NCBI GenBank assembly: GCA_023144895.1
Contig: JAGLEV010000055.1
Span: forward strand, 1-54,458
From: Thiotrichaceae bacterium
GTDB lineage: Bacteria; Pseudomonadota; Gammaproteobacteria; Thiotrichales; Thiotrichaceae
Length of the DNA stretch: 54,458 bases
Direction: 5' to 3'
The notes below the pieces were generated by a model. It did not search any database. It was not told the DNA's origin and saw only the letters and a program-made list of their open reading frames with translations. Position numbers and translations under genes: made by a program. Positions 1 to 54,458 of this stretch are shown here, one piece after another (positions within the stretch are counted from its first letter, which is position 1; every line of letters starts with the position of its first letter).

Positions 1-1
1 T

Positions 2-907
2 AACCCTAATCCTAATCCTAACCCCAACCCTAATCCTCCTCTGTTACATTTAAATCCAACTCAAAGAGATGCAATTCAAAATCGTTTTGGTTTATTTGGC
101 GAACAAGGTTTTTCTGTTATTGATAAAGATGGTAATAACAAACTAAGTGCAGGTGATGTGGTTTCTGTCTCTGGTGGCTTTACTGGCGGACACATTAGAG
201 ACATTACTCTAAGTTCTGCAGATGTTAATGTCATTTTAGGTCAGGGAACGGATAGTGCTAAAGAAAGCTTTCTAAGAAATAAAGAAAAGTGGAATAATGC
301 TCGTTCTGATAATTATAGCTATACTCTAGAACGCTCTGGATTCCTTCATGGTGATGCTAGAAAGCCTGTCAGCCTGACAGTACAAGGTGATAAGGTCATT
401 AATGCTAAATTTAACGATGGCTCACAAGGTTCTGTTCCAGACTTTAATCGACTCACTATCGATAACCTATTTAATACCATTGGAAAAGCGATTAATAACG
501 GTGCAGCAGAAGTACGTGTGAAATATAACCCTGAAACAGGTGTTCCTGAATCAATTTTCATTGATCAAGATCGACGTATAGCTGATGAAGAAATTAGCTT
601 GAAGGTTAGTGGGTTTAAACATCTTCAGGGAGCCATTGGTGCTAAAAATTTACCACTAAGCCAAGCCCAACATAATGCGCTAAGCCAACAATTCAATGAT
701 AAATCACCACTAGCCTATGATGGACTTGCAACTGAATTTGCAGGGACAGTGATTGATACTGATGGTAACAATCAAATTAGTTCAGGTGATATTGTAACGC
801 TACGCAAGTATGGTGGCTTTAGCCCCATAGACAAGGTGATAAACCATACATTAACGACCAACGAAGCTTTTGCTATTAATAGTCGCCTCAGCAATAGATA
901 CATTTAG
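2..907 (+). CDS. Pro-rich EF-hand protein with inserted DUF6174-like domain (5' partial)
   Basis: The reading frame is open to the left edge, so the start codon lies outside the window; an internal GTG at 158 is not a credible start because homology to the neighbour runs through it. The visible protein begins with an Asn-Pro repeat, then an EF-hand loop (DKDGNNKLSAGD), a linker, about 110 residues matching the DUF6174 pattern (W-N/Y-Y start, late YNPETGVPESIFID and a DEE motif), and a second EF-hand loop (DTDGNNQISSGD). The next gene at 1285 has the same ends but lacks the middle domain. Calcium binding is expected from the loops (Asp at 1, 3 and 12). Its role is unknown; the Pro-rich region may be a surface spacer (inference). 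Confidence 0.75.
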   Translation, partial: NPNPNPNPNPNPPLLHLNPTQRDAIQNRFGLFGEQGFSVIDKDGNNKLSAGDVVSVSGGFTGGHIRDITLSSADVNVILGQGTDSAKESFLRNKEKWNNARSDNYSYTLERSGFLHGDARKPVSLTVQGDKVINAKFNDGSQGSVPDFNRLTIDNLFNTIGKAINNGAAEVRVKYNPETGVPESIFIDQDRRIADEEISLKVSGFKHLQGAIGAKNLPLSQAQHNALSQQFNDKSPLAYDGLATEFAGTVIDTDGNNQISSGDIVTLRKYGGFSPIDKVINHTLTTNEAFAINSRLSNRYI

Positions 908-920
908 TTTCAACGTTAAT

Positions 921-960
921 AATACTCAGAGAATAATCCTCTTATATCTCTGAGTATTTT
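921..960 (+). terminator. Rho-independent terminator
   Basis: A perfect 12-bp inverted repeat (AATACTCAGAGA at 921-932, its complement at 947-958) with a 14-nt loop ends in a short T run, 14 bases after the stop codon of the first gene. Confidence 0.75.
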
Positions 961-1103
961 CACAAAATGCATGACTTTATATCAAGATATCAGCTCTGAT
1001 TGACAATGGCTTTCATCGCCTTTTATAGCTAAATTGCACGAATCATAAAAGGTAGTTGACTCACTAAGTGGCTCTCTATTTTTGATAACATACTAATTTT
1101 ATT

Positions 1104-1122
1104 ATAAATGATAATCATCACC
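1104..1122. promoter_or_regulatory. Candidate Fur box
   Basis: The core ATGATAATCAT (1108-1118) is identical to the centre of the classical 19-bp Fur operator, and about 14 of 19 positions match overall. It sits 163 bases before the second EF-hand gene, so iron control of that gene is possible. A single match in AT-rich DNA is weak evidence. The rest of the 961-1284 gap shows nothing else I can support. Confidence 0.35.
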
Positions 1123-1284
1123 CCCTTAGCTTGCAAGCTTGCCATTAATCAGCTCAGACAACCCAGCAATCACTCACAATAAGCCTCCATTCATCTTAAA
1201 GTATATTATTTATATTTAAGCTAGAGATTCAATAAGCCTCTAGTATTACTAAACTTAATACCCGCAACACAAAGGAGCATTGCG

Positions 1285-2028
1285 ATGTTTAACACTCACT
1301 TTTCACCCCGACACAGCCCTATGCGATTTAACAATCACAATAACCATGGGCATCAGGCTCACCACCCTCGTAAACGACATAATAATCATTCGAACCAGAA
1401 TTCTATTTCAACTTCTTTTTTATTACAGCTTATCTTTCGATTACTAAATCAGCTAAATACACATAATCCACGCCCAAAACCTCCTACACTGCAACCACAG
1501 CCAGAGCCGCATCCACTGCCACATCCACAGCCGTATCCACAACCTAATCAACCATTACACCTAAATCCAACACAAAAAAATGCGATACAAAATCACTTTG
1601 GACTTTTTGGTGAACAAAACTTTTCTGTTATTGATAAAGATGGTAATAACAAACTAAGTGCAGGTGATGTGGTTTCTATAAGACGTGGCTTTAATGGTGC
1701 TCACGCTAGAAAAATCACTCTAAGCCCTGCGGATGTTAATAGTATTTTGGGTCATGGAAATAATAATAATGGGACTGAGTTGCAACTAAGCCAAGTCCAA
1801 CATAATGCACTAAACGCACATTTCAATGACAGAGCACCCTTGGCCTATGATGGACTAGCAACTGAGTTTGCAGGTACTGTCGTTGATACTGATCGTAATA
1901 ATAGAATCAGTGCGGGTGATATTGTGAAACTACGCATGTATGGTGGCAACGGCCCTGTTCAAACCGATAAAGTGGTAGACCATACTTTAACAGCACGTGA
2001 AGCCTTTACTATTAATTCTCGATTATAA
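1285..2028 (+). CDS. Pro-rich EF-hand protein, short paralogue
   Basis: The ATG is preceded by AAAGGAG, a strong ribosome site. The 247-residue product has a His/Asn-rich N-terminus, a short hydrophobic stretch (about residues 42-54) that could be a weak membrane or export signal, a Pro-x repeat (about 60-90), then two EF-hand loops: DKDGNNKLSAGD and DTDRNNRISAGD. It is clearly a paralogue of the upstream gene, with near-identical flanks, but the roughly 110-residue DUF6174-like insert is absent. In the second loop the usual Gly at position 4 is Arg. No enzyme motif is visible. A calcium-dependent structural or adhesive role is possible but is inference. Confidence 0.75.
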   Translation: MFNTHFSPRHSPMRFNNHNNHGHQAHHPRKRHNNHSNQNSISTSFLLQLIFRLLNQLNTHNPRPKPPTLQPQPEPHPLPHPQPYPQPNQPLHLNPTQKNAIQNHFGLFGEQNFSVIDKDGNNKLSAGDVVSIRRGFNGAHARKITLSPADVNSILGHGNNNNGTELQLSQVQHNALNAHFNDRAPLAYDGLATEFAGTVVDTDRNNRISAGDIVKLRMYGGNGPVQTDKVVDHTLTAREAFTINSRL

Positions 2029-2064
2029 TAAGCATTTTTAATAGCTTAAAATAATGAATACAGC

Positions 2065-2096
2065 CTCAGGGAGCTAGCCATCGCTCCCTGAGTTAT
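2065..2096 (+). terminator. Probable terminator hairpin
   Basis: A perfect 10-bp stem (CTCAGGGAGC at 2065-2074 and its complement at 2083-2092) with an 8-nt loop lies 36 bases after the second EF-hand gene. The T run after it is weak. From here to 2474 (about 380 bases) the DNA is AT-rich with no gene or motif I can support. Confidence 0.55.
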
Positions 2097-2474
2097 CCTC
2101 ATATCGATCCATTCCCAAACAACGATCTCACCCTAATTTGTAATAGCTTTAAAATCATATTTTAGCTAAGCTGTACAAAATATAATCGAACTGATCATAA
2201 TATGATCTTTACCCTAGTCTTTGTAAACAAGCAAAACTCGTTATCTAAAAGTAGTCATTTTATACTATGCTCTTACCCATATAGGCATAATTAACACGAC
2301 TGTCATAATAAAACGTTAATTACCCTCAATAAAAGTAGTATATCTGTTCTGAGTTTAGCAAGACTAAAAATACTAATAGTTAAGACTCGATTAATAATAT
2401 GCGTTACAAGATATCAACTGACAAGTATTCAACCCCAAACTAATTTGATTTTGACATAAATAGAAGGATCTAAT

Positions 2475-3362
2475 ATGTCTGTAAAAGCTTATTCACTACT
2501 CGCGCTGCTCATTCTCATTGGACAGATGCAAGTCGCAACCGCTAAACACCTAGAAGCTCAAATGTATGTCATTACCGACTGGGTTAATGAATGCTCAGCC
2601 AATGATGTCTCGCACTGGGACAATATGATCACACTTTGGTATAACGAAATAGACAACCATGGTTGGTATCACCAAGGTCATCAATTTATTAACGGTGATA
2701 TTAATAGCAAACTATTTTGTGATCCAGACACCAACATTAAAGGTTGCAATGATGCTCAACACATTGATAGTGCTGATGTTGCTATGCTCGGCTTCCACGG
2801 TGCAGACTTAAATAATCACTGGCAAGGTAACCTACGAAGAAAGAATGCTAATACTGCTCAGCCTTGTAAGATTAATGCGGCTGAAAAAGCAGGGGGTAAA
2901 GAAATGATGGTAGGTGATTGGAATATGGAGTTTCTTCACCTCTCCTCGCCTAATTCAATGGATGATGACAATATCCCCTCAACCCATTATTTATTTTCTG
3001 ACCCTAGTGACTCACAAGGCAATAGTCGGCGCTTACATCAAGCCAATGGATTTCATGGTTTTATGTGGGTCGGTCATTGTTGTGATAAGCAATATGAAGA
3101 TTTTGCCAATGATGCCTTCGCTGTGTCTATTCGTGAATCATGGATGGATAATATGTTTGCCAGTGGTATTAATGGCAACTCAACTCAATGCCCTGTTGCC
3201 TACGGTATTGGAAAAAATCGCAAGGATTGCTTTAACCGCCTCGATAATGAGCGTTATAACAATATATTCCCCGATCCTAAAGAAAAAAATTACTACTGTT
3301 ATTACTACTATGATGGCTGTAACCCAGAAGGGGAAACGGCTTTCACCAATCCCAATTCATAA
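2475..3362 (+). CDS. Exported DUF6345-like protein
   Basis: This 295-residue protein starts with a clear Sec signal (cleavage near ATA-KHL, residue 23) and has an AAGGATC ribosome site. The mature part has the layout I associate with DUF6345: an aromatic N-terminal block, DSADVAMLGFHGAD around residue 108, GDWNMEFLHLSSPN near 150, and RLHQANGFHGFMWVGHCCD near 190. The His-Gly after a hydrophobic strand recalls caspase-fold (clan CD) proteins, but where a Cys would be expected there are serines, so peptidase activity is doubtful. It is rich in Cys, Asn and Asp, suiting a secreted protein. It forms a likely operon with the next gene, 21 bases downstream. The family call is from memory of motifs, not a search. 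Confidence 0.55.
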   Translation: MSVKAYSLLALLILIGQMQVATAKHLEAQMYVITDWVNECSANDVSHWDNMITLWYNEIDNHGWYHQGHQFINGDINSKLFCDPDTNIKGCNDAQHIDSADVAMLGFHGADLNNHWQGNLRRKNANTAQPCKINAAEKAGGKEMMVGDWNMEFLHLSSPNSMDDDNIPSTHYLFSDPSDSQGNSRRLHQANGFHGFMWVGHCCDKQYEDFANDAFAVSIRESWMDNMFASGINGNSTQCPVAYGIGKNRKDCFNRLDNERYNNIFPDPKEKNYYCYYYYDGCNPEGETAFTNPNS

Positions 3363-3383
3363 CAAAAACAAGGATGTTGCGTA

Positions 3384-4394
3384 ATGAAAAAACAAATATT
3401 ATACGCATTTTTACTGAGCTTTATTGCTAGCCTCTATCAAAATATCACCTATGCTTCTCCACGTTGCCCACAAACGATGAAGCGATTACAACAGTCATTA
3501 CCTGTAGCCATTAATGATCAAAAGTACCTAAGGACACTCACTAACCCTCGTTTTAATAAAAAACAATTAAGCCAAGGTTTTAATAAAAGACAGCTATTTA
3601 AGAGAATGGGTAACCCTTTTAAAGCCAAACTCATTGAATGTCAAAGAGGAGGTTTTGATGCAATACAAAAAAAATCAGACACCCCACTACCAACTGAAAA
3701 AAGGCGACGTTTAATCGGTGGATCTAAAAAAAAGAAAGATAAATGCAGAGCAGTAAAACCTCGATATAGAATCAACCTTGCACAAGGTCAATTGGTTCAC
3801 TTAAATCCTAACCGTAGCTTTAAATTTAATCGACACAAAGCAAACCATCTGACTAAAAAAGAAGCCGATCAAATAACGAGAGATTTACTTAGGGATATCG
3901 GTGTGCCTAAAGAAGAACTGGCAAATAGTGATATTCGTGTATTAGTTGCTTCTGGAAGAGATACCAATAATCGCACTAAACCTAGCAAGCGACGGGCTGA
4001 AATTCATGTTCATATCGGGCGCGTTATTAGTAAAGTTCCTGTCTTTGGCTCTGAAGCAAAAGTGGCTATTAACTCAGATGCTCTACCCTCACGACTGCAT
4101 TTAAGCTGGCCAGACTTCAAGCTAGTGAAGGATATCCAGACCCGCCGACCAAGATCGATTAAAACGGTAGTACAAAAAGCTTCTAAAGCACTTGCTGGCA
4201 AAAGACAATGTAATAAATACAGTAAAATACAAGCAGTCATCGCCTATGCTCCTGTTTACTTCAAAGACCGAAGAAAGCGTTCAATACGCTATATTCCTAG
4301 CGTTGTTATCTATGCCACACCACCGATTCCAAAGGAAAATAGTGGTCAAATAGCACAAGCAGGAATACAGATAACGGTGCCATTATTCGAGTAA
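3384..4394 (+). CDS. Exported basic protein, FTP/PepSY-like C-terminal half
   Basis: This 336-residue protein starts at an ATG preceded by AAGGATG. It has a Sec signal (cleavage near TYA-SPR, residue 25), a Lys/Arg-rich N-terminal half with paired Cys, and a C-terminal half (about 140-336) with a helix followed by strands of the kind seen in FTP or PepSY propeptide domains (IHVHIGRVISKVPVFGSEA, then a parallel block at the end). It is directly downstream of the DUF6345-like gene, so the two exported products probably act together. In some organisms such propeptide-like modules precede DUF6345 in one chain; here they may be split. No catalytic motif is visible and the function is unknown. Confidence 0.5.
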   Translation: MKKQILYAFLLSFIASLYQNITYASPRCPQTMKRLQQSLPVAINDQKYLRTLTNPRFNKKQLSQGFNKRQLFKRMGNPFKAKLIECQRGGFDAIQKKSDTPLPTEKRRRLIGGSKKKKDKCRAVKPRYRINLAQGQLVHLNPNRSFKFNRHKANHLTKKEADQITRDLLRDIGVPKEELANSDIRVLVASGRDTNNRTKPSKRRAEIHVHIGRVISKVPVFGSEAKVAINSDALPSRLHLSWPDFKLVKDIQTRRPRSIKTVVQKASKALAGKRQCNKYSKIQAVIAYAPVYFKDRRKRSIRYIPSVVIYATPPIPKENSGQIAQAGIQITVPLFE

Positions 4395-4417
4395 AGCCCC
4401 TTTTATAAATCTACTGA

Positions 4418-4446
4418 CTTGAATTACTCACTTTGCTCCCCCACAT
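4418..4446 (+). promoter_or_regulatory. Heat-shock (sigma-32) promoter of hslVU
   Basis: CTTGAAT at 4418-4424 matches the sigma-32 -35 element (CTTGAAA) with one change. After 14 bases, CCCCACAT at 4439-4446 matches the -10 element (CCCCATNT) with one change. Spacing is within the known 11-16 range, and the site is 36 bases before hslV, a classical heat-shock gene. Confidence 0.7.
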
Positions 4447-4482
4447 TCGTTTAAAATATGAAGTCTATGGAGAATCTCATTA

Positions 4483-5034
4483 ATGGAGCAATATAGAGGC
4501 ACGACTATTTTGTCGGTACGCCGTGGCAACCAAGTGGTTATTGGAGGTGATGGACAAGTATCACTCGGTAATACCATTATGAAAGGCAATGCACGTAAAG
4601 TACGTCGCTTATACAATGACCAAGTGATCGCGGGTTTTGCAGGGGGTACGGCGGATGCTTTTACCTTATTTGAGCGCTTTGAAGGTAAATTACAAACCCA
4701 CAATGGTCAATTGGTACGTGCCGCAGTAGAGCTTGCTAAAGACTGGCGAACAGATCGTGCTATGCGTAAACTAGAGGCACTACTTGCCGTTGCCGATAGT
4801 GAAACTTCATTGATCATTACAGGTAATGGTGATGTGATTGAACCAGAAGATAACCTTATTGCCATTGGTTCAGGAGGTGCATTTGCTCAATCTGCGGCAC
4901 GCGCCCTACTCGACAACACAGAAATGTCAGCACGTGATATTGTGGAAAAAAGCTTAGGTATTGCGGGTGATATTTGTATCTATACCAACCATAATTTAAC
5001 GATTGAGGAGTTAAACGATGTCAATGACACCTAA
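4483..5034 (+). CDS. hslV: HslV, ATP-dependent protease peptidase subunit
   Basis: HslV forms a double hexameric ring that degrades unfolded or regulatory proteins together with the HslU unfoldase in the cytoplasm. The 183-residue protein begins [15 protein letters not shown]; as in other HslV proteins the short leader is removed to expose the catalytic N-terminal Thr (Thr7 here). The GGDGQVSLG and [14 protein letters not shown] motifs are typical. A GGAG ribosome site precedes the ATG. The end of the gene overlaps the start of hslU by 17 bases, which suggests translational coupling, and a sigma-32 promoter lies just upstream. Confidence 0.97.
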
Positions 5035-6349
5035 AGAGATCGTCAATGAACTAGACAAACATGTCATTGGGCAGGACAACGCTAAACGTGCCGTTGCTAT
5101 TGCCTTGCGTAATCGCTGGAGACGACAGCAGCTTGAAGAAAGTTTACGACAGGAAGTCACACCTAAAAATATCCTTATGATCGGCCCTACAGGTGTTGGT
5201 AAAACAGAAATTGCTCGACGTTTAGCCAAGCTAGCTAATGCCCCCTTTGTTAAAGTCGAAGCCACAAAGTTCACAGAAGTGGGTTATGTTGGTAAAGAAG
5301 TCGATACGATTATTCGTGACTTAGTCGACATGGCAATCAAACTCACTCGTGAGCAAGCGGTCAAGAAAGTCCAGTTTCGTGCTGAAGATATGGCTGAGGA
5401 ACGTGTCTTAGATATTTTATTGCCTTCTGCCCGCAAAGATAATACTGACATTGAGGCGACAGAAAACGCTAAAGAAAATGTAACACGCCAACGTTTCCGC
5501 AAGAAGTTACGTGAAGGTGATTTGGATAAGACAGAAATAGAAATTGATACTGTTACTGGTGCTGCAAACATTGAAATCATGACCCCGCCAGGCATGGAAG
5601 ACATGGCAAGCCAACTGCAAGGTATGTTTGAGAATATAGGAAGTAAGAAGACTAAAAAACGTCGTGTGACGATCAAGGAAGCACTCAAATTATTAACCGA
5701 AGAAGAAGCACATAAGTTGGTTAATGAAGACGATTTAAAAATTCAAGCCATCGATGCAGTTGAGCAAACAGGTATCGTCTTTATTGATGAAATTGACAAA
5801 GTGGTTCGCAAAGGTGAAAACTCGGGGGGCAGTGTCTCTCGTGAAGGTGTTCAGCGTGATTTATTGCCATTAATTGAAGGCTGTACGGTTAGCACTAAAT
5901 ACGGCATGGTCAAAACAGATCATATTCTCTTTATTACTTCAGGTGCTTTTCACTTAGCAAAACCTTCTGACTTAATCCCTGAGCTACAAGGTCGTTTACC
6001 CATTCGTGTTGAAATGAGTGCTTTAAGTGCTCATGATTTTGCACGTATTCTAGTCGAGCCGAATGCTTCACTAACTGAGCAATATATCGGCTTACTAGGA
6101 ACAGAGGGTGTTAGTTTATCCTTTACTGATGATGGCATTAAAGCACTGGCTGAAACAGCTTATAAAGTGAATGAAAGCACAGAAAACATTGGTGCTAGAC
6201 GCTTACACACCATGATGGAAAATTTGCTTGAAAATATTCTCTTTGATTCTCCTAATGGTGAGAGTGAGGTCATTATCGATAAGGCACATGTTAATGATAA
6301 ACTCGGTGCATTAGCAGATGATGAAGATCTGAGCCGATTTATATTATAG
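5018..6349 (+). CDS. hslU: HslU, ATPase subunit of HslVU protease
   Basis: HslU is the AAA+ hexamer that unfolds substrates and feeds them to HslV. The 443-residue chain shows Walker A GPTGVGKT (56-63), Walker [10 protein letters not shown] (about 253-261), a long charged I-domain between them (about 110-240), and the late [14 protein letters not shown] sensor-2 region. Two in-frame ATGs (5018 and 5024) lie inside the tail of hslV; the ribosome site GGAG at about 5006 fits either. Length is normal for the family. Confidence 0.97.
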
Positions 6350-6358
6350 GAACCTATC

Positions 6359-6724
6359 ATGACACCCACAAATATTACGCTTAACCAGAAAAAACGTAGC
6401 CTAGAAATCACTTGGCCTGATGAGGAAATCCATCAGCTTTCTTGTGAATACCTCCGTGTTTCATCACCTTCTGCCGAGGTGCAAGGTCATGGACCAGGAC
6501 AGGAAACATTACAATTGGGTAAGGAAGCGGTGAATATTACTGCTATCGAACCTGTGGGTAATTATGCGGTAAAACTTGTTTTCGATGACAACCATGACAG
6601 TGGGCTTTTTAACTGGGATTATCTTCGTGAACTCGGTGATCATCAAGCGGTTAATTGGGATAATTATCTGCGTAAATGTGATGAAGCAGGTTATCAGCGT
6701 AAGGCTGAAGGTCAGGTTATCTAA
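6359..6724 (+). CDS. DUF971 protein (GBBH-like N-terminal domain)
   Basis: This 121-residue protein has the DUF971 hallmarks: an N-terminal LEITWPDE strand, the CEYLRVSSPSAEVQGHG motif, and a late GLFNWDYLRELG. The fold is that of the N-terminal domain of gamma-butyrobetaine hydroxylase, but the oxygenase domain is absent. It follows hslU by nine bases and is immediately followed by hisI (TAA-ATG), so it is in the same operon. DUF971 genes next to hslVU are common in proteobacteria. A link to iron-sulfur metabolism has been suggested for the family, but the sequence alone does not show a function. Confidence 0.85.
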   Translation: MTPTNITLNQKKRSLEITWPDEEIHQLSCEYLRVSSPSAEVQGHGPGQETLQLGKEAVNITAIEPVGNYAVKLVFDDNHDSGLFNWDYLRELGDHQAVNWDNYLRKCDEAGYQRKAEGQVI

Positions 6725-7120
6725 ATGACCGACCTTGCACAGCAAATCGCTGAGCTAACATATAATGATGATGGGCTCATCGCCGCGATTGCCCAGCAAC
6801 AGGATACTGGTGAAGTCTTGATGATGGCATGGATGAATCAAGAGTCAATTATAGAAAGCCTTAATACAGGGCGGGTCTGCTATTGGTCACGTTCACGTCA
6901 GGCATTTTGGCGCAAAGGTGAATCCTCTGGTCAAATCCAAAAGCTCAAATCATTACGCTTTGATTGTGATAAGGATACTTTATTGTTAACAGTTGATCAG
7001 ACAGGGGTTGCTTGTCATACAGGGCGTAGAAATTGCTTCTATCACCTAGTGCAAGGAGAAGAGGTGATTATTGACTCTGAGCCTCTGATTGATCCTAAAG
7101 AGCTTTATAAGTCGACATGA
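6725..7120 (+). CDS. hisI: Phosphoribosyl-AMP cyclohydrolase (HisI)
   Basis: HisI opens the purine ring of phosphoribosyl-AMP in the third step of histidine synthesis. The 131-residue protein is the single-domain form without HisE. It shows [27 protein letters not shown], the metal-binding RFDCDKD, and the [15 protein letters not shown] cluster holding the zinc Cys residues. It starts directly after the DUF971 stop codon and ends in a 4-base ATGA overlap with yidD. No other his genes are visible in the window. Confidence 0.95.
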
Positions 7121-7380
7121 AAACCATTTTCTTGTTTATGATTCGAGGCTACCAACTATTTCTCAGCCCTGTGCTGGGTAGTAGTTGTCGCTATTATCCT
7201 AGCTGTTCTCACTATAGCCACCAAGCTATTGGTCATTATGGTGCTATTAAAGGTTTATGGATGGCACTCAAGCGTATTGGTCGCTGTCATCCTTGGGCTG
7301 AAGGGGGCTATGACCCTGTACCAGGCTCTGAACTTGAAGATGAGAAAAGTGACAATAAAGAAATTATTAAAAATAAGTAG
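7117..7380 (+). CDS. yidD: YidD, membrane protein insertion efficiency factor
   Basis: YidD is a small amphipathic protein at the inner membrane that helps YidC and Sec insert membrane proteins. The 87-residue product carries the family signature: [22 protein letters not shown], the [29 protein letters not shown] block, and GGYDPVP. The start overlaps hisI (ATGA). It usually sits between rnpA and yidC; here it is detached from them. The C-terminus is charged and Lys-rich. Confidence 0.95.
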
Positions 7381-7400
7381 GCGTATTATTTAAAAATAGA

Positions 7401-7421
7401 CAATCAGTAAACTATTGATTG
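7401..7421 (-). terminator. Probable terminator of mgtE
   Basis: A 9-bp stem with one wobble pair (CAATCAGTA / TATTGATTG) and a 3-nt loop lies 20 bases past the mgtE stop. Read on the minus strand it is followed by a T-rich run (TCTATTTTTAAAT). Confidence 0.5.
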
Positions 7422-7440
7422 AACCATGATGGCAATACCT

Positions 7441-8769
7441 TCACAATAAAATAAGACTCGCCAACCCCAAAAAACTCACAAAGCCGACCACATCAGTAAC
7501 CGTAGTCAGAATGACCGTACTACCAATCGCAGGATCAACTTTAAAGTGATTTAACAATAAGGGAATCGTTGCGCCAAAAAAACCTGCTACCAGTAAATTG
7601 ATTACCATTGCCAAGGCAATCACCACACCGAGCATCCCCTTGTCAAACCAATATGCAGCAATAATACCAATAAAAAATGCAAAAATTAAACCATTGCTTA
7701 GTGAAATAATCAGCTCTTTAACAATGGTGCGTTTTGCATCCTTTTCAGTAATGTCCCCTAAAGCTAGCTGACGAACAACCACGGTAAGGCTTTGCGTTCC
7801 TGCATTCCCCCCCATAGAAGCAACAATAGGCATTAATACAGCCAAGGCAACCAAGCTTTGTAACTGCACTTCAAATAAACTAATCACAATCGAAGCAACA
7901 ATTGCCGTTAGTAAGTTAATACCCAGCCAAATTGCCCGCTTTTTTCCTGCTTTAAAAATACTTTCATCTTCTTCCGCTTCATCATCAACACCCGCTAAAT
8001 GATACATTTGCTCTGTAGCAGATTCATTAATAATATCAAAGACATCATCCCCTGTGATTCGTCCTAGTAAAATTCCTTGCTGATCAACGATTGCAATAAC
8101 ACTCAGGTCAAGCTCATGAAAAGTTTGCGCGACTTCATCAATATCATCAGTATCTAATACTGATTTAGGAATAAAAGAATCTTTATGTGTACTGATGTTT
8201 TCTTTAAAGGTTTTATTAAAATTAAAAACCAATAAATCATCCAAGCCAATACTGTATTGCAACTTACCCATATCATTAGTAATAAACAGATTCTGTATAT
8301 GTTCTAATTCATTATTCTCTCGCAACCGTGCAAAACGCTGAATCACATCATAAACATTTTCATCCTCTGTTGCTGAAAACAATTCGGTTTGCATATAAGC
8401 ACCCGCTTGATCTTCTTCATATTGTTTAAGCTGGAGGATTTCAGCTTGATCACTCTTTCTTAATTGATTAAAAACTTTATAAGCAAGTGTTTTATCAGTA
8501 GACTCAAGTTGCTGAATAAAATCAGTTTGGTCATCACTTTCTAATGCACTAATGGCAATAATTAGCCCATCCGTTGATAATGATTTTACTGACTCACCAA
8601 AATACCAATCAGGCAATTCTAAAATGACTGCACCAATAATCTCTGTGGGTATAATAGTAATGGATTCACTAAATTCATCATCACTCAAATCTTTTAATAA
8701 ACTTGCAATTTCTGCAGGATGTAAATCAGTATATTTATCTAAAAATAGGTTTTCATTAAGTAATGCCAT
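7441..8769 (-). CDS. mgtE: MgtE-family magnesium transporter
   Basis: MgtE is a dimeric inner-membrane Mg2+ channel gated by its own cytoplasmic magnesium-sensing domains. The 442-residue protein has the N-terminal helical superfamily domain (LHPAEIASLLKDL near the start), two CBS motifs (about 125-250), a plug helix, and five membrane segments (about 280-440) with the pore signature PIVASMGGNAGTQSLTVVVRQLALG. It is a single gene, convergent with the hslVU-hisI-yidD operon. No M-box-like leader is visible upstream. Confidence 0.93.
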   Translation of the reverse strand: MALLNENLFLDKYTDLHPAEIASLLKDLSDDEFSESITIIPTEIIGAVILELPDWYFGESVKSLSTDGLIIAISALESDDQTDFIQQLESTDKTLAYKVFNQLRKSDQAEILQLKQYEEDQAGAYMQTELFSATEDENVYDVIQRFARLRENNELEHIQNLFITNDMGKLQYSIGLDDLLVFNFNKTFKENISTHKDSFIPKSVLDTDDIDEVAQTFHELDLSVIAIVDQQGILLGRITGDDVFDIINESATEQMYHLAGVDDEAEEDESIFKAGKKRAIWLGINLLTAIVASIVISLFEVQLQSLVALAVLMPIVASMGGNAGTQSLTVVVRQLALGDITEKDAKRTIVKELIISLSNGLIFAFFIGIIAAYWFDKGMLGVVIALAMVINLLVAGFFGATIPLLLNHFKVDPAIGSTVILTTVTDVVGFVSFLGLASLILL

Positions 8770-9504
8770 AAGCTATATCTGCCCTAAATTATAAGAGTAA
8801 TCTTGAATATAAAAAGCAAGCTAAACGAGTAACAAACTGTTACAAACCTCCTCTTAATGATAGGTTTATTTTCCTAAAGCGGACGATCAGCAATTTCTTT
8901 TCATGCGATATAAGGAACTAAAAAATAACAACAGTTCACTAATTTTTAAGCAAACGCCTTAGCATCACTATTCACCTTAAATTAAAATGGGAATTATGAA
9001 CTGGCGATATAGTGATCACTTCGACAGTTAAACGACGAATGGTAGTAATTTTCCATACTAAAGGTGTATCATCATGTCACTAATCTAGCAGGCTAACATT
9101 ATTTATAACCTCCCTGATACAAATCAATTTTTCTCCGTACATATTGACTAATATGACACCACTTATCTAAATTTTTACCTGCTCAAGCTAGGCAGACTGT
9201 ATAAAATCACTAACAAGAATTAGTATTGCTGATTATTAGGTTTAATTATTAATCAATTTATCGCGCTTATTGCTCATAAAAAGTGCCAAGCTTGATTAAA
9301 GTCAATTTTATATCTAGACTTAAAAGTGCCTATGGCTATGGTTGTAATAGTGTCGTATCAATGATTACCACCTTTCAGCCAATTTTAGGTCATATAAAAA
9401 TATCACCATATCATTTTGATTACATTGTATGAGTTTACTAAAATCTTGTGGGGGAGCATAAATAGCAAATTTTGTTCTTATTTTAATAGAAATAAGGCAA
9501 TATA
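8770..9504. other. Long intergenic region, no gene recognised
   Basis: These 735 bases separate the divergent mgtE and the GTPase operon. The DNA is AT-rich, with no convincing ORF, RNA gene, riboswitch or terminator. AAGGCA at about 9493-9498 is the ribosome site of the next gene. Promoters for both sides presumably lie here but I could not place them with confidence. Confidence 0.5.
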
Positions 9505-10515
9505 ATGATAATTCTTTATCGTAATCAGAATAAGGACTTGCATAGGAAATTTATCTTGCGTTATAAAATCATCATCACTGGCCCTGTAGGTGCAGGAAAG
9601 ACAACCGCGATTAATGCGTTAACTGATAATTCTGCAGTACAAACCGATGTCGCTGTATCAGACAAAACAACCAGTATCAGAAAAAATACAACCACTGTTG
9701 CTTTAGATTATGGTGTTGTTGAGGCTGGCAAGAATATAGCTCATGTCTATGGAACCCCAGGACAGGAACGCTTCCATTTTATGTGGGATATTATTTCTCA
9801 GGGAGCACAAGGTCTTATTATTTTACTCGATAATAGCCGTAACTACCCACTACGAGACTTAAAATATTATGTGAAAGAGTTTAGCCCTCTCATCAAAAGA
9901 GCACCACTTATTCTAGCAATCACTCGATATGATGAATGTAGCCAACCATCATTAAGTAGTTATCAACAATGGGTGGATGATGAAAATCTTGATACACTTG
10001 TTGTTAAAATTGATGCTAGAGAAAAAAATCAAGTATCCGATGTCGTTAATGAGTTAATCCGCAGAAAACAAATTATTGATAACCCTGAACTAGCTCAACT
10101 ACAACCTACTCTCCTTCCCCGAATAGTAGAATCTGACGTTGAAAATATTGATAGTGATAATGAGGTTATGAATACTTCAACCAATATTGACTTAACAGAG
10201 GAGTCAATGATTGCTGTTGCTAATATAGATAATGTCACGGGAGTGACATTAAGTAATGATGTGGGTGATTTAATTGATTCCACTATCGTTGATGATGAGT
10301 TAAATGATTTTATGGCATTCCTCTCAGGCATGACCCCAGTCGTTGAAGATGCCTTGAAAATGGGAAATATTCATCGCATCATGCTAAGAGGACCAGATGA
10401 AGAGAATCTCACTCTATTTGTAGAAGAAAGTCGTACCCTAGGTGTCACCTCTGCCAACAAAGTCTCTGTCGCTGCACTCAGTCAGCAAGTCGAAGATCTT
10501 CTTCAATGGATATAA
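9505..10515 (+). CDS. MglA/Ras-like small GTPase with C-terminal extension
   Basis: The first 200 residues are a Ras/Arf-type GTPase: P-loop GPVGAGKTT (26-34), switch Thr residues near 62-64, a G3-like YGTPGQERF (82-90, with Gly in place of the usual Asp), and TRYD (140-143) in place of NKxD. These deviations are typical of bacterial MglA/Rup-type GTPases. An acidic linker (about 205-260) leads to a C-terminal region (about 265-336) with DDELNDFMAFLSGM and RIMLRGPDEENLTLFVEE, which may be Roadblock-like. The start at 9505 has an AAGGCA ribosome site. It probably works with the Roadblock gene 14 bases downstream, which would be a candidate regulator or partner, as MglB is to MglA. The cellular role is unknown. 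Confidence 0.75.
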   Translation: MIILYRNQNKDLHRKFILRYKIIITGPVGAGKTTAINALTDNSAVQTDVAVSDKTTSIRKNTTTVALDYGVVEAGKNIAHVYGTPGQERFHFMWDIISQGAQGLIILLDNSRNYPLRDLKYYVKEFSPLIKRAPLILAITRYDECSQPSLSSYQQWVDDENLDTLVVKIDAREKNQVSDVVNELIRRKQIIDNPELAQLQPTLLPRIVESDVENIDSDNEVMNTSTNIDLTEESMIAVANIDNVTGVTLSNDVGDLIDSTIVDDELNDFMAFLSGMTPVVEDALKMGNIHRIMLRGPDEENLTLFVEESRTLGVTSANKVSVAALSQQVEDLLQWI

Positions 10516-10529
10516 TAAAAAGGTAAGTC

Positions 10530-11177
10530 ATGCTTGATCGTATCATTGCTAATATTTTGAGATTACGAGGTGTTCACTCTGCCTCGATACACAAGAATGG
10601 TGAGACACTTGCTACTTCTTTTGATCACTCTACCCAAGCACAGCTTAAAGAAGCGATAGAGATCTTTGAGCAAATTTTTAGTGGATTAGAGGCTATAGGT
10701 AAAACACATAATGAAGTCTATTTCTCTTTAGAGGATAACTATATCGCCGCATTTCGGATGTATAATGATCACTATGCTATTTTGCTAATGGAAAAAAAGG
10801 TTAATTTTCCATTAATAAAAATTGGTTTAAAATCGGCTTCTGAAAAAATTAAACGTCAGATATTACAAGATAAAGCGGATCAACAGAAACAACAAGCCAT
10901 AGCAGCACCAGAGCAAACAGCTCAAAAGACCAATGCAGTTGCCCAGACCAGTGCCGAAATCACACCGATTCTAGAACAATACTCTACAGTACTGACCCTC
11001 TTTATGGGGCCTGCTGCACACTTTGTTGTTGAGGATTGTGCCACGGAATGGAAGAAAAAATACCTTCAAAGCACCAGTAACCTTGAGTATTTATTAGCTT
11101 TGATTCAAGACGAACTCAGTAGTGAAGAAGAAAAAGAACGTTTTATCCAACAAATTGAACTTATTGTTAAAATATAA
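10530..11177 (+). CDS. Roadblock/LC7 protein with DUF8082-like tail
   Basis: Residues 1-100 fit the Roadblock/LC7 fold: MLDRIIANILRLRGVHSASIHKNGETLATSF, then YFSLEDNYIAAFRMYNDHYAILLM. Proteins of this fold act as partners or GTPase-activating proteins of MglA-like GTPases. A Gln/Ala-rich linker (about 118-145) leads to a C-terminal helical domain (about 145-215, ITPILEQYSTVLTLFMGPAAHFVVEDC) resembling DUF8082. The gene follows the GTPase by 14 bases and is surely cotranscribed with it. A GTPase plus Roadblock pair usually controls polarity or signalling; here the target is unknown. Confidence 0.7.
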   Translation: MLDRIIANILRLRGVHSASIHKNGETLATSFDHSTQAQLKEAIEIFEQIFSGLEAIGKTHNEVYFSLEDNYIAAFRMYNDHYAILLMEKKVNFPLIKIGLKSASEKIKRQILQDKADQQKQQAIAAPEQTAQKTNAVAQTSAEITPILEQYSTVLTLFMGPAAHFVVEDCATEWKKKYLQSTSNLEYLLALIQDELSSEEEKERFIQQIELIVKI

Positions 11178-11304
11178 TAAAAATATAAGAAACTTTGTAT
11201 TTATACCCTCTACTTAAAAAAACTGATAAATTAGGGCAATAAATCAAGACATTGGTACTAGTATTACTGAGTGTGTGTAAAATAGTAGCGAGGTCGCAAA
11301 TATC

Positions 11305-11425
11305 AGCAGCTCCCGTTTTATAGTATTGATAGAATAAATTGATAACTATTTAAGTCTAAAGCCTTGATTTTCAATTGTTAAGGTATTGCAATTTATCTTG
11401 CTTTATAACTAAAACGGGAACTGCT
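11305..11425. repeat. MITE-like element with terminal inverted repeats
   Basis: The left end AGCAGCTCCCGTTTTA (11305-11320) and the right end TAAAACGGGAACTGCT (11410-11425) are inverted repeats with one mismatch. A second matching block (ATAAATTG at 11334-11341, CAATTTAT at 11389-11396) lies at exactly the same distance from each end, so both arms span 37 bases. The 121-bp element has no ORF. It sits between the Roadblock gene and the Cache-HAMP gene and could carry or block transcription. The end sequence also resembles a repeat at 43248. Confidence 0.55.
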
Positions 11426-11492
11426 ACCCCAAAGAGAGTCACCAGAAAATATAACTCAGACTATTTCCTTACCTACAGAGTTCACAATAAAC

Positions 11493-12665
11493 ATGAAGAA
11501 GATACGCAACAAAGTACTTATTATATTGGTGTTAGTCACCTTGATACCAGTATTACTTATTGGTGGGTATAGTTTATATTCTAGTTCAAAAGTACTGCGT
11601 GAAAATGTTTTATCTAGCCATATTAATACGATTGACTTGCTACAAGAGCGCATTAGCAATCTAGTGAATAATGTTGATAGTGATATTTTATATCTACGCG
11701 ATTCTAATGCTCTACACCTTTATCTCTCTTCAACAACAACAGAAGGTAGCCATACTCAGCAACTGCTCTTAAAGAACCTACGTTCAAGCTTTAATAAGTT
11801 TTCTAAACAGAAAAAAATATACCAACAGGTTCGCTTTCTTGGCACGAATGGCAAGGAAGTCATTCGCGTTGAACGCAATGATGATAAGTCCACTAGCATT
11901 ACAGAAATCCGCCTAAAGAACCGATCTAAAGAAAAATACTTCGCCAAAAGTATCGACCTTAAAAAAGGCAAAATTTATATTTCACCCTTTGTCTTGAATC
12001 ACAAGGTTGATAACACCACAGGAGAACAGCCGACAATACGCTATGCAACTCCTATCTTTGACCGTAAAAATGATCTACGTGGCGTTATTATTCTTGATAT
12101 TGATGGTAGTAGCATAAAAAAGTTAGCTAAAAAGCAAGATCGTGCCAATCAACAGTTACTGATTGTAGATAATAATGGTCATTATATTTATCACAGTGAT
12201 CGCCGTAAAGAATGGGGAGTTAATCACTCTGATAATGCATCTTTTAATAAAGACATGCCTAAACTCAAAGCCTATTTAAATAAAAAATCGAATGATACTT
12301 ACACTGAGTCGGATGAAAATATTGTAGTACATCAAGCCATTAATCTTAGTAATCAGCAACATATCGGAACTATATTTAGTATTGAAAAAAAGTCCGCTAT
12401 ATTTAAACCTTTAAAAAGAAATATATTAGTTTACTTTGCTATCTTTATTGTTTCTTTAATTTTATCGTGGCTGTTAGCTATTGTATTAACAAACTCTATT
12501 GTTAGACCTTTAGTCAATTTAAAACAACAAGTTAAAAACTTTAGTATGGGAGAGATTGATGCTGAAATCAAGGTATCAACTAAGGATGAAGTCGGTGAGC
12601 TTGCTCACGCCATTGAGCTACTACGGAAATCAATGAAAATCTTGATGAAGCGCTCTCGACAATGA
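11493..12665 (+). CDS. Cache-HAMP membrane sensor without output domain
   Basis: The 390-residue protein has an N-terminal membrane segment (about 7-29), a periplasmic region of about 270 residues with the dCache look (IRYATPIFDRKNDLRGVIILDID, LLIVDNNGHYIYHSD), a second membrane segment (about 307-330), and a HAMP domain (about 330-385: NSIVRPLVNLKQQ, DEVGELAHAIELL). It stops there: no kinase, GGDEF or chemoreceptor domain follows. It would therefore signal through a partner protein, and the upstream GTPase and Roadblock proteins are natural candidates (inference). The gene follows the MITE-like element by 67 bases. Confidence 0.8.
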   Translation: MKKIRNKVLIILVLVTLIPVLLIGGYSLYSSSKVLRENVLSSHINTIDLLQERISNLVNNVDSDILYLRDSNALHLYLSSTTTEGSHTQQLLLKNLRSSFNKFSKQKKIYQQVRFLGTNGKEVIRVERNDDKSTSITEIRLKNRSKEKYFAKSIDLKKGKIYISPFVLNHKVDNTTGEQPTIRYATPIFDRKNDLRGVIILDIDGSSIKKLAKKQDRANQQLLIVDNNGHYIYHSDRRKEWGVNHSDNASFNKDMPKLKAYLNKKSNDTYTESDENIVVHQAINLSNQQHIGTIFSIEKKSAIFKPLKRNILVYFAIFIVSLILSWLLAIVLTNSIVRPLVNLKQQVKNFSMGEIDAEIKVSTKDEVGELAHAIELLRKSMKILMKRSRQ

Positions 12666-12676
12666 GGTAAATAGAC

Positions 12677-12928
12677 ATGTCACAAAAATTCATTATTATT
12701 ACAGGGCTTCTTGTTATAGCCCTAGTCATTACTTTCTACATCAATAATAAAAGTAAGAATGACACCGTTTCAGTCAATGATATTGCTGAGAATAATGAAA
12801 ATGAATCTGTGGCTATAGAAAATACTAGTGAAGAGTTATTTTTACTGAAAAGCTCAATTAGTGATGCTGTTGATGGTGCTATTCAAGATGATATCCAACG
12901 AGCAGTAGAACAACAAATAAGTAAGTAA
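12677..12928 (+). CDS. Small single-span membrane protein
   Basis: An 83-residue product with one hydrophobic segment (about 5-22), a short basic patch, an acidic Asn/Glu-rich linker, and a final amphipathic helix (LLKSSISDAVDGAIQDDIQRAVEQQIS). The gene begins 11 bases after the Cache-HAMP sensor and is the last of that operon. It is not recognisable as a known family; it may be an accessory or anchor for the sensor. Confidence 0.6.
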   Translation: MSQKFIIITGLLVIALVITFYINNKSKNDTVSVNDIAENNENESVAIENTSEELFLLKSSISDAVDGAIQDDIQRAVEQQISK

Positions 12929-13070
12929 GTCGACTATTCTTTATAGTAAGTAGGTCTTTTCATACCATGATTGTAAGACCTTGATATTCATTTATGTCAG
13001 ATGAATAAATATCAAAAACCTAGGGCTAAGTACCTAGCAGTGAAACAAATATAAATTCACCGCTAATAAT

Positions 13071-13101
13071 AAAACAATACGGTCATACTCCGTTGTTTTT
13101 T
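13071..13101 (+). terminator. Probable terminator after the GTPase-sensor operon
   Basis: AAAACAA-TA-CGG pairs with CCG-TTGTTTT around a 7-nt loop, followed by TT. Two other hairpins lie just before it: 12952-12981 (7-bp stem) and 12983-13013 (13-bp stem with one mismatch and one wobble). The structure overlaps a TTG at 13100, which argues against translation of the next gene starting there. Confidence 0.45.
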
Positions 13102-13153
13102 GCTGGGTAGAAAATATTGCATGATTAAAAATAATAGAGAGAGAATGTTAATA

Positions 13154-13813
13154 ATGAATCAGAATACAAGTAAGTTTTTAGCTATCGTCACAACAGTCAT
13201 CATCGCCTTAGCTCCCTTTCATGCGAGTAATGCAAAGGAGAAAGAGTACAAAGTAAAAATTACTGAAGATCTCTCTTATGTTGAGGTTCAGCAAGGTGGC
13301 AAAATGGTTCGTATTGAGAGAAATCAAGATACTGAAAGCCGACTCTCTAATAGCTTTACCAAGACCTCCCGTGTTTGTCCTCCTTTCTGTGTTAGTCCCA
13401 TCAAAATTGGTGAGAATATAACAACCGTGGGTGAACTTGAGCTATTAGAATTTTTAAACACAAAGGTACGTGATAAAAAAGGCTTACTGGTTGATGCCAG
13501 AATGCAGGACTGGTTTACACGAGGCACAATTCCTGGTTCTGCAAATATTCCCTTCACTGTATTAAGCATGGGCATAGAAAATGAACACATTCAGAAAATT
13601 CTAACGGTATTAGGTGCTAAAAATAATAATGGGGAGTGGGATTTTAGTGAAGCACTTGATCTGATGATCTTTTGTAATGGTCCATGGTGCCAGCAGTCAC
13701 CTAAGGCACTTAAAAATCTTTCTAAGCTAGGTTATCCAGAGAAAAAACTATTCTGGTATCGCTCTGGAATGCAGTCTTGGCAACAGTTAGGATTAACAGT
13801 AAGCACACCATAA
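13154..13813 (+). CDS. Periplasmic rhodanese-like protein
   Basis: I place the start at ATG 13154, nine bases after a GAGAGAGA stretch, giving a clean Sec signal (cleavage near SNA-KEK, residue 27). The frame is open further up (ATG 13145, 13121, TTG 13100). The mature protein has an N-terminal strand region, a CPPFC motif (75-79), and a rhodanese domain (about 90-219) with LVDARMQDWFTRGTIPGSANIP and the catalytic loop CNGPWCQQS (Cys174). It would transfer sulfur in the periplasm, or bind a sulfur compound. It is near a persulfide-sensor-type regulator and a second rhodanese, so sulfur handling is a fair inference. Confidence 0.75.
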   Translation: MNQNTSKFLAIVTTVIIALAPFHASNAKEKEYKVKITEDLSYVEVQQGGKMVRIERNQDTESRLSNSFTKTSRVCPPFCVSPIKIGENITTVGELELLEFLNTKVRDKKGLLVDARMQDWFTRGTIPGSANIPFTVLSMGIENEHIQKILTVLGAKNNNGEWDFSEALDLMIFCNGPWCQQSPKALKNLSKLGYPEKKLFWYRSGMQSWQQLGLTVSTP

Positions 13814-13905
13814 TAATAACCTACTGACGTGGAACTATTCACTTATTAATATCTTGCGATAGTTTTCATGGCAGTAAATGATTGCCGATTACTCAGGAGA
13901 AACTC

Positions 13906-14772
13906 GTGAACCACTTAGCCCAAATCACTCAACTAATTATAATACTATTCATCCCAGTAACCCATGCTGATAGCCAGAAATTTCTTAACTCATTAAGTTC
14001 TGAAGCTAATGACACACACATGTCTAACCCGAAACAAAGTAATAGTCTCAAAGCAGAACCTTTAGCTCTACCCTCTAAAGGCTTTGATAAAACGAAGGCA
14101 TCCATTGCCATAGGAAACCAACTAAGCGATATACTTAATCGTGTCAAATCTGGAGCTATTGATAAAGAAGACATCTCTGGTGAAGTTGAGAAGCTCGTTT
14201 CAGCCGCTTTAATAAAGGGAGTCGATATGACTCAACTTCGCTCTCTAGTGAGTGATGCACTTGCTGGCATAGAGAAAGAGGAAGCAGCGAAAGGTCATCA
14301 TGACCTTGCTCTTGAGGAAGTCTCAAGCTCTGTCAATAAGCTCCTCGTTGCTGAACCTGCTAAAAAGGTAGATTCTGCACAAACGGCTTACTTGACTTCT
14401 ATTCACTCTCTTGTCGGTAAAGCGATGGTTAAAACAGATCAACCAGAAGAAGGAGAAACGAAAGAAAAAATACGTGTTGATGACAAAACGACAGCGGAAG
14501 TAGAAGAAAAGGCTTCTATAGTTCCTGAAGATTATGAAGAAATTACTGTATTGACAGGTGAGTCTCTCTACACGATTGCTCTACGGATTTATGGTACAGG
14601 AGATAAATTTTTAGAACTCTATAGTATTAATAAAGATAGAATTTCTAATCCTGATTTGATCAAGGTTGGTCAAAAATTAAGAATACCGACAATGGATAAG
14701 CCAATAGAAAAAATAGAAACCCCGACTAAAGAGCTGAATAAACCTTCTGAAGTGGTCAATGAAAACTCTTAG
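13906..14772 (+). CDS. Exported LysM-domain protein
   Basis: I choose GTG at 13906, which has a strong CAGGAG ribosome site seven bases away, and gives a protein of 288 residues with a Sec signal (cleavage near THA-DSQ, residue 21). The frame also contains a TTG at 13882 without such a site. The middle is a helical, Lys/Glu-rich region. Near the C-terminus (about 218-264) is a LysM domain (ITVLTGESLYTIALRIYG ... NPDLIKVGQKLRIP), so the protein should bind peptidoglycan. It lies about 90 bases after the rhodanese gene. No enzyme domain is visible. Confidence 0.75.
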   Translation: MNHLAQITQLIIILFIPVTHADSQKFLNSLSSEANDTHMSNPKQSNSLKAEPLALPSKGFDKTKASIAIGNQLSDILNRVKSGAIDKEDISGEVEKLVSAALIKGVDMTQLRSLVSDALAGIEKEEAAKGHHDLALEEVSSSVNKLLVAEPAKKVDSAQTAYLTSIHSLVGKAMVKTDQPEEGETKEKIRVDDKTTAEVEEKASIVPEDYEEITVLTGESLYTIALRIYGTGDKFLELYSINKDRISNPDLIKVGQKLRIPTMDKPIEKIETPTKELNKPSEVVNENS

Positions 14773-14797
14773 TCAGTAAAACCTATGAGACCATTAA

Positions 14798-14820
14798 ATT
14801 GGATAGTATTATGATCCAAT
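14798..14820 (+). terminator. Weak hairpin after the LysM gene
   Basis: A 7-bp stem ATTGGAT / ATCCAAT with a 9-nt loop lies 26 bases after the stop codon. No T run follows, so its role as a terminator is doubtful. Confidence 0.25.
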
Positions 14821-14891
14821 CAATACCGTATTTAGTGCCATTATTTTGACTAATATCAAAATAACAGATGACATTACCAAGTAACTATATT

Positions 14892-14914
14892 ATATTATGC
14901 GGTTATACTAATAT
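14892..14914. promoter_or_regulatory. Candidate operator before the ArsR-type regulator
   Basis: ATATTA and TAATAT form an inverted repeat with an 11-base spacer, 22 bases before the regulator gene. The spacing and place suit autoregulation by an ArsR-family dimer, but AT-rich repeats occur by chance. Confidence 0.25.
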
Positions 14915-14935
14915 GAACACTATCGAGCAAATTAT

Positions 14936-15286
14936 ATGGCTAACATGGAATACTCTAATTTAAATGATGGATGTTCAATTAACTCCACATTGATGGCAAA
15001 AGATGAAGATGTTGAACGTGCATCACGGTCATTAAAAGCAATATCACATCCATTACGCCTAAAAATATTATGTGTATTGGGTGATAAAGAAGTCAGTGTA
15101 CAAGAAATTGTAGATATTGTGGGTACCTCACAAAGCAATATTTCTCAGCACTTAGCGATTTTACGTGATAAAAATGTTTTATCATCAAGAAAAGATGCTA
15201 ATCGTGTTTATTATCGAGTGGGTGATATGCGAATCCTTAAGCTTGTTAGCATGATGCAGGATGTTTTCTGTGCAACCCCTAACTAA
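14936..15286 (+). CDS. ArsR-family regulator, BigR/SqrR persulfide-sensor type
   Basis: The 116-residue protein is a winged-helix ArsR/SmtB repressor: ISHPLRLKILCVLGD, the recognition helix SQSNISQHLAILRDKNVLSSRKDANRVYYRV, and a C-terminal dimer helix. It has Cys46 (in ILCVLG) and Cys112 (in VFC), 66 residues apart. That is the same spacing and context as the sensor cysteines of SqrR and BigR, which form a polysulfide bridge with reactive sulfur species and then leave DNA. No metal-binding CxC motif is seen. Flanking rhodanese genes on both sides fit control of sulfur metabolism. The start at 14936 or 14945 is open; neither has a strong ribosome site. Confidence 0.8.
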   Translation: MANMEYSNLNDGCSINSTLMAKDEDVERASRSLKAISHPLRLKILCVLGDKEVSVQEIVDIVGTSQSNISQHLAILRDKNVLSSRKDANRVYYRVGDMRILKLVSMMQDVFCATPN

Positions 15287-15594
15287 TTAAAAATACTATA
15301 AATAATATAATTAGTGTTTAATTTATCTTAGCACTCATTATTTATTTAAATTAACACTCCTATATTCCAATATAAGTATTTTATTAAATAGTTTATTAGT
15401 AAATTTAATCAAGTTTTCCTTTCTGATTGTAATTTACTCCATACGATTTATTGTAAACAAAACTTTCCTCAAGCCTCTGTTTATCCAAAAAAAATATAAT
15501 ATATCCTCTCCCTTAGGATAAAAAAGTTAGATTAGCGCTTTACCTAACTTGATTTGCTGTATATCGTATTCGCAAATTATAACGGGATTTATTA
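15287..15594. other. AT-rich intergenic region with a bulged hairpin
   Basis: The 308 bases contain one hairpin, AGTGTTTAATTT at 15313-15324 with AAATTAACACT at 15348-15358 (one bulge). It could end the regulator transcript. A smaller TATCCT/AGGATA hairpin lies near 15503-15521. No ORF is present. Confidence 0.4.
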
Positions 15595-16020
15595 ATGTCT
15601 GAATATATTGCATTCGCTCAAACCAACCCTCTATTAGTCTTTGGCTTTATCGCTGTTTTAGGGATAATTATTTGGACAGAAGTTGGGAGACTCAACCAAA
15701 ACTTTAAACAGCTCAATGCTAATGAAGCGGTACATCTCATTAATGATGATAATACGGTTTGTATTGATGTCCGTGAAGAAAAAGAAGTGAGTACAGGTGT
15801 TATTAAAGGTGCTATGCATATTCCTAGTACTCAATTTAGCTCACGAATGAGTGAGTTAGACAAGTATAAGACAAAGCCCCTCTTGGTCTACTGTCGTAGT
15901 GGTAGTCGCTCTGCTCATGTTTGTAAGCAACTTGACAAAGCAGGCTTTGAAAACCTATCCAATTTGTCAGGTGGGATTATTGCATGGGAAACTGCTAAAC
16001 TACCCATTGTCGCTAGATAA
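15595..16020 (+). CDS. Membrane-anchored rhodanese (YibN-like)
   Basis: This 141-residue protein has an N-terminal membrane anchor (about 12-29) followed by a single rhodanese domain: CIDVREEKEVSTGVIKGAMHIP and the active loop CRSGSRS with catalytic Cys100. It is the first gene of the conserved rhodanese-grxC-secB-gpsA block, equivalent to E. coli yibN by position and architecture. The domain faces the cytoplasm if the usual orientation holds. It probably carries persulfide sulfur. AACGGGATTT precedes the ATG as a weak ribosome site. Confidence 0.88.
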   Translation: MSEYIAFAQTNPLLVFGFIAVLGIIIWTEVGRLNQNFKQLNANEAVHLINDDNTVCIDVREEKEVSTGVIKGAMHIPSTQFSSRMSELDKYKTKPLLVYCRSGSRSAHVCKQLDKAGFENLSNLSGGIIAWETAKLPIVAR

Positions 16021-16036
16021 ATAATAAGGAATGATA

Positions 16037-16294
16037 ATGTCTAAAAAAGTAACCATCTATACCACATTATTTTGCCCTTATTGTGTTCGTGCAAGGCAAT
16101 TACTCAAACGGAAGAAAATAAAATTTACCGAACTTCGTGTTAACGATAGTAGAATTCGTACTGAAATGGAACGTCGTGCTGAAGGAAGAACTAGCGTGCC
16201 ACAAATTTTCATTGATGATCATCACGTGGGTGGTTATGATGACCTTGCACAAATTAATAGCACTGGGGAATTGGATAAATTAATGACAGCTTAA
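16037..16294 (+). CDS. grxC: Glutaredoxin 3 (GrxC)
   Basis: GrxC reduces disulfides and glutathione-mixed disulfides in the cytoplasm using glutathione. The 85-residue protein shows VTIYTTLFCPYCVRARQLL with the CPYC dithiol site, the TSVPQIFIDDHHVGGYDDL cis-Pro and glutathione-binding region. ATG 16037 is preferred to ATG 16031 because AAGGA at 16026-16030 is six bases away. The gene lies between rhodanese and secB, its usual place. Glutathione reductase is encoded further along at 20778. Confidence 0.93.
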   Translation: MSKKVTIYTTLFCPYCVRARQLLKRKKIKFTELRVNDSRIRTEMERRAEGRTSVPQIFIDDHHVGGYDDLAQINSTGELDKLMTA

Positions 16295-16342
16295 CGTAAT
16301 AAACTGTCAGATCACTAACAATAAACGAGTTAAATCTAACTA

Positions 16343-16372
16343 GCTGATATGCACTAAGGGGTACATATCAGC
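16343..16372. promoter_or_regulatory. Hairpin between grxC and secB
   Basis: GCTGATATG (16343-16351) and CATATCAGC (16364-16372) form a perfect 9-bp stem around a 12-nt loop. There is no T run, so it may be a processing or attenuation structure rather than a full terminator. Confidence 0.4.
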
Positions 16373-16422
16373 CTATTAAATCAATAAAAGCAATATCTTG
16401 CTAATTCAAACAAGGAAAAATA

Positions 16423-16920
16423 ATGACCGAAGAAAACCAGCCTAAGACACAAGCAGTCGCAGCAACTACCGAGGCTAATGAGCAACGTTTCGTTATTCAT
16501 CGTATCTATATTAAAGATGTTTCTTTTGAGTCACCGAGTTCACCCACTATTTTCACAGAACAATGGGAGCCAACAACCGACTTACAAATGAATACTGAAG
16601 TAACGTCTCAAGGTGATAATTTTTATGAAGTTAAACTAGAGCTAACCGTTACCGTTAAATCCGATGAAAAAACAGCTTTCCTGATTGAAGTCACTCAAGC
16701 AGGTGTTTTTGAAATTGCGGGTTATAGTAAGGAAGAAATGAATCATATTTTATCAGCTTATTGTCCTTCTATACTCTTCCCTTATGCACGTGAAGTAGTC
16801 TCTAGCCATGTAGCAAAAGGTAGCTTTCCAGAGCTTCACCTTGCACCTATCAACTTTGATGCACTCTATGCTCAACGTTTAGAAGAAGAAAGCCAACAAG
16901 CGGCAACTAAGGAAGCATAA
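16423..16920 (+). CDS. secB: SecB export chaperone
   Basis: SecB is a tetramer that keeps preproteins unfolded and hands them to SecA. The 165-residue chain has the expected motifs: FVIHRIYIKDVSFESPSSP, a strand-rich core with FYEVKLELTVTVK, and the C-terminal YCPSILFPYAREVVS ... LHLAPINFDALYAQRL. An AAGGAAAA ribosome site precedes the ATG. It is followed after one base by gpsA, as in many Gammaproteobacteria. Confidence 0.97.
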   Translation: MTEENQPKTQAVAATTEANEQRFVIHRIYIKDVSFESPSSPTIFTEQWEPTTDLQMNTEVTSQGDNFYEVKLELTVTVKSDEKTAFLIEVTQAGVFEIAGYSKEEMNHILSAYCPSILFPYAREVVSSHVAKGSFPELHLAPINFDALYAQRLEEESQQAATKEA

Positions 16921-16921
16921 A

Positions 16922-17947
16922 TTGACTACGATGCTAAATAAAATTGCAGTTTATGGTGCAGGTTCATGGGGTACTGCTCTGGCAATCTTATTGGCACGTA
17001 ATGGTCTACAGGTTTTATTGTGGGATATGTCGGCAGAACAAGCCGAGCGAATTAATACTGCACGAGAAAACAAACAGTATATACCCGACACCATCCTGCC
17101 TGATAATTTATGCGTCACTGCCAATCTTGATGACATGTTAGCCTTCTCTCGTTGCCAACTGATTGTCGTGCCCTCTCATGGATTTCGCTCATTACTTAAT
17201 CGTATGCAGGATGGAGTCACCGCAGATCATAGTATCTTTTGGGCAAGCAAAGGGATTGAGGTTGACAGTGGTATGTTGCTACATGAGATCATGCAAGAGA
17301 TTTTACCCAACAACCACTATGGCGTTGTCTCTGGTCCTACTTTTGCGCTAGAAGTTGCTAAAGGTCTACCCACCGCAATGACCGTTGCAGGTAACTCACT
17401 ACAATCAAGCCAAGCACTCTCTCAAGCCTTACAAGGTAATAATGTGCGTATTTACACTAGCACAGATGTCATTGGTGTTGAGTTAGGTGGTGCCGTTAAA
17501 AATGTACTCGCGATTGCTGCAGGTATCGCTGATGGCTTGGGCTTTGGTGCTAATGCACGAGCTGCCTTAATTACACGGGGACTCACTGAAACTCGCCGAC
17601 TCGCTAAAGTGCTGGGCGCTCAAGATGAGACGCTGATGGGGCTTGCAGGCTTAGGTGATCTTGTTCTTACCTGTACTGATAACCAATCACGTAATCGTCG
17701 CCTAGGACTCGCTCTAGGGCTAGGCAAAACAATAGAGCAAGCACAAGAAGAGATAGGTCAAGCGATAGAAGGCTTAAAAACCTCTCAATCTGTTAAGTTA
17801 CTAGCACAACGAGCAGGTGTTGAAATGCCGATTTGTGACTTAGTCTATAAAATTTTATACCAACAGCTCCCACCTCAACAAGCGGTGGAAACCTTGTTAT
17901 CACGCCAACAGAAAGCGGAAGCTAGCGATATAGCCAAGGTTATATAA
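16922..17947 (+). CDS. gpsA: Glycerol-3-phosphate dehydrogenase [NAD(P)+]
   Basis: GpsA reduces dihydroxyacetone phosphate to sn-glycerol-3-phosphate, the start of phospholipid synthesis. The protein (341 residues) shows the Rossmann motif VYGAGSWGTALA, the GPTFALEVAKGLPTA motif and the catalytic GAVKNVLAIAAGIADGLGFG region. The start is ambiguous: TTG 16922 is well spaced from AAGGAAG at 16909-16915, while ATG 16931 is three codons further in. The gene ends the rhodanese-grxC-secB-gpsA block; cysE, which follows in E. coli, is absent here. Confidence 0.95.
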   Translation: MTTMLNKIAVYGAGSWGTALAILLARNGLQVLLWDMSAEQAERINTARENKQYIPDTILPDNLCVTANLDDMLAFSRCQLIVVPSHGFRSLLNRMQDGVTADHSIFWASKGIEVDSGMLLHEIMQEILPNNHYGVVSGPTFALEVAKGLPTAMTVAGNSLQSSQALSQALQGNNVRIYTSTDVIGVELGGAVKNVLAIAAGIADGLGFGANARAALITRGLTETRRLAKVLGAQDETLMGLAGLGDLVLTCTDNQSRNRRLGLALGLGKTIEQAQEEIGQAIEGLKTSQSVKLLAQRAGVEMPICDLVYKILYQQLPPQQAVETLLSRQQKAEASDIAKVI

Positions 17948-17959
17948 TCGTTATTAACG

Positions 17960-17979
17960 GATTGAAGTTCACTCTACCG
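17960..17979. repeat. Copy of a short REP-like repeat
   Basis: The stretch with TGAAGTTCACTCTACCG resembles copies at 45891 and 50105-50157 (pattern around AAGT..., then CTACCG or CTACAG). It lies between the convergent gpsA and srkA genes. Confidence 0.35.
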
Positions 17980-17993
17980 TTGTCATTCCTGAC

Positions 17994-18983
17994 TCACCAA
18001 ATTAATGCAGGCTCATTCATTAATGCCGCCTGTTCCCGCAATGACAAGACATGATCTTCCCAGTAGTTAATGGTATTAAACCAAGGAAATGCTTGTGGAA
18101 AAGCAGGATCTTTCCAGCGAGAGCCTAGCCATGCTGCATAATGAATCATACGAAGCGTCCTCAACGCCTCAATCAATACTAATTCACGTGGATCAAACTC
18201 ATAAAACTGCTCATAGCCCACCAATAAATCACCCAGCCGAGCCTGCATAAACTGACGATCACCTGATAAGAACATCCATAAATCCTGAATAGCGGGGCCG
18301 GTACGAGCATCATCAAAATCAACAATATGGGGAGTTTCTTCACGATATAAAATATTACTAGGATGACAATCGCCATGTAAGCGAATTTTGGCAAAATTAC
18401 CTGCACGCTCAAAGCTTGCCTCAATTTGCACTAATAAATCATTCACCAATGTTGTGTAAGGCTCTAGTAAATAATCAGGAATAAAATTATTATCCAGCAA
18501 CCACTGTTTGGGTCGATAACCAAAACTCTCTATCGTTAAACTAGGACGATGCTCAAAAGACTGTGTTGCCCCCATGGCATGAATACGACCAATAAAGCGC
18601 CCAAGTTGCTCCAATTGATCCGTATTATCCACTTCAAAAGCACGACCCCCTCGATTAGGATATAAAGCAAAACGAAAACCATTATGCTCTAGCAAGCTTT
18701 GACCCGCACTATCAACTAAAGGAGGAATGACAGGAATTTCTTGCTCTGCCAAGTCCAAGGTAAATTGATGCTCTTCTATTATTGCCTCATCTGTCCAGCG
18801 ATTAGGACGATAAAATTTGGCAATAATCGCTTCCTTATCCTCAACACCCACCCGATAAACTCGATTTTCATAGCTATTCAGTGCCAAAAAAGCACCATCA
18901 CACTCAATACCCTGTGACTCAATCGCATCCAACATAGAATCAGGTGTTAAGTGATGAAAAGACGATATACTTTGGTCACTCAT
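17994..18983 (-). CDS. srkA: Stress response kinase A (SrkA/YihE)
   Basis: SrkA is a Ser/Thr kinase with an aminoglycoside-phosphotransferase-like fold, linked to survival under oxidative and envelope stress. The 329-residue protein has SYENRVYRVG and AIIAKFYRP in the N-lobe, the catalytic loop LHGDCHPSNILY and the metal-binding VDFDDARTGPAIQD. Length is typical. It starts three bases after the amidotransferase stop, so it is the last gene of the purD-to-srkA minus-strand run. Confidence 0.93.
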   Translation of the reverse strand: MSDQSISSFHHLTPDSMLDAIESQGIECDGAFLALNSYENRVYRVGVEDKEAIIAKFYRPNRWTDEAIIEEHQFTLDLAEQEIPVIPPLVDSAGQSLLEHNGFRFALYPNRGGRAFEVDNTDQLEQLGRFIGRIHAMGATQSFEHRPSLTIESFGYRPKQWLLDNNFIPDYLLEPYTTLVNDLLVQIEASFERAGNFAKIRLHGDCHPSNILYREETPHIVDFDDARTGPAIQDLWMFLSGDRQFMQARLGDLLVGYEQFYEFDPRELVLIEALRTLRMIHYAAWLGSRWKDPAFPQAFPWFNTINYWEDHVLSLREQAALMNEPALIW

Positions 18984-18986
18984 TGT

Positions 18987-20768
18987 CTATAGTCCATTCG
19001 TTTGTAGCCAAAATTCTAATAAGGTCAAATGCCACAGTTTACTACCCTTAATACGGGTTAGATGACTTTCTGGATTGGCTAATAATTTATCAATATAAGC
19101 GCGTTGATAAATCCCACGCTCACGACATTGTTGTGAATTCAAAATATCCTGCATAAAGCTCAAAAATTCCCCACGCACAAACTTTAATGCAGGCACAGGA
19201 AAATAGCCTTTAGGACGATCAATCACACTATCAGGCACTCGTCCACGGGCAATTTTCTTTAGAATATATTTACCCTGATCACGTAGCTTCATTTCAATCG
19301 GCAACATTGCTGCCAGCTCAACCAACTCATGATCCAAGAAAGGAACACGTGCTTCTAAGCCCCACGCCATGGTCATATTATCAACACGTTTAACAGGATC
19401 ATCAACAATCAATGTGGTCGTATCCGCGCGTAAGACAGCATCAATAAAGCTATCGGCATGAGGGGTTTCTAATAAGTCCTTCATTAGTTCTGAGGTAAAA
19501 TCACGATCAATATACTCTGGCGTTAATAGCTGAGTCATTTCATCATGATCACGATCAAAATAATGTTGACGAAAACTCATGAGAGCATCATCACTTGCAG
19601 TAAAACTTTTTTGCATTTCTGGATACCAGAAGTAACCACCAAACACCTCATCTGCACCCTGCCCTGATTGTACTACTTTGACATCTTTTGCCACCTGCTC
19701 AGACAGCAAGTAGAAGCCAATCGCATCTTGTCCAAACATCGGTTCAGACATATTCGCAACCGCTTCAGGTAAGCGCTGCAAGGTCATTTCATTAGGAATA
19801 TGGACTTTATGATGTTGCGTTTTAAAACGCTCAACAACAGCATCAGAAAACTCATATTCATTGCCCTTCTCTTCGGGTTGATCATCAAAGCCAATGGTAA
19901 AGGTACGAATGTCATTCACACCCACTTCATCCAATAAAGCGACTAATAAGCTAGAATCCAAACCACCTGAGAGCAACACCCCCACAGGAACATCAGCAAT
20001 ATTATTACGACGTTTAACCGCTATTTTTAATGCCTCATGAATACGACCAATCCACTCTTGCTCATCACAAGACTCTTGTGAAGGTTTGGCACTCAAAGTC
20101 CAGTAGCATTCTAGTTTAGATTCGCCCCCTTGGGTCAAGGTCAGCGTATGCCCTGGCTCTAATTTACGGATACCTTTTAAAATAGTTCTTGGTGCAGGCA
20201 CAACGGCATGTAGAGAGAATAAATTATGCAATGCAGCAGGATCTAAATCAGTATCGACACCACTTTGAGTCAATAAAGCTTGTGTATTGGAAGCAAAAGC
20301 AAAGCCATTCTTACCAAAATGATAATAAACGGGCTTGATACCTAAGCGATCCCGTCCAACAAATAAAATCTTCTCTTTCAAATCCCAAATAGCAAAGGCA
20401 AACATACCCTGAAAACGCTTAACACACTCCTTTCCCCATTGTGCATAAGCTTTGAGAATCACTTCAGTATCACCTGTTGAACTAAAGTGGTGACCTTTTT
20501 GCTCTAAAGTTTTGCGTAGTTCAGGATGATTATAAATCGTGCCATTAAAAACTAAAGCCAAGCTCAAGTCAGTATCAATCATTGGCTGATTGGCTTTTTC
20601 AGTAAGATCAAGAATTGATAAACGTCGATGACCAAAGGCTAACGATCCATCAGAAAAACTCCCTGCATGATCAGGACCACGAGACTCTAAACGCCTCATC
20701 ATCTGATCAATTCCCGCAAGATCTGCTAAAGAGCCATCAAACCTTAATTCGCCACAAATTCCACACAT
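18987..20768 (-). CDS. Asparagine-synthetase-family amidotransferase, NAGGN type
   Basis: The 593-residue enzyme has an N-terminal glutamine amidotransferase domain beginning MCGICGE, with Cys2 as nucleophile, and a synthetase domain with the PP-loop SGGLDSS (267-273). The text LHNLFSLHAVVPAPRTILKGIRKLEPG and the overall length match the family that amidates N-acetylglutaminylglutamine, a dipeptide osmolyte, better than AsnB itself. In that pathway the partner is a GNAT/ATP-grasp protein (Ngg), which I do not see next to it. AsnB-like asparagine synthesis remains an alternative. Neighbours are glutathione reductase and srkA, which together suggest stress tolerance. Confidence 0.8.
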   Translation of the reverse strand: MCGICGELRFDGSLADLAGIDQMMRRLESRGPDHAGSFSDGSLAFGHRRLSILDLTEKANQPMIDTDLSLALVFNGTIYNHPELRKTLEQKGHHFSSTGDTEVILKAYAQWGKECVKRFQGMFAFAIWDLKEKILFVGRDRLGIKPVYYHFGKNGFAFASNTQALLTQSGVDTDLDPAALHNLFSLHAVVPAPRTILKGIRKLEPGHTLTLTQGGESKLECYWTLSAKPSQESCDEQEWIGRIHEALKIAVKRRNNIADVPVGVLLSGGLDSSLLVALLDEVGVNDIRTFTIGFDDQPEEKGNEYEFSDAVVERFKTQHHKVHIPNEMTLQRLPEAVANMSEPMFGQDAIGFYLLSEQVAKDVKVVQSGQGADEVFGGYFWYPEMQKSFTASDDALMSFRQHYFDRDHDEMTQLLTPEYIDRDFTSELMKDLLETPHADSFIDAVLRADTTTLIVDDPVKRVDNMTMAWGLEARVPFLDHELVELAAMLPIEMKLRDQGKYILKKIARGRVPDSVIDRPKGYFPVPALKFVRGEFLSFMQDILNSQQCRERGIYQRAYIDKLLANPESHLTRIKGSKLWHLTLLEFWLQTNGL

Positions 20769-20777
20769 AGTGATTCC

Positions 20778-22136
20778 TTACTTCATTGTTACCAATTCTT
20801 CGGCACTCACAGGGTGTATTGCTATTGTGTCATCGAAGTCTTTCTTAGTTGCTCCCATACGAATAGCAACAGCAAAACCTTGCAACATTTCATCTGCACC
20901 AAGCCCAATAATATGACAGCCAATAATTTTTTCTTCCTCTCCCAAAACCACTAATTTCATCGCTGTTTTAGGCTTATGACGTGTTAACTGGTGATACATT
21001 GGCACAAAGTCTGTTTTATACACTTTAACCTGATCACCAAATTGCTCTTTTGCCGCTGCTTCACTGAGACCAATAGTACCAATAGGAGGGTGAGTAAACA
21101 TCACGGTAGCAATATCATCATAATTCATCTTACGGTCAGGCATTCCACCATAGAGGCGGTCACCTAAGCGTCGCCCAGCCGCAATCGCTACAGGGGTTAG
21201 CGGTGCTTTGCCAATAATATCCCCAAGGGCATAAATACCCGCCACATTCGTTTTTTCCTCATCATCAACAGGAATCATGCCATTATCATTGACCTTCACA
21301 GAGGTCTTATCTAAGCCAATCGCATGGGTATTAGGTTGACGCCCAATCGCCCAAATCAAAGCATCGACATCATCAATCGAATCACCGTCGGATAGTTTAA
21401 TGGAGACTTTGCCATCGTCTTGCTTGACCACTTCTGTTATTTTGTCATTGTCATTAAGTGTGATTTTAACACTTTCCATTTCACGACGTAATGACTCTTG
21501 AATCATGCTATCAAAGCCAATTAATACGGGCCAACCTTGATGCAAAACACTCACATCAGAGCCATAGCCATTCATGAGCATGGCAAATTCAAGAGCAATA
21601 TAACCACCACCGACAACCACAACTTTCTGCGGTTGCTCTTCATCAATATCATTAAAGAACTGATCAGAATCCATACCCAAATCAGCACCGATAATATCAT
21701 CAGGAATAATGGGTTGCCCGCCCGTAGCAATAACAATATGATCCGCTGTATATTGTTGACCCTCAACGTCGAGGGTTTTGTCATCAATAAAAGCAGCATG
21801 CCCATCAATAACATCAATTCCTTTGTCATTAAGATAATCGTAGTACCAGTCATTGATACCACCGATCATATTGTCACGCTTCATGACCAATTTTTCCCAG
21901 TTTAACCCCCCATTTTCAACGGCAAAACCATAGTCTTTCGCATCTTCAATAGCATGAGCTAAACCTGCGCCATACCACATCACTTTTTTGGGAACACAGC
22001 CCACATTAACGCAAGTTCCACCCAGCTCACTGGACTCAATAACCGCACATTTAGCGCCATAACTTGCCGCTCTTTCCACAACGGAAATACCGCCACTACC
22101 TGCGCCAATGGCGATTACATCATAATGCTGACTCAT
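20778..22136 (-). CDS. gor: Glutathione-disulfide reductase
   Basis: Gor reduces glutathione disulfide with NADPH in the cytoplasm. The 452-residue flavoprotein has the FAD motif GAGSGG (11-16), the redox-active CVNVGCVPKK (Cys42 and Cys47), the NAD(P) motif VVGGGYIALEFA, and the C-terminal GLGADEMLQGFAVAIRMG and HPVSAEELVTM with the active His. This is a normal length. It would recycle the glutathione used by GrxC. It follows the unknown 22148 gene by 11 bases and belongs to the same operon. Confidence 0.95.
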   Translation of the reverse strand: MSQHYDVIAIGAGSGGISVVERAASYGAKCAVIESSELGGTCVNVGCVPKKVMWYGAGLAHAIEDAKDYGFAVENGGLNWEKLVMKRDNMIGGINDWYYDYLNDKGIDVIDGHAAFIDDKTLDVEGQQYTADHIVIATGGQPIIPDDIIGADLGMDSDQFFNDIDEEQPQKVVVVGGGYIALEFAMLMNGYGSDVSVLHQGWPVLIGFDSMIQESLRREMESVKITLNDNDKITEVVKQDDGKVSIKLSDGDSIDDVDALIWAIGRQPNTHAIGLDKTSVKVNDNGMIPVDDEEKTNVAGIYALGDIIGKAPLTPVAIAAGRRLGDRLYGGMPDRKMNYDDIATVMFTHPPIGTIGLSEAAAKEQFGDQVKVYKTDFVPMYHQLTRHKPKTAMKLVVLGEEEKIIGCHIIGLGADEMLQGFAVAIRMGATKKDFDDTIAIHPVSAEELVTMK

Positions 22137-22147
22137 AAGAGTATTCC

Positions 22148-22834
22148 TTAAATAGTATTGTAACGTTCAACGACACTACGCACGTGCTGTGGGTAACTTA
22201 AACGATTCATTTCGGACATTGCTTTGGCAAAAAAGTCCTGTTGTTGTTCGGGAAAATAGTGAATTAATGTTTTATAAGCTGAATCCATTAATTCAGGATT
22301 ATTACTGCGTGTCGCAATAATTGCATAGTTAAAGATTAACTGTTGCCAGTGCTCATTATAACTCCCTTTATAATCCCCCATGATGGCAAAGGGTGTACTG
22401 GCGGCAATAATAAAAGAAACGACTTCATATAATGCTTCTAATCGAATCTTATCCTCTGTTTGATTAGCATTCACAGCCAAAGAATCAACGATCAAGTCTA
22501 ACTGATTAATCCTACCTCCCTGACGACAAACCCAGTAAGCAAAGCTAATGACGGTATAGTTAAAGCCTTGCCGTAGCTCTGAATCCTTCCTTGTTTCAAA
22601 ATAGAGTGTTCGTAATAACTCTAAATTCAACTCCGTTATTTCTTCAATGTCAGTTTCAGGAATACTTTCTTCTGTACTAATAATGATAATTAGGTTTTCA
22701 ATAGAATGGGAGATACTGGTACTCAAGCCCGTTGCTCTAGTCTGTAGTTGTTGCTGTAGTGCTTCAAGCACTGTAGCTAACTGTTCATTATCAGCATAAT
22801 TTAGATAATAATGATCAGGAACTAGCGCTGACAC
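22148..22834 (-). CDS. Uncharacterised helical protein between purD and gor
   Basis: A 228-residue protein starting with GTG immediately after the purD stop codon (TAA-GTG), which points to translational coupling. It is predicted mostly helical, with no signal, membrane segment or known motif. A phrase such as RQGFNYTVISFAYWVCRQGGRINQLD hints at repeated helices as in TPR or HEAT-like folds, but I cannot assign a family. The name and function are unknown. Confidence 0.7.
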   Translation of the reverse strand: MSALVPDHYYLNYADNEQLATVLEALQQQLQTRATGLSTSISHSIENLIIIISTEESIPETDIEEITELNLELLRTLYFETRKDSELRQGFNYTVISFAYWVCRQGGRINQLDLIVDSLAVNANQTEDKIRLEALYEVVSFIIAASTPFAIMGDYKGSYNEHWQQLIFNYAIIATRSNNPELMDSAYKTLIHYFPEQQQDFFAKAMSEMNRLSYPQHVRSVVERYNTI

Positions 22835-24121
22835 TTATACCTGCTCTCGTGCGACTGCACGATAACCAATATCAGTTCGACAATACATTTTATTCCACTG
22901 AATTTTATCGATTAAGGCATAAGCACTCTGTTGTGCTTCGGTCACTGAATCTCCCAAGGCGACAGCACAGAGTACACGTCCACCAGAGGTGACTACTTCA
23001 TCATTGCGCATGGCAGTACCTGCATGGAATATTTTGGTATTTTCATTATCATGTGCATCATAACCATCAATGACTTCACCTGAATCATAAGCTTCTGGAT
23101 AACCTCCAGCCGCTAAGACAACACCGAGAGCGCAACGTGAATCCCAATGGATAGTCTGCTGATCTAAAGTTCCCTCTAACGCTGACTCAATGAGCTCAAC
23201 AAGGTCTGATTGTAAACGCATCATAATGGGCTGAGTCTCAGGATCACCAAAGCGTACATTATATTCCAGAATTTTAGAATGCCCTTCTGCATCAATCATT
23301 AGCCCTGCATAAAGGAATCCAGTAAAATCATTACCTTCTGCTGCCATGCCTTTAACCGTTGGCTCGATAATATCGCGTATCGCAGCGGCTTGAATATCAG
23401 CCGTTAATACTGGAGCGGGAGAATAAGCCCCCATACCCCCCGTATTGGGTCCTAAATCACCATTGTCTCGTGCTTTATGATCTTGGGAGCTAGCCATAGG
23501 TAAGATATTTTTGCCATCAACCATAACAATGAGACTCGCCTCTTCTCCTGTTAGGAAAGCTTCAATAACGACACGATGACCTGCATCACCAAAGGCATTA
23601 CCTGCAAGCATATCTTCAACCGCAACGATTGCCTGCTCTTCTGTTTCTGCAAGAATAACGCCTTTGCCCGCCGCTAAACCATCCGCTTTGATAACAATGG
23701 GTGCGCCTTGTTGTTTAATATAAGCCACAGCTTCTGCTATATCAGTGAAGTTACCATAGGCTGCAGTAGGGATATTATGACGTGCTAAGAAATCCTTAGT
23801 GAAAGCTTTAGAGCCTTCAAGCTGAGCCGCCCCTTGTGTTGGACCAAAACAGCGTAAACCCTGCTTACTAAAACGATTAACAATACCTTCAACTAAAGGT
23901 GCTTCAGGGCCGACAACGGTTAAGCCAATCTTATTATCTTGAGCAAAAGTTAATAGGCTATCAATATCATTAGCGGCAATATCAAGATTAATCAGGTGAT
24001 CTTCTAATGCGGTTCCTGCATTACCAGGTGCAACATAAACTTTACCTGCTTTTGGAGACTGAGCCAGCTTCCATGCTAGTGCGTGTTCACGCCCCCCATT
24101 ACCAATCACCAAAATATCCAT
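22835..24121 (-). CDS. purD: Phosphoribosylamine-glycine ligase (PurD)
   Basis: PurD joins phosphoribosylamine and glycine in the second step of purine synthesis. The 428-residue ATP-grasp enzyme shows the start MDILVIGNGGREHALAW, the YVAPGNAGT motif, the ATP-binding APIVIKADGLAAGKGVI loop, and FLYAGLMID, LEYNVRFGDPETQ. It is the first gene of a minus-strand operon ending with srkA. purH, often next to it, is not in the window. Confidence 0.97.
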   Translation of the reverse strand: MDILVIGNGGREHALAWKLAQSPKAGKVYVAPGNAGTALEDHLINLDIAANDIDSLLTFAQDNKIGLTVVGPEAPLVEGIVNRFSKQGLRCFGPTQGAAQLEGSKAFTKDFLARHNIPTAAYGNFTDIAEAVAYIKQQGAPIVIKADGLAAGKGVILAETEEQAIVAVEDMLAGNAFGDAGHRVVIEAFLTGEEASLIVMVDGKNILPMASSQDHKARDNGDLGPNTGGMGAYSPAPVLTADIQAAAIRDIIEPTVKGMAAEGNDFTGFLYAGLMIDAEGHSKILEYNVRFGDPETQPIMMRLQSDLVELIESALEGTLDQQTIHWDSRCALGVVLAAGGYPEAYDSGEVIDGYDAHDNENTKIFHAGTAMRNDEVVTSGGRVLCAVALGDSVTEAQQSAYALIDKIQWNKMYCRTDIGYRAVAREQV

Positions 24122-24267
24122 TATTATGTCCTTTAAAATCTCAAAACTAAAAGTAGCGTCATTTTAAATCAATGCTGAGAAGTTACAACTAAACTTAATA
24201 CTTTAAATATAGCTTGGGCTTTGGCTCACTATGCTCAGGCTAAAGCTTGATCTATATCGTTAATCAC

Positions 24268-24729
24268 TTACTCTGCCTCAATACGATATAGCTTATGACA
24301 CGCCACACAGTTCTGCATCAAGGTCGAGAGTTGCTCCAAAATATCATTTTTATCACCCATCCCATCCGCATCCAGCGCAAGTTGATCAAACTTTATATGA
24401 GTATCATGACCTAATTTTTTAAACGCCATTGGCAACTTAGCCCCTAGTGTTTCTGGCATGTTACCTCGTGCTGTCATACCACTATGTTTAGCTGATTGTA
24501 TAATTAATGCCATATCCTCTGCTGGTAATGCTGAGGTAATTTGCTGTAGAGATGATAGAAAAGAACGCATTTCTAATAGTACGGCATGGCGCTCTGTAGC
24601 GCTCAAATGTATCGCTGTACGCTGATCTTCAGAGGATGCTGTCATTTTATCCAAAAAGATATAGTTATAAGCACCTGTGCTTATAACTAATAACAGTAAA
24701 GCTATGATTATTAATAATATTTTATTCAT
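24268..24729 (-). CDS. Cytochrome c'-like monohaem protein
   Basis: The 153-residue protein has an uncleaved-looking N-terminal hydrophobic segment (about 4-24) and a single haem site CVACH (141-145) close to the C-terminus. This arrangement with helices before it recalls the four-helix cytochrome c' family, though the chain is on the short side and the anchor is unusual. It should sit in the periplasm with covalently bound haem. It is transcribed alone, 146 bases after purD in the opposite order, and has no obvious redox partner next to it. Confidence 0.75.
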   Translation of the reverse strand: MNKILLIIIALLLLVISTGAYNYIFLDKMTASSEDQRTAIHLSATERHAVLLEMRSFLSSLQQITSALPAEDMALIIQSAKHSGMTARGNMPETLGAKLPMAFKKLGHDTHIKFDQLALDADGMGDKNDILEQLSTLMQNCVACHKLYRIEAE

Positions 24730-24996
24730 GATTATTGTCCTACACTTATAGTGAATGTTATTAAGATTTTTAGTTTAAAAATAGCTAAATACGGTATTTT
24801 TAATCAAATCATTAAAAGTAAATTACCAATAAGCTTTTTATTGCTTACGTTAACCCGAATGAGTGTCTTCAATTAGGATAACGTGGTGTGTCCTGTGCCA
24901 TAGTCATCGCACTGATTCAAATTTAAGTAATAGATTCGATTTTTACCAGTCTACTTCAATACTCATAACCCCCCTACTATTGATGAAGGCAATATT

Positions 24997-25359
24997 ATGA
25001 AACATATTTTAGCACTATTAGTAGCAACAAGCTTACTATTAGCATGTAATGAAAATGACAATAAAATAATTTTAGTGAAAAAAGCAGTGTCGCTTCAAAA
25101 GCGTGTTGTTGCAACGGAGTATCGTATTTTTCTAGAAAAGGGAAAGCACGTGAAATGCTATAGCCGGCTGGCAAGTAAAATTAAAAAGGTGTATAGCTTA
25201 AAAGATGGACAATTACTAGACTTGGTGCCTAGTAGTGCAACAATCCGATATAACAATAGTATTTGGCTTCATGTTTCACCTAGAGGCTATACCGATACTT
25301 GCTACATTGAAACAAAATTTTTAGTCCCTTTATCTAACTACCAAGCCCAACGCCGATAA
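24997..25359 (+). CDS. Small lipoprotein
   Basis: This 120-residue protein begins with a lipoprotein signal, lipobox LLAC with Cys17, so it should be attached to a membrane. After the lipobox comes Asn/Asp/Lys-rich sequence, then a strand-rich region (about 45-115) containing two Cys (KCYSRL, DTCYIE) that could form a disulfide, and an SH3-like look (LDLVPSSATIRYNNSIWLHVSP). No known family is recognised. The GAAGGCAAT ribosome site is good. Confidence 0.75.
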   Translation: MKHILALLVATSLLLACNENDNKIILVKKAVSLQKRVVATEYRIFLEKGKHVKCYSRLASKIKKVYSLKDGQLLDLVPSSATIRYNNSIWLHVSPRGYTDTCYIETKFLVPLSNYQAQRR

Positions 25360-25389
25360 TGATAAAAGATAAAAATTATACAAAAAAAG

Positions 25390-25421
25390 CCCCTATAGTC
25401 ATTAGCAACTATAGGGGGTTT
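25390..25421. terminator. Bidirectional terminator
   Basis: CCCCTATAGT (25390-25399) and ACTATAGGGG (25408-25417) form a perfect 10-bp stem with an 8-nt loop. A run of seven A lies before it and GTTTT after it, so it works on both strands for the two convergent genes around it. Confidence 0.85.
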
Positions 25422-25442
25422 TAACTTCTACTAAACGAAAGG

Positions 25443-27248
25443 TTAGGTAGAGTTTTTAACTTTTGCTAAAAAGCTATCACAGTCGATACCTGTATCATAG
25501 AAAATACGATCTAACTTTTCTCTAGGAGTCGTTAGTAAGCTTTCTCTATCATTGATACCATGCTCAGCAAGTATTCGAGCAATTTTACCATCATCACCAC
25601 CCATGAGTGTAAAATTATTTGCTGGTTCACTAATAGCCACTGACTCTGCAATATTTTCTGTTACTGAACTTGTTGTATCCATCTCATCATTGGTGACTGA
25701 TTCTACTTTATCGGTAACACTTTCTGCTGTTGACATTGCTGTATCAGTCACATCATTTGCTACTGAACTTCCTTTGTCAGTAACGCTGTCTATCATTGAG
25801 CTTGCTGTATCTGCAACATCACCTGTGACTGAACCTACTTTATCAGTCACACTTCCAGCTACTGAATTTGCTTTGTCTGCAATATCACCCGTTACTGAAC
25901 CCACTTTATCAGTAACACTACCTACCACTGAGCTTGCTGTATCAGTAACACTTCCAGCAACTGAACTTGCTTTGTCTGCAACATCACCTGCTACTGAACC
26001 TACTTTATCAGTAACACTTCCAGCAACTGAACTTGCTTTGTCTGCAACATCACCTGTGACTGAACCTACTTTATCAGTCACTGAGCTTGCTGTATCGGTA
26101 ACGCTTTCAACAACTGAATTTGCTTTGTCTGCAACATCACCTGCTACTGAACCTACTTTATCAGTCACACTTCCAGCAACTGAGCTTGCTTTGTCTGCAA
26201 TATCACCTGCTACTGAACCTACTTTATCAGTAACACTTCCAACAACTGAGCTTGCTGTATCGGTAACGCCCCCAACAACTGAACTTGCTTTGTCTGCAAC
26301 ATCACCTGTTACTGGACTCACTTTATCCGTCACACTTCCAACAACTGAGCTTGCTGTATCGGTAACGCCCCCAGCAACTGAGCTTGCTTTGTCTGCAACA
26401 TCACCTGCCACTGAACCTACTTTATCAGTCACACTTCCAGCAACTGAGCTTGCTGTATCGGTAACGCTTCCAACGGCTGAGCTTGCTTTGTCTGCAACAT
26501 CACCTGCTACTGAACCTACTTTATCAGTCACACTTCCAGCAACTGAGTTTGCTGTATCGGTAACGCTTCCAACAACTGAGCTTGCTTTGTCTGCAACATC
26601 ACCTGCCACTGAACCTACTTTATCCGTCACACTTCCAACAGCTGAACTTGCTGTATCCGTAACGCTCCCAGCAACTGAACTTGCTTTGTCTGCAACATCA
26701 CCTGCCACTGAACTTGCTGTATCGGTAACGCTTCCAACAACTGAACTTGCTTTGTCTGCAACATCACCTGCCACTGAACCTACTTTATCAGTCACACTTC
26801 CAGCAACTGAGCTTGCCGTATTGGTAACACTTCCAGCAACTGAACTTGCTTTGTCTGCAATATCACCTGTTACTGAACCCACTTTATTCGTCACACTTCC
26901 AACAGCTGAACTTGCTGTATTCGTAAGATTTCCTGCGACTGAGGTGGTTTTATCAGCAATACTTTCTGTGACTGAACCGACTTTATCGGTAACAAACTCT
27001 GAGCCTCGTGCTGCCAACTTATCTGCTGATGCTGTAAATTTTGATACTGAAATATTAGCATCCTGACTACTTGAATCAGCGCTCAATGATCCAGCTGTAG
27101 CTGCTCCAATTCCAGCAACAACTCCAGCAGCTCTGCCTTTACTGCCGTTATTACGACAAAACAGTTTCTTAAGGAAAGAGCCTAACAATAAACCAATAAG
27201 AAAAGTTGCTAGTAATAGAAAAATAGTTTGAATAACAAAAGCAATCAT
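25443..27248 (-). CDS. Membrane-anchored protein of 11/22-residue repeats
   Basis: The 601-residue protein has an N-terminal membrane segment (about 5-27), a Gly/Ala-rich stretch, and then about 400 residues of near-identical 11-residue units alternating as VADKASSVAG and VTDKVGSVAG types. Such hendecads give long amphipathic helices, as in LEA and apolipoprotein-like proteins. After a more varied tail comes a short globular C-terminus (about 545-601: ILAEHGINDRESLLTTPREKLDRIFYDTGIDCDSF). The start overlaps the small upstream gene by four bases (ATGA). It is third in an operon with an OmpA/BON protein, so an envelope or periplasmic spanning role is likely (inference). Confidence 0.8.
   Translation of the reverse strand: MIAFVIQTIFLLLATFLIGLLLGSFLKKLFCRNNGSKGRAAGVVAGIGAATAGSLSADSSSQDANISVSKFTASADKLAARGSEFVTDKVGSVTESIADKTTSVAGNLTNTASSAVGSVTNKVGSVTGDIADKASSVAGSVTNTASSVAGSVTDKVGSVAGDVADKASSVVGSVTDTASSVAGDVADKASSVAGSVTDTASSAVGSVTDKVGSVAGDVADKASSVVGSVTDTANSVAGSVTDKVGSVAGDVADKASSAVGSVTDTASSVAGSVTDKVGSVAGDVADKASSVAGGVTDTASSVVGSVTDKVSPVTGDVADKASSVVGGVTDTASSVVGSVTDKVGSVAGDIADKASSVAGSVTDKVGSVAGDVADKANSVVESVTDTASSVTDKVGSVTGDVADKASSVAGSVTDKVGSVAGDVADKASSVAGSVTDTASSVVGSVTDKVGSVTGDIADKANSVAGSVTDKVGSVTGDVADTASSMIDSVTDKGSSVANDVTDTAMSTAESVTDKVESVTNDEMDTTSSVTENIAESVAISEPANNFTLMGGDDGKIARILAEHGINDRESLLTTPREKLDRIFYDTGIDCDSFLAKVKNST
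25720..26960 (-). repeat. Tandem 66-bp (22-residue) coding repeat tract
   Basis: The DNA coding for the alternating units VGSVAGDVADK / ASSVAGSVTDK repeats with 33/66-base periodicity over about 1.2 kb. Units are very alike at the base level, so copy number is likely to change by slippage or recombination. Ends are approximate. Confidence 0.75.
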
Positions 27249-27346
27249 GAATCATCCCCTGTTTTCTTAAAAAGAAACCCCATTACTAGGCCAAAAACAA
27301 AGGTTGCTAACAACCAATAAAAAAGTTCTGAAATTAAATACATCAT
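27245..27346 (-). CDS. 33-residue single-span membrane peptide
   Basis: A small ORF lies in the gap between the OmpA-like gene and the repeat protein. It reads MMYLISELFYWLLATFVFGL, then VMGFLFKKTGDDS. It begins 12 bases after the OmpA-like stop and its TGA overlaps the ATG of the repeat gene (ATGA). Its hydrophobic segment resembles that of the repeat protein (LLATF..GL..G...KK in both). Tight spacing and shared pattern make a real gene likely; an AGAGAA stretch about nine bases upstream could be its ribosome site. Confidence 0.65.
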   Translation of the reverse strand: MMYLISELFYWLLATFVFGLVMGFLFKKTGDDS

Positions 27347-27358
27347 TGGTTTAGTTCT

Positions 27359-29308
27359 CTATTTTTTATTAATAATAAATGTGATTCTACGATTTTTAGC
27401 CATGCCTTCTTTTGTTGTATTATCAGCAATTGGCTGTGTTTCACCACGCCCTACCGCTCTAAGCTGGCTGGCACTAGTGCCTTTCTTAACTAAGTAACGC
27501 TTAACAGATTTTGCACGTTGATTACTCAATGCTAAATTATACTCATCAGCACCTCGTGAATCAGTATGACCGCTAATAGTAATTCCATCACTAATTTCAG
27601 ACTTACAGTTCTTCATCACTTGAGAAATCGTATCTAATAACTTCGTACTTTCTGATTTAATGGTTGATGAGTTAGTACGGAATTGGATACTTTCCCCAGC
27701 CATTGCACTATTAAGGTCTGACTGACATTGCTCCTTAGGCGATACTTCTGTTGTCTTAGCTAACTCCTCTTCCTTAGCCTTAGCTGCTAGCTCCGCTTCT
27801 TCTTTGACTTTTTCCTCAGCCGCTACAGCTTCTTCCTTCTCTTTAGCCTCCGCTTCTTCTTTGGCTTTTTCCTCAGCTTCTGTAGCTTCTTCCTTCTCTT
27901 TAGCCTCCGCTTCAGCCTTAGCTTTTGCTTCTTCTTCAGTTTCTTTCTCGACTTCAGTCATTGATGTTGTCACGACAGTATCATCTGTATCTGTCTTCGT
28001 TGAACTAGTAACAACAGCATCAGCATCTTGTACATTATCAATAATAAGGTTATTGATGACTTTAAGGCTATCAGAATCTAATAGCTCTTTCGCTTTTTCA
28101 AGCTTGCTATCCATTATTGACTGGTTATCAACAGCACCTGTTAATGTAAGACCTGACTCATCAATCGATAAACTACCTTCATCGGTAATCAAGCCAATAA
28201 TATCTTCAGCATTATCTAACCAAGAAGAAGGTTTGATATTCGTTTCAACAGTGATCTTATTAATAACATTGCTTTTACGAACCTTAGAAACTGCGGCTTT
28301 GAAGATAGCATCACGCTCTTCCTCTGTAGCAACAACGCCCTTCAGAATCATTTTATTAGCACTATCCATTTCTACTAAAAGAGATAGAGGATCTGTAGCT
28401 TTTACTGCTTCTTTACTGATATCTGTATCAGTTGTTGCTGTTTCTTCTTCAGTATCCTTTGCTTCTTCTGATGCTGTTTCTTCTTCAGCATCCTTCGCTT
28501 CTTCTGTTACCGTTTCTTCTTCAGTATCCTTCGCTTCTTCTGATGCTGTTTCTTCTTCAGTATCCTTCGCGTCTTCTGATGCTGTTTCTTCTTCAGTATC
28601 CTTTGTGTCTTCTGTTACCGTTTCTTCTTCAGTATCCTTCGCTTCTTCTGATGCTGTTTCTTCTTCAGTATCCTTCGCGTCTTCTGGTGCTGTTTCTTCT
28701 TCAGTATCCTTTGTGTCTTCTGTTACCGTTTCTTCTTCAGTATCCTTCGCTTCTTCTGATGCTGTTTCTTCTTCAGTATCCTTTGCTTCTTCTGATGCTG
28801 TTTCTTCTTCAGCATCCTTCGCTTCTTCTGTTACCGTTTCTTCTTCAGTATCCTTTGCGTCTTCTATTACCGATTTTTCTTCAGTATCCTTCGCTTCTTC
28901 TGATGCTGTTTCTTCTGGTGCTATTTCTTCTTCTGATTCATTAGCTTCTGATTCATTACTATCGGTAGTATCAGAATCACTGCCTTCACCAGCAACTTTA
29001 ATATTATCTTCAACGACACGAACACCGTTCACACCTTGAACTAATTTAATAATCTCTGTTTTAGCATCGACATTAGGAGCTAAACCTGACAATAAAATAT
29101 CACGCCCGCGCTCATCAATTTCAACATTTGCCCACTCTCCACTATTAGCAGACAATTCAGTTTCTGTACGGTCTTTAAGATCCACTTCAATTGGATCTTT
29201 ATTAAGATTGAACATCAAAAAATAGGTAGACACCAGACCTAACCCAGTGATTAACCACCAAGCTCCTTTAGCGAACCCATTACAACAACATTGTTCTTTT
29301 TTCATCAT
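27359..29308 (-). CDS. OmpA-family protein with BON-like domains and acidic repeats
   Basis: The 649-residue protein has an N-terminal membrane segment (about 13-33) after a CCC cluster, a BON-like domain (about 50-105: DILLSGLAPNVDAKTEIIKLVQGVNGVRVVED), 13 units of a 12-residue acidic repeat (type KDTEEETASEEA, about 140-295), more BON-like sequence (about 305-445), a Glu/Ala/Lys coiled-coil stretch (about 465-530), and a C-terminal OmpA/MotB peptidoglycan-binding domain with ISGHTDSRGADEYNLALSNQRA and GRGETQP. It likely links the inner membrane to the cell wall. It leads an operon with a 33-residue peptide and the hendecad protein. Confidence 0.88.
   Translation of the reverse strand: MMKKEQCCCNGFAKGAWWLITGLGLVSTYFLMFNLNKDPIEVDLKDRTETELSANSGEWANVEIDERGRDILLSGLAPNVDAKTEIIKLVQGVNGVRVVEDNIKVAGEGSDSDTTDSNESEANESEEEIAPEETASEEAKDTEEKSVIEDAKDTEEETVTEEAKDAEEETASEEAKDTEEETASEEAKDTEEETVTEDTKDTEEETAPEDAKDTEEETASEEAKDTEEETVTEDTKDTEEETASEDAKDTEEETASEEAKDTEEETVTEEAKDAEEETASEEAKDTEEETATTDTDISKEAVKATDPLSLLVEMDSANKMILKGVVATEEERDAIFKAAVSKVRKSNVINKITVETNIKPSSWLDNAEDIIGLITDEGSLSIDESGLTLTGAVDNQSIMDSKLEKAKELLDSDSLKVINNLIIDNVQDADAVVTSSTKTDTDDTVVTTSMTEVEKETEEEAKAKAEAEAKEKEEATEAEEKAKEEAEAKEKEEAVAAEEKVKEEAELAAKAKEEELAKTTEVSPKEQCQSDLNSAMAGESIQFRTNSSTIKSESTKLLDTISQVMKNCKSEISDGITISGHTDSRGADEYNLALSNQRAKSVKRYLVKKGTSASQLRAVGRGETQPIADNTTKEGMAKNRRITFIINKK
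28424..28891 (-). repeat. Tandem 36-bp coding repeat, 13 units
   Basis: Thirteen 12-residue units (KDTEEETASEEA type with variants such as ETVTEDT) are encoded by 36-base repeats inside the OmpA-like gene. The units differ at a few positions only, which favours length change by slippage. Confidence 0.85.
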
Positions 29309-29716
29309 AAAACCTTTGTGATTGATTTACATTATTGAATTCTATATAGCACTCGTATCAAATGATCTCTCAGAATATCTGGGCAATTCCAGTAACTTTC
29401 TGATAAACCCTATGATCTATATCATTTCAAATGTAAATAAATTTTAATAAATAGCTTTTTCAGCCTGATACTATACTTTTTTGTGTTGTTAAATAAGATA
29501 TAACAACAAGATTAAGACTTTTATACTCAGCAAATGGGTCAGTTTATAGTCTTATTAAGAATGTAATGATAGCTTATTGGGTGTGAAAATAACCCAACTT
29601 ATTGTTTGTATTACTAACAGGATGATATGAGACATGGCATGAAGCGAGCAATCAAACTCAAAAAATGAGCATTAATTATTCACCTATCATGCCTTAATCA
29701 ACCCGTAGATTCAATA
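29309..29716. other. Intergenic region with one small hairpin
   Basis: These 408 bases hold a 6-bp hairpin, TTGGGT (29577-29582) with ACCCAA (29592-29597), and no ORF or recognisable control site. The promoter of the OmpA-like operon is presumably just beyond 29309. Confidence 0.4.
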
Positions 29717-30748
29717 TCAGCCTTTCATTGATTGTAGTGCATCGTCACTATACTCAAATGCATCTGAATACATTTGTTCTTTTGGTAAACCTTGTTTTTT
29801 AAATGCCTCAACACCTGACTCAACCATAATCGGTGGACCACTCATATAAACATCAACATTAGATAAGTCAGCAAAGTCTTCAACAACAGCGTCATGAACA
29901 AAACCCGTTCGTCCCTGCCATTGATCCCCTTCTTTTGTATCAGAGAGTACAGGAATAAAATGTATATTACTGTGTTGGAATGCCCATTTTTTTGCTAGCT
30001 CAGCATGATAAAGGTCTTCTTTAGCACGTACACCCCAGTATAAATAAATATCTTCTGTTGCACTTTCTGCAATTAGCTGTTCCATCATGCCTTTTAAAGG
30101 AGCAAAACCTGTTCCACCTCCCATCAATATAATAGGTCGTGTGATATCACGTAGGAAGAAAGTACCTAACGGCCCCTTAATACGCAAAATAGCTTTTTCT
30201 TTAAGCTGGTTAAAGACTTGATCACTAAATACCCCCCCTTTTATATGACGGATATGTAGCTCTAAATAACCCTCATCATTTGAACTTCCCGCTAATGAAA
30301 AAGCACGTTCTTTGCCATCATCTAATAAGAAGTTGATATATTGTCCAGCAAGGAAAGGTAAGCCCTGAGTCTCAGGAAGTTTAAGCATCACTTCCATTAC
30401 ATCATGGCTTAGCTGGCGTAAGCTGATAATTTTGCAAGGTAGAGTTTTCACTTCTAGCGCTACTTTTTGTTTTACTTCTGCTACTTCAATCACAAGATCG
30501 GACTCTGCCACTGCCTTGCAAAAGAGTGCATTGCCTTCTTGATGATCTGATTCTGATAAGCCTATTGGGAATTTATCAGGGTAACTCACTTCACCCTCAA
30601 GCACCTTACCATAACAAGTCCCACACACACCCGATTGACAACCGTAAGGAAATATAATTTTTTGACGTAATGCTGCCTCTAAAATTGACTCACCTTGACT
30701 GACTTCAATTTGATGGCCGCTAGGTTGAATGCTTACCGTATACTTCAT
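29717..30748 (-). CDS. 2Fe-2S ferredoxin-NAD(P)H reductase flavoprotein
   Basis: The 343-residue protein has an N-terminal plant-type ferredoxin domain (Cys37, Cys42, Cys45, Cys77), an FAD domain with RAFSLAGSS, and an NAD domain with ILMGGGTGFAPLKGM. This is the layout of CDP-6-deoxy-glucoseen reductase-like and oxygenase-reductase proteins. In many Gammaproteobacteria a similar protein is annotated near ubiD and may pass electrons from NAD(P)H to a partner. Here ubiD is 20 kb away. The exact partner is unknown. Confidence 0.85.
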   Translation of the reverse strand: MKYTVSIQPSGHQIEVSQGESILEAALRQKIIFPYGCQSGVCGTCYGKVLEGEVSYPDKFPIGLSESDHQEGNALFCKAVAESDLVIEVAEVKQKVALEVKTLPCKIISLRQLSHDVMEVMLKLPETQGLPFLAGQYINFLLDDGKERAFSLAGSSNDEGYLELHIRHIKGGVFSDQVFNQLKEKAILRIKGPLGTFFLRDITRPIILMGGGTGFAPLKGMMEQLIAESATEDIYLYWGVRAKEDLYHAELAKKWAFQHSNIHFIPVLSDTKEGDQWQGRTGFVHDAVVEDFADLSNVDVYMSGPPIMVESGVEAFKKQGLPKEQMYSDAFEYSDDALQSMKG

Positions 30749-30842
30749 TATTACTTCCTAATTTTTAGCTGATTATTAACTTTTATGGGATCATACAGGT
30801 TAACGATACAGCACCCCATTAAAACTTATTTTATTAGGGGCA

Positions 30843-32075
30843 TCACTCAGTAAAACAAACGACTAAATCCATCACATTTGTACCTGTAAGCCCAGTAGTT
30901 ACTAAATCACCACTGGCTTCTAAAGCAACACCTGAATTAGCGGTTTGTAAATAAAAATTAGCATCCAATCTTTTTGCCTGTATTCTACTCACGCTGTGCT
31001 GATCAACTAAAGCACCACTATCCATACTACTGCCATCACCACCATCTGTTCCTGCGGCTAATAATATCGTATGACTAGAGTTCTGAAGGTAAATGGCAGC
31101 GGCTAAGGCAAGATGCTGGCAACGCCCACCACGCCCAACCACCTTTGGCAATGCGACGGTTGTTTCTGCACCCCAAATAAGTAGTTGCTGTGGGTGTTGC
31201 TGACTAAGATCACAACAATATTTTGCCATCTCAATGCTATCTCCTGCCAAAAACTCAGGACGAATGACTACCGAGTAACCCAAACACTTTGCTTTTTTAG
31301 CGGTTGCTTGGAGTGCCTGTTGGTTATTGGCAATAATCTGCCAATGAAACAGCTTTCCCTGCTGTTGTTTAACTTTTTTGGATAATTGATTTCGCCATTG
31401 CTTAGGTAATTTCTTAGGGGTAGGCTGCTCATGTTCAGTGGCAAATAATAAACCCGAACCAATAACACTAGGGTCATTATCCACAACATCAGAAATCATT
31501 AAACAAAGAACAGGATGATCAGGTATTACACTCCACAGCTGCCCTTGTTTGATTTGGGAAATACGCCCTCTCACTGTATTGATCTGATGAATAGAGAAGC
31601 TATTTTTCAACATCCATTCTGTCAAAGCTTGATATTCTGCCAAGCTCCAATTATCTGGCAACACTTCAACTAAACTGGATGCGCCACCAGAGATAAGAAA
31701 GATATCTACCGTCTCACTCGTTGCTAAGGCACAAAACTTAACTAACTGTCGCCCCGCTTCAAGACTTGCTTGATTGGGTACTGGATGAGCAGATTCGATA
31801 CATTGAATGCGAGGGTCACTCTGTAGTTCAGCACTAATATGACCTGTTTTTGTAATAAGTAATGCTGATTCTATACGTTCTTTTAGTAAGTCCAGTGCAG
31901 CACTCAACATCGCATCCGCCGCCTTACCGATGCTAATTAGGCGTATTTTTGAGTTGCTTTGCACTATTGAACTATTAAATAATTGGCTAGGTAAGCTATT
32001 GAGTACTGAAGAATATCCACTAACCGCTTCAACTCCTGCACTATATGATTTTAAAATTTGTTTTCGATGGTTCAT
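30843..32075 (-). CDS. Glycerate 2-kinase (DUF4147/MOFRL family)
   Basis: The 410-residue protein has the DUF4147 N-terminal domain (ISIGKAADAML, SAHPVPNQASLEAGRQLV, FLISGGASSLVE) and the C-terminal MOFRL domain (LLAAGTDGGDGSSMDSGALVD). Members phosphorylate D-glycerate to 2-phosphoglycerate, linking glyoxylate or serine-type carbon flow to glycolysis. There is no neighbouring glyoxylate gene (such as gcl or glxR). It is a separate transcript, with a possible hairpin in its leader at 32239-32275. Confidence 0.88.
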   Translation of the reverse strand: MNHRKQILKSYSAGVEAVSGYSSVLNSLPSQLFNSSIVQSNSKIRLISIGKAADAMLSAALDLLKERIESALLITKTGHISAELQSDPRIQCIESAHPVPNQASLEAGRQLVKFCALATSETVDIFLISGGASSLVEVLPDNWSLAEYQALTEWMLKNSFSIHQINTVRGRISQIKQGQLWSVIPDHPVLCLMISDVVDNDPSVIGSGLLFATEHEQPTPKKLPKQWRNQLSKKVKQQQGKLFHWQIIANNQQALQATAKKAKCLGYSVVIRPEFLAGDSIEMAKYCCDLSQQHPQQLLIWGAETTVALPKVVGRGGRCQHLALAAAIYLQNSSHTILLAAGTDGGDGSSMDSGALVDQHSVSRIQAKRLDANFYLQTANSGVALEASGDLVTTGLTGTNVMDLVVCFTE

Positions 32076-32092
32076 ATTAACTATTGATAGCT

Positions 32093-32141
32093 AGTAATTC
32101 CTGTTAGATTTTAGTTGGTGATTGGTAGTACGCCATCCTTC
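32093..32141. repeat. Dispersed repeat, copy A
   Basis: It shares with copy B (43248-43298) a block of about 50 bases: (C/T)GTTAGATTTT(T)AG(C/T)TG, then TG and GT blocks and CGCCAT(T/C)CTTC. It lies just before the start of the glycerate kinase gene. It may be the end of a lost insertion element. Confidence 0.5.
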
Positions 32142-32790
32142 CTTCCAAACGGGATCACTTACATTTTACCAGAAGCGATGTAATCACTAACCTCAAACCA
32201 CACTAAAAAAATAGGCAGACTAATATCATACTTTTTTGGTTTTTAACCCTTAATGTTAAAATTTAGGGTAAAAACAAACTTTCTAGTTTTAAGTGTTTCA
32301 CCCTATCCAAGGAATAGCACCTTCTGTCATAATAAAGTGAATAATTTCAATAATGTAGAATAAATCAACAGATTGACACGAAACAGCTTCTAAAAACAAC
32401 CCATTCCCATTAGCAAAGTACGGATATAACACACTGTTAAAAATAATAAAAAATACCGCATTTATAAACGACATATTCATTAAATTAAGGTCACTCATTC
32501 TACTAGGTATTTTATATCGTTACTTTATACTTTTATCTAATCAAGTTCAAAATCTCACAACAGATAAAACCAAAATTTGAATAAAAAATACCAGATGCCA
32601 TATTAATATTATATTATTATCAACAGGGTAGACAAAGACCACCTCTAAACCAACATCACCCTCTAAGATTGATTCTTGATAGTTCACTCCTTATAATGAA
32701 GCTCCCATTAACAAATACTATTTCAATCTAATACTTAGCTAGCTATGCTATACTAGCATTCCCCACAGAACGATAAATGACAGTGAAATA
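32142..32790. other. Intergenic region with leader hairpin
   Basis: The region holds a hairpin at 32239-32275 (GTTTTTAACCCT pairing with AGGGTAAAAAC, one bulge). A 66-residue minus-strand ORF at 32298-32498 is present but has no ribosome site or recognisable homology and I do not call it. The remainder is AT-rich and empty. Confidence 0.4.
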
Positions 32791-34365
32791 ATGGACTCAA
32801 GTTTCGTATACCCCCAAGAAAAACCCCAAACACTATTTAGTCGAATTCTGTCACATAAAGCACAGATATTTATTCTACTATTTCTGTTAATACTCTCTGG
32901 TATTTCATTTTACACTACCTATGACGGTCTCGTTCGTTTCTCCTATGGAAGCTTTGAACAAACACCTAAAGTCTTTATTATTGTACTTTTTTTGTTCGTT
33001 ACCGTACTACAGGGCATGTTACTCTTTTCGCTCTACCAGATGCTACACAGTCGCTTCTTTGTCAAAATACTTTGGCTGACTGTTTACCTTGTTACCATGG
33101 GGGTGAGTGTATTTTTTAGCTATAGCTTTTACTACAATCTCTTTCGTGCTGATAGCTATGCTTTTGATAATTTCTCATCACAGCTCAAACAAATTAAAAA
33201 ATCAGCCATTAATTATCAAGACAACTTCTTAAAGATTAAACAAGATACAGAAAAACTAGCAGACTACTCTCGCCGCAAAGCTGAAGAAGAACGTCAACGT
33301 GGTGGTACTTGTGGCTATATATCACCGCCAAATTCAGGTCCTCGAAGTCGCTATCGTGATAAAGAAGCACGTATTTTTACCGCACTTTCCTCTAATATTT
33401 CTGATCTTTATAATGATGTATCCACTGATATTCGTAAACTTGAAGCCTTAGTAAAAACTTTTGCTGAGCAATCACAAAATACCGAAGCAATCCAAGAGGA
33501 AATGAACCGAGTAGTACAGACCTTAAATAGCTACCGTGGCAGTGGAAAAGTACTTAATCTCAATAGCACTATTCGTGAGCATATCTATGAAAAGCGTAAA
33601 ACGGATAGTAAAGACAGCTTAGGTTATGCTATTGCCTGTCCTGATGAGAATATTGATATAAAAGGTACTGCGATCATCAAGCAGATCAATGTACTACCCA
33701 ATGTTCAAGAGGTTGAATTATTTGATCCTAATAGTGACCGTGAAGTACTCGGTCGTGCACTTAGTGTCTTTATGTCGATCCCTCAAGCCTTATTACCTAG
33801 TGCATTATTAGAGCAACTCTTCCCCTCAGATAAGAATAGTACGGATGCCACTAAGATTACTCCACTGGATTACGCACCTTTATTACTCGGTGGCTTAATC
33901 GACTTATTTATCTTTATTGTTGGTTTAGCGGATGGTTTAGAAAATTCTAAAAAGCATTGTGGGCTACGGAAATTTACAGGACGCTATATTGACCCTGAAA
34001 ATATTCCTTCGATGGGTCAAGTCGCTAATGAGGATATGTTCCTGACTAATCTGCGTAGTCACCTGTTTCGACGGCGATGGAGTCGGCGTTATCGTATCTA
34101 CATACCTTCTAGCACAGAAAACCTCAGTGATGAGACTCGTGGAATAATGGACTTAGTCGAGGCACTGGAAGCGGCTAATCTCATTTCCCAACCCAAAAAT
34201 GTTAATATTACTTGGAAGTCATTACCTAAGAGCGTGCAAAGTTCATTAAGCGTACTGTACCCAACGGCAGAGACACGTCTCTATAATAAGTACAAAATGC
34301 CAGCAAAGGTATGGAAGGAAATGCAACAAGCCTATTACTCTTGGCATATTTATCATGATCGTTAG
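32791..34365 (+). CDS. Uncharacterised four-span membrane protein with coiled coil
   Basis: The 524-residue protein has three N-terminal membrane segments (about 26-46, 62-83, 91-113), then a long helical, probably coiled-coil region (about 125-265) interrupted by a GGTCGYISPPNSGP loop, a fourth membrane segment (about 365-385), and a C-terminal cytoplasmic part of about 140 residues. The layout resembles a periplasmic helical hairpin closed by membrane segments. I recognise no family. Its stop codon (TAG at 34363) lies within a dispersed repeat copy, so the original end may have been changed. Confidence 0.7.
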   Translation: MDSSFVYPQEKPQTLFSRILSHKAQIFILLFLLILSGISFYTTYDGLVRFSYGSFEQTPKVFIIVLFLFVTVLQGMLLFSLYQMLHSRFFVKILWLTVYLVTMGVSVFFSYSFYYNLFRADSYAFDNFSSQLKQIKKSAINYQDNFLKIKQDTEKLADYSRRKAEEERQRGGTCGYISPPNSGPRSRYRDKEARIFTALSSNISDLYNDVSTDIRKLEALVKTFAEQSQNTEAIQEEMNRVVQTLNSYRGSGKVLNLNSTIREHIYEKRKTDSKDSLGYAIACPDENIDIKGTAIIKQINVLPNVQEVELFDPNSDREVLGRALSVFMSIPQALLPSALLEQLFPSDKNSTDATKITPLDYAPLLLGGLIDLFIFIVGLADGLENSKKHCGLRKFTGRYIDPENIPSMGQVANEDMFLTNLRSHLFRRRWSRRYRIYIPSSTENLSDETRGIMDLVEALEAANLISQPKNVNITWKSLPKSVQSSLSVLYPTAETRLYNKYKMPAKVWKEMQQAYYSWHIYHDR

Positions 34366-34375
34366 ATTTTAGCTG
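34360..34375. repeat. Dispersed repeat, short copy C
   Basis: CGTTAGATTTTAGCTG matches the core of copies A and B (32093 and 43248). It overlaps the stop codon of the 32791 gene. Confidence 0.4.
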
Positions 34376-34377
34376 GA

Positions 34378-34405
34378 GGTTAGGTTGTTCACAGGCAACC
34401 TAACC
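34378..34405 (+). terminator. Hairpin after the membrane-protein gene
   Basis: A perfect 10-bp stem (GGTTAGGTTG / CAACCTAACC) with an 8-nt loop starts 13 bases after the stop. The T run is missing, so termination may be weak. Confidence 0.45.
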
Positions 34406-34441
34406 GCTATGTGATAATATTGGTTATTAGACTTTTAATAA

Positions 34442-34483
34442 GAAAAAACACTACCTTCAGCGAGTAGGTCACTGAAGGTAGTG
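34442..34483 (-). terminator. Rho-independent terminator of pyrE
   Basis: CACTACCTTCAG (34449-34460) and CTGAAGGTAGTG (34472-34483) form a perfect 12-bp stem. Read on the minus strand, it is followed by TTTTTTCT, a strong T run, 44 bases past the pyrE stop. Confidence 0.85.
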
Positions 34484-34526
34484 CATTACATTCAACGCTT
34501 AATCTAAATGAAAATTATGGATGTAC

Positions 34527-35174
34527 TCATGAGACTCCATACTGCTCACGATAAGCATTAATATGACTTAGAAGCTCAGGCTCATCAAGCATTTCTGAAG
34601 AGACATGCTGAATCACATCATTCAAACCCACAATACTACTCACAGTAACACCAAAATCCTGCTCCGTTTGTTGTACTGCTGATAAATCCCCCTGCCCTTT
34701 TTCTTGCCGATCCAGTGAAATAGAGACGCCAGCAAACTCTGCCTGATGTGCTTCAATGATGGCAACAGCTTCACGAATAGCTGTACCTGCAGTCATCACA
34801 TCATCAATCACTAGTACCTTGCCTGCAAGTGGTGCACCAACAATACTACCGCCTTCCCCATGAGTCTTTGCTTCTTTACGATTAAAACAATAAGAATAGT
34901 CTTTGCCATGATGCTCATACAATGCAGCCGCCGTCACTGCTGCCAGAGGAATACCCTTGTAGGCAGGACCAAAAAGCATATCAAATTCAATCCCTGAATC
35001 AACAATCGATTGCGCATAAAATCGACCCAAACGAGACAGTGCTGAGCCTGTTTGAAACAGCCCTGCATTGAAAAAATAAGGGCTGATTCTACCTGATTTT
35101 AATTCAAACTCACCAAAACATAACACCTTGGATGTAATCGCAAAGTCTAAAAAATCATGTTGGTATTGTTTCAT
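34527..35174 (-). CDS. pyrE: Orotate phosphoribosyltransferase (PyrE)
   Basis: PyrE attaches ribose-5-phosphate to orotate in pyrimidine synthesis. The 215-residue protein shows [19 protein letters not shown], the [11 protein letters not shown] motif and the PRPP-binding [17 protein letters not shown]. Length matches the E. coli enzyme. It is a single gene with its own terminator, divergent from aceE. Confidence 0.96.
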
Positions 35175-35344
35175 AGCGTGACTCTCATTGTGGTATTTAG
35201 CGTCGACTTTGTTATTAGAGTGAACATATCAACTTTATAATTCATTGAATAATAAAGTGATAATTTTCAGACGCAACAAAGCTGATTGACCCAAAGCCAT
35301 AAACTGGTATGGTGTTGGCTCAAATTATTGGCTGGGTAAATTCT

Positions 35345-38008
35345 ATGACGAATAATAAAGTAACAACAGACATTGATCCACAAGAAACTCAAGAATGGAT
35401 AGAGTCACTTGAAGCGATCACCGCACGTGATGGAATTGAACGTGCTCATCACATCATCGAGAAGCTAATTGATACCGCGCGACGTAATGGTGCAAACCTG
35501 CCGTATTCGGCCAATACAGCCTATATTAATACGATACCAACACATCTAGAACCTTCAATGCCTGGCGATCAAAGCCTTGAATCACGCATTCGTTCTTATA
35601 TACGCTGGAATGCAACAGCAATGGTCGTTAAAGCCAATCGCTTCAGCTCTGAGCTGGGTGGGCATATTGCCTCCTTTGCCTCCTCTGCGACACTGTATGA
35701 TGTTGGCTTTAACCACTTCTGGCGTGCTCCAACGCCTGAGCATGGTGGAGATTTAATTTATTTCCAAGGTCATATTTCACCTGGTATTTATGCTCGCTCC
35801 TTTATGGAAGGACGTTTTTCTGAAAATGATTTGAATAAATTCCGTCAAGAAGTTGATGGTGGTGGTTTATCATCCTATCCACATCCTTGGCTAATGCCTG
35901 ATTATTGGCAGTTCCCTACGGTTTCTATGGGACTAGGTCCACTTAAATCAATCTATCAAGCTCGCTTTATGAAATACTTACATCATCGTAAGTTAGCCGA
36001 TACTGCTGAACGTAGTGTCTGGAGCTTTGTCGGGGATGGTGAGATTGATGAACCAGAATCATTAGGTGCTATTACACTCGCAGGTCGTGAGAATCTCGAT
36101 AACCTTAACTGGGTAGTGAATTGTAACTTACAACGTCTTGATGGCCCTGTACGGGGTAATGGCAAGATCATCCAAGAGCTAGAGGCAATTTTCCGTGGCG
36201 CTGGCTGGAATGTCATTAAAGTTTTATGGGGTTCTTATTGGGATCCATTACTGGCTAAAGATAAAAATGGCAAGCTCCAAGCACGAATGATGGAAGTGGT
36301 TGATGGTGAGTTTCAAAACTATAAGGCAAAAGATGGTGCTTATGTTCGTGAGCACTTCTTTGGTGCTGATCCTGAGCTAAAAGCCATGGTTGAAAAGATG
36401 TCAGATGCTGATATCTGGCGATTAAACCGTGGTGGACATGATCCTCATAAAGTTTATGCTGCTTATCATGCTGCGACAAAACATAAAGACCAGCCAACCG
36501 TTATTCTCGCTCATACCGTCAAAGGTTATGGTATGGGAGCCGCTGGTGAAGGGCAAAACCGTACTCATCAACAGAAAAAACTGACTGAAAATGAAATGGT
36601 CGTATTCAAAAACCGTTTCAATATTCCATTAAGTGATGAGCAGGCAGCTGCTGCTGAATACTATCGTCCAGAAGAGGATAGTGATGAGCTACAGTACATG
36701 CAACAACGCCGCAAAGATCTGGGGGGTTACTTACCGATTCGTGAGTCTTTTGCCACACCACTAACCGTGCCAGATATCTCAGTTTTCAAATCATTACTTG
36801 AAGGTAGTGGTGATCGTGAAATGTCCACAACCATGGCATTTGTGCGTTTATTAACAATTTTGATTCGTGATAAGAGCATGGGTAAGCATGTGGTACCTAT
36901 TGTACCCGATGAAGCGCGAACCTTTGGCATGGAAGGCATGTTCCGTCAACTCGGCATCTATTCCTCAGTAGGTCAGCTCTATGAGCCTCAAGACAAAGAT
37001 CAGGTCATGTTCTATAAAGAGGACAAGTCAGGTCAAATCTTAGAAGAAGGGATTAATGAGGCAGGTGCATTCTCCTCATGGATTGCCGCAGCGACTTCAT
37101 ATAGCACACACCACGTTAATATGGTGCCATTCTATATCTACTACTCAATGTTTGGTTTCCAGCGTATTGGTGACTTGGCTTGGGCAGCAGGCGACTCTCG
37201 TGCGCGTGGCTTTTTACTCGGTGGTACAGCAGGTCGTACGACCTTAGCGGGTGAAGGTCTACAGCATCAAGATGGGCATGGCATGGTACAAGCAGGATTA
37301 ATTCCAAATTGTATTAGCTATGACCCAACGTTTGCTTATGAGATGACGGTGATTATTCATGATGGTCTTAAACGTATGTTTAAAGATCAAGAAGATGTTT
37401 ATTACTACATCACTGCAATGAATGAGAACTATCAGCAACCTGCAATGCGTGAAGGTATTGAAGATAGCATTCTTAAAGGCATGTACGTCTATAGCAAAGG
37501 GGCTGACAAGAAAGCAAAGGTTCAACTACTTGGCTCAGGCACAATCTTACGTGAAGTCATTGCGGCGGCTGAAATGCTAGCATCCGATTGGGATGTGAGT
37601 GCAGATATATGGAGCTGCCCTAGCTTTAATGAGCTGGCTCGTGAAGCGCGTGATATTGAACGCTGGAATCGTTTACACCCATTGGACGAGGCAAAAGTGC
37701 CTTATGTGACACAATGCTTAAAGGGTCAAAATGGCCCTGCTATTGCGGCAACAGATTATATCCAAAGCTATGCTGAGCAAGTACAAAGTTGGGTGCCGAT
37801 GGCTTATACCGTATTAGGTACTGATGGTTTTGGTCGCTCTGATACACGTGCCCAACTGCGTAAACACTTTGAAGTCAACCGTTATTATATTGTGATTACT
37901 GCATTAAAAGCACTGGCTGATGAAGGCACACTACCTGCTGAAAAGGTTGCTGATGCCATTAAGAAGTATGATATTAATGTCGATAAACTCAACCCGATTA
38001 AGGCATAG
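35345..38008 (+). CDS. aceE: Pyruvate dehydrogenase E1 component (AceE)
   Basis: AceE is the homodimeric, thiamine-diphosphate E1 that decarboxylates pyruvate and transfers acetyl groups to the lipoyl arm of E2. I prefer ATG 35345 (MTNNKVTTDIDPQETQEW, like other AceE starts) to the in-frame ATG 35309; neither has a strong ribosome site. The chain (887 residues) shows SFVGDGEIDEPESLGAITLA (thiamine-diphosphate motif GDG...N), the GHIASFASSATLYDVGFNHF N-terminal motif and the EQP-type end of the family. aceF follows ten bases later. Confidence 0.95.
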   Translation: MTNNKVTTDIDPQETQEWIESLEAITARDGIERAHHIIEKLIDTARRNGANLPYSANTAYINTIPTHLEPSMPGDQSLESRIRSYIRWNATAMVVKANRFSSELGGHIASFASSATLYDVGFNHFWRAPTPEHGGDLIYFQGHISPGIYARSFMEGRFSENDLNKFRQEVDGGGLSSYPHPWLMPDYWQFPTVSMGLGPLKSIYQARFMKYLHHRKLADTAERSVWSFVGDGEIDEPESLGAITLAGRENLDNLNWVVNCNLQRLDGPVRGNGKIIQELEAIFRGAGWNVIKVLWGSYWDPLLAKDKNGKLQARMMEVVDGEFQNYKAKDGAYVREHFFGADPELKAMVEKMSDADIWRLNRGGHDPHKVYAAYHAATKHKDQPTVILAHTVKGYGMGAAGEGQNRTHQQKKLTENEMVVFKNRFNIPLSDEQAAAAEYYRPEEDSDELQYMQQRRKDLGGYLPIRESFATPLTVPDISVFKSLLEGSGDREMSTTMAFVRLLTILIRDKSMGKHVVPIVPDEARTFGMEGMFRQLGIYSSVGQLYEPQDKDQVMFYKEDKSGQILEEGINEAGAFSSWIAAATSYSTHHVNMVPFYIYYSMFGFQRIGDLAWAAGDSRARGFLLGGTAGRTTLAGEGLQHQDGHGMVQAGLIPNCISYDPTFAYEMTVIIHDGLKRMFKDQEDVYYYITAMNENYQQPAMREGIEDSILKGMYVYSKGADKKAKVQLLGSGTILREVIAAAEMLASDWDVSADIWSCPSFNELAREARDIERWNRLHPLDEAKVPYVTQCLKGQNGPAIAATDYIQSYAEQVQSWVPMAYTVLGTDGFGRSDTRAQLRKHFEVNRYYIVITALKALADEGTLPAEKVADAIKKYDINVDKLNPIKA

Positions 38009-38017
38009 GAGAGACTC

Positions 38018-39292
38018 ATGGCAAATAAGCAGATTGTTGTTCCTGATATTGGTGATTTCGGTGAAGTAGAAATTATTGAAGTCTTAGTCAGTGTAGGGGA
38101 TCAGATTCATGTTGAAGACTCACTGATCACGGTGGAATCTGATAAAGCTTCAATGGAAATCCCTAGCAGTGATGCAGGGACTGTGACAGCAGTGAAGGTT
38201 GATGTGGGTGGTATGGTTTCTGAAGGCTCGGTTGTTATTGAGCTAGAGTTAAGTGATGCGGTAGCAACGGTATCTGTTGAACCAAAAAAGGCTGAAGTGG
38301 TGGAAGAAACAAAGCCAGAAATTGCCACTCCTGCCCCTCAAGCAAAGCCAGAACCTAAGCCCTCACCCACAGCATCGATTGATGAAGTTAGCTTTAGTTA
38401 TGCTTATGCTAGCCCATCAGTTCGTCGTTTTGCACGAGAATTAGGTGCCGATCTTGGCAAGATTAATGGCTCAGGACGTAAGAAGCGTATTTTACGTGAT
38501 GATGTTAAAGGCTTTATTAAACAAGCCATGCAAAAACCTACGACCACGGCAGGTAATGGCTTAAATGTGCCTGCTATGCCAGAAGTTGATTTTAGCCAAT
38601 GGGGTGATGTTGAAACGGTTGCACTCAGTAAAATCAATAAGCTTACGGGTAAATTCTTGCATCGTAACTGGGTGAGTATTCCTCATGTGACGCAATATGA
38701 TGAAGCTGACATTACGGAAATGGAAGCCTTTCGAAAAAAGATGGGCAATGAGTTAAAAGAGACCAAGATTACGCCACTCGCCTTTATTGTTAAAGCCGTC
38801 GTAGCAAGTCTAAAAGCCTATCCTCGCTTTAATAGCTCTCTGGATACTAGCCAGCAAAACCTCATTCAAAAAAATTACTATCATATTGGTGTTGCGGTTG
38901 ATACACCTGATGGTTTAGTTGTTCCTGTTATTCGCAATGCTGATCAAAAATCATTGGTAGCAGTCTCTAATGAAATTCGTGAAATAGCGATTAAAGCACG
39001 TGACAAGAAGCTTAAACCCGCCGATATGCAGGGAGGTTGCTTTAGTATTTCTAGCTTAGGTGGTATTGGTGGAACAAAATTTACCCCCATCATCAATGCA
39101 CCTGAAGTCGCTATTCTTGGAGTCTCTCGCTCTAAAATGCAGCCTGTTTGGAATGGCTCTGATTTTGATGCTCGCTTAATGTTGCCATTATCACTGTCCT
39201 ATGATCATCGGGTGATTGATGGTGCAGAAGGGGCACGATTTACCACGCATCTAGGACAGATGCTCGGTGATATTCGTCGTTTATTATTGTAA
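38018..39292 (+). CDS. aceF: Dihydrolipoamide acetyltransferase E2 (AceF)
   Basis: AceF is the E2 core that carries acetyl groups to coenzyme A. The 424-residue protein has only one lipoyl domain (lipoyl Lys43 in ESDKASME), an Ala/Pro/Glu-rich linker, a peripheral subunit-binding domain (about 128-170, ASPSVRRFARELGADLGKI) and a catalytic domain ending in DHRVIDGAEGARF with the catalytic His. E. coli has three lipoyl domains, so this is the shorter variant. No lpd gene follows; E3 must be encoded elsewhere. Confidence 0.95.
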   Translation: MANKQIVVPDIGDFGEVEIIEVLVSVGDQIHVEDSLITVESDKASMEIPSSDAGTVTAVKVDVGGMVSEGSVVIELELSDAVATVSVEPKKAEVVEETKPEIATPAPQAKPEPKPSPTASIDEVSFSYAYASPSVRRFARELGADLGKINGSGRKKRILRDDVKGFIKQAMQKPTTTAGNGLNVPAMPEVDFSQWGDVETVALSKINKLTGKFLHRNWVSIPHVTQYDEADITEMEAFRKKMGNELKETKITPLAFIVKAVVASLKAYPRFNSSLDTSQQNLIQKNYYHIGVAVDTPDGLVVPVIRNADQKSLVAVSNEIREIAIKARDKKLKPADMQGGCFSISSLGGIGGTKFTPIINAPEVAILGVSRSKMQPVWNGSDFDARLMLPLSLSYDHRVIDGAEGARFTTHLGQMLGDIRRLLL

Positions 39293-39301
39293 ATCATAAT
39301 A

Positions 39302-39337
39302 AAAGGCTATCTTTAAAGTGATTTGAGGATAGCCTTT
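39302..39337. terminator. Probable bidirectional terminator
   Basis: AAAGGCTATC (39302-39311) and GATAGCCTTT (39328-39337) form a 10-bp stem with a 16-nt loop between the convergent aceF and the 39345 gene. Only short T and A runs are present. Confidence 0.55.
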
Positions 39338-39344
39338 GCAAGCA

Positions 39345-40808
39345 CTAAGGTAAGATAAGATTGATACCTTTATTCTCCATATGCTGTATGAGTCGAGTAA
39401 ATCGCTGATCATTTTCAGGAATCTTCTTCAGCCACTCTGCTGAAAAAATAATATACTTAGGATCTAACAACATTACCTGCTGAATTGCCTTTCCTGATGG
39501 GATAAATTCAGTCATGCCTAAAGAACAATTCAGTTTCTTTAATGTGTGATTCAATACACTCAATTGCTTATGATGTCGTTTAAATGCAAGGTAAGGAATT
39601 AATATTGTGATCGCTGGATGTGGCTCAGACAGTGATTTTAAAGCACTCAATAAAAACTGAATAAAACCTTTATCTACCATACTTTTCTCATTTAATGACA
39701 CTAAAAAATCATCTTTAGTATCATGATGATGCTTTACTTTTTCTACCAACTCAGTGATTAACACACTATCCCAAAAGCAAGAGGGTGACATTTTTTTAGC
39801 CAACTGCTTTACTAACTTAATATCTTCCTGAGTTTTTTCTAGAGTGACCCAATAATGAGAGATTTTTGAGGATTGATCATTATGTAAACGTGAAATATTC
39901 ACCTCAACCTGAGATAAGTGTTTTCTAATATTATTAAATTTAAACGGTGAATTTTTTTGTTTTTTATTCTTTACTGGAAGCGTTTCCCATGGTGATACTT
40001 GCCCAGTCTCAGAGGATGGTAATTCATCAGGAGTAAAATCCACCCCTCTCTCAATTTTATGCACCCAAACTTGCAAACATTTAGACTTATTGAATACCGC
40101 TAAACCTATACGAAGAGAAGCACGTAACTTTACGCCCTCAACCGTATTCATTGTTAATAATAAGGACTGTTGCATATCCATTTTATCACTTTGTTGACGT
40201 ACAAAATTCTTGAACATGTTCTTACTTCGTACAGGGATTAAATCCCAAATACTTGAAGACTGTAGCTGTGATTCTGAATGAAAGTTAAATAAAGAAAGAT
40301 AGGCTGAATTTGCATGAAGATGAGTATCTTTACCCAAATAAGCAATTGGCTCTTGAGTCGTATCCACTATCCAGCGATTACGTTGATCGGTAATATACAG
40401 TAGTTGCTTACAATGACGAAAACGATTTTTAAGTCGAATATAACTGAGCAACATGCTAATAAAGTTATAATTACTACTAGGGTCTATTTGCGATAAACTA
40501 CAATACTCAACTCCTGTTGATGCCGCCTGTAGAGGGGAAATATGAGCAGCCTGAGTCACCAAAATAGTCTGTGCGGAGTGCTCATGTAACCTACGTTTGT
40601 ATTGTAAAAATTGATCATTATCCAATACACCTGTAATCACTAAATCTGAGGCAGGCGAACTGACAACAGACTGTTGAGATAAAAAGTCATTGTCATCAAG
40701 AATCTCAATTTTTAACTCCCCATCCCAGTGGTTTAACATTTCCACGAGATTAGGCAACTGTAATACAGCCTGTTTAAGAACTGTGCAGTGTAAAGAATTA
40801 GCAACCAT
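39345..40808 (-). CDS. FimX-like protein: REC-like, PAS, degenerate EAL
   Basis: The 487-residue protein has an N-terminal receiver-like region (about 30-135, with no clear phospho-Asp), a PAS domain (about 140-260: IVDTTQEPIAYLGKDTHLHANSAYLSLFNF), a basic linker, and a C-terminal region (about 290-487) that follows the EAL layout: FLVSLNEKSMVDKGFIQFLLSAL, ITILIPYLAF, LKKLNCSLGM, LLDPKYIIFSAEWLKKI. The EAL motif, catalytic Glu and DDFG motif are missing, so it should not hydrolyse c-di-GMP; it may bind it or act as a scaffold, as FimX does in type IV pilus control. Assignment rests on pattern only. Confidence 0.6.
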   Translation of the reverse strand: MVANSLHCTVLKQAVLQLPNLVEMLNHWDGELKIEILDDNDFLSQQSVVSSPASDLVITGVLDNDQFLQYKRRLHEHSAQTILVTQAAHISPLQAASTGVEYCSLSQIDPSSNYNFISMLLSYIRLKNRFRHCKQLLYITDQRNRWIVDTTQEPIAYLGKDTHLHANSAYLSLFNFHSESQLQSSSIWDLIPVRSKNMFKNFVRQQSDKMDMQQSLLLTMNTVEGVKLRASLRIGLAVFNKSKCLQVWVHKIERGVDFTPDELPSSETGQVSPWETLPVKNKKQKNSPFKFNNIRKHLSQVEVNISRLHNDQSSKISHYWVTLEKTQEDIKLVKQLAKKMSPSCFWDSVLITELVEKVKHHHDTKDDFLVSLNEKSMVDKGFIQFLLSALKSLSEPHPAITILIPYLAFKRHHKQLSVLNHTLKKLNCSLGMTEFIPSGKAIQQVMLLDPKYIIFSAEWLKKIPENDQRFTRLIQHMENKGINLILP

Positions 40809-40943
40809 TAAGACAATTTATCAACCCATAGTAGAGAAGCAACTGAATATGCTGTTTTCCCGACCATAGTGTAAAATCTTGAGACTAAGTGATGAGTTGC
40901 TTGAGATATCTGCTATCTAAGTTTTGGCACTCTGTTAAATATT

Positions 40944-41099
40944 ATTCTGGTATTAAAAAAGTGTAAAAAATTTGATGATGTCCTCTTTATCAATGCCAGC
41001 GAGCACTTTGAAAAAGTTAAATGCCAAAATGAATTATTGCCAGAGCATATTGATAAAATCGTAGAAACTTATCAAAACCGCAAAGAAGAAAAACGCTTA
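40944..41099 (+). pseudogene. Remnant of type I restriction methylase (hsdM), C-terminal part
   Basis: A 52-codon stretch on the plus strand reads ILVLKKCKKFDDVLFINASE, then HFEKVKCQNELLPEHIDKIV, then ETYQNRKEEKRL. This matches the conserved tail of HsdM (LFINAS.EFEKGK.QN.L..EHI.KIV..Y..R.EE). There is no start, no catalytic NPPF motif and no other half, so it is a broken gene. It ends exactly where the minus-strand hydrolase gene at 41097 ends, suggesting the neighbouring operon arrived through a break in hsdM. Confidence 0.75.
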
Positions 41100-41789
41100 G
41101 CCTTTTATTTTCTCAATCACACCCTCTTTAATCGTACTGCTTTTCCATACAACTTTTAATGATGAATTAATAAAATCATCTGGAATCAACGTCGGTCGTT
41201 TACGAAAGGGTGCACGACGATCACGCAATACAACGCCTTCTTCATCCATAGACTCCTTCATACAAAGATACACAAACTCAGTACACGAAAGATTATTATA
41301 GCGAGAAAAATCAAATTGGAAATCATAAGGAGTACCAAGCTCCATCAATGCACGATTATAAATATTATCGACATCTTCTTGGCTCACTTTTGATGGACGC
41401 AACACAACAATATAGTCACAGCGACAGAAGTTAAGCAGATCTTCCATAAACACGCCTTCTGCCATTGCATGAACAACAATTTGCTCTCCTTCTGCATAAA
41501 ACTGGTCTTTTACAGAAGGTAACAAGGTAATATTATTTTCATTCGGCACATTCCCCAAATACAAAGCGGCATGAGAGAAATAACCTGGTATAAAATAACC
41601 ATCCAAATAGTTTTTATAACCTCGTATTAATATATCACCTGCCTCTAAGGTGTTCATGATTTCACGGGTTTCATTACCTTTAATAAGATAACTACCAGGA
41701 TCATAGAGGATAAAAAATGGAAATTTAAAAACCTTAATATCACCAAATATGCGTAAAGTTGTATTATAAACTTTAGTCCAGAATGTCAT
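41097..41789 (-). CDS. YiiX/YebB-like permuted NlpC/P60 cysteine hydrolase
   Basis: The 230-residue protein matches the circularly permuted NlpC/P60 (YiiX-like) layout: EAGDILIRGY, then GYFSHAALYLGN (His73), VVHAMAEGVFMEDL, and LSCTEFVYLCM (Cys169) near the C-terminus. Family members act on acyl groups or lipids more often than on peptidoglycan. The first 35 residues include a hydrophobic patch (FKFPFFILYD) that could touch membranes. The start overlaps the phospholipase D-like gene by four bases (ATGA), so both products are made together and may act on the same lipid. The substrate is unknown. Confidence 0.75.
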   Translation of the reverse strand: MTFWTKVYNTTLRIFGDIKVFKFPFFILYDPGSYLIKGNETREIMNTLEAGDILIRGYKNYLDGYFIPGYFSHAALYLGNVPNENNITLLPSVKDQFYAEGEQIVVHAMAEGVFMEDLLNFCRCDYIVVLRPSKVSQEDVDNIYNRALMELGTPYDFQFDFSRYNNLSCTEFVYLCMKESMDEEGVVLRDRRAPFRKRPTLIPDDFINSSLKVVWKSSTIKEGVIEKIKG

Positions 41790-43159
41790 GTTAAAATCCT
41801 TTTGTACTCACCTTTATTCAATTCCTTCTGAATTGATGTGGGAATCATCTCTGCATTAATCATTAAATCTCGCTCATGCAAGGGGCGATCAAAAGCATTT
41901 TCTTTCGGTAGCTTAGATTCAATTTCACTCAAGTTAACACGCTTACAATCTTTAAAATCCTTAATAAACTGTTGTTTAACCTGCTGTGCAAAATCATCAT
42001 TATAGACAAAAATATTGCTTTCTGAGTGATGGTAAGTTGAGCCACGTGCAAGATTATAAGAACCCACTGAAGCCACTTTATCATCGACTAAAAAGTTTTT
42101 AGAATGAAATGCCCCCTCTAACTGCCACTCATAAATATGAATCCCATCACCTAACAAGCCACGATAATATTTTGTACACTCTTGATACATCCAGCCCATA
42201 AGACCTTTTGCCATCAATGAACGTGCAGAATCTTTAGAGTTAGTAATCAAGTGTACTTTCACACCACGCTTCACTGCTGCAGCTAAATATTCACCATAAA
42301 TCTTGGGTGGACGCACACCATGACAACCCCAATAAATTGATTCCTGTGCACCTTCAATTAAAGATAAAAATGCATGGGTCATGGTTAATTCATTATCATC
42401 ATAAGGCTTGTGTGCCACATAACGTACGGCAACATCACCTGCCTGAGCGGGCTGTTCAGGAAAATACTGTGGATTATCGGTCTGGATTTTTTCAGCCGTT
42501 AGCACTGTTTGCTGTTGAGCAAAATCAGGATAAAAACTAGGCTGTGATGAGGTTCTATTATCCCATATTTTATAACGGGTAAAATCACGCAAAAATTGTG
42601 TTTGAATGTCAGTAACAATACTCCCTTGAAGATAGACATCCGTATCACGCCATGCAAAAGATTTGATCCCACCAAAGGCATATTTATCACCCCAATTGAT
42701 CCCACCTAAAATCACTTCACTACCATCAATAATCATATATTTTTCATGATAATGACGCTTTAGTTTTAGCTTAATATTACGCATTATATGACGAAATGGC
42801 TTTTTAGGAATGGGCAACCACTCTTCAAATAAGCCATTGTATTGGTGTACCCGTGCGCCTGCTTTCGATAAACGACGGATCATTTTCCCTGCAAAAGTAC
42901 TACGGTTGACAATCTCATCAAGAATAATACGTACTTCAACATTCTGTTTTAACTTGCGTAGTAAAATTTCTTCTAGCTTTTCCGTTGTTTCATCCTTCAT
43001 CATCGAAAAAGTAGCAATATGTATTGATTGCTGTGCTGCTTCTAACAACTTCCAGCGTATCGCATAGGACTCTCCTCCGCTTGGGAGAAATTTTATTTTA
43101 TTATTCTCACGGATTTCACTGTGAGTCAGCAAGTCTAGCTCATCTTGATAATAGGTCAT
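41786..43159 (-). CDS. Phospholipase D-like protein with two HKD motifs
   Basis: The 457-residue protein has two phospholipase D (HxKxxxxD) motifs: HEKYMIID (His138, Lys140, Asp145) and HSKNFLVD (His352, Lys354, Asp359). Both are complete, so it should be a working phosphodiesterase or transphosphatidylase, such as a cardiolipin-synthase-like enzyme. There is no signal peptide or membrane segment, unlike cardiolipin synthases ClsA. It is first in a two-gene operon with a YiiX-like hydrolase. Phospholipid remodelling or a nuclease/toxin-type role are the alternatives. Confidence 0.85.
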   Translation of the reverse strand: MTYYQDELDLLTHSEIRENNKIKFLPSGGESYAIRWKLLEAAQQSIHIATFSMMKDETTEKLEEILLRKLKQNVEVRIILDEIVNRSTFAGKMIRRLSKAGARVHQYNGLFEEWLPIPKKPFRHIMRNIKLKLKRHYHEKYMIIDGSEVILGGINWGDKYAFGGIKSFAWRDTDVYLQGSIVTDIQTQFLRDFTRYKIWDNRTSSQPSFYPDFAQQQTVLTAEKIQTDNPQYFPEQPAQAGDVAVRYVAHKPYDDNELTMTHAFLSLIEGAQESIYWGCHGVRPPKIYGEYLAAAVKRGVKVHLITNSKDSARSLMAKGLMGWMYQECTKYYRGLLGDGIHIYEWQLEGAFHSKNFLVDDKVASVGSYNLARGSTYHHSESNIFVYNDDFAQQVKQQFIKDFKDCKRVNLSEIESKLPKENAFDRPLHERDLMINAEMIPTSIQKELNKGEYKRILT

Positions 43160-43247
43160 TAATCTGCCTTGAACAAAAAAGTATCAAAACAGTATAGTTG
43201 ATTGTTATTACTATTGAAATAAACATCTTAGATGACCATTATAAACC

Positions 43248-43298
43248 AGCAGTTCCCGTTAGATTTTTAGCTGAAGGGTTGATGGTTCGCCATTCTTC
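43248..43298. repeat. Dispersed repeat, copy B
   Basis: It starts AGCAGTTCCCGTTAGA and shares about 50 bases with copy A at 32093. Its first bases also equal the ends of the MITE-like element at 11305. It lies in the 309-base gap between the phospholipase D-like operon and the AT-rich cassette. The rest of that gap holds only the terminator at 43400. Confidence 0.5.
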
Positions 43299-43399
43299 TA
43301 AAAAAAGGCAAAGCCCACAAAATTTTAAAGACTTCTATGATGAGCTTTACAGAAGCAAGGAGAACAGCTGATTATAAACTTATCACTATATTTCAGCAC

Positions 43400-43436
43400 A
43401 AAAAATGCCACACAATAGGGTTAATATTGGTGGCAT
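43400..43436 (-). terminator. Terminator of the nuclease-ParA cassette
   Basis: ATGCCAC (43405-43411) pairs with GTGGCAT (43430-43436), extended after a bulge by CAAT/ATTG. On the minus strand the stem is followed by TTTTTGTGC. It lies 32 bases past the coiled-coil gene. Confidence 0.75.
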
Positions 43437-43468
43437 TATCATGCTTTAAAAACTAACAAAAAATTTTA

Positions 43469-44035
43469 TTAATTAATATGTTCTGCGAGCATAGCAATTA
43501 TTTCATTAGATTCCTCTAGCTTCTGGTCTAATATCTTCTTTTTACTAAATAGCTCAAGTGTTTCTTCAAGATGTCGTGTATATTTTACTTGCTTTTTAAG
43601 TAATTTAACTGACTTCTCCAAAGGCTCTATAGAATCGTATGCTTTTTTACTATCTATTGAGATATTCGATTTAATTGTTTCAATATGCTGAAATGCTAAG
43701 TTACAAGTCTTCTCTTTAACTAATGAGTTATTACTATCAATCTTTTTAGCAAGAAGATCTATATCAGTAAATGGTGCATTTTTACCATCAGGTGCGGTTG
43801 AAATAGAGAGCTCTAATTGTAGCTTTTCCTTCTCTTCACGTAGTTTAATTGCATCAGTCCGCATCTTCTTGATGCTTTCTTTATAAGTTATACGCTTTTT
43901 ATCCATATCTTTATAAGCCATTAGAATGTTCTCTAATACTTTGATATTATCGCTTCCTTGCGCTATGGAATTAGCTTGTGACGGGTTCTTTCTCTTTTCC
44001 ACAACGGATGATGTTATCTCTTTCACTGGTATCAT
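43469..44035 (-). CDS. Coiled-coil protein, partner of nuclease-ParA fusion
   Basis: The 188-residue protein is almost wholly helical and charged, with heptad-like stretches (about 60-80 and 120-185: KLREEKEKLQLELS, KSVKLLKKQVKYTRHLEETL). No known domain or DNA-binding motif is recognised. Its start lies inside the tail of the nuclease-ParA gene (65-base overlap) with a good AAGGA ribosome site, so the two are translationally linked. Small helical partners of ParA ATPases often stimulate ATP hydrolysis or bind DNA, so this may be the ParB-like or adaptor subunit (inference). Confidence 0.7.
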   Translation of the reverse strand: MIPVKEITSSVVEKRKNPSQANSIAQGSDNIKVLENILMAYKDMDKKRITYKESIKKMRTDAIKLREEKEKLQLELSISTAPDGKNAPFTDIDLLAKKIDSNNSLVKEKTCNLAFQHIETIKSNISIDSKKAYDSIEPLEKSVKLLKKQVKYTRHLEETLELFSKKKILDQKLEESNEIIAMLAEHIN

Positions 44036-45137
44036 TATTATTATTCCTTAGTTGATTTATAGTGAGGTTGTCTAGTAAATATTCTGATAATCTTAGGAAG
44101 TCATCACGAGGGTGACAACGACCACCAATAGTTTTAAAAGCTAAATCGGGTTCACTTCCCCATTTTTTTAATATAGTACTCTCTCTAATACTGACTTCTT
44201 CTGGATCAAGAATGATACATTTTTCATCTGTATGTTGAGAAAGTATATACTTAACTGATCTCAATCTATCAAGCTCTTTAGCTGTTGGTTTATTATATTT
44301 ATTTAAGAGTATAAATATATCTGCTACTTTATTTATTTCTCTTATTTGTTTTATTGTCCTCAATAAAACTTCAGCATTATTTCCTATATCCAATGGGGAA
44401 CTCAATGAAGTAGGAATAATAAAACTCTCTGTTTTTTCAAATAATCTAGATTTATTTCTCTCAATGGCAGGAGAACAGTCAAAAATAGTAATGGATTCAT
44501 TACTATTTAAACTTTCATTCCAGCCACCTATTTTTAAAACCTCTATTTTACTATTTTTACCCGTTCTTGAGTTAGGTACGATAGCAGTATCACCCGTTAG
44601 ACCATATAGGTTTTCTTCTGGATCTCCATCAACAATATTGACTCGGTATCCTGACAATGCAAAAGCCCCAGCCAAATGAGCAGAAACTATGGTTTTACCC
44701 ACTCCACCCTTTGCTGTAAAAATAGAGATATAATGTGGCTTTGTCGGCTCTATAGGTTCTAGAGGTTGTTTGTTCCCCATGTAATCCCAAACAATTTGAC
44801 GAGAGGAAAAATGCCCCATTTGAAAATTCTTTAATTTTTGAGTTCTTATTGCAGTAAGAGCAGCAACACTAAAGCCCGTTGCAGAGATAATAGCACCATA
44901 CTTATAATCACTAGTCTCCATAAAATCTCTAAATTTCAATACGGCACTAATTGGAAGCTTATTTTTATAATTTTTAACCTGAACAGCAATAGTCATTCCA
45001 TTTTTTGTTGCTAATAAATCATAACCAGGCTCATTTTGTTTAGAGTTCAATTGAACATCAAATCCCATTCTTTGATATTCCATTCCAATGACTTTTTCAA
45101 AATCGAATGCATTATCAAAAACAACTGAAGCGCTCAT
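43971..45137 (-). CDS. Mrr-like nuclease domain fused to ParA-type ATPase
   Basis: The 388-residue protein has two parts. Residues 1-118 match the Mrr-type restriction endonuclease fold: Glu20 in the first helix, GYDLLA with Asp40, and AVQVKNYK with Gln53 and Lys55, the expected D-(x12)-QxK site. Residues 134-360 are a ParA/MinD-like ATPase: deviant Walker A KGGVGKT (143-149), VDGDPE (Asp170, Asp172) and FDCSP (Asp220). The nuclease would cleave or bind DNA and the ATPase would provide ATP-driven dimerisation on DNA. The gene is AT-richer than its neighbours and preceded by a perfect palindrome. Neither a classic ParB nor a methylase is adjacent. Defence or segregation are both possible. Confidence 0.8.
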   Translation of the reverse strand: MSASVVFDNAFDFEKVIGMEYQRMGFDVQLNSKQNEPGYDLLATKNGMTIAVQVKNYKNKLPISAVLKFRDFMETSDYKYGAIISATGFSVAALTAIRTQKLKNFQMGHFSSRQIVWDYMGNKQPLEPIEPTKPHYISIFTAKGGVGKTIVSAHLAGAFALSGYRVNIVDGDPEENLYGLTGDTAIVPNSRTGKNSKIEVLKIGGWNESLNSNESITIFDCSPAIERNKSRLFEKTESFIIPTSLSSPLDIGNNAEVLLRTIKQIREINKVADIFILLNKYNKPTAKELDRLRSVKYILSQHTDEKCIILDPEEVSIRESTILKKWGSEPDLAFKTIGGRCHPRDDFLRLSEYLLDNLTINQLRNNNNDTSERDNIIRCGKEKEPVTS

Positions 45138-45167
45138 GTATTATTACCTATTGGAAATATTATTTTT

Positions 45168-45186
45168 TTGCTAATATTATTAGCAA
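45168..45186. promoter_or_regulatory. Perfect 19-bp palindrome before the nuclease-ParA gene
   Basis: TTGCTAATATTATTAGCAA has 8-bp perfect arms around ATT, 31 bases before the start codon. A run of T precedes it on the plus strand and no T run follows in the direction of the cassette. It suits an operator or a parS-like site for one of the cassette proteins. Confidence 0.5.
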
Positions 45187-45283
45187 TATGATAGAAATTC
45201 AAAAAAACTTGACAAAAGGGGGCAGTAAAGAGTAAAGAAAGTAAGCTAACTAGCCGAATGTTGCTATTTCCTGTAACGTATTG

Positions 45284-45877
45284 ATGATGAAACCTTATGC
45301 TAAATCCTGTGAGCAAAACCAAGCGGTGATACTTGATGTCATTAAACCCTTATTAGCCAATAGCCAAACAGTATTAGAAATTGGTAGTGGCACAGGGCAA
45401 CATGCGGTGTATTTTAGTCAAGAAATACCTCATTTATACTGGCAAACCAGTGATTGTGTCGAACATCATGAAGGCATCCAGCAATGGATTGATGATGTTT
45501 ATAATGAAAAACTATTAGCTCCTATTGCACTCAATGTAGGTAAAAATAGGTGGCCCGCACACTGCTACAACACAATTTTCACAGCAAATACTTTGCACAT
45601 TATGAGTCATAAAGATGTTCTTGCCCTCTTTGCTCAACTTCCAACAAGCCTACAAGAGAAAGGTCAGTTTATTGTTTATGGGCCTTTTAACTATCATGGT
45701 CACTACACTAGCCAAAGTAATGAGCGCTTTGATGAATGGCTACATTCTCGTGATCCAGACAGTGGTATTAAAGATTTTGAATGGCTCAATGAATTAGCTG
45801 GGCAAGCGGGGTTGAAACTTACTGAGGACTATACAATGCCAGCTAATAATAGAATACTTTGCTGGCAGAAAGTTTAA
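45284..45877 (+). CDS. DUF938 SAM-dependent methyltransferase-like protein
   Basis: The 197-residue protein matches DUF938: MMKPYAKSCEQNQAVILDVI, the SAM-binding VLEIGSGTGQHAVYFSQ, and the late GPFNYHGHYTSQSNERFDEWL. The family has a class I methyltransferase fold; the substrate is unknown. ATG 45284 is chosen over TTG 45281; ribosome site is weak either way. It stands alone between the minus-strand cassette and the glycosidase-like gene. Confidence 0.85.
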   Translation: MMKPYAKSCEQNQAVILDVIKPLLANSQTVLEIGSGTGQHAVYFSQEIPHLYWQTSDCVEHHEGIQQWIDDVYNEKLLAPIALNVGKNRWPAHCYNTIFTANTLHIMSHKDVLALFAQLPTSLQEKGQFIVYGPFNYHGHYTSQSNERFDEWLHSRDPDSGIKDFEWLNELAGQAGLKLTEDYTMPANNRILCWQKV

Positions 45878-45890
45878 AGTTATATTTGCT

Positions 45891-45911
45891 GGACTGAAGT
45901 CCAACCTACAG
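45891..45911. repeat. REP-like short palindromic repeat
   Basis: GGACTGAAGTCCAACCTACAG contains the palindrome TGGACT-GA-AGTCCA (starting one base earlier). Similar short sequences occur at 17960 and around 50105-50157. Confidence 0.4.
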
Positions 45912-46098
45912 TTCCAGTCGTCATATCAAAGATTTCACTCTCCACAGACTCAAGCTCTTTCTCAAAAGGTCAAAATATTCTTCGACCATGAGTTGCTTAT
46001 TTTTATCCAGACTTTCAGCAGTAGCAAACTAACCGCCATAAACATGTTGTTATCTTTTATCATAACAACATGTTTAACCTTCACTGATATCGATGAAA

Positions 46099-48690
46099 TT
46101 AGTTCACTAGGACTAAACGCCCAAAGTGTTGAGGGCTTTTCCACGCTTTATCCTGAGTTGCATTCCAAGCCAGCTTACCATCACGATGACCTCCATCATC
46201 ATCATCATTGACTTGAATATCAATACCAATACTTTGCCCCGTTCTAGGACGTACACCTAAAATAGACCATGGAATTGATGCCTCTAAAACATAACCATCG
46301 TGTGTTTTAATCATCTTGTGTCGTACACCCGTAATATTTTTACGTGGTGAGTTTTTGCCTAAACCAATGCCATAATCCTTCCAGCGAAACATAAACTGGA
46401 AATCATTTTTACCATCATAGCTTGCTGTTCGGCTACCATCAGCATCAATAAAGATCTCAATAGAATCATCACCCCAAGGTTGCTGAGAATCTTTAATAAA
46501 ATAATCATCCGTCACATCGACACGAAGATGTAAGCTCTTAGCATCCCAATGAGCCTGCCAAGCAGCCGCTAAATCATTACTGTCTTGGATGCGCCCACTA
46601 ATTGCCTTCATTAAGCGCATCTCTGATTGTGGTGAGAATATTCTCTGAGGATTACGCACCCGTCCAATCGGCTGTTCATTCCCAGTTAAACGACTTGGGC
46701 GAACAACCACTCTACGCTTTGTCGTACTGACCTTAACTATTTGTGGACGATAAGCTTGCCGTGGTGCTGGAGCAGGTGCTGGAGGCGTATATGTCTGCCA
46801 TACTGCAGATCTTTTAGGCAATACAGGCTTTCTTGGCATAACCGCTGCAACCACTACAGGACGTGGTGCTGGTCGTACTGACCGACCTGGCAACCTTATC
46901 GACATCAAAGGATCAGCAGCAGGTAACGGGTACGCAACAGGAAGTGGTCGCGCTGCTGGAATCGGTCTAACTCTTCCAGCTAAAACAATACCTGGCTTAC
47001 TCTTAACCACATCAGCAGATACAACACCTTGAGAACTTTTGCTTCCCGTCCGACAGCCTGCCCACCAACAAGGGGACATGCGATTAAATGCCATTAATGC
47101 TTGATATTTAGGTGCTTCTTTAGAGGGCTGAGTAATATATTCTTTAATTCCCCAGCTACCTAACCAAGTATTGATACGGGGTGAAGAGAAGGCAACAAAA
47201 GTCTCTCCACCTGCATCCTTCCAGCCTTTTAAAAAGCTAAAATACAAAGCCGCCATGCGACGATCTTTATTAGCAAAAATCAAATGACGATTAGGTCCTT
47301 CATTCACACTATGCGTTTTATAAGCAACCAGATGCTGCCCCCCTTCATAAGCAATTAAGCTCACGCCATATTTTTTTGCTACCTTTGCCTGCATACGTAC
47401 CGTCTTTAAGATACTTGGCACAGAGTAACGATTTTTAGGATCTTTAAGTCGCTGAAATATTTCATTAACACTGCGAACCTTACGAATAGTTTTTTGATCA
47501 ATATAAAAATAGGGAGCAACCGCTAAAGCATCAACATATTTATAAGCATTTTCAAAACCTAATAAAGTATTTGATAAACGCTTATTCGTTGTCATTGCAC
47601 CCATCACCCGAATAATATTTTTAGTTGAACCGTAAACATCTTCCCATATTTTAAAGATCTCGACACTACGACGAGAATAGAATTTATAACCTGCCACATC
47701 TTTGTGTCTATCAAGACGTGCTTTTAAACCCATTTTCTTCATATAATGGGCTTGAGTAAAAATACCATTCCATGCTTCATTGGTATATTCAACATAAGGT
47801 TTAAGACCTGTCTTTAAGTGTTCTTTAACGTATTTCGCATAATTGTAAACAAAACTATTATCGGCACGATGTGGCAAATTAAACCATGGGTTTGCATTAA
47901 GAATATTTGCCAACTCAACCATAACCTCCAAGGGCACACCACGTACACCCTCTTTACCACCCCATGTCGACTGAGATGTATTAGGACGATTCTGCCATCG
48001 CATTAAACCATTACGTGTAATACCTGACATATTCATAAAGCGAATCACCTTAAAATCTTTCATAAAGTTTAAGTAGTCTGGATTAAACGTTATATGCTTG
48101 TGGTAGCGCTCAAAGGACAAATACTTTTTTGTTTTGCAATGATGTTTACTAGGAACTCGTCTAAACTTATTTCCTGCACAAATCCCTCCTGGCATTAAGA
48201 TTTGTAAATGACGAATATGATTTTTAGGATTTGTTTCCATGATAATAACAGAGGCACTAATACGACCATTTTTACCTGGCTTAATACGAATAATATCACG
48301 ACCTTTACTATGTTTTACTAGCTTGGCATCAACACCATAACGTAACTTTCCCTCACCATCATAAAGTACAGTATACAAACCCGTTGGAATAGTATTAGCA
48401 GGTAAATTGCTAATAAAACGTGTCCCTGCTTGACCACCGTGTAAATTTTTAGGCCAACCATTATTATCATAAGTAATTTTGCCCTTGGTTAGCCAAGGGC
48501 GCGCATGTTCAAAAGGTAATGATAGTTTAAATAGATCGACAAAAGGAACACTGGCATCGATATCCATTGCTTCATTGGTATTCATACCTAATGCAGAGGC
48601 AACATTGGGAGAAGCAGCATAACTGCTTACAAGCATACTGTTGACAGCCAACAACATAACGGCACTTAACACTCTTGTTATTATTTTCAT
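46099..48690 (-). CDS. Secreted glycosidase-like protein with C-terminal CBM9-like domain
   Basis: The 863-residue protein has a Sec signal (cleavage near SYA-ASP, residue 26), a strand-rich N-terminal region, a TIM-barrel-like region (about 200-540) with candidate acid/base Glu305 in YTNEAWNG and candidate nucleophile Glu449 in AYEGGQH (spacing and contexts fit clan GH-A enzymes), a long Pro/Ala/Arg-rich linker (about 565-680), and a C-terminal CBM9-like domain (about 690-863: WDAKSLHLRVDVTDDYF, DSIEIFIDADGSR, ASIPWSIL). It would bind and cut a polysaccharide outside the cell. The substrate is unknown. It is a single gene on the minus strand. Confidence 0.75.
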   Translation of the reverse strand: MKIITRVLSAVMLLAVNSMLVSSYAASPNVASALGMNTNEAMDIDASVPFVDLFKLSLPFEHARPWLTKGKITYDNNGWPKNLHGGQAGTRFISNLPANTIPTGLYTVLYDGEGKLRYGVDAKLVKHSKGRDIIRIKPGKNGRISASVIIMETNPKNHIRHLQILMPGGICAGNKFRRVPSKHHCKTKKYLSFERYHKHITFNPDYLNFMKDFKVIRFMNMSGITRNGLMRWQNRPNTSQSTWGGKEGVRGVPLEVMVELANILNANPWFNLPHRADNSFVYNYAKYVKEHLKTGLKPYVEYTNEAWNGIFTQAHYMKKMGLKARLDRHKDVAGYKFYSRRSVEIFKIWEDVYGSTKNIIRVMGAMTTNKRLSNTLLGFENAYKYVDALAVAPYFYIDQKTIRKVRSVNEIFQRLKDPKNRYSVPSILKTVRMQAKVAKKYGVSLIAYEGGQHLVAYKTHSVNEGPNRHLIFANKDRRMAALYFSFLKGWKDAGGETFVAFSSPRINTWLGSWGIKEYITQPSKEAPKYQALMAFNRMSPCWWAGCRTGSKSSQGVVSADVVKSKPGIVLAGRVRPIPAARPLPVAYPLPAADPLMSIRLPGRSVRPAPRPVVVAAVMPRKPVLPKRSAVWQTYTPPAPAPAPRQAYRPQIVKVSTTKRRVVVRPSRLTGNEQPIGRVRNPQRIFSPQSEMRLMKAISGRIQDSNDLAAAWQAHWDAKSLHLRVDVTDDYFIKDSQQPWGDDSIEIFIDADGSRTASYDGKNDFQFMFRWKDYGIGLGKNSPRKNITGVRHKMIKTHDGYVLEASIPWSILGVRPRTGQSIGIDIQVNDDDDGGHRDGKLAWNATQDKAWKSPQHFGRLVLVN

Positions 48691-48720
48691 AAGATTACCG
48701 AAGACTTTTTTAAGCCCTAG

Positions 48721-48755
48721 TTATTATTATTATTGTTATTGTTATTATTATTTAT
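48721..48755. repeat. Trinucleotide repeat in the glycosidase gene leader
   Basis: A run of TTA and TTG triplets lies 31 bases before the start codon of the secreted glycosidase gene (minus strand). Changes in its length could alter promoter or leader spacing. The rest of the 48756-49055 gap shows no other structure. Confidence 0.6.
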
Positions 48756-49055
48756 CAGTAACCATCAAGAATACATTGGACTATTCATGAAGATTTATTT
48801 TAGAGAGGGGATATCTCTTTATATTTTAGCCCTAGCCTAGTTATTTCAAGTCTTAAAAATAGCAGCGACTTGACTAGCTATTCGTCATTCTAAGGTAATT
48901 TGTATTAGCGCATTTAATTATCAGACCGTTGGTGAAAGTATTTATTACAATTCTCACACTCTGAAAGTGGTAAAAGCTTTGCCTACAGGTATAATCGCCA
49001 GCTAGTGAGAGCAGACCCCGTCATGCTCTTTTGAGATTTCTTTAAAGGAACAAGC

Positions 49056-50033
49056 ATGAGCCTAAGTGAAGACTGCAAAGATACAAGTTGCACAATGCCC
49101 GACATTGCCAATGAACCCCATCAGGGACCCAATGCCAAACTCAATTGGGTTGGGATGAGTGGAATAGAAGTTCCTGTCTTTATGATTAATGGAGCCAATG
49201 AAAAAATTCAAATGGTCTCCAAGGTGCAGGCTTATGTCAACCTCATTGACCCTAAAAGTAAAGGCATTCACATGTCTCGCCTCTACCTAACCGTTGATCA
49301 AAAGCTAGGAATGGGAGTGCTTAGCCCTAGATTATTAAGTGAGATTGTTACTGACTTTACAGAATCACACAAAGACCTCAGTACGAATGCTTATCTAGAA
49401 TGCCGACTAGAGTTTTTTGAACGTAGACATTCATTAATTAGTGAAAACACAGGCTGGAAGAGTTATCCATTTCGAGTCATTACCGCAATTCGTGATGGTG
49501 ATCTGAGCACTGAAATTTCACTACAAATCCCTTATTCCTCCACCTGCCCTTGTTCCGCTGCACTTGCACGACAGTTAATTCAGAAAGGTTTTTCAAAGCA
49601 ATTTTCCATTGATGGTGATGTTGATGGCAAAGCCGTTCATGACTGGCTAGGAACAGTTGAAGGTATTAGCGCCACACCACACAGCCAACGCAGTGTGGCT
49701 CAAGTACGTGTTAAGCTCGACTCATCGCTCAATGAGCTACCTATTTCTCGCTTAATTGATGAAATTGAAGATGCCTTACAAACCCCTGTTCAAGCCGCTG
49801 TTAAGCGTGAAGATGAACAAGAGTTTGCTCGTCTTAATGCCGCTAACCTTATGTTCTGTGAAGATGCGGCTAGACGTATTCATGCCAAGCTAGATAAAGA
49901 CAACACACTGAATGATTTCTGGGTACGTATTAATCACATGGAAAGCCTGCACCCCCATGATGCGGTCGCTATTGTCACTAAAGGCATTAAAAATGGCTAT
50001 CGTGACGACCCACGTGAATTTCCAACTCACTAA
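49056..50033 (+). CDS. folE2: GTP cyclohydrolase I, FolE2 type
   Basis: FolE2 converts GTP to dihydroneopterin triphosphate at the start of folate and queuosine synthesis, replacing FolE with a different metal use. The 325-residue protein shows NWVGMSGIEVPV, the SSTCPCSAALAR metal-site Cys region (Cys164, Cys166) and LHPHDAVA near the C-terminus. AAAGGAAC precedes the ATG. No Zur-type operator was recognised upstream. Confidence 0.95.
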   Translation: MSLSEDCKDTSCTMPDIANEPHQGPNAKLNWVGMSGIEVPVFMINGANEKIQMVSKVQAYVNLIDPKSKGIHMSRLYLTVDQKLGMGVLSPRLLSEIVTDFTESHKDLSTNAYLECRLEFFERRHSLISENTGWKSYPFRVITAIRDGDLSTEISLQIPYSSTCPCSAALARQLIQKGFSKQFSIDGDVDGKAVHDWLGTVEGISATPHSQRSVAQVRVKLDSSLNELPISRLIDEIEDALQTPVQAAVKREDEQEFARLNAANLMFCEDAARRIHAKLDKDNTLNDFWVRINHMESLHPHDAVAIVTKGIKNGYRDDPREFPTH

Positions 50034-50104
50034 GGGATGAAAATTCAATAACCTCACTCCTAATCTGGAAGGTCTGCCCTACAGATGATAGAAATTTAGA
50101 TTAA

Positions 50105-50157
50105 ATGCTAGAGTGAACTTTAGTCCATCATTTGACAGACTAAAGTTTGTCCTACCG
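50105..50157. repeat. REP-like inverted pair between folE2 and ubiD
   Basis: ACTTTAGTC (50117-50125) and GACTAAAGT (50138-50146) form a 9-bp stem. The flanks read GGACTAAAGTTCACTC on one strand and AGACTAAAGTTTGTCCTACCG on the other, resembling the repeats at 17960 and 45891. A further weaker copy (CTGGAAGGTCTGCCCTACAG) lies at about 50065-50083. Confidence 0.45.
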
Positions 50158-50174
50158 TAATAGAAATTTATTAT

Positions 50175-51638
50175 ATGAAATATAAAGACCTTCGTGATTT
50201 TCTCGATCAGCTTGAAAAACAAGGTGAACTTAAACGTATTACTGCGGAGGTTGATCCTATATTGGAAATGACTGAAATTTCTGATCGGGTATTGCGAGCT
50301 AAAGGCCCTGCTTTATTATTTGAAAACCCCAAGGGCTATAAGACACCAGTATTAACTAACCTATTCGGCACTCCCAAGCGTGTCGCAATGGGTATGGGAG
50401 AAGAAAACACTGAAGCTTTACGTGAAGTTGGCAAGTTACTCGCCTTATTGAAGCAACCAGAGCCTCCCAAGGGCTTTAAAGATGCACTCAATAGTGCGCC
50501 TATCTTTCGTAAAGTCTTAGATATGGCACCGAAAAAACGCAAGAAAGCGCCTTGCCAACAAGTCATTATCGAAAAAGATCAAGTGGATTTAAATAAGATT
50601 CCGATTCAAACCTGTTGGCCTGGTGATATTGCCCCTCTGATTACTTGGGGATTAGTCATTACACGAGGCACACAACAAACTCGCCAAAACTTAGGCATTT
50701 ACCGCCAGCAAGTCATTGGTAAAAATCGTTTGATTATGCGCTGGTTATCGCATCGTGGTGGCGCCTTAGATTTTCAAGATTGGCAAAAGAAACATCCGAA
50801 AGAACCCTTCCCTATTGCCGTTGCCCTAGGTGCTGATCCTGCAACTATTTTGGCAGCCGTTACTCCTGTGCCAGATACTTTATCAGAATATGCCTTTGCG
50901 GGCTTGCTACGAGGCTCACGCACTGAAGTAGTAAACTGCTTACTCTCTGACCTGCAAGCCCCTGCATCCGCAGAATATGTCTTAGAAGGCTATATATATC
51001 CTGATGATATGGCAAATGAAGGTCCTTATGGTGATCACACAGGTTATTATAATGAAGTAGAATCATTTCCTGTCTTCACAGTAGAAAAAATCACTCATCG
51101 CAAAGACCCAATCTATCACAGCACCTATACAGGACGACCTCCTGATGAGCCCGCTATCTTGGGATTAGCACTAAATGAGGTCTTTATTCCTATTTTACAA
51201 AAACAATTCCCTGAAATTGTTGATTTCTACCTGCCCCCCGAAGGATGCTCTTATCGTATGGCGATTGTGAGTATGAAGAAACAATATCCTGGACATGCCA
51301 AACGGGTCATGATGGGTGTTTGGTCATTCTTACGTCAGTTTATGTATACCAAATTTGTGATTGTGGTAGATGACGATATTAATACTCGTGACTGGAATGA
51401 TGTGATTTGGGCAATGACTACCCGTATGGACCCTGCCCGCGATACAATGATGATTGAGTCCACTCCGATTGATTATTTAGACTTTGCCTCCCCTGTCTCT
51501 GGACTGGGGTCAAAAATGGGTATGGATGCGACGAATAAGTGGCAAGGTGAAACCACTCGTGAATGGGGTGAACCTATTGTCATGGATGATAACGTCAAGA
51601 AAAAGGTGGATAAACTTTGGGATGAATTGGGCTTGTAA
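50175..51638 (+). CDS. ubiD: UbiD, 3-polyprenyl-4-hydroxybenzoate decarboxylase
   Basis: UbiD removes the carboxyl group in ubiquinone synthesis using prenylated FMN made by UbiX. The 487-residue protein starts [22 protein letters not shown] and has the conserved [20 protein letters not shown], the [29 protein letters not shown], and the catalytic-region [16 protein letters not shown] with Glu. Length is that of the E. coli enzyme. No ubiX is in the window. Confidence 0.96.
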
Positions 51639-51778
51639 ATCATTATATTCTTATCATTAGGGTGCTTTCTGTAATACAGGCGTATTGGTTTACTGATAGT
51701 GACACTATAAAGCCTCTTGTCTCGCCACAATTCTCACAATATAATCCAAAATAATCAACTTATTTTAAGGAGCCCCTC

Positions 51779-52981
51779 ATGGCTGTCAATTTTCAAGCTG
51801 CAACCTCTCTTTCAAGTATTGCGGGAATACATCTTGCTAGTGCAACAGCAGGCTTCTACAAAGATCGTAATGATGTTGTTTTATTAGAAATAGCAGACGG
51901 AGCAACCACCGCCGCTATTTTTACTAAGAATGCTTTTTGTGCCGCACCCGTCACATTATCAAAACAGCATTTAACATTAGCTAGCCCTCGTTTTTTACTC
52001 ATCAATGCAGGTAATGCCAATGCAGGTACAGGACAAGCAGGAATGGCGGCAGCCCAACAAAGTTGTGAAACAGTTGCTCAATATTTTAACTGTACACCAG
52101 AACAGGTTTTACCATTTTCTACAGGGGTCATAGGGCAATTATTACCCGCAACAAAATTCCAACCAGTGATGTCAACACTTGCCTCAAAACTGAGTGAAGA
52201 TCATTGGCTTGAAGCGGCAAAAAGCATTATGACAACGGATACTGTCTTAAAGGGTGCTAGTGAGACCGTTGAAATTAATGGCAGAACGGCCACCCTAACA
52301 GGGATTTGTAAAGGTTCTGGCATGATAAACCCTGATATGGCAACGCTACTAGCTTTTATTGCGACAGATGCTGAAATTGAAACGAATGTGCTCCAAGATA
52401 TGCTCCAAAGTGCTGCTACTGATTCATTCAATAGTATTACTGTGGATGGCGACACCTCAACCAATGATTCTTTAGTTTTCATTGCTACTGGAAAATCAAG
52501 CATAACGATTAAAGCGGAGAATATTGCTTTTCAAAAAGCATTAAATAAGCTCTGTCAGCATTTAGCACAAATGATTATTCGTGATGGTGAAGGTGCTACC
52601 AAGCTCATTACTATTGAGGTTGAACAAGCGACTAGCCGTGATGAAGCACGAGAAGTTGCTTATACTATTGCTCATTCTCCTCTAGTAAAAACGGCATTAT
52701 TTGCTAGTGATCCTAACTGGGGGCGTATTTTAGCGGCAATTGGACGGAGTAAAATCGACGCATTGGATATTAACAAAGTCAGTGTATGGCTCGGCAATAC
52801 AGCTTTACTTGAAGCAGGCGAGCCAGCAAGTGACTATACTGAAGAAAAAGGTCAGATAGAAATGAATAAAGAGGAAATCACAATTCGTGTAGCCCTTGCT
52901 AGAGGTAAACAATCAGCACGTATTTGGACTAATGATTTATCTTATGAATATATTAAAATCAATGCGGAGTATCGTAGCTAA
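51779..52981 (+). CDS. argJ: Glutamate N-acetyltransferase / N-acetylglutamate synthase (ArgJ)
   Basis: ArgJ transfers the acetyl group from N-acetylornithine to glutamate in arginine synthesis. The 400-residue precursor is self-cleaved before the nucleophile Thr189 in GSGMINPDMATLLAF. The start has a strong AAGGAGC ribosome site. NAGNANAGTG and SDPNWGRILAAIGRS are family motifs. It is followed with no gap by the Nudix-ThiE gene. Confidence 0.96.
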   Translation: MAVNFQAATSLSSIAGIHLASATAGFYKDRNDVVLLEIADGATTAAIFTKNAFCAAPVTLSKQHLTLASPRFLLINAGNANAGTGQAGMAAAQQSCETVAQYFNCTPEQVLPFSTGVIGQLLPATKFQPVMSTLASKLSEDHWLEAAKSIMTTDTVLKGASETVEINGRTATLTGICKGSGMINPDMATLLAFIATDAEIETNVLQDMLQSAATDSFNSITVDGDTSTNDSLVFIATGKSSITIKAENIAFQKALNKLCQHLAQMIIRDGEGATKLITIEVEQATSRDEAREVAYTIAHSPLVKTALFASDPNWGRILAAIGRSKIDALDINKVSVWLGNTALLEAGEPASDYTEEKGQIEMNKEEITIRVALARGKQSARIWTNDLSYEYIKINAEYRS

Positions 52982-53926
52982 ATGTACTTTTTCATGCATG
53001 TTGTGATTGCTGTCATTAAAGACCCAGTGACTGATAAATTTCTCATTGCTAAACGTCATGACAATAAACCCCAAGGTGGCAAATGGGAGTTTGCAGGTGG
53101 AAAAGTAGAGCATAATGAACCCCCTCAGCAAGCCCTTATTCGTGAAGTTGATGAAGAGTTAGGCTTACAAGTGGAAGGCATGGAGCCTTTAATAAAAATA
53201 AGCTATCAATATACGGGTAGAAGCATTCTCCTTGATGTTTATACAGTCACTCAGTACTCAGGCACAGCGACTGGACGAGAAGGTCAAGAGATTTGCTGGG
53301 TAACAGAGGATGAATTAAGTCATTTTTCCTTTCCAGAAGCCAATAAAAAAATTATTCAAGCAATTAAGCTACCTCTACGTTGTTTAATTACTCCTGAGCC
53401 CAGCCATTCCAATGACTTTCTTAGCCAATTAGAGTTAGTATTAAATAAAGGTATTAAGCTAGTACAATTTAGAGCAAAGAAGCTAGAGAGTCATCAATAT
53501 ATTCATTTGGCAAAGCAAGTGATTAACCTCTGTCACCATTTTAATGCACAAGTTTTATTAAATAATCCACCCCATTGGATTGAAACAGCAGATGGCTTGC
53601 ACTTGACATCTCAACAGCTGCAAAAAATTTCTACACGACCAGAGTATCTTAACAATAAGTTACTTTCAGCGGCTTGCCATAATGAAAAAGAAGTCTTTCA
53701 AGCGAAAAACTTAGATACTGACCTTATCTTTTTATCTCCTGTAAAAACAACACAATCACATCCTGAAGCAACACCAATGGGCTGGGAGCAATTTTCTCTA
53801 TTAGTAGAAAAAAGCCACTGCCCTATTTATGCTTTAGGTGGCTTAGATGAGAGTGATATTGTCGTTGCTAAGCAATCAGGCGCTCAAGGAATTGCTGGCA
53901 TTAGTGCATGGTGGAAATCAGAGTAA
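52982..53926 (+). CDS. Nudix hydrolase fused to ThiE-like domain
   Basis: The 314-residue protein begins directly after the argJ stop (TAA-ATG); MHVV at codon 5 is an alternative start. Residues 1-128 are a MutT-type Nudix domain with a full Nudix box (G40, E46, R54-E55, E58-E59, G61), expected to clean oxidised nucleotides such as 8-oxo-dGTP. Residues about 135-314 resemble thiamine phosphate synthase: KLVQFRAKK, ADGLHLTS, SPVKTTQSHPEATPMGW, and ALGGLDESDI. Such MutT-ThiE-like fusions are known in Gammaproteobacteria; the ThiE-like part may not make thiamine phosphate. Confidence 0.88.
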   Translation: MYFFMHVVIAVIKDPVTDKFLIAKRHDNKPQGGKWEFAGGKVEHNEPPQQALIREVDEELGLQVEGMEPLIKISYQYTGRSILLDVYTVTQYSGTATGREGQEICWVTEDELSHFSFPEANKKIIQAIKLPLRCLITPEPSHSNDFLSQLELVLNKGIKLVQFRAKKLESHQYIHLAKQVINLCHHFNAQVLLNNPPHWIETADGLHLTSQQLQKISTRPEYLNNKLLSAACHNEKEVFQAKNLDTDLIFLSPVKTTQSHPEATPMGWEQFSLLVEKSHCPIYALGGLDESDIVVAKQSGAQGIAGISAWWKSE

Positions 53927-54063
53927 ACGACGAGATTATCATTCACTTAAATAACACTTAATCCTTCATTTAACCAATGAATTTGCTTTGAATTGATTAT
54001 CAGTCATTAGATGTTTAGAATCATATGATCATTATCTTCCAGAATTTGATAAACTCCATCGTG

Positions 54064-54080
54064 CACGTCCTTTGGGCGTG
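54064..54080. other. Subterminal hairpin of the IS left end
   Basis: CACGTCC and GGGCGTG form a 7-bp stem (one wobble) with loop TTT. IS200/IS605 transposases recognise hairpins of this sort near each end. Confidence 0.55.
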
Positions 54081-54127
54081 GGCGCATCAAAGGCTGTGCC
54101 ATTAAACGACATAGTGCTATACCTATT

Positions 54128-54151
54128 CTTGAGTTGAACCACCAATTCAAG
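54128..54151 (+). promoter_or_regulatory. Hairpin just before the transposase ribosome site
   Basis: CTTGAGTTG and CAATTCAAG form a 9-bp stem with one wobble and a 6-nt loop, immediately before AAAGAGG. In IS200 a structure in this place limits read-through and translation of the transposase. Confidence 0.45.
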
Positions 54152-54167
54152 AAAGAGGAAATAGCAC

Positions 54168-54458
54168 ATGAGTCGATTTTCAAAGTTATCACATGTTATT
54201 TGGCACTGCCAATATCATATTGTTTGGGTTCCAAAATATCGTTATCGCATACTGCGGGATGCGATCAAGGAAGAAGTCCGTAAAACCATCATAATCCAGT
54301 CAGAACGATTAGGCTGTGATATTGTTGAGTTAAATATTCAGGAGGATCATGTTCACATATTAAGAAAGGTGCCACCAAAAATATCCATTTTGAGATTGAT
54401 GGGTACTCTATTTGATGGGTACTCTATTTGATGGGTACTCTAAAAGGCAAATCAGCGA
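54168..54458 (+). pseudogene. tnpA: IS200-type TnpA transposase, frameshifted
   Basis: The reading frame begins MSRFSKLSHVIWHCQYHIVW and has the HUH-type EDHVHILRKVPPK motif, as in Y1 transposases. The frame shifts and stops at 54431 because a 16-bp unit is present three times (two extra copies, 32 bases). Without them the text would run LRLMGTLKGKSA as in intact TnpA. The catalytic Tyr, expected further on, is beyond the window edge. So this copy is probably inactive. Confidence 0.75.
54398..54442. repeat. 16-bp tandem triplication inside tnpA
   Basis: GATGGGTACTCTATTT occurs at 54398 and 54414, and a third, partial copy (GATGGGTACTCTA) at 54430. The two extra units add 32 bases and shift the frame. 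Confidence 0.9.

Follow-up and report, generated by a model that had tools for sequence, protein, structure and literature searches.

The window analysed here, a stretch of 54,458 nucleotides from a Thiotrichaceae genome, carries on its minus strand a gene whose predicted product joins an Mrr-type nuclease domain to a ParA-type ATPase, followed by an overlapping gene for a helical protein. The two genes and the elements around them are listed below.

43971-45137, minus strand: open reading frame of the Mrr-ParA fusion (388 amino acids), with an N-terminal Mrr_cat PD-(D/E)XK nuclease and a C-terminal deviant Walker A ATPase.
44841-45107, minus strand: Mrr_cat nuclease domain, residues 11-99 of the fusion (PF04471, E 1.9e-13).
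44058-44738, minus strand: ParA-type ATPase domain, residues about 134-360 of the fusion (PF01656, E 2.3e-14).
43469-44035, minus strand: partner open reading frame (188 amino acids), all-helical/coiled-coil, overlapping the tail of the fusion by 65 bases.
45215 to 45188, minus strand: promoter-like site before the fusion (TTGTCA from 45215, TATCAT to 45188).
45168-45186, no strand assigned: palindrome TTGCTAATATTATTAGCAA (8-3-8) just downstream of the promoter-like site, a possible operator.
About 43399-43436, minus strand: intrinsic-terminator-like hairpin and U run after the partner (-13.2 kcal/mol, z -2.9).
40941-41102, plus strand: truncated hsdM/N6_Mtase remnant (57 of 311 model positions).

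The fusion proved to be built as the earlier note had described it, with both domains passing the Pfam cut-offs (51 bits against 21 for Mrr_cat; 53.8 bits against 25.4 for CbiA/ParA, covering residues 137-295). Its nuclease residues are E14, D40, Q53 and K55, and the ATPase motifs KGGVGKT (143-149), VDGDPE and FDCSP represent the deviant Walker A, Walker A' and Walker B, respectively. Both folds are present in the AlphaFold2 model (mean pLDDT 69.6, with a weak C-terminus). The ATPase half superposes on ParF, a plasmid protein (4dzz; VIA-align Z 18.0, rmsd 2.7, 187 residues), and the nuclease half on phage-encoded restriction endonucleases (Foldseek rmsd 1.7-2.0 A, about 91 columns); by profile, the nuclease half also matches the LlaBIII nuclease. 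The Pfam scan gave Mrr_cat-type and ParA-type domains only; Mrr_N was not found, nor was any other sensor or modification-reading domain of the SRA or wHTH kind recognised. No model in Pfam, NCBIfam, PHROGs or PADLOC describes the whole protein. The best NCBIfam model, ParA_partition (NF041546), scores 58.7 bits, and the values obtained with this model (58.7, 65.4 and 63.3 bits) all lie below its curated cut-off of 180. The fusion corresponds to no catalogued PADLOC 2.0 system, with weak partial matches to ZorD, PDC-S02, mad8 and PDC-M28B, the last confined to 44 residues around the P-loop (E 7.5e-4). Rfam returned no RNA element.

Five other intact fusions, 36-61% identical to that of the window, and a seventh locus at which the fusion has decayed turned up when whole genomes and genome contigs were searched.

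G028, locus L021, Thiotrichaceae relative: 61% identical to the window fusion.
G066, locus L022, Thiotrichaceae relative: 59% identical.
G017, locus L023, Thiotrichaceae relative: 50-51% identical.
L024, metagenome-assembled genome labelled Campylobacterota: 38-39% identical.
L025, metagenome-assembled genome labelled Campylobacterota: 36-37% identical.
G023, L041 1-600 and L042 1-456: decayed fusion start and intact partner.

The earlier note had raised the possibility that the nuclease residues might be lost in most homologues, and this is not what we see: E14, D40, Q53 and K55 are invariant in all six fusions, across two phyla, as are G144-T149 of the ATPase (including the P-loop lysine), D170, D172, D220 and P223. 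The signature lysine is replaced by Thr in one of the six, that of L023. Between L021 and L022, pN is 0.10 and pS 0.80 in the nuclease domain, and pN 0.16 and pS 0.79 in the ATPase domain, with synonymous sites saturated in both; the gene is under purifying selection, nuclease domain included. Its carriers are a few sulfur-habitat bacteria. The fusion is present in 4 of 63 genomes of the order, in a single genome (the window's own) among 369 sampled from the class, and in one of 397 sampled from the class of the L024 genome. A wider search with the nuclease-domain profile in 398 Pseudomonadota genomes returned 20 other Mrr-type matches, with no P-loop in the frames extracted. At the G023 locus, the start of the fusion is recognisable by blastn (9e-13 to L022), interrupted by stop codons and frameshifts, with about 1 kb missing. 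Close by on L041 is a gene for a protein 35% identical to the CBM9-domain protein encoded at 46099-48690 of the window.

The product of the second gene is indeed predicted to be all-helical, as had been claimed, with helices at residues 19-75, 92-124 and 136-187 (pLDDT 77.8, the first 18 residues being poorly predicted) and a conserved section that corresponds to the C-terminal helical hairpin, about 92-187. No family in Pfam, NCBIfam or PADLOC describes it, and comparison with PDB folds, which says nothing either way for long helices, gave nothing with E below 0.3. Homologues occur in G028, G017 and G023, and the partner directly follows the fusion in three of the four Thiotrichaceae fusions (window, G028 and G017). 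Since the fusion has relatives in two phyla and the partner has homologues in three other genomes, chance is excluded as the origin of both genes. However, a partner profile found no match in the assembled genomes of G066, L024 and L025, half of those with an intact fusion, although absence from G066 is less certain because this metagenome-assembled genome is only 84% complete. The genes that follow these partnerless fusions encode Uma2 in L022, FlgE in L024 and a deaminase in L025. Conversely, in G023 the partner remains intact, split across two contig ends that have 145 identical bases in common, though the fusion upstream of it has decayed. The partner can thus persist after the fusion has decayed, and the fusion can exist with no partner beside it. 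On the genomes compared, the partner is a real gene that is not obligatory for the fusion, and it cannot be essential to the fusion family; the two-gene system proposed in the earlier note describes part of the Thiotrichaceae, and does not hold for the fusion as a whole. Nor is the 65-base overlap, which is private to the window genome, a conserved coupling, because it is produced by a 28-residue tail that the Thiotrichaceae relatives lack: their fusions end at about residue 360, and the gap before the partner there is 25 or 82 bases. In L023 the partner is extended at its N-terminus by a long low-complexity stretch, and Trp is absent from all four partners.

The pair is AT-richer than its surroundings, as stated previously (32.6% G+C against 38.8% for the window, with 2% of equal-sized windows as low). 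It was also said to be framed by a palindrome and a terminator of its own. Both are present in the window. The sequence upstream of the fusion relatives shows no such palindrome, and a centromere or conserved operator at this position was accordingly rejected. Sites like the promoter-like site are equally frequent in shuffled sequence, and the terminator-like hairpin was not picked up by a strict terminator scan. A short open remnant at 43222-43371 on the plus strand (DDHYKPAVPVRFLAEGLMVRHSSKKRQSPQNFKDFYDEL...), lying between the PLD gene described below and the pair, is matched by no Pfam family and is perhaps what is left of a mobile-element gene. Elsewhere in the window, two minus-strand open reading frames at 25443-27248 and 27359-29308 consist of many near-identical repeats (GSVTDKVGSVAGDVADKASSV... 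and EEAKDTEEETVT...), from which the long antisense frames opposite them follow.

On one side, the neighbours of the pair in the window are the hsdM fragment, a YiiX-type amidase and a PLD-family protein, and on the other a DUF938 gene. The broken hsdM of the earlier note is real; a second partial N6_Mtase begins at the edge of another contig of the same genome (C75). The YiiX/Peptidase_C92 amidase and PLD-family genes (41097-43159, minus strand) overlap by four bases, and their best models are not defence families, leaving one hsdM fragment as the sign of a defence island. This part of the earlier claim is therefore weak for the window, and fares better in L025. The DUF938 gene (45281-45877, plus strand) adjoins the fusion here and lies near rsmG-parA-parB in several congeners, the region being rearranged; it is present in all six genomes compared, whereas the five congeners searched have neither the PLD gene nor the fusion, and the position of DUF938 beside an Mrr-ParA fusion is probably a coincidence.

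Among the relatives, the fusion often sits among housekeeping genes. In L025, 10 bases separate dxs from the start of the fusion; 90 bases beyond the fusion comes a dCTP-deaminase-type defence gene (PADLOC E 1.1e-124; 357.7 bits with the NCBIfam anti-phage dCTP deaminase model, under its cut-off of 400), and after it genes for an ICEA-type restriction enzyme and for a D12 methyltransferase. In L024 it stands alone between pyrG and flgE, four bases from the latter, in what is apparently a single-gene insertion, and less than 4 kb away are genes of the type IIG restriction-modification and AAA/PDDEXK_9 kinds. Another AAA/PDDEXK_9 gene is next to the decayed fusion of G023, and the G028, G017 and G066 loci consist of ordinary genes with a transposase-like fragment or a Uma2 gene. 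L025 has the strongest defence neighbourhood, one of seven loci, which are too few for enrichment statistics.

Plasmid-partition neighbourhoods, the other outcome the earlier note had considered, were seen at no locus. Protein searches gave no full-length relative of the fusion on plasmids, phages or viral contigs, with none among 72,556 plasmids; a DNA search of plasmids likewise gave no full-length relative, and no full-length relative of the partner was found in viral contigs. A plasmid or phage origin of the fusion was rejected on these grounds. The absence of ParB noted earlier was borne out, as the partner matches no ParB model in Pfam or NCBIfam, and there is no centromere-like repeat array at the window locus. 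The chromosomal ParA of the host is intact on another contig, and the fusion was therefore rejected as its replacement.

The known work of ParA-type ATPases is to move and position cargo, both DNA and protein. The explanation we prefer, to which we give about an even chance, is that the fusion is a restriction-type defence DNase, encoded on the chromosome and spread horizontally, in which the ParA ATPase would gate the Mrr nuclease in cis. Strict conservation of the nuclease residues argues for cutting. The patchy distribution over two phyla, the decay in G023, the apparent single-gene insertion in L024 and the defence block of L025 together point to mobile defence and not partition, and the decay and the insertion would fit gene gain and loss. 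Also in its favour are the purifying selection that takes in the nuclease domain, the restriction-type neighbours in L024, the lack of full-length relatives on the plasmids, phages and viral contigs searched, the host's own ParA elsewhere in its genome, and two precedents described below, the HEPN-ParA/Soj dyad and PDC-M28B. Set against a defence DNase are the single strong defence neighbourhood among seven loci and the lack of a recognised sensor domain, as far as domain models can tell. It is possible, if rather doubtful, that the fusion goes further and represents a new class of single-chain immune nuclease, whose ParA ATPase, through its dimerisation cycle, surveys or patterns on DNA and decides at which site or at what time the Mrr domain cuts, with an optional, lineage-specific coiled-coil regulator.

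We infer DNA cleavage, ATP gating, a trigger, a role for the partner, horizontal spread and defence, and picture the cycle as follows. With ATP bound, the ParA domains would pair into a sandwich dimer with non-specific affinity for DNA; two Mrr domains would thereby meet on the DNA, and both strands could be cut. ATP hydrolysis would free the dimer and keep the enzyme off the host chromosome, until an infection-linked change lengthened the life of the dimer and licensed cutting. This change might lie in the DNA, if it is modified, unprotected or of unusual structure, or in the state of the nucleotide or of the partner. In the Thiotrichaceae, the partner probably fills a ParB-like role, binding the ATPase domain and setting its rate of hydrolysis. 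ParA partners are usually encoded just downstream, and several work through a charged N-terminus (PMC8262871); by this analogy, the helical protein could regulate the ATPase in one lineage.

The same position of the partner, immediately downstream as is usual for ParA adaptors (PMC8262871), would also suit a positioning system with the logic of McdAB or ParABS, in which ParA sits on the nucleoid, the partner is an ATPase-stimulating cargo adaptor, and the Mrr fold is an extra DNA-holding domain replacing the N-terminal HTH of type Ia ParA. We think this unlikely. It would accord with the ParF/Soj folds of plasmids being nearest to the ParA domain, with the Thr at the signature lysine of L023, a position at which McdA also deviates, and with the low-complexity extension of the L023 partner. 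Against it, the partner is missing from three of six genomes and kept beside a decayed fusion, and a domain that did no more than hold DNA would not be expected to conserve its nuclease residues so strictly; the partners lack the invariant C-terminal Trp of McdB, and ParB, centromere-like repeats and full-length matches among the plasmids are all wanting.

The G023 locus, where the helical gene survives its decayed neighbour, shows the order of loss expected of a toxin-antitoxin or addiction module with the fusion as toxin and the helical protein as antitoxin. The overlap of the two genes in the window would suit such a module, and a ParA/Soj-like ATPase beside a HEPN RNase has been proposed as a toxin-antitoxin dyad (PMC3710099). 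We nonetheless regard it as quite improbable: three fusions have kept their active sites in genomes whose assemblies show no partner gene, the putative toxin gene precedes the antitoxin gene, and there is no carriage by plasmids or phages. A chromosomal location, purifying selection and frequent housekeeping neighbours would also be compatible with a DNA-repair, recombination or nucleoid-maintenance enzyme unrelated to phages, and Mrr-fold domains may also act in repair or DNA binding. A core repair gene, however, would hardly be confined to 4 of 63 genomes in its order, be absent from almost all genomes sampled, and decay in one without evident replacement, and we regard this possibility as quite improbable too.

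If the fusion is a gated defence DNase, a conserved and intact nuclease domain would turn a ParA ATPase into a nuclease switch. The protein is small and testable, in that ATP-driven DNA association and DNA cleavage should be separable by point mutations, and the locus is a clear example of a partner gene that is present beside some fusions and gone from others.

Compared with known systems, the fusion passes the cut-off of the Mrr_cat family and keeps its D..QxK set, in line with the motif of a catalytic acid followed by (D/E/Q)xK (PMC3874153). Unlike type IV Mrr enzymes of the EcoKMrr type, it is without Mrr_N, and it carries its nuclease at the N-terminus, joined to a ParA ATPase. With type Ib ParA proteins (ParF of TP228, Soj) it shares the deviant Walker A, A' and B motifs and the ParF fold, and differs from these partition ATPases in its nuclease and in having no ParB, centromere or plasmid carriage; neither a ParB match, nor a repeat array, nor a full-length plasmid match marks a ParABS locus. 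McdAB likewise consists of a ParA-type ATPase and a coiled-coil protein whose gene comes directly after that of the ATPase. The ATPase of the fusion differs in carrying a nuclease, no compartment operon is seen near it, and by the one feature compared, the C-terminal Trp invariant in McdB (PMC8262871), the four partners are unlike McdB.

PDC-M28B, a PADLOC candidate, also places a ParA-like ATPase in a defence setting. It has a KGGVGR variant where the fusion has the canonical KGGVGKT, and no Mrr domain is evident in the two members read, L045 and L048; given this variant and the different N-terminus, we rejected it as the same family. In L045 (1495-3272) and L048 (1474-3181), the KGGVGR ATPase gene lies directly downstream of a short gene that looks HEPN-like by eye, with an HsdS-like gene adjacent in L048, an arrangement resembling the HEPN-ParA/Soj dyad (PMC3710099). 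In that dyad, proposed as a conflict or toxin-antitoxin module, a HEPN RNase gene (MAE_18760) accompanies a ParA/Soj-like ATPase gene (PMC3710099), and the nuclease is thus an RNase acting in trans, whereas the fusion has a DNase-type domain in cis and its partner matches no HEPN model in Pfam or NCBIfam. The fusion would be the DNase-in-cis counterpart of these proposed dyads. We found no paper on an Mrr-ParA fusion in open-access text, and provisionally regard this as an undescribed architecture, in which both halves are of known kinds and their fusion, in two phyla, appears to be new.
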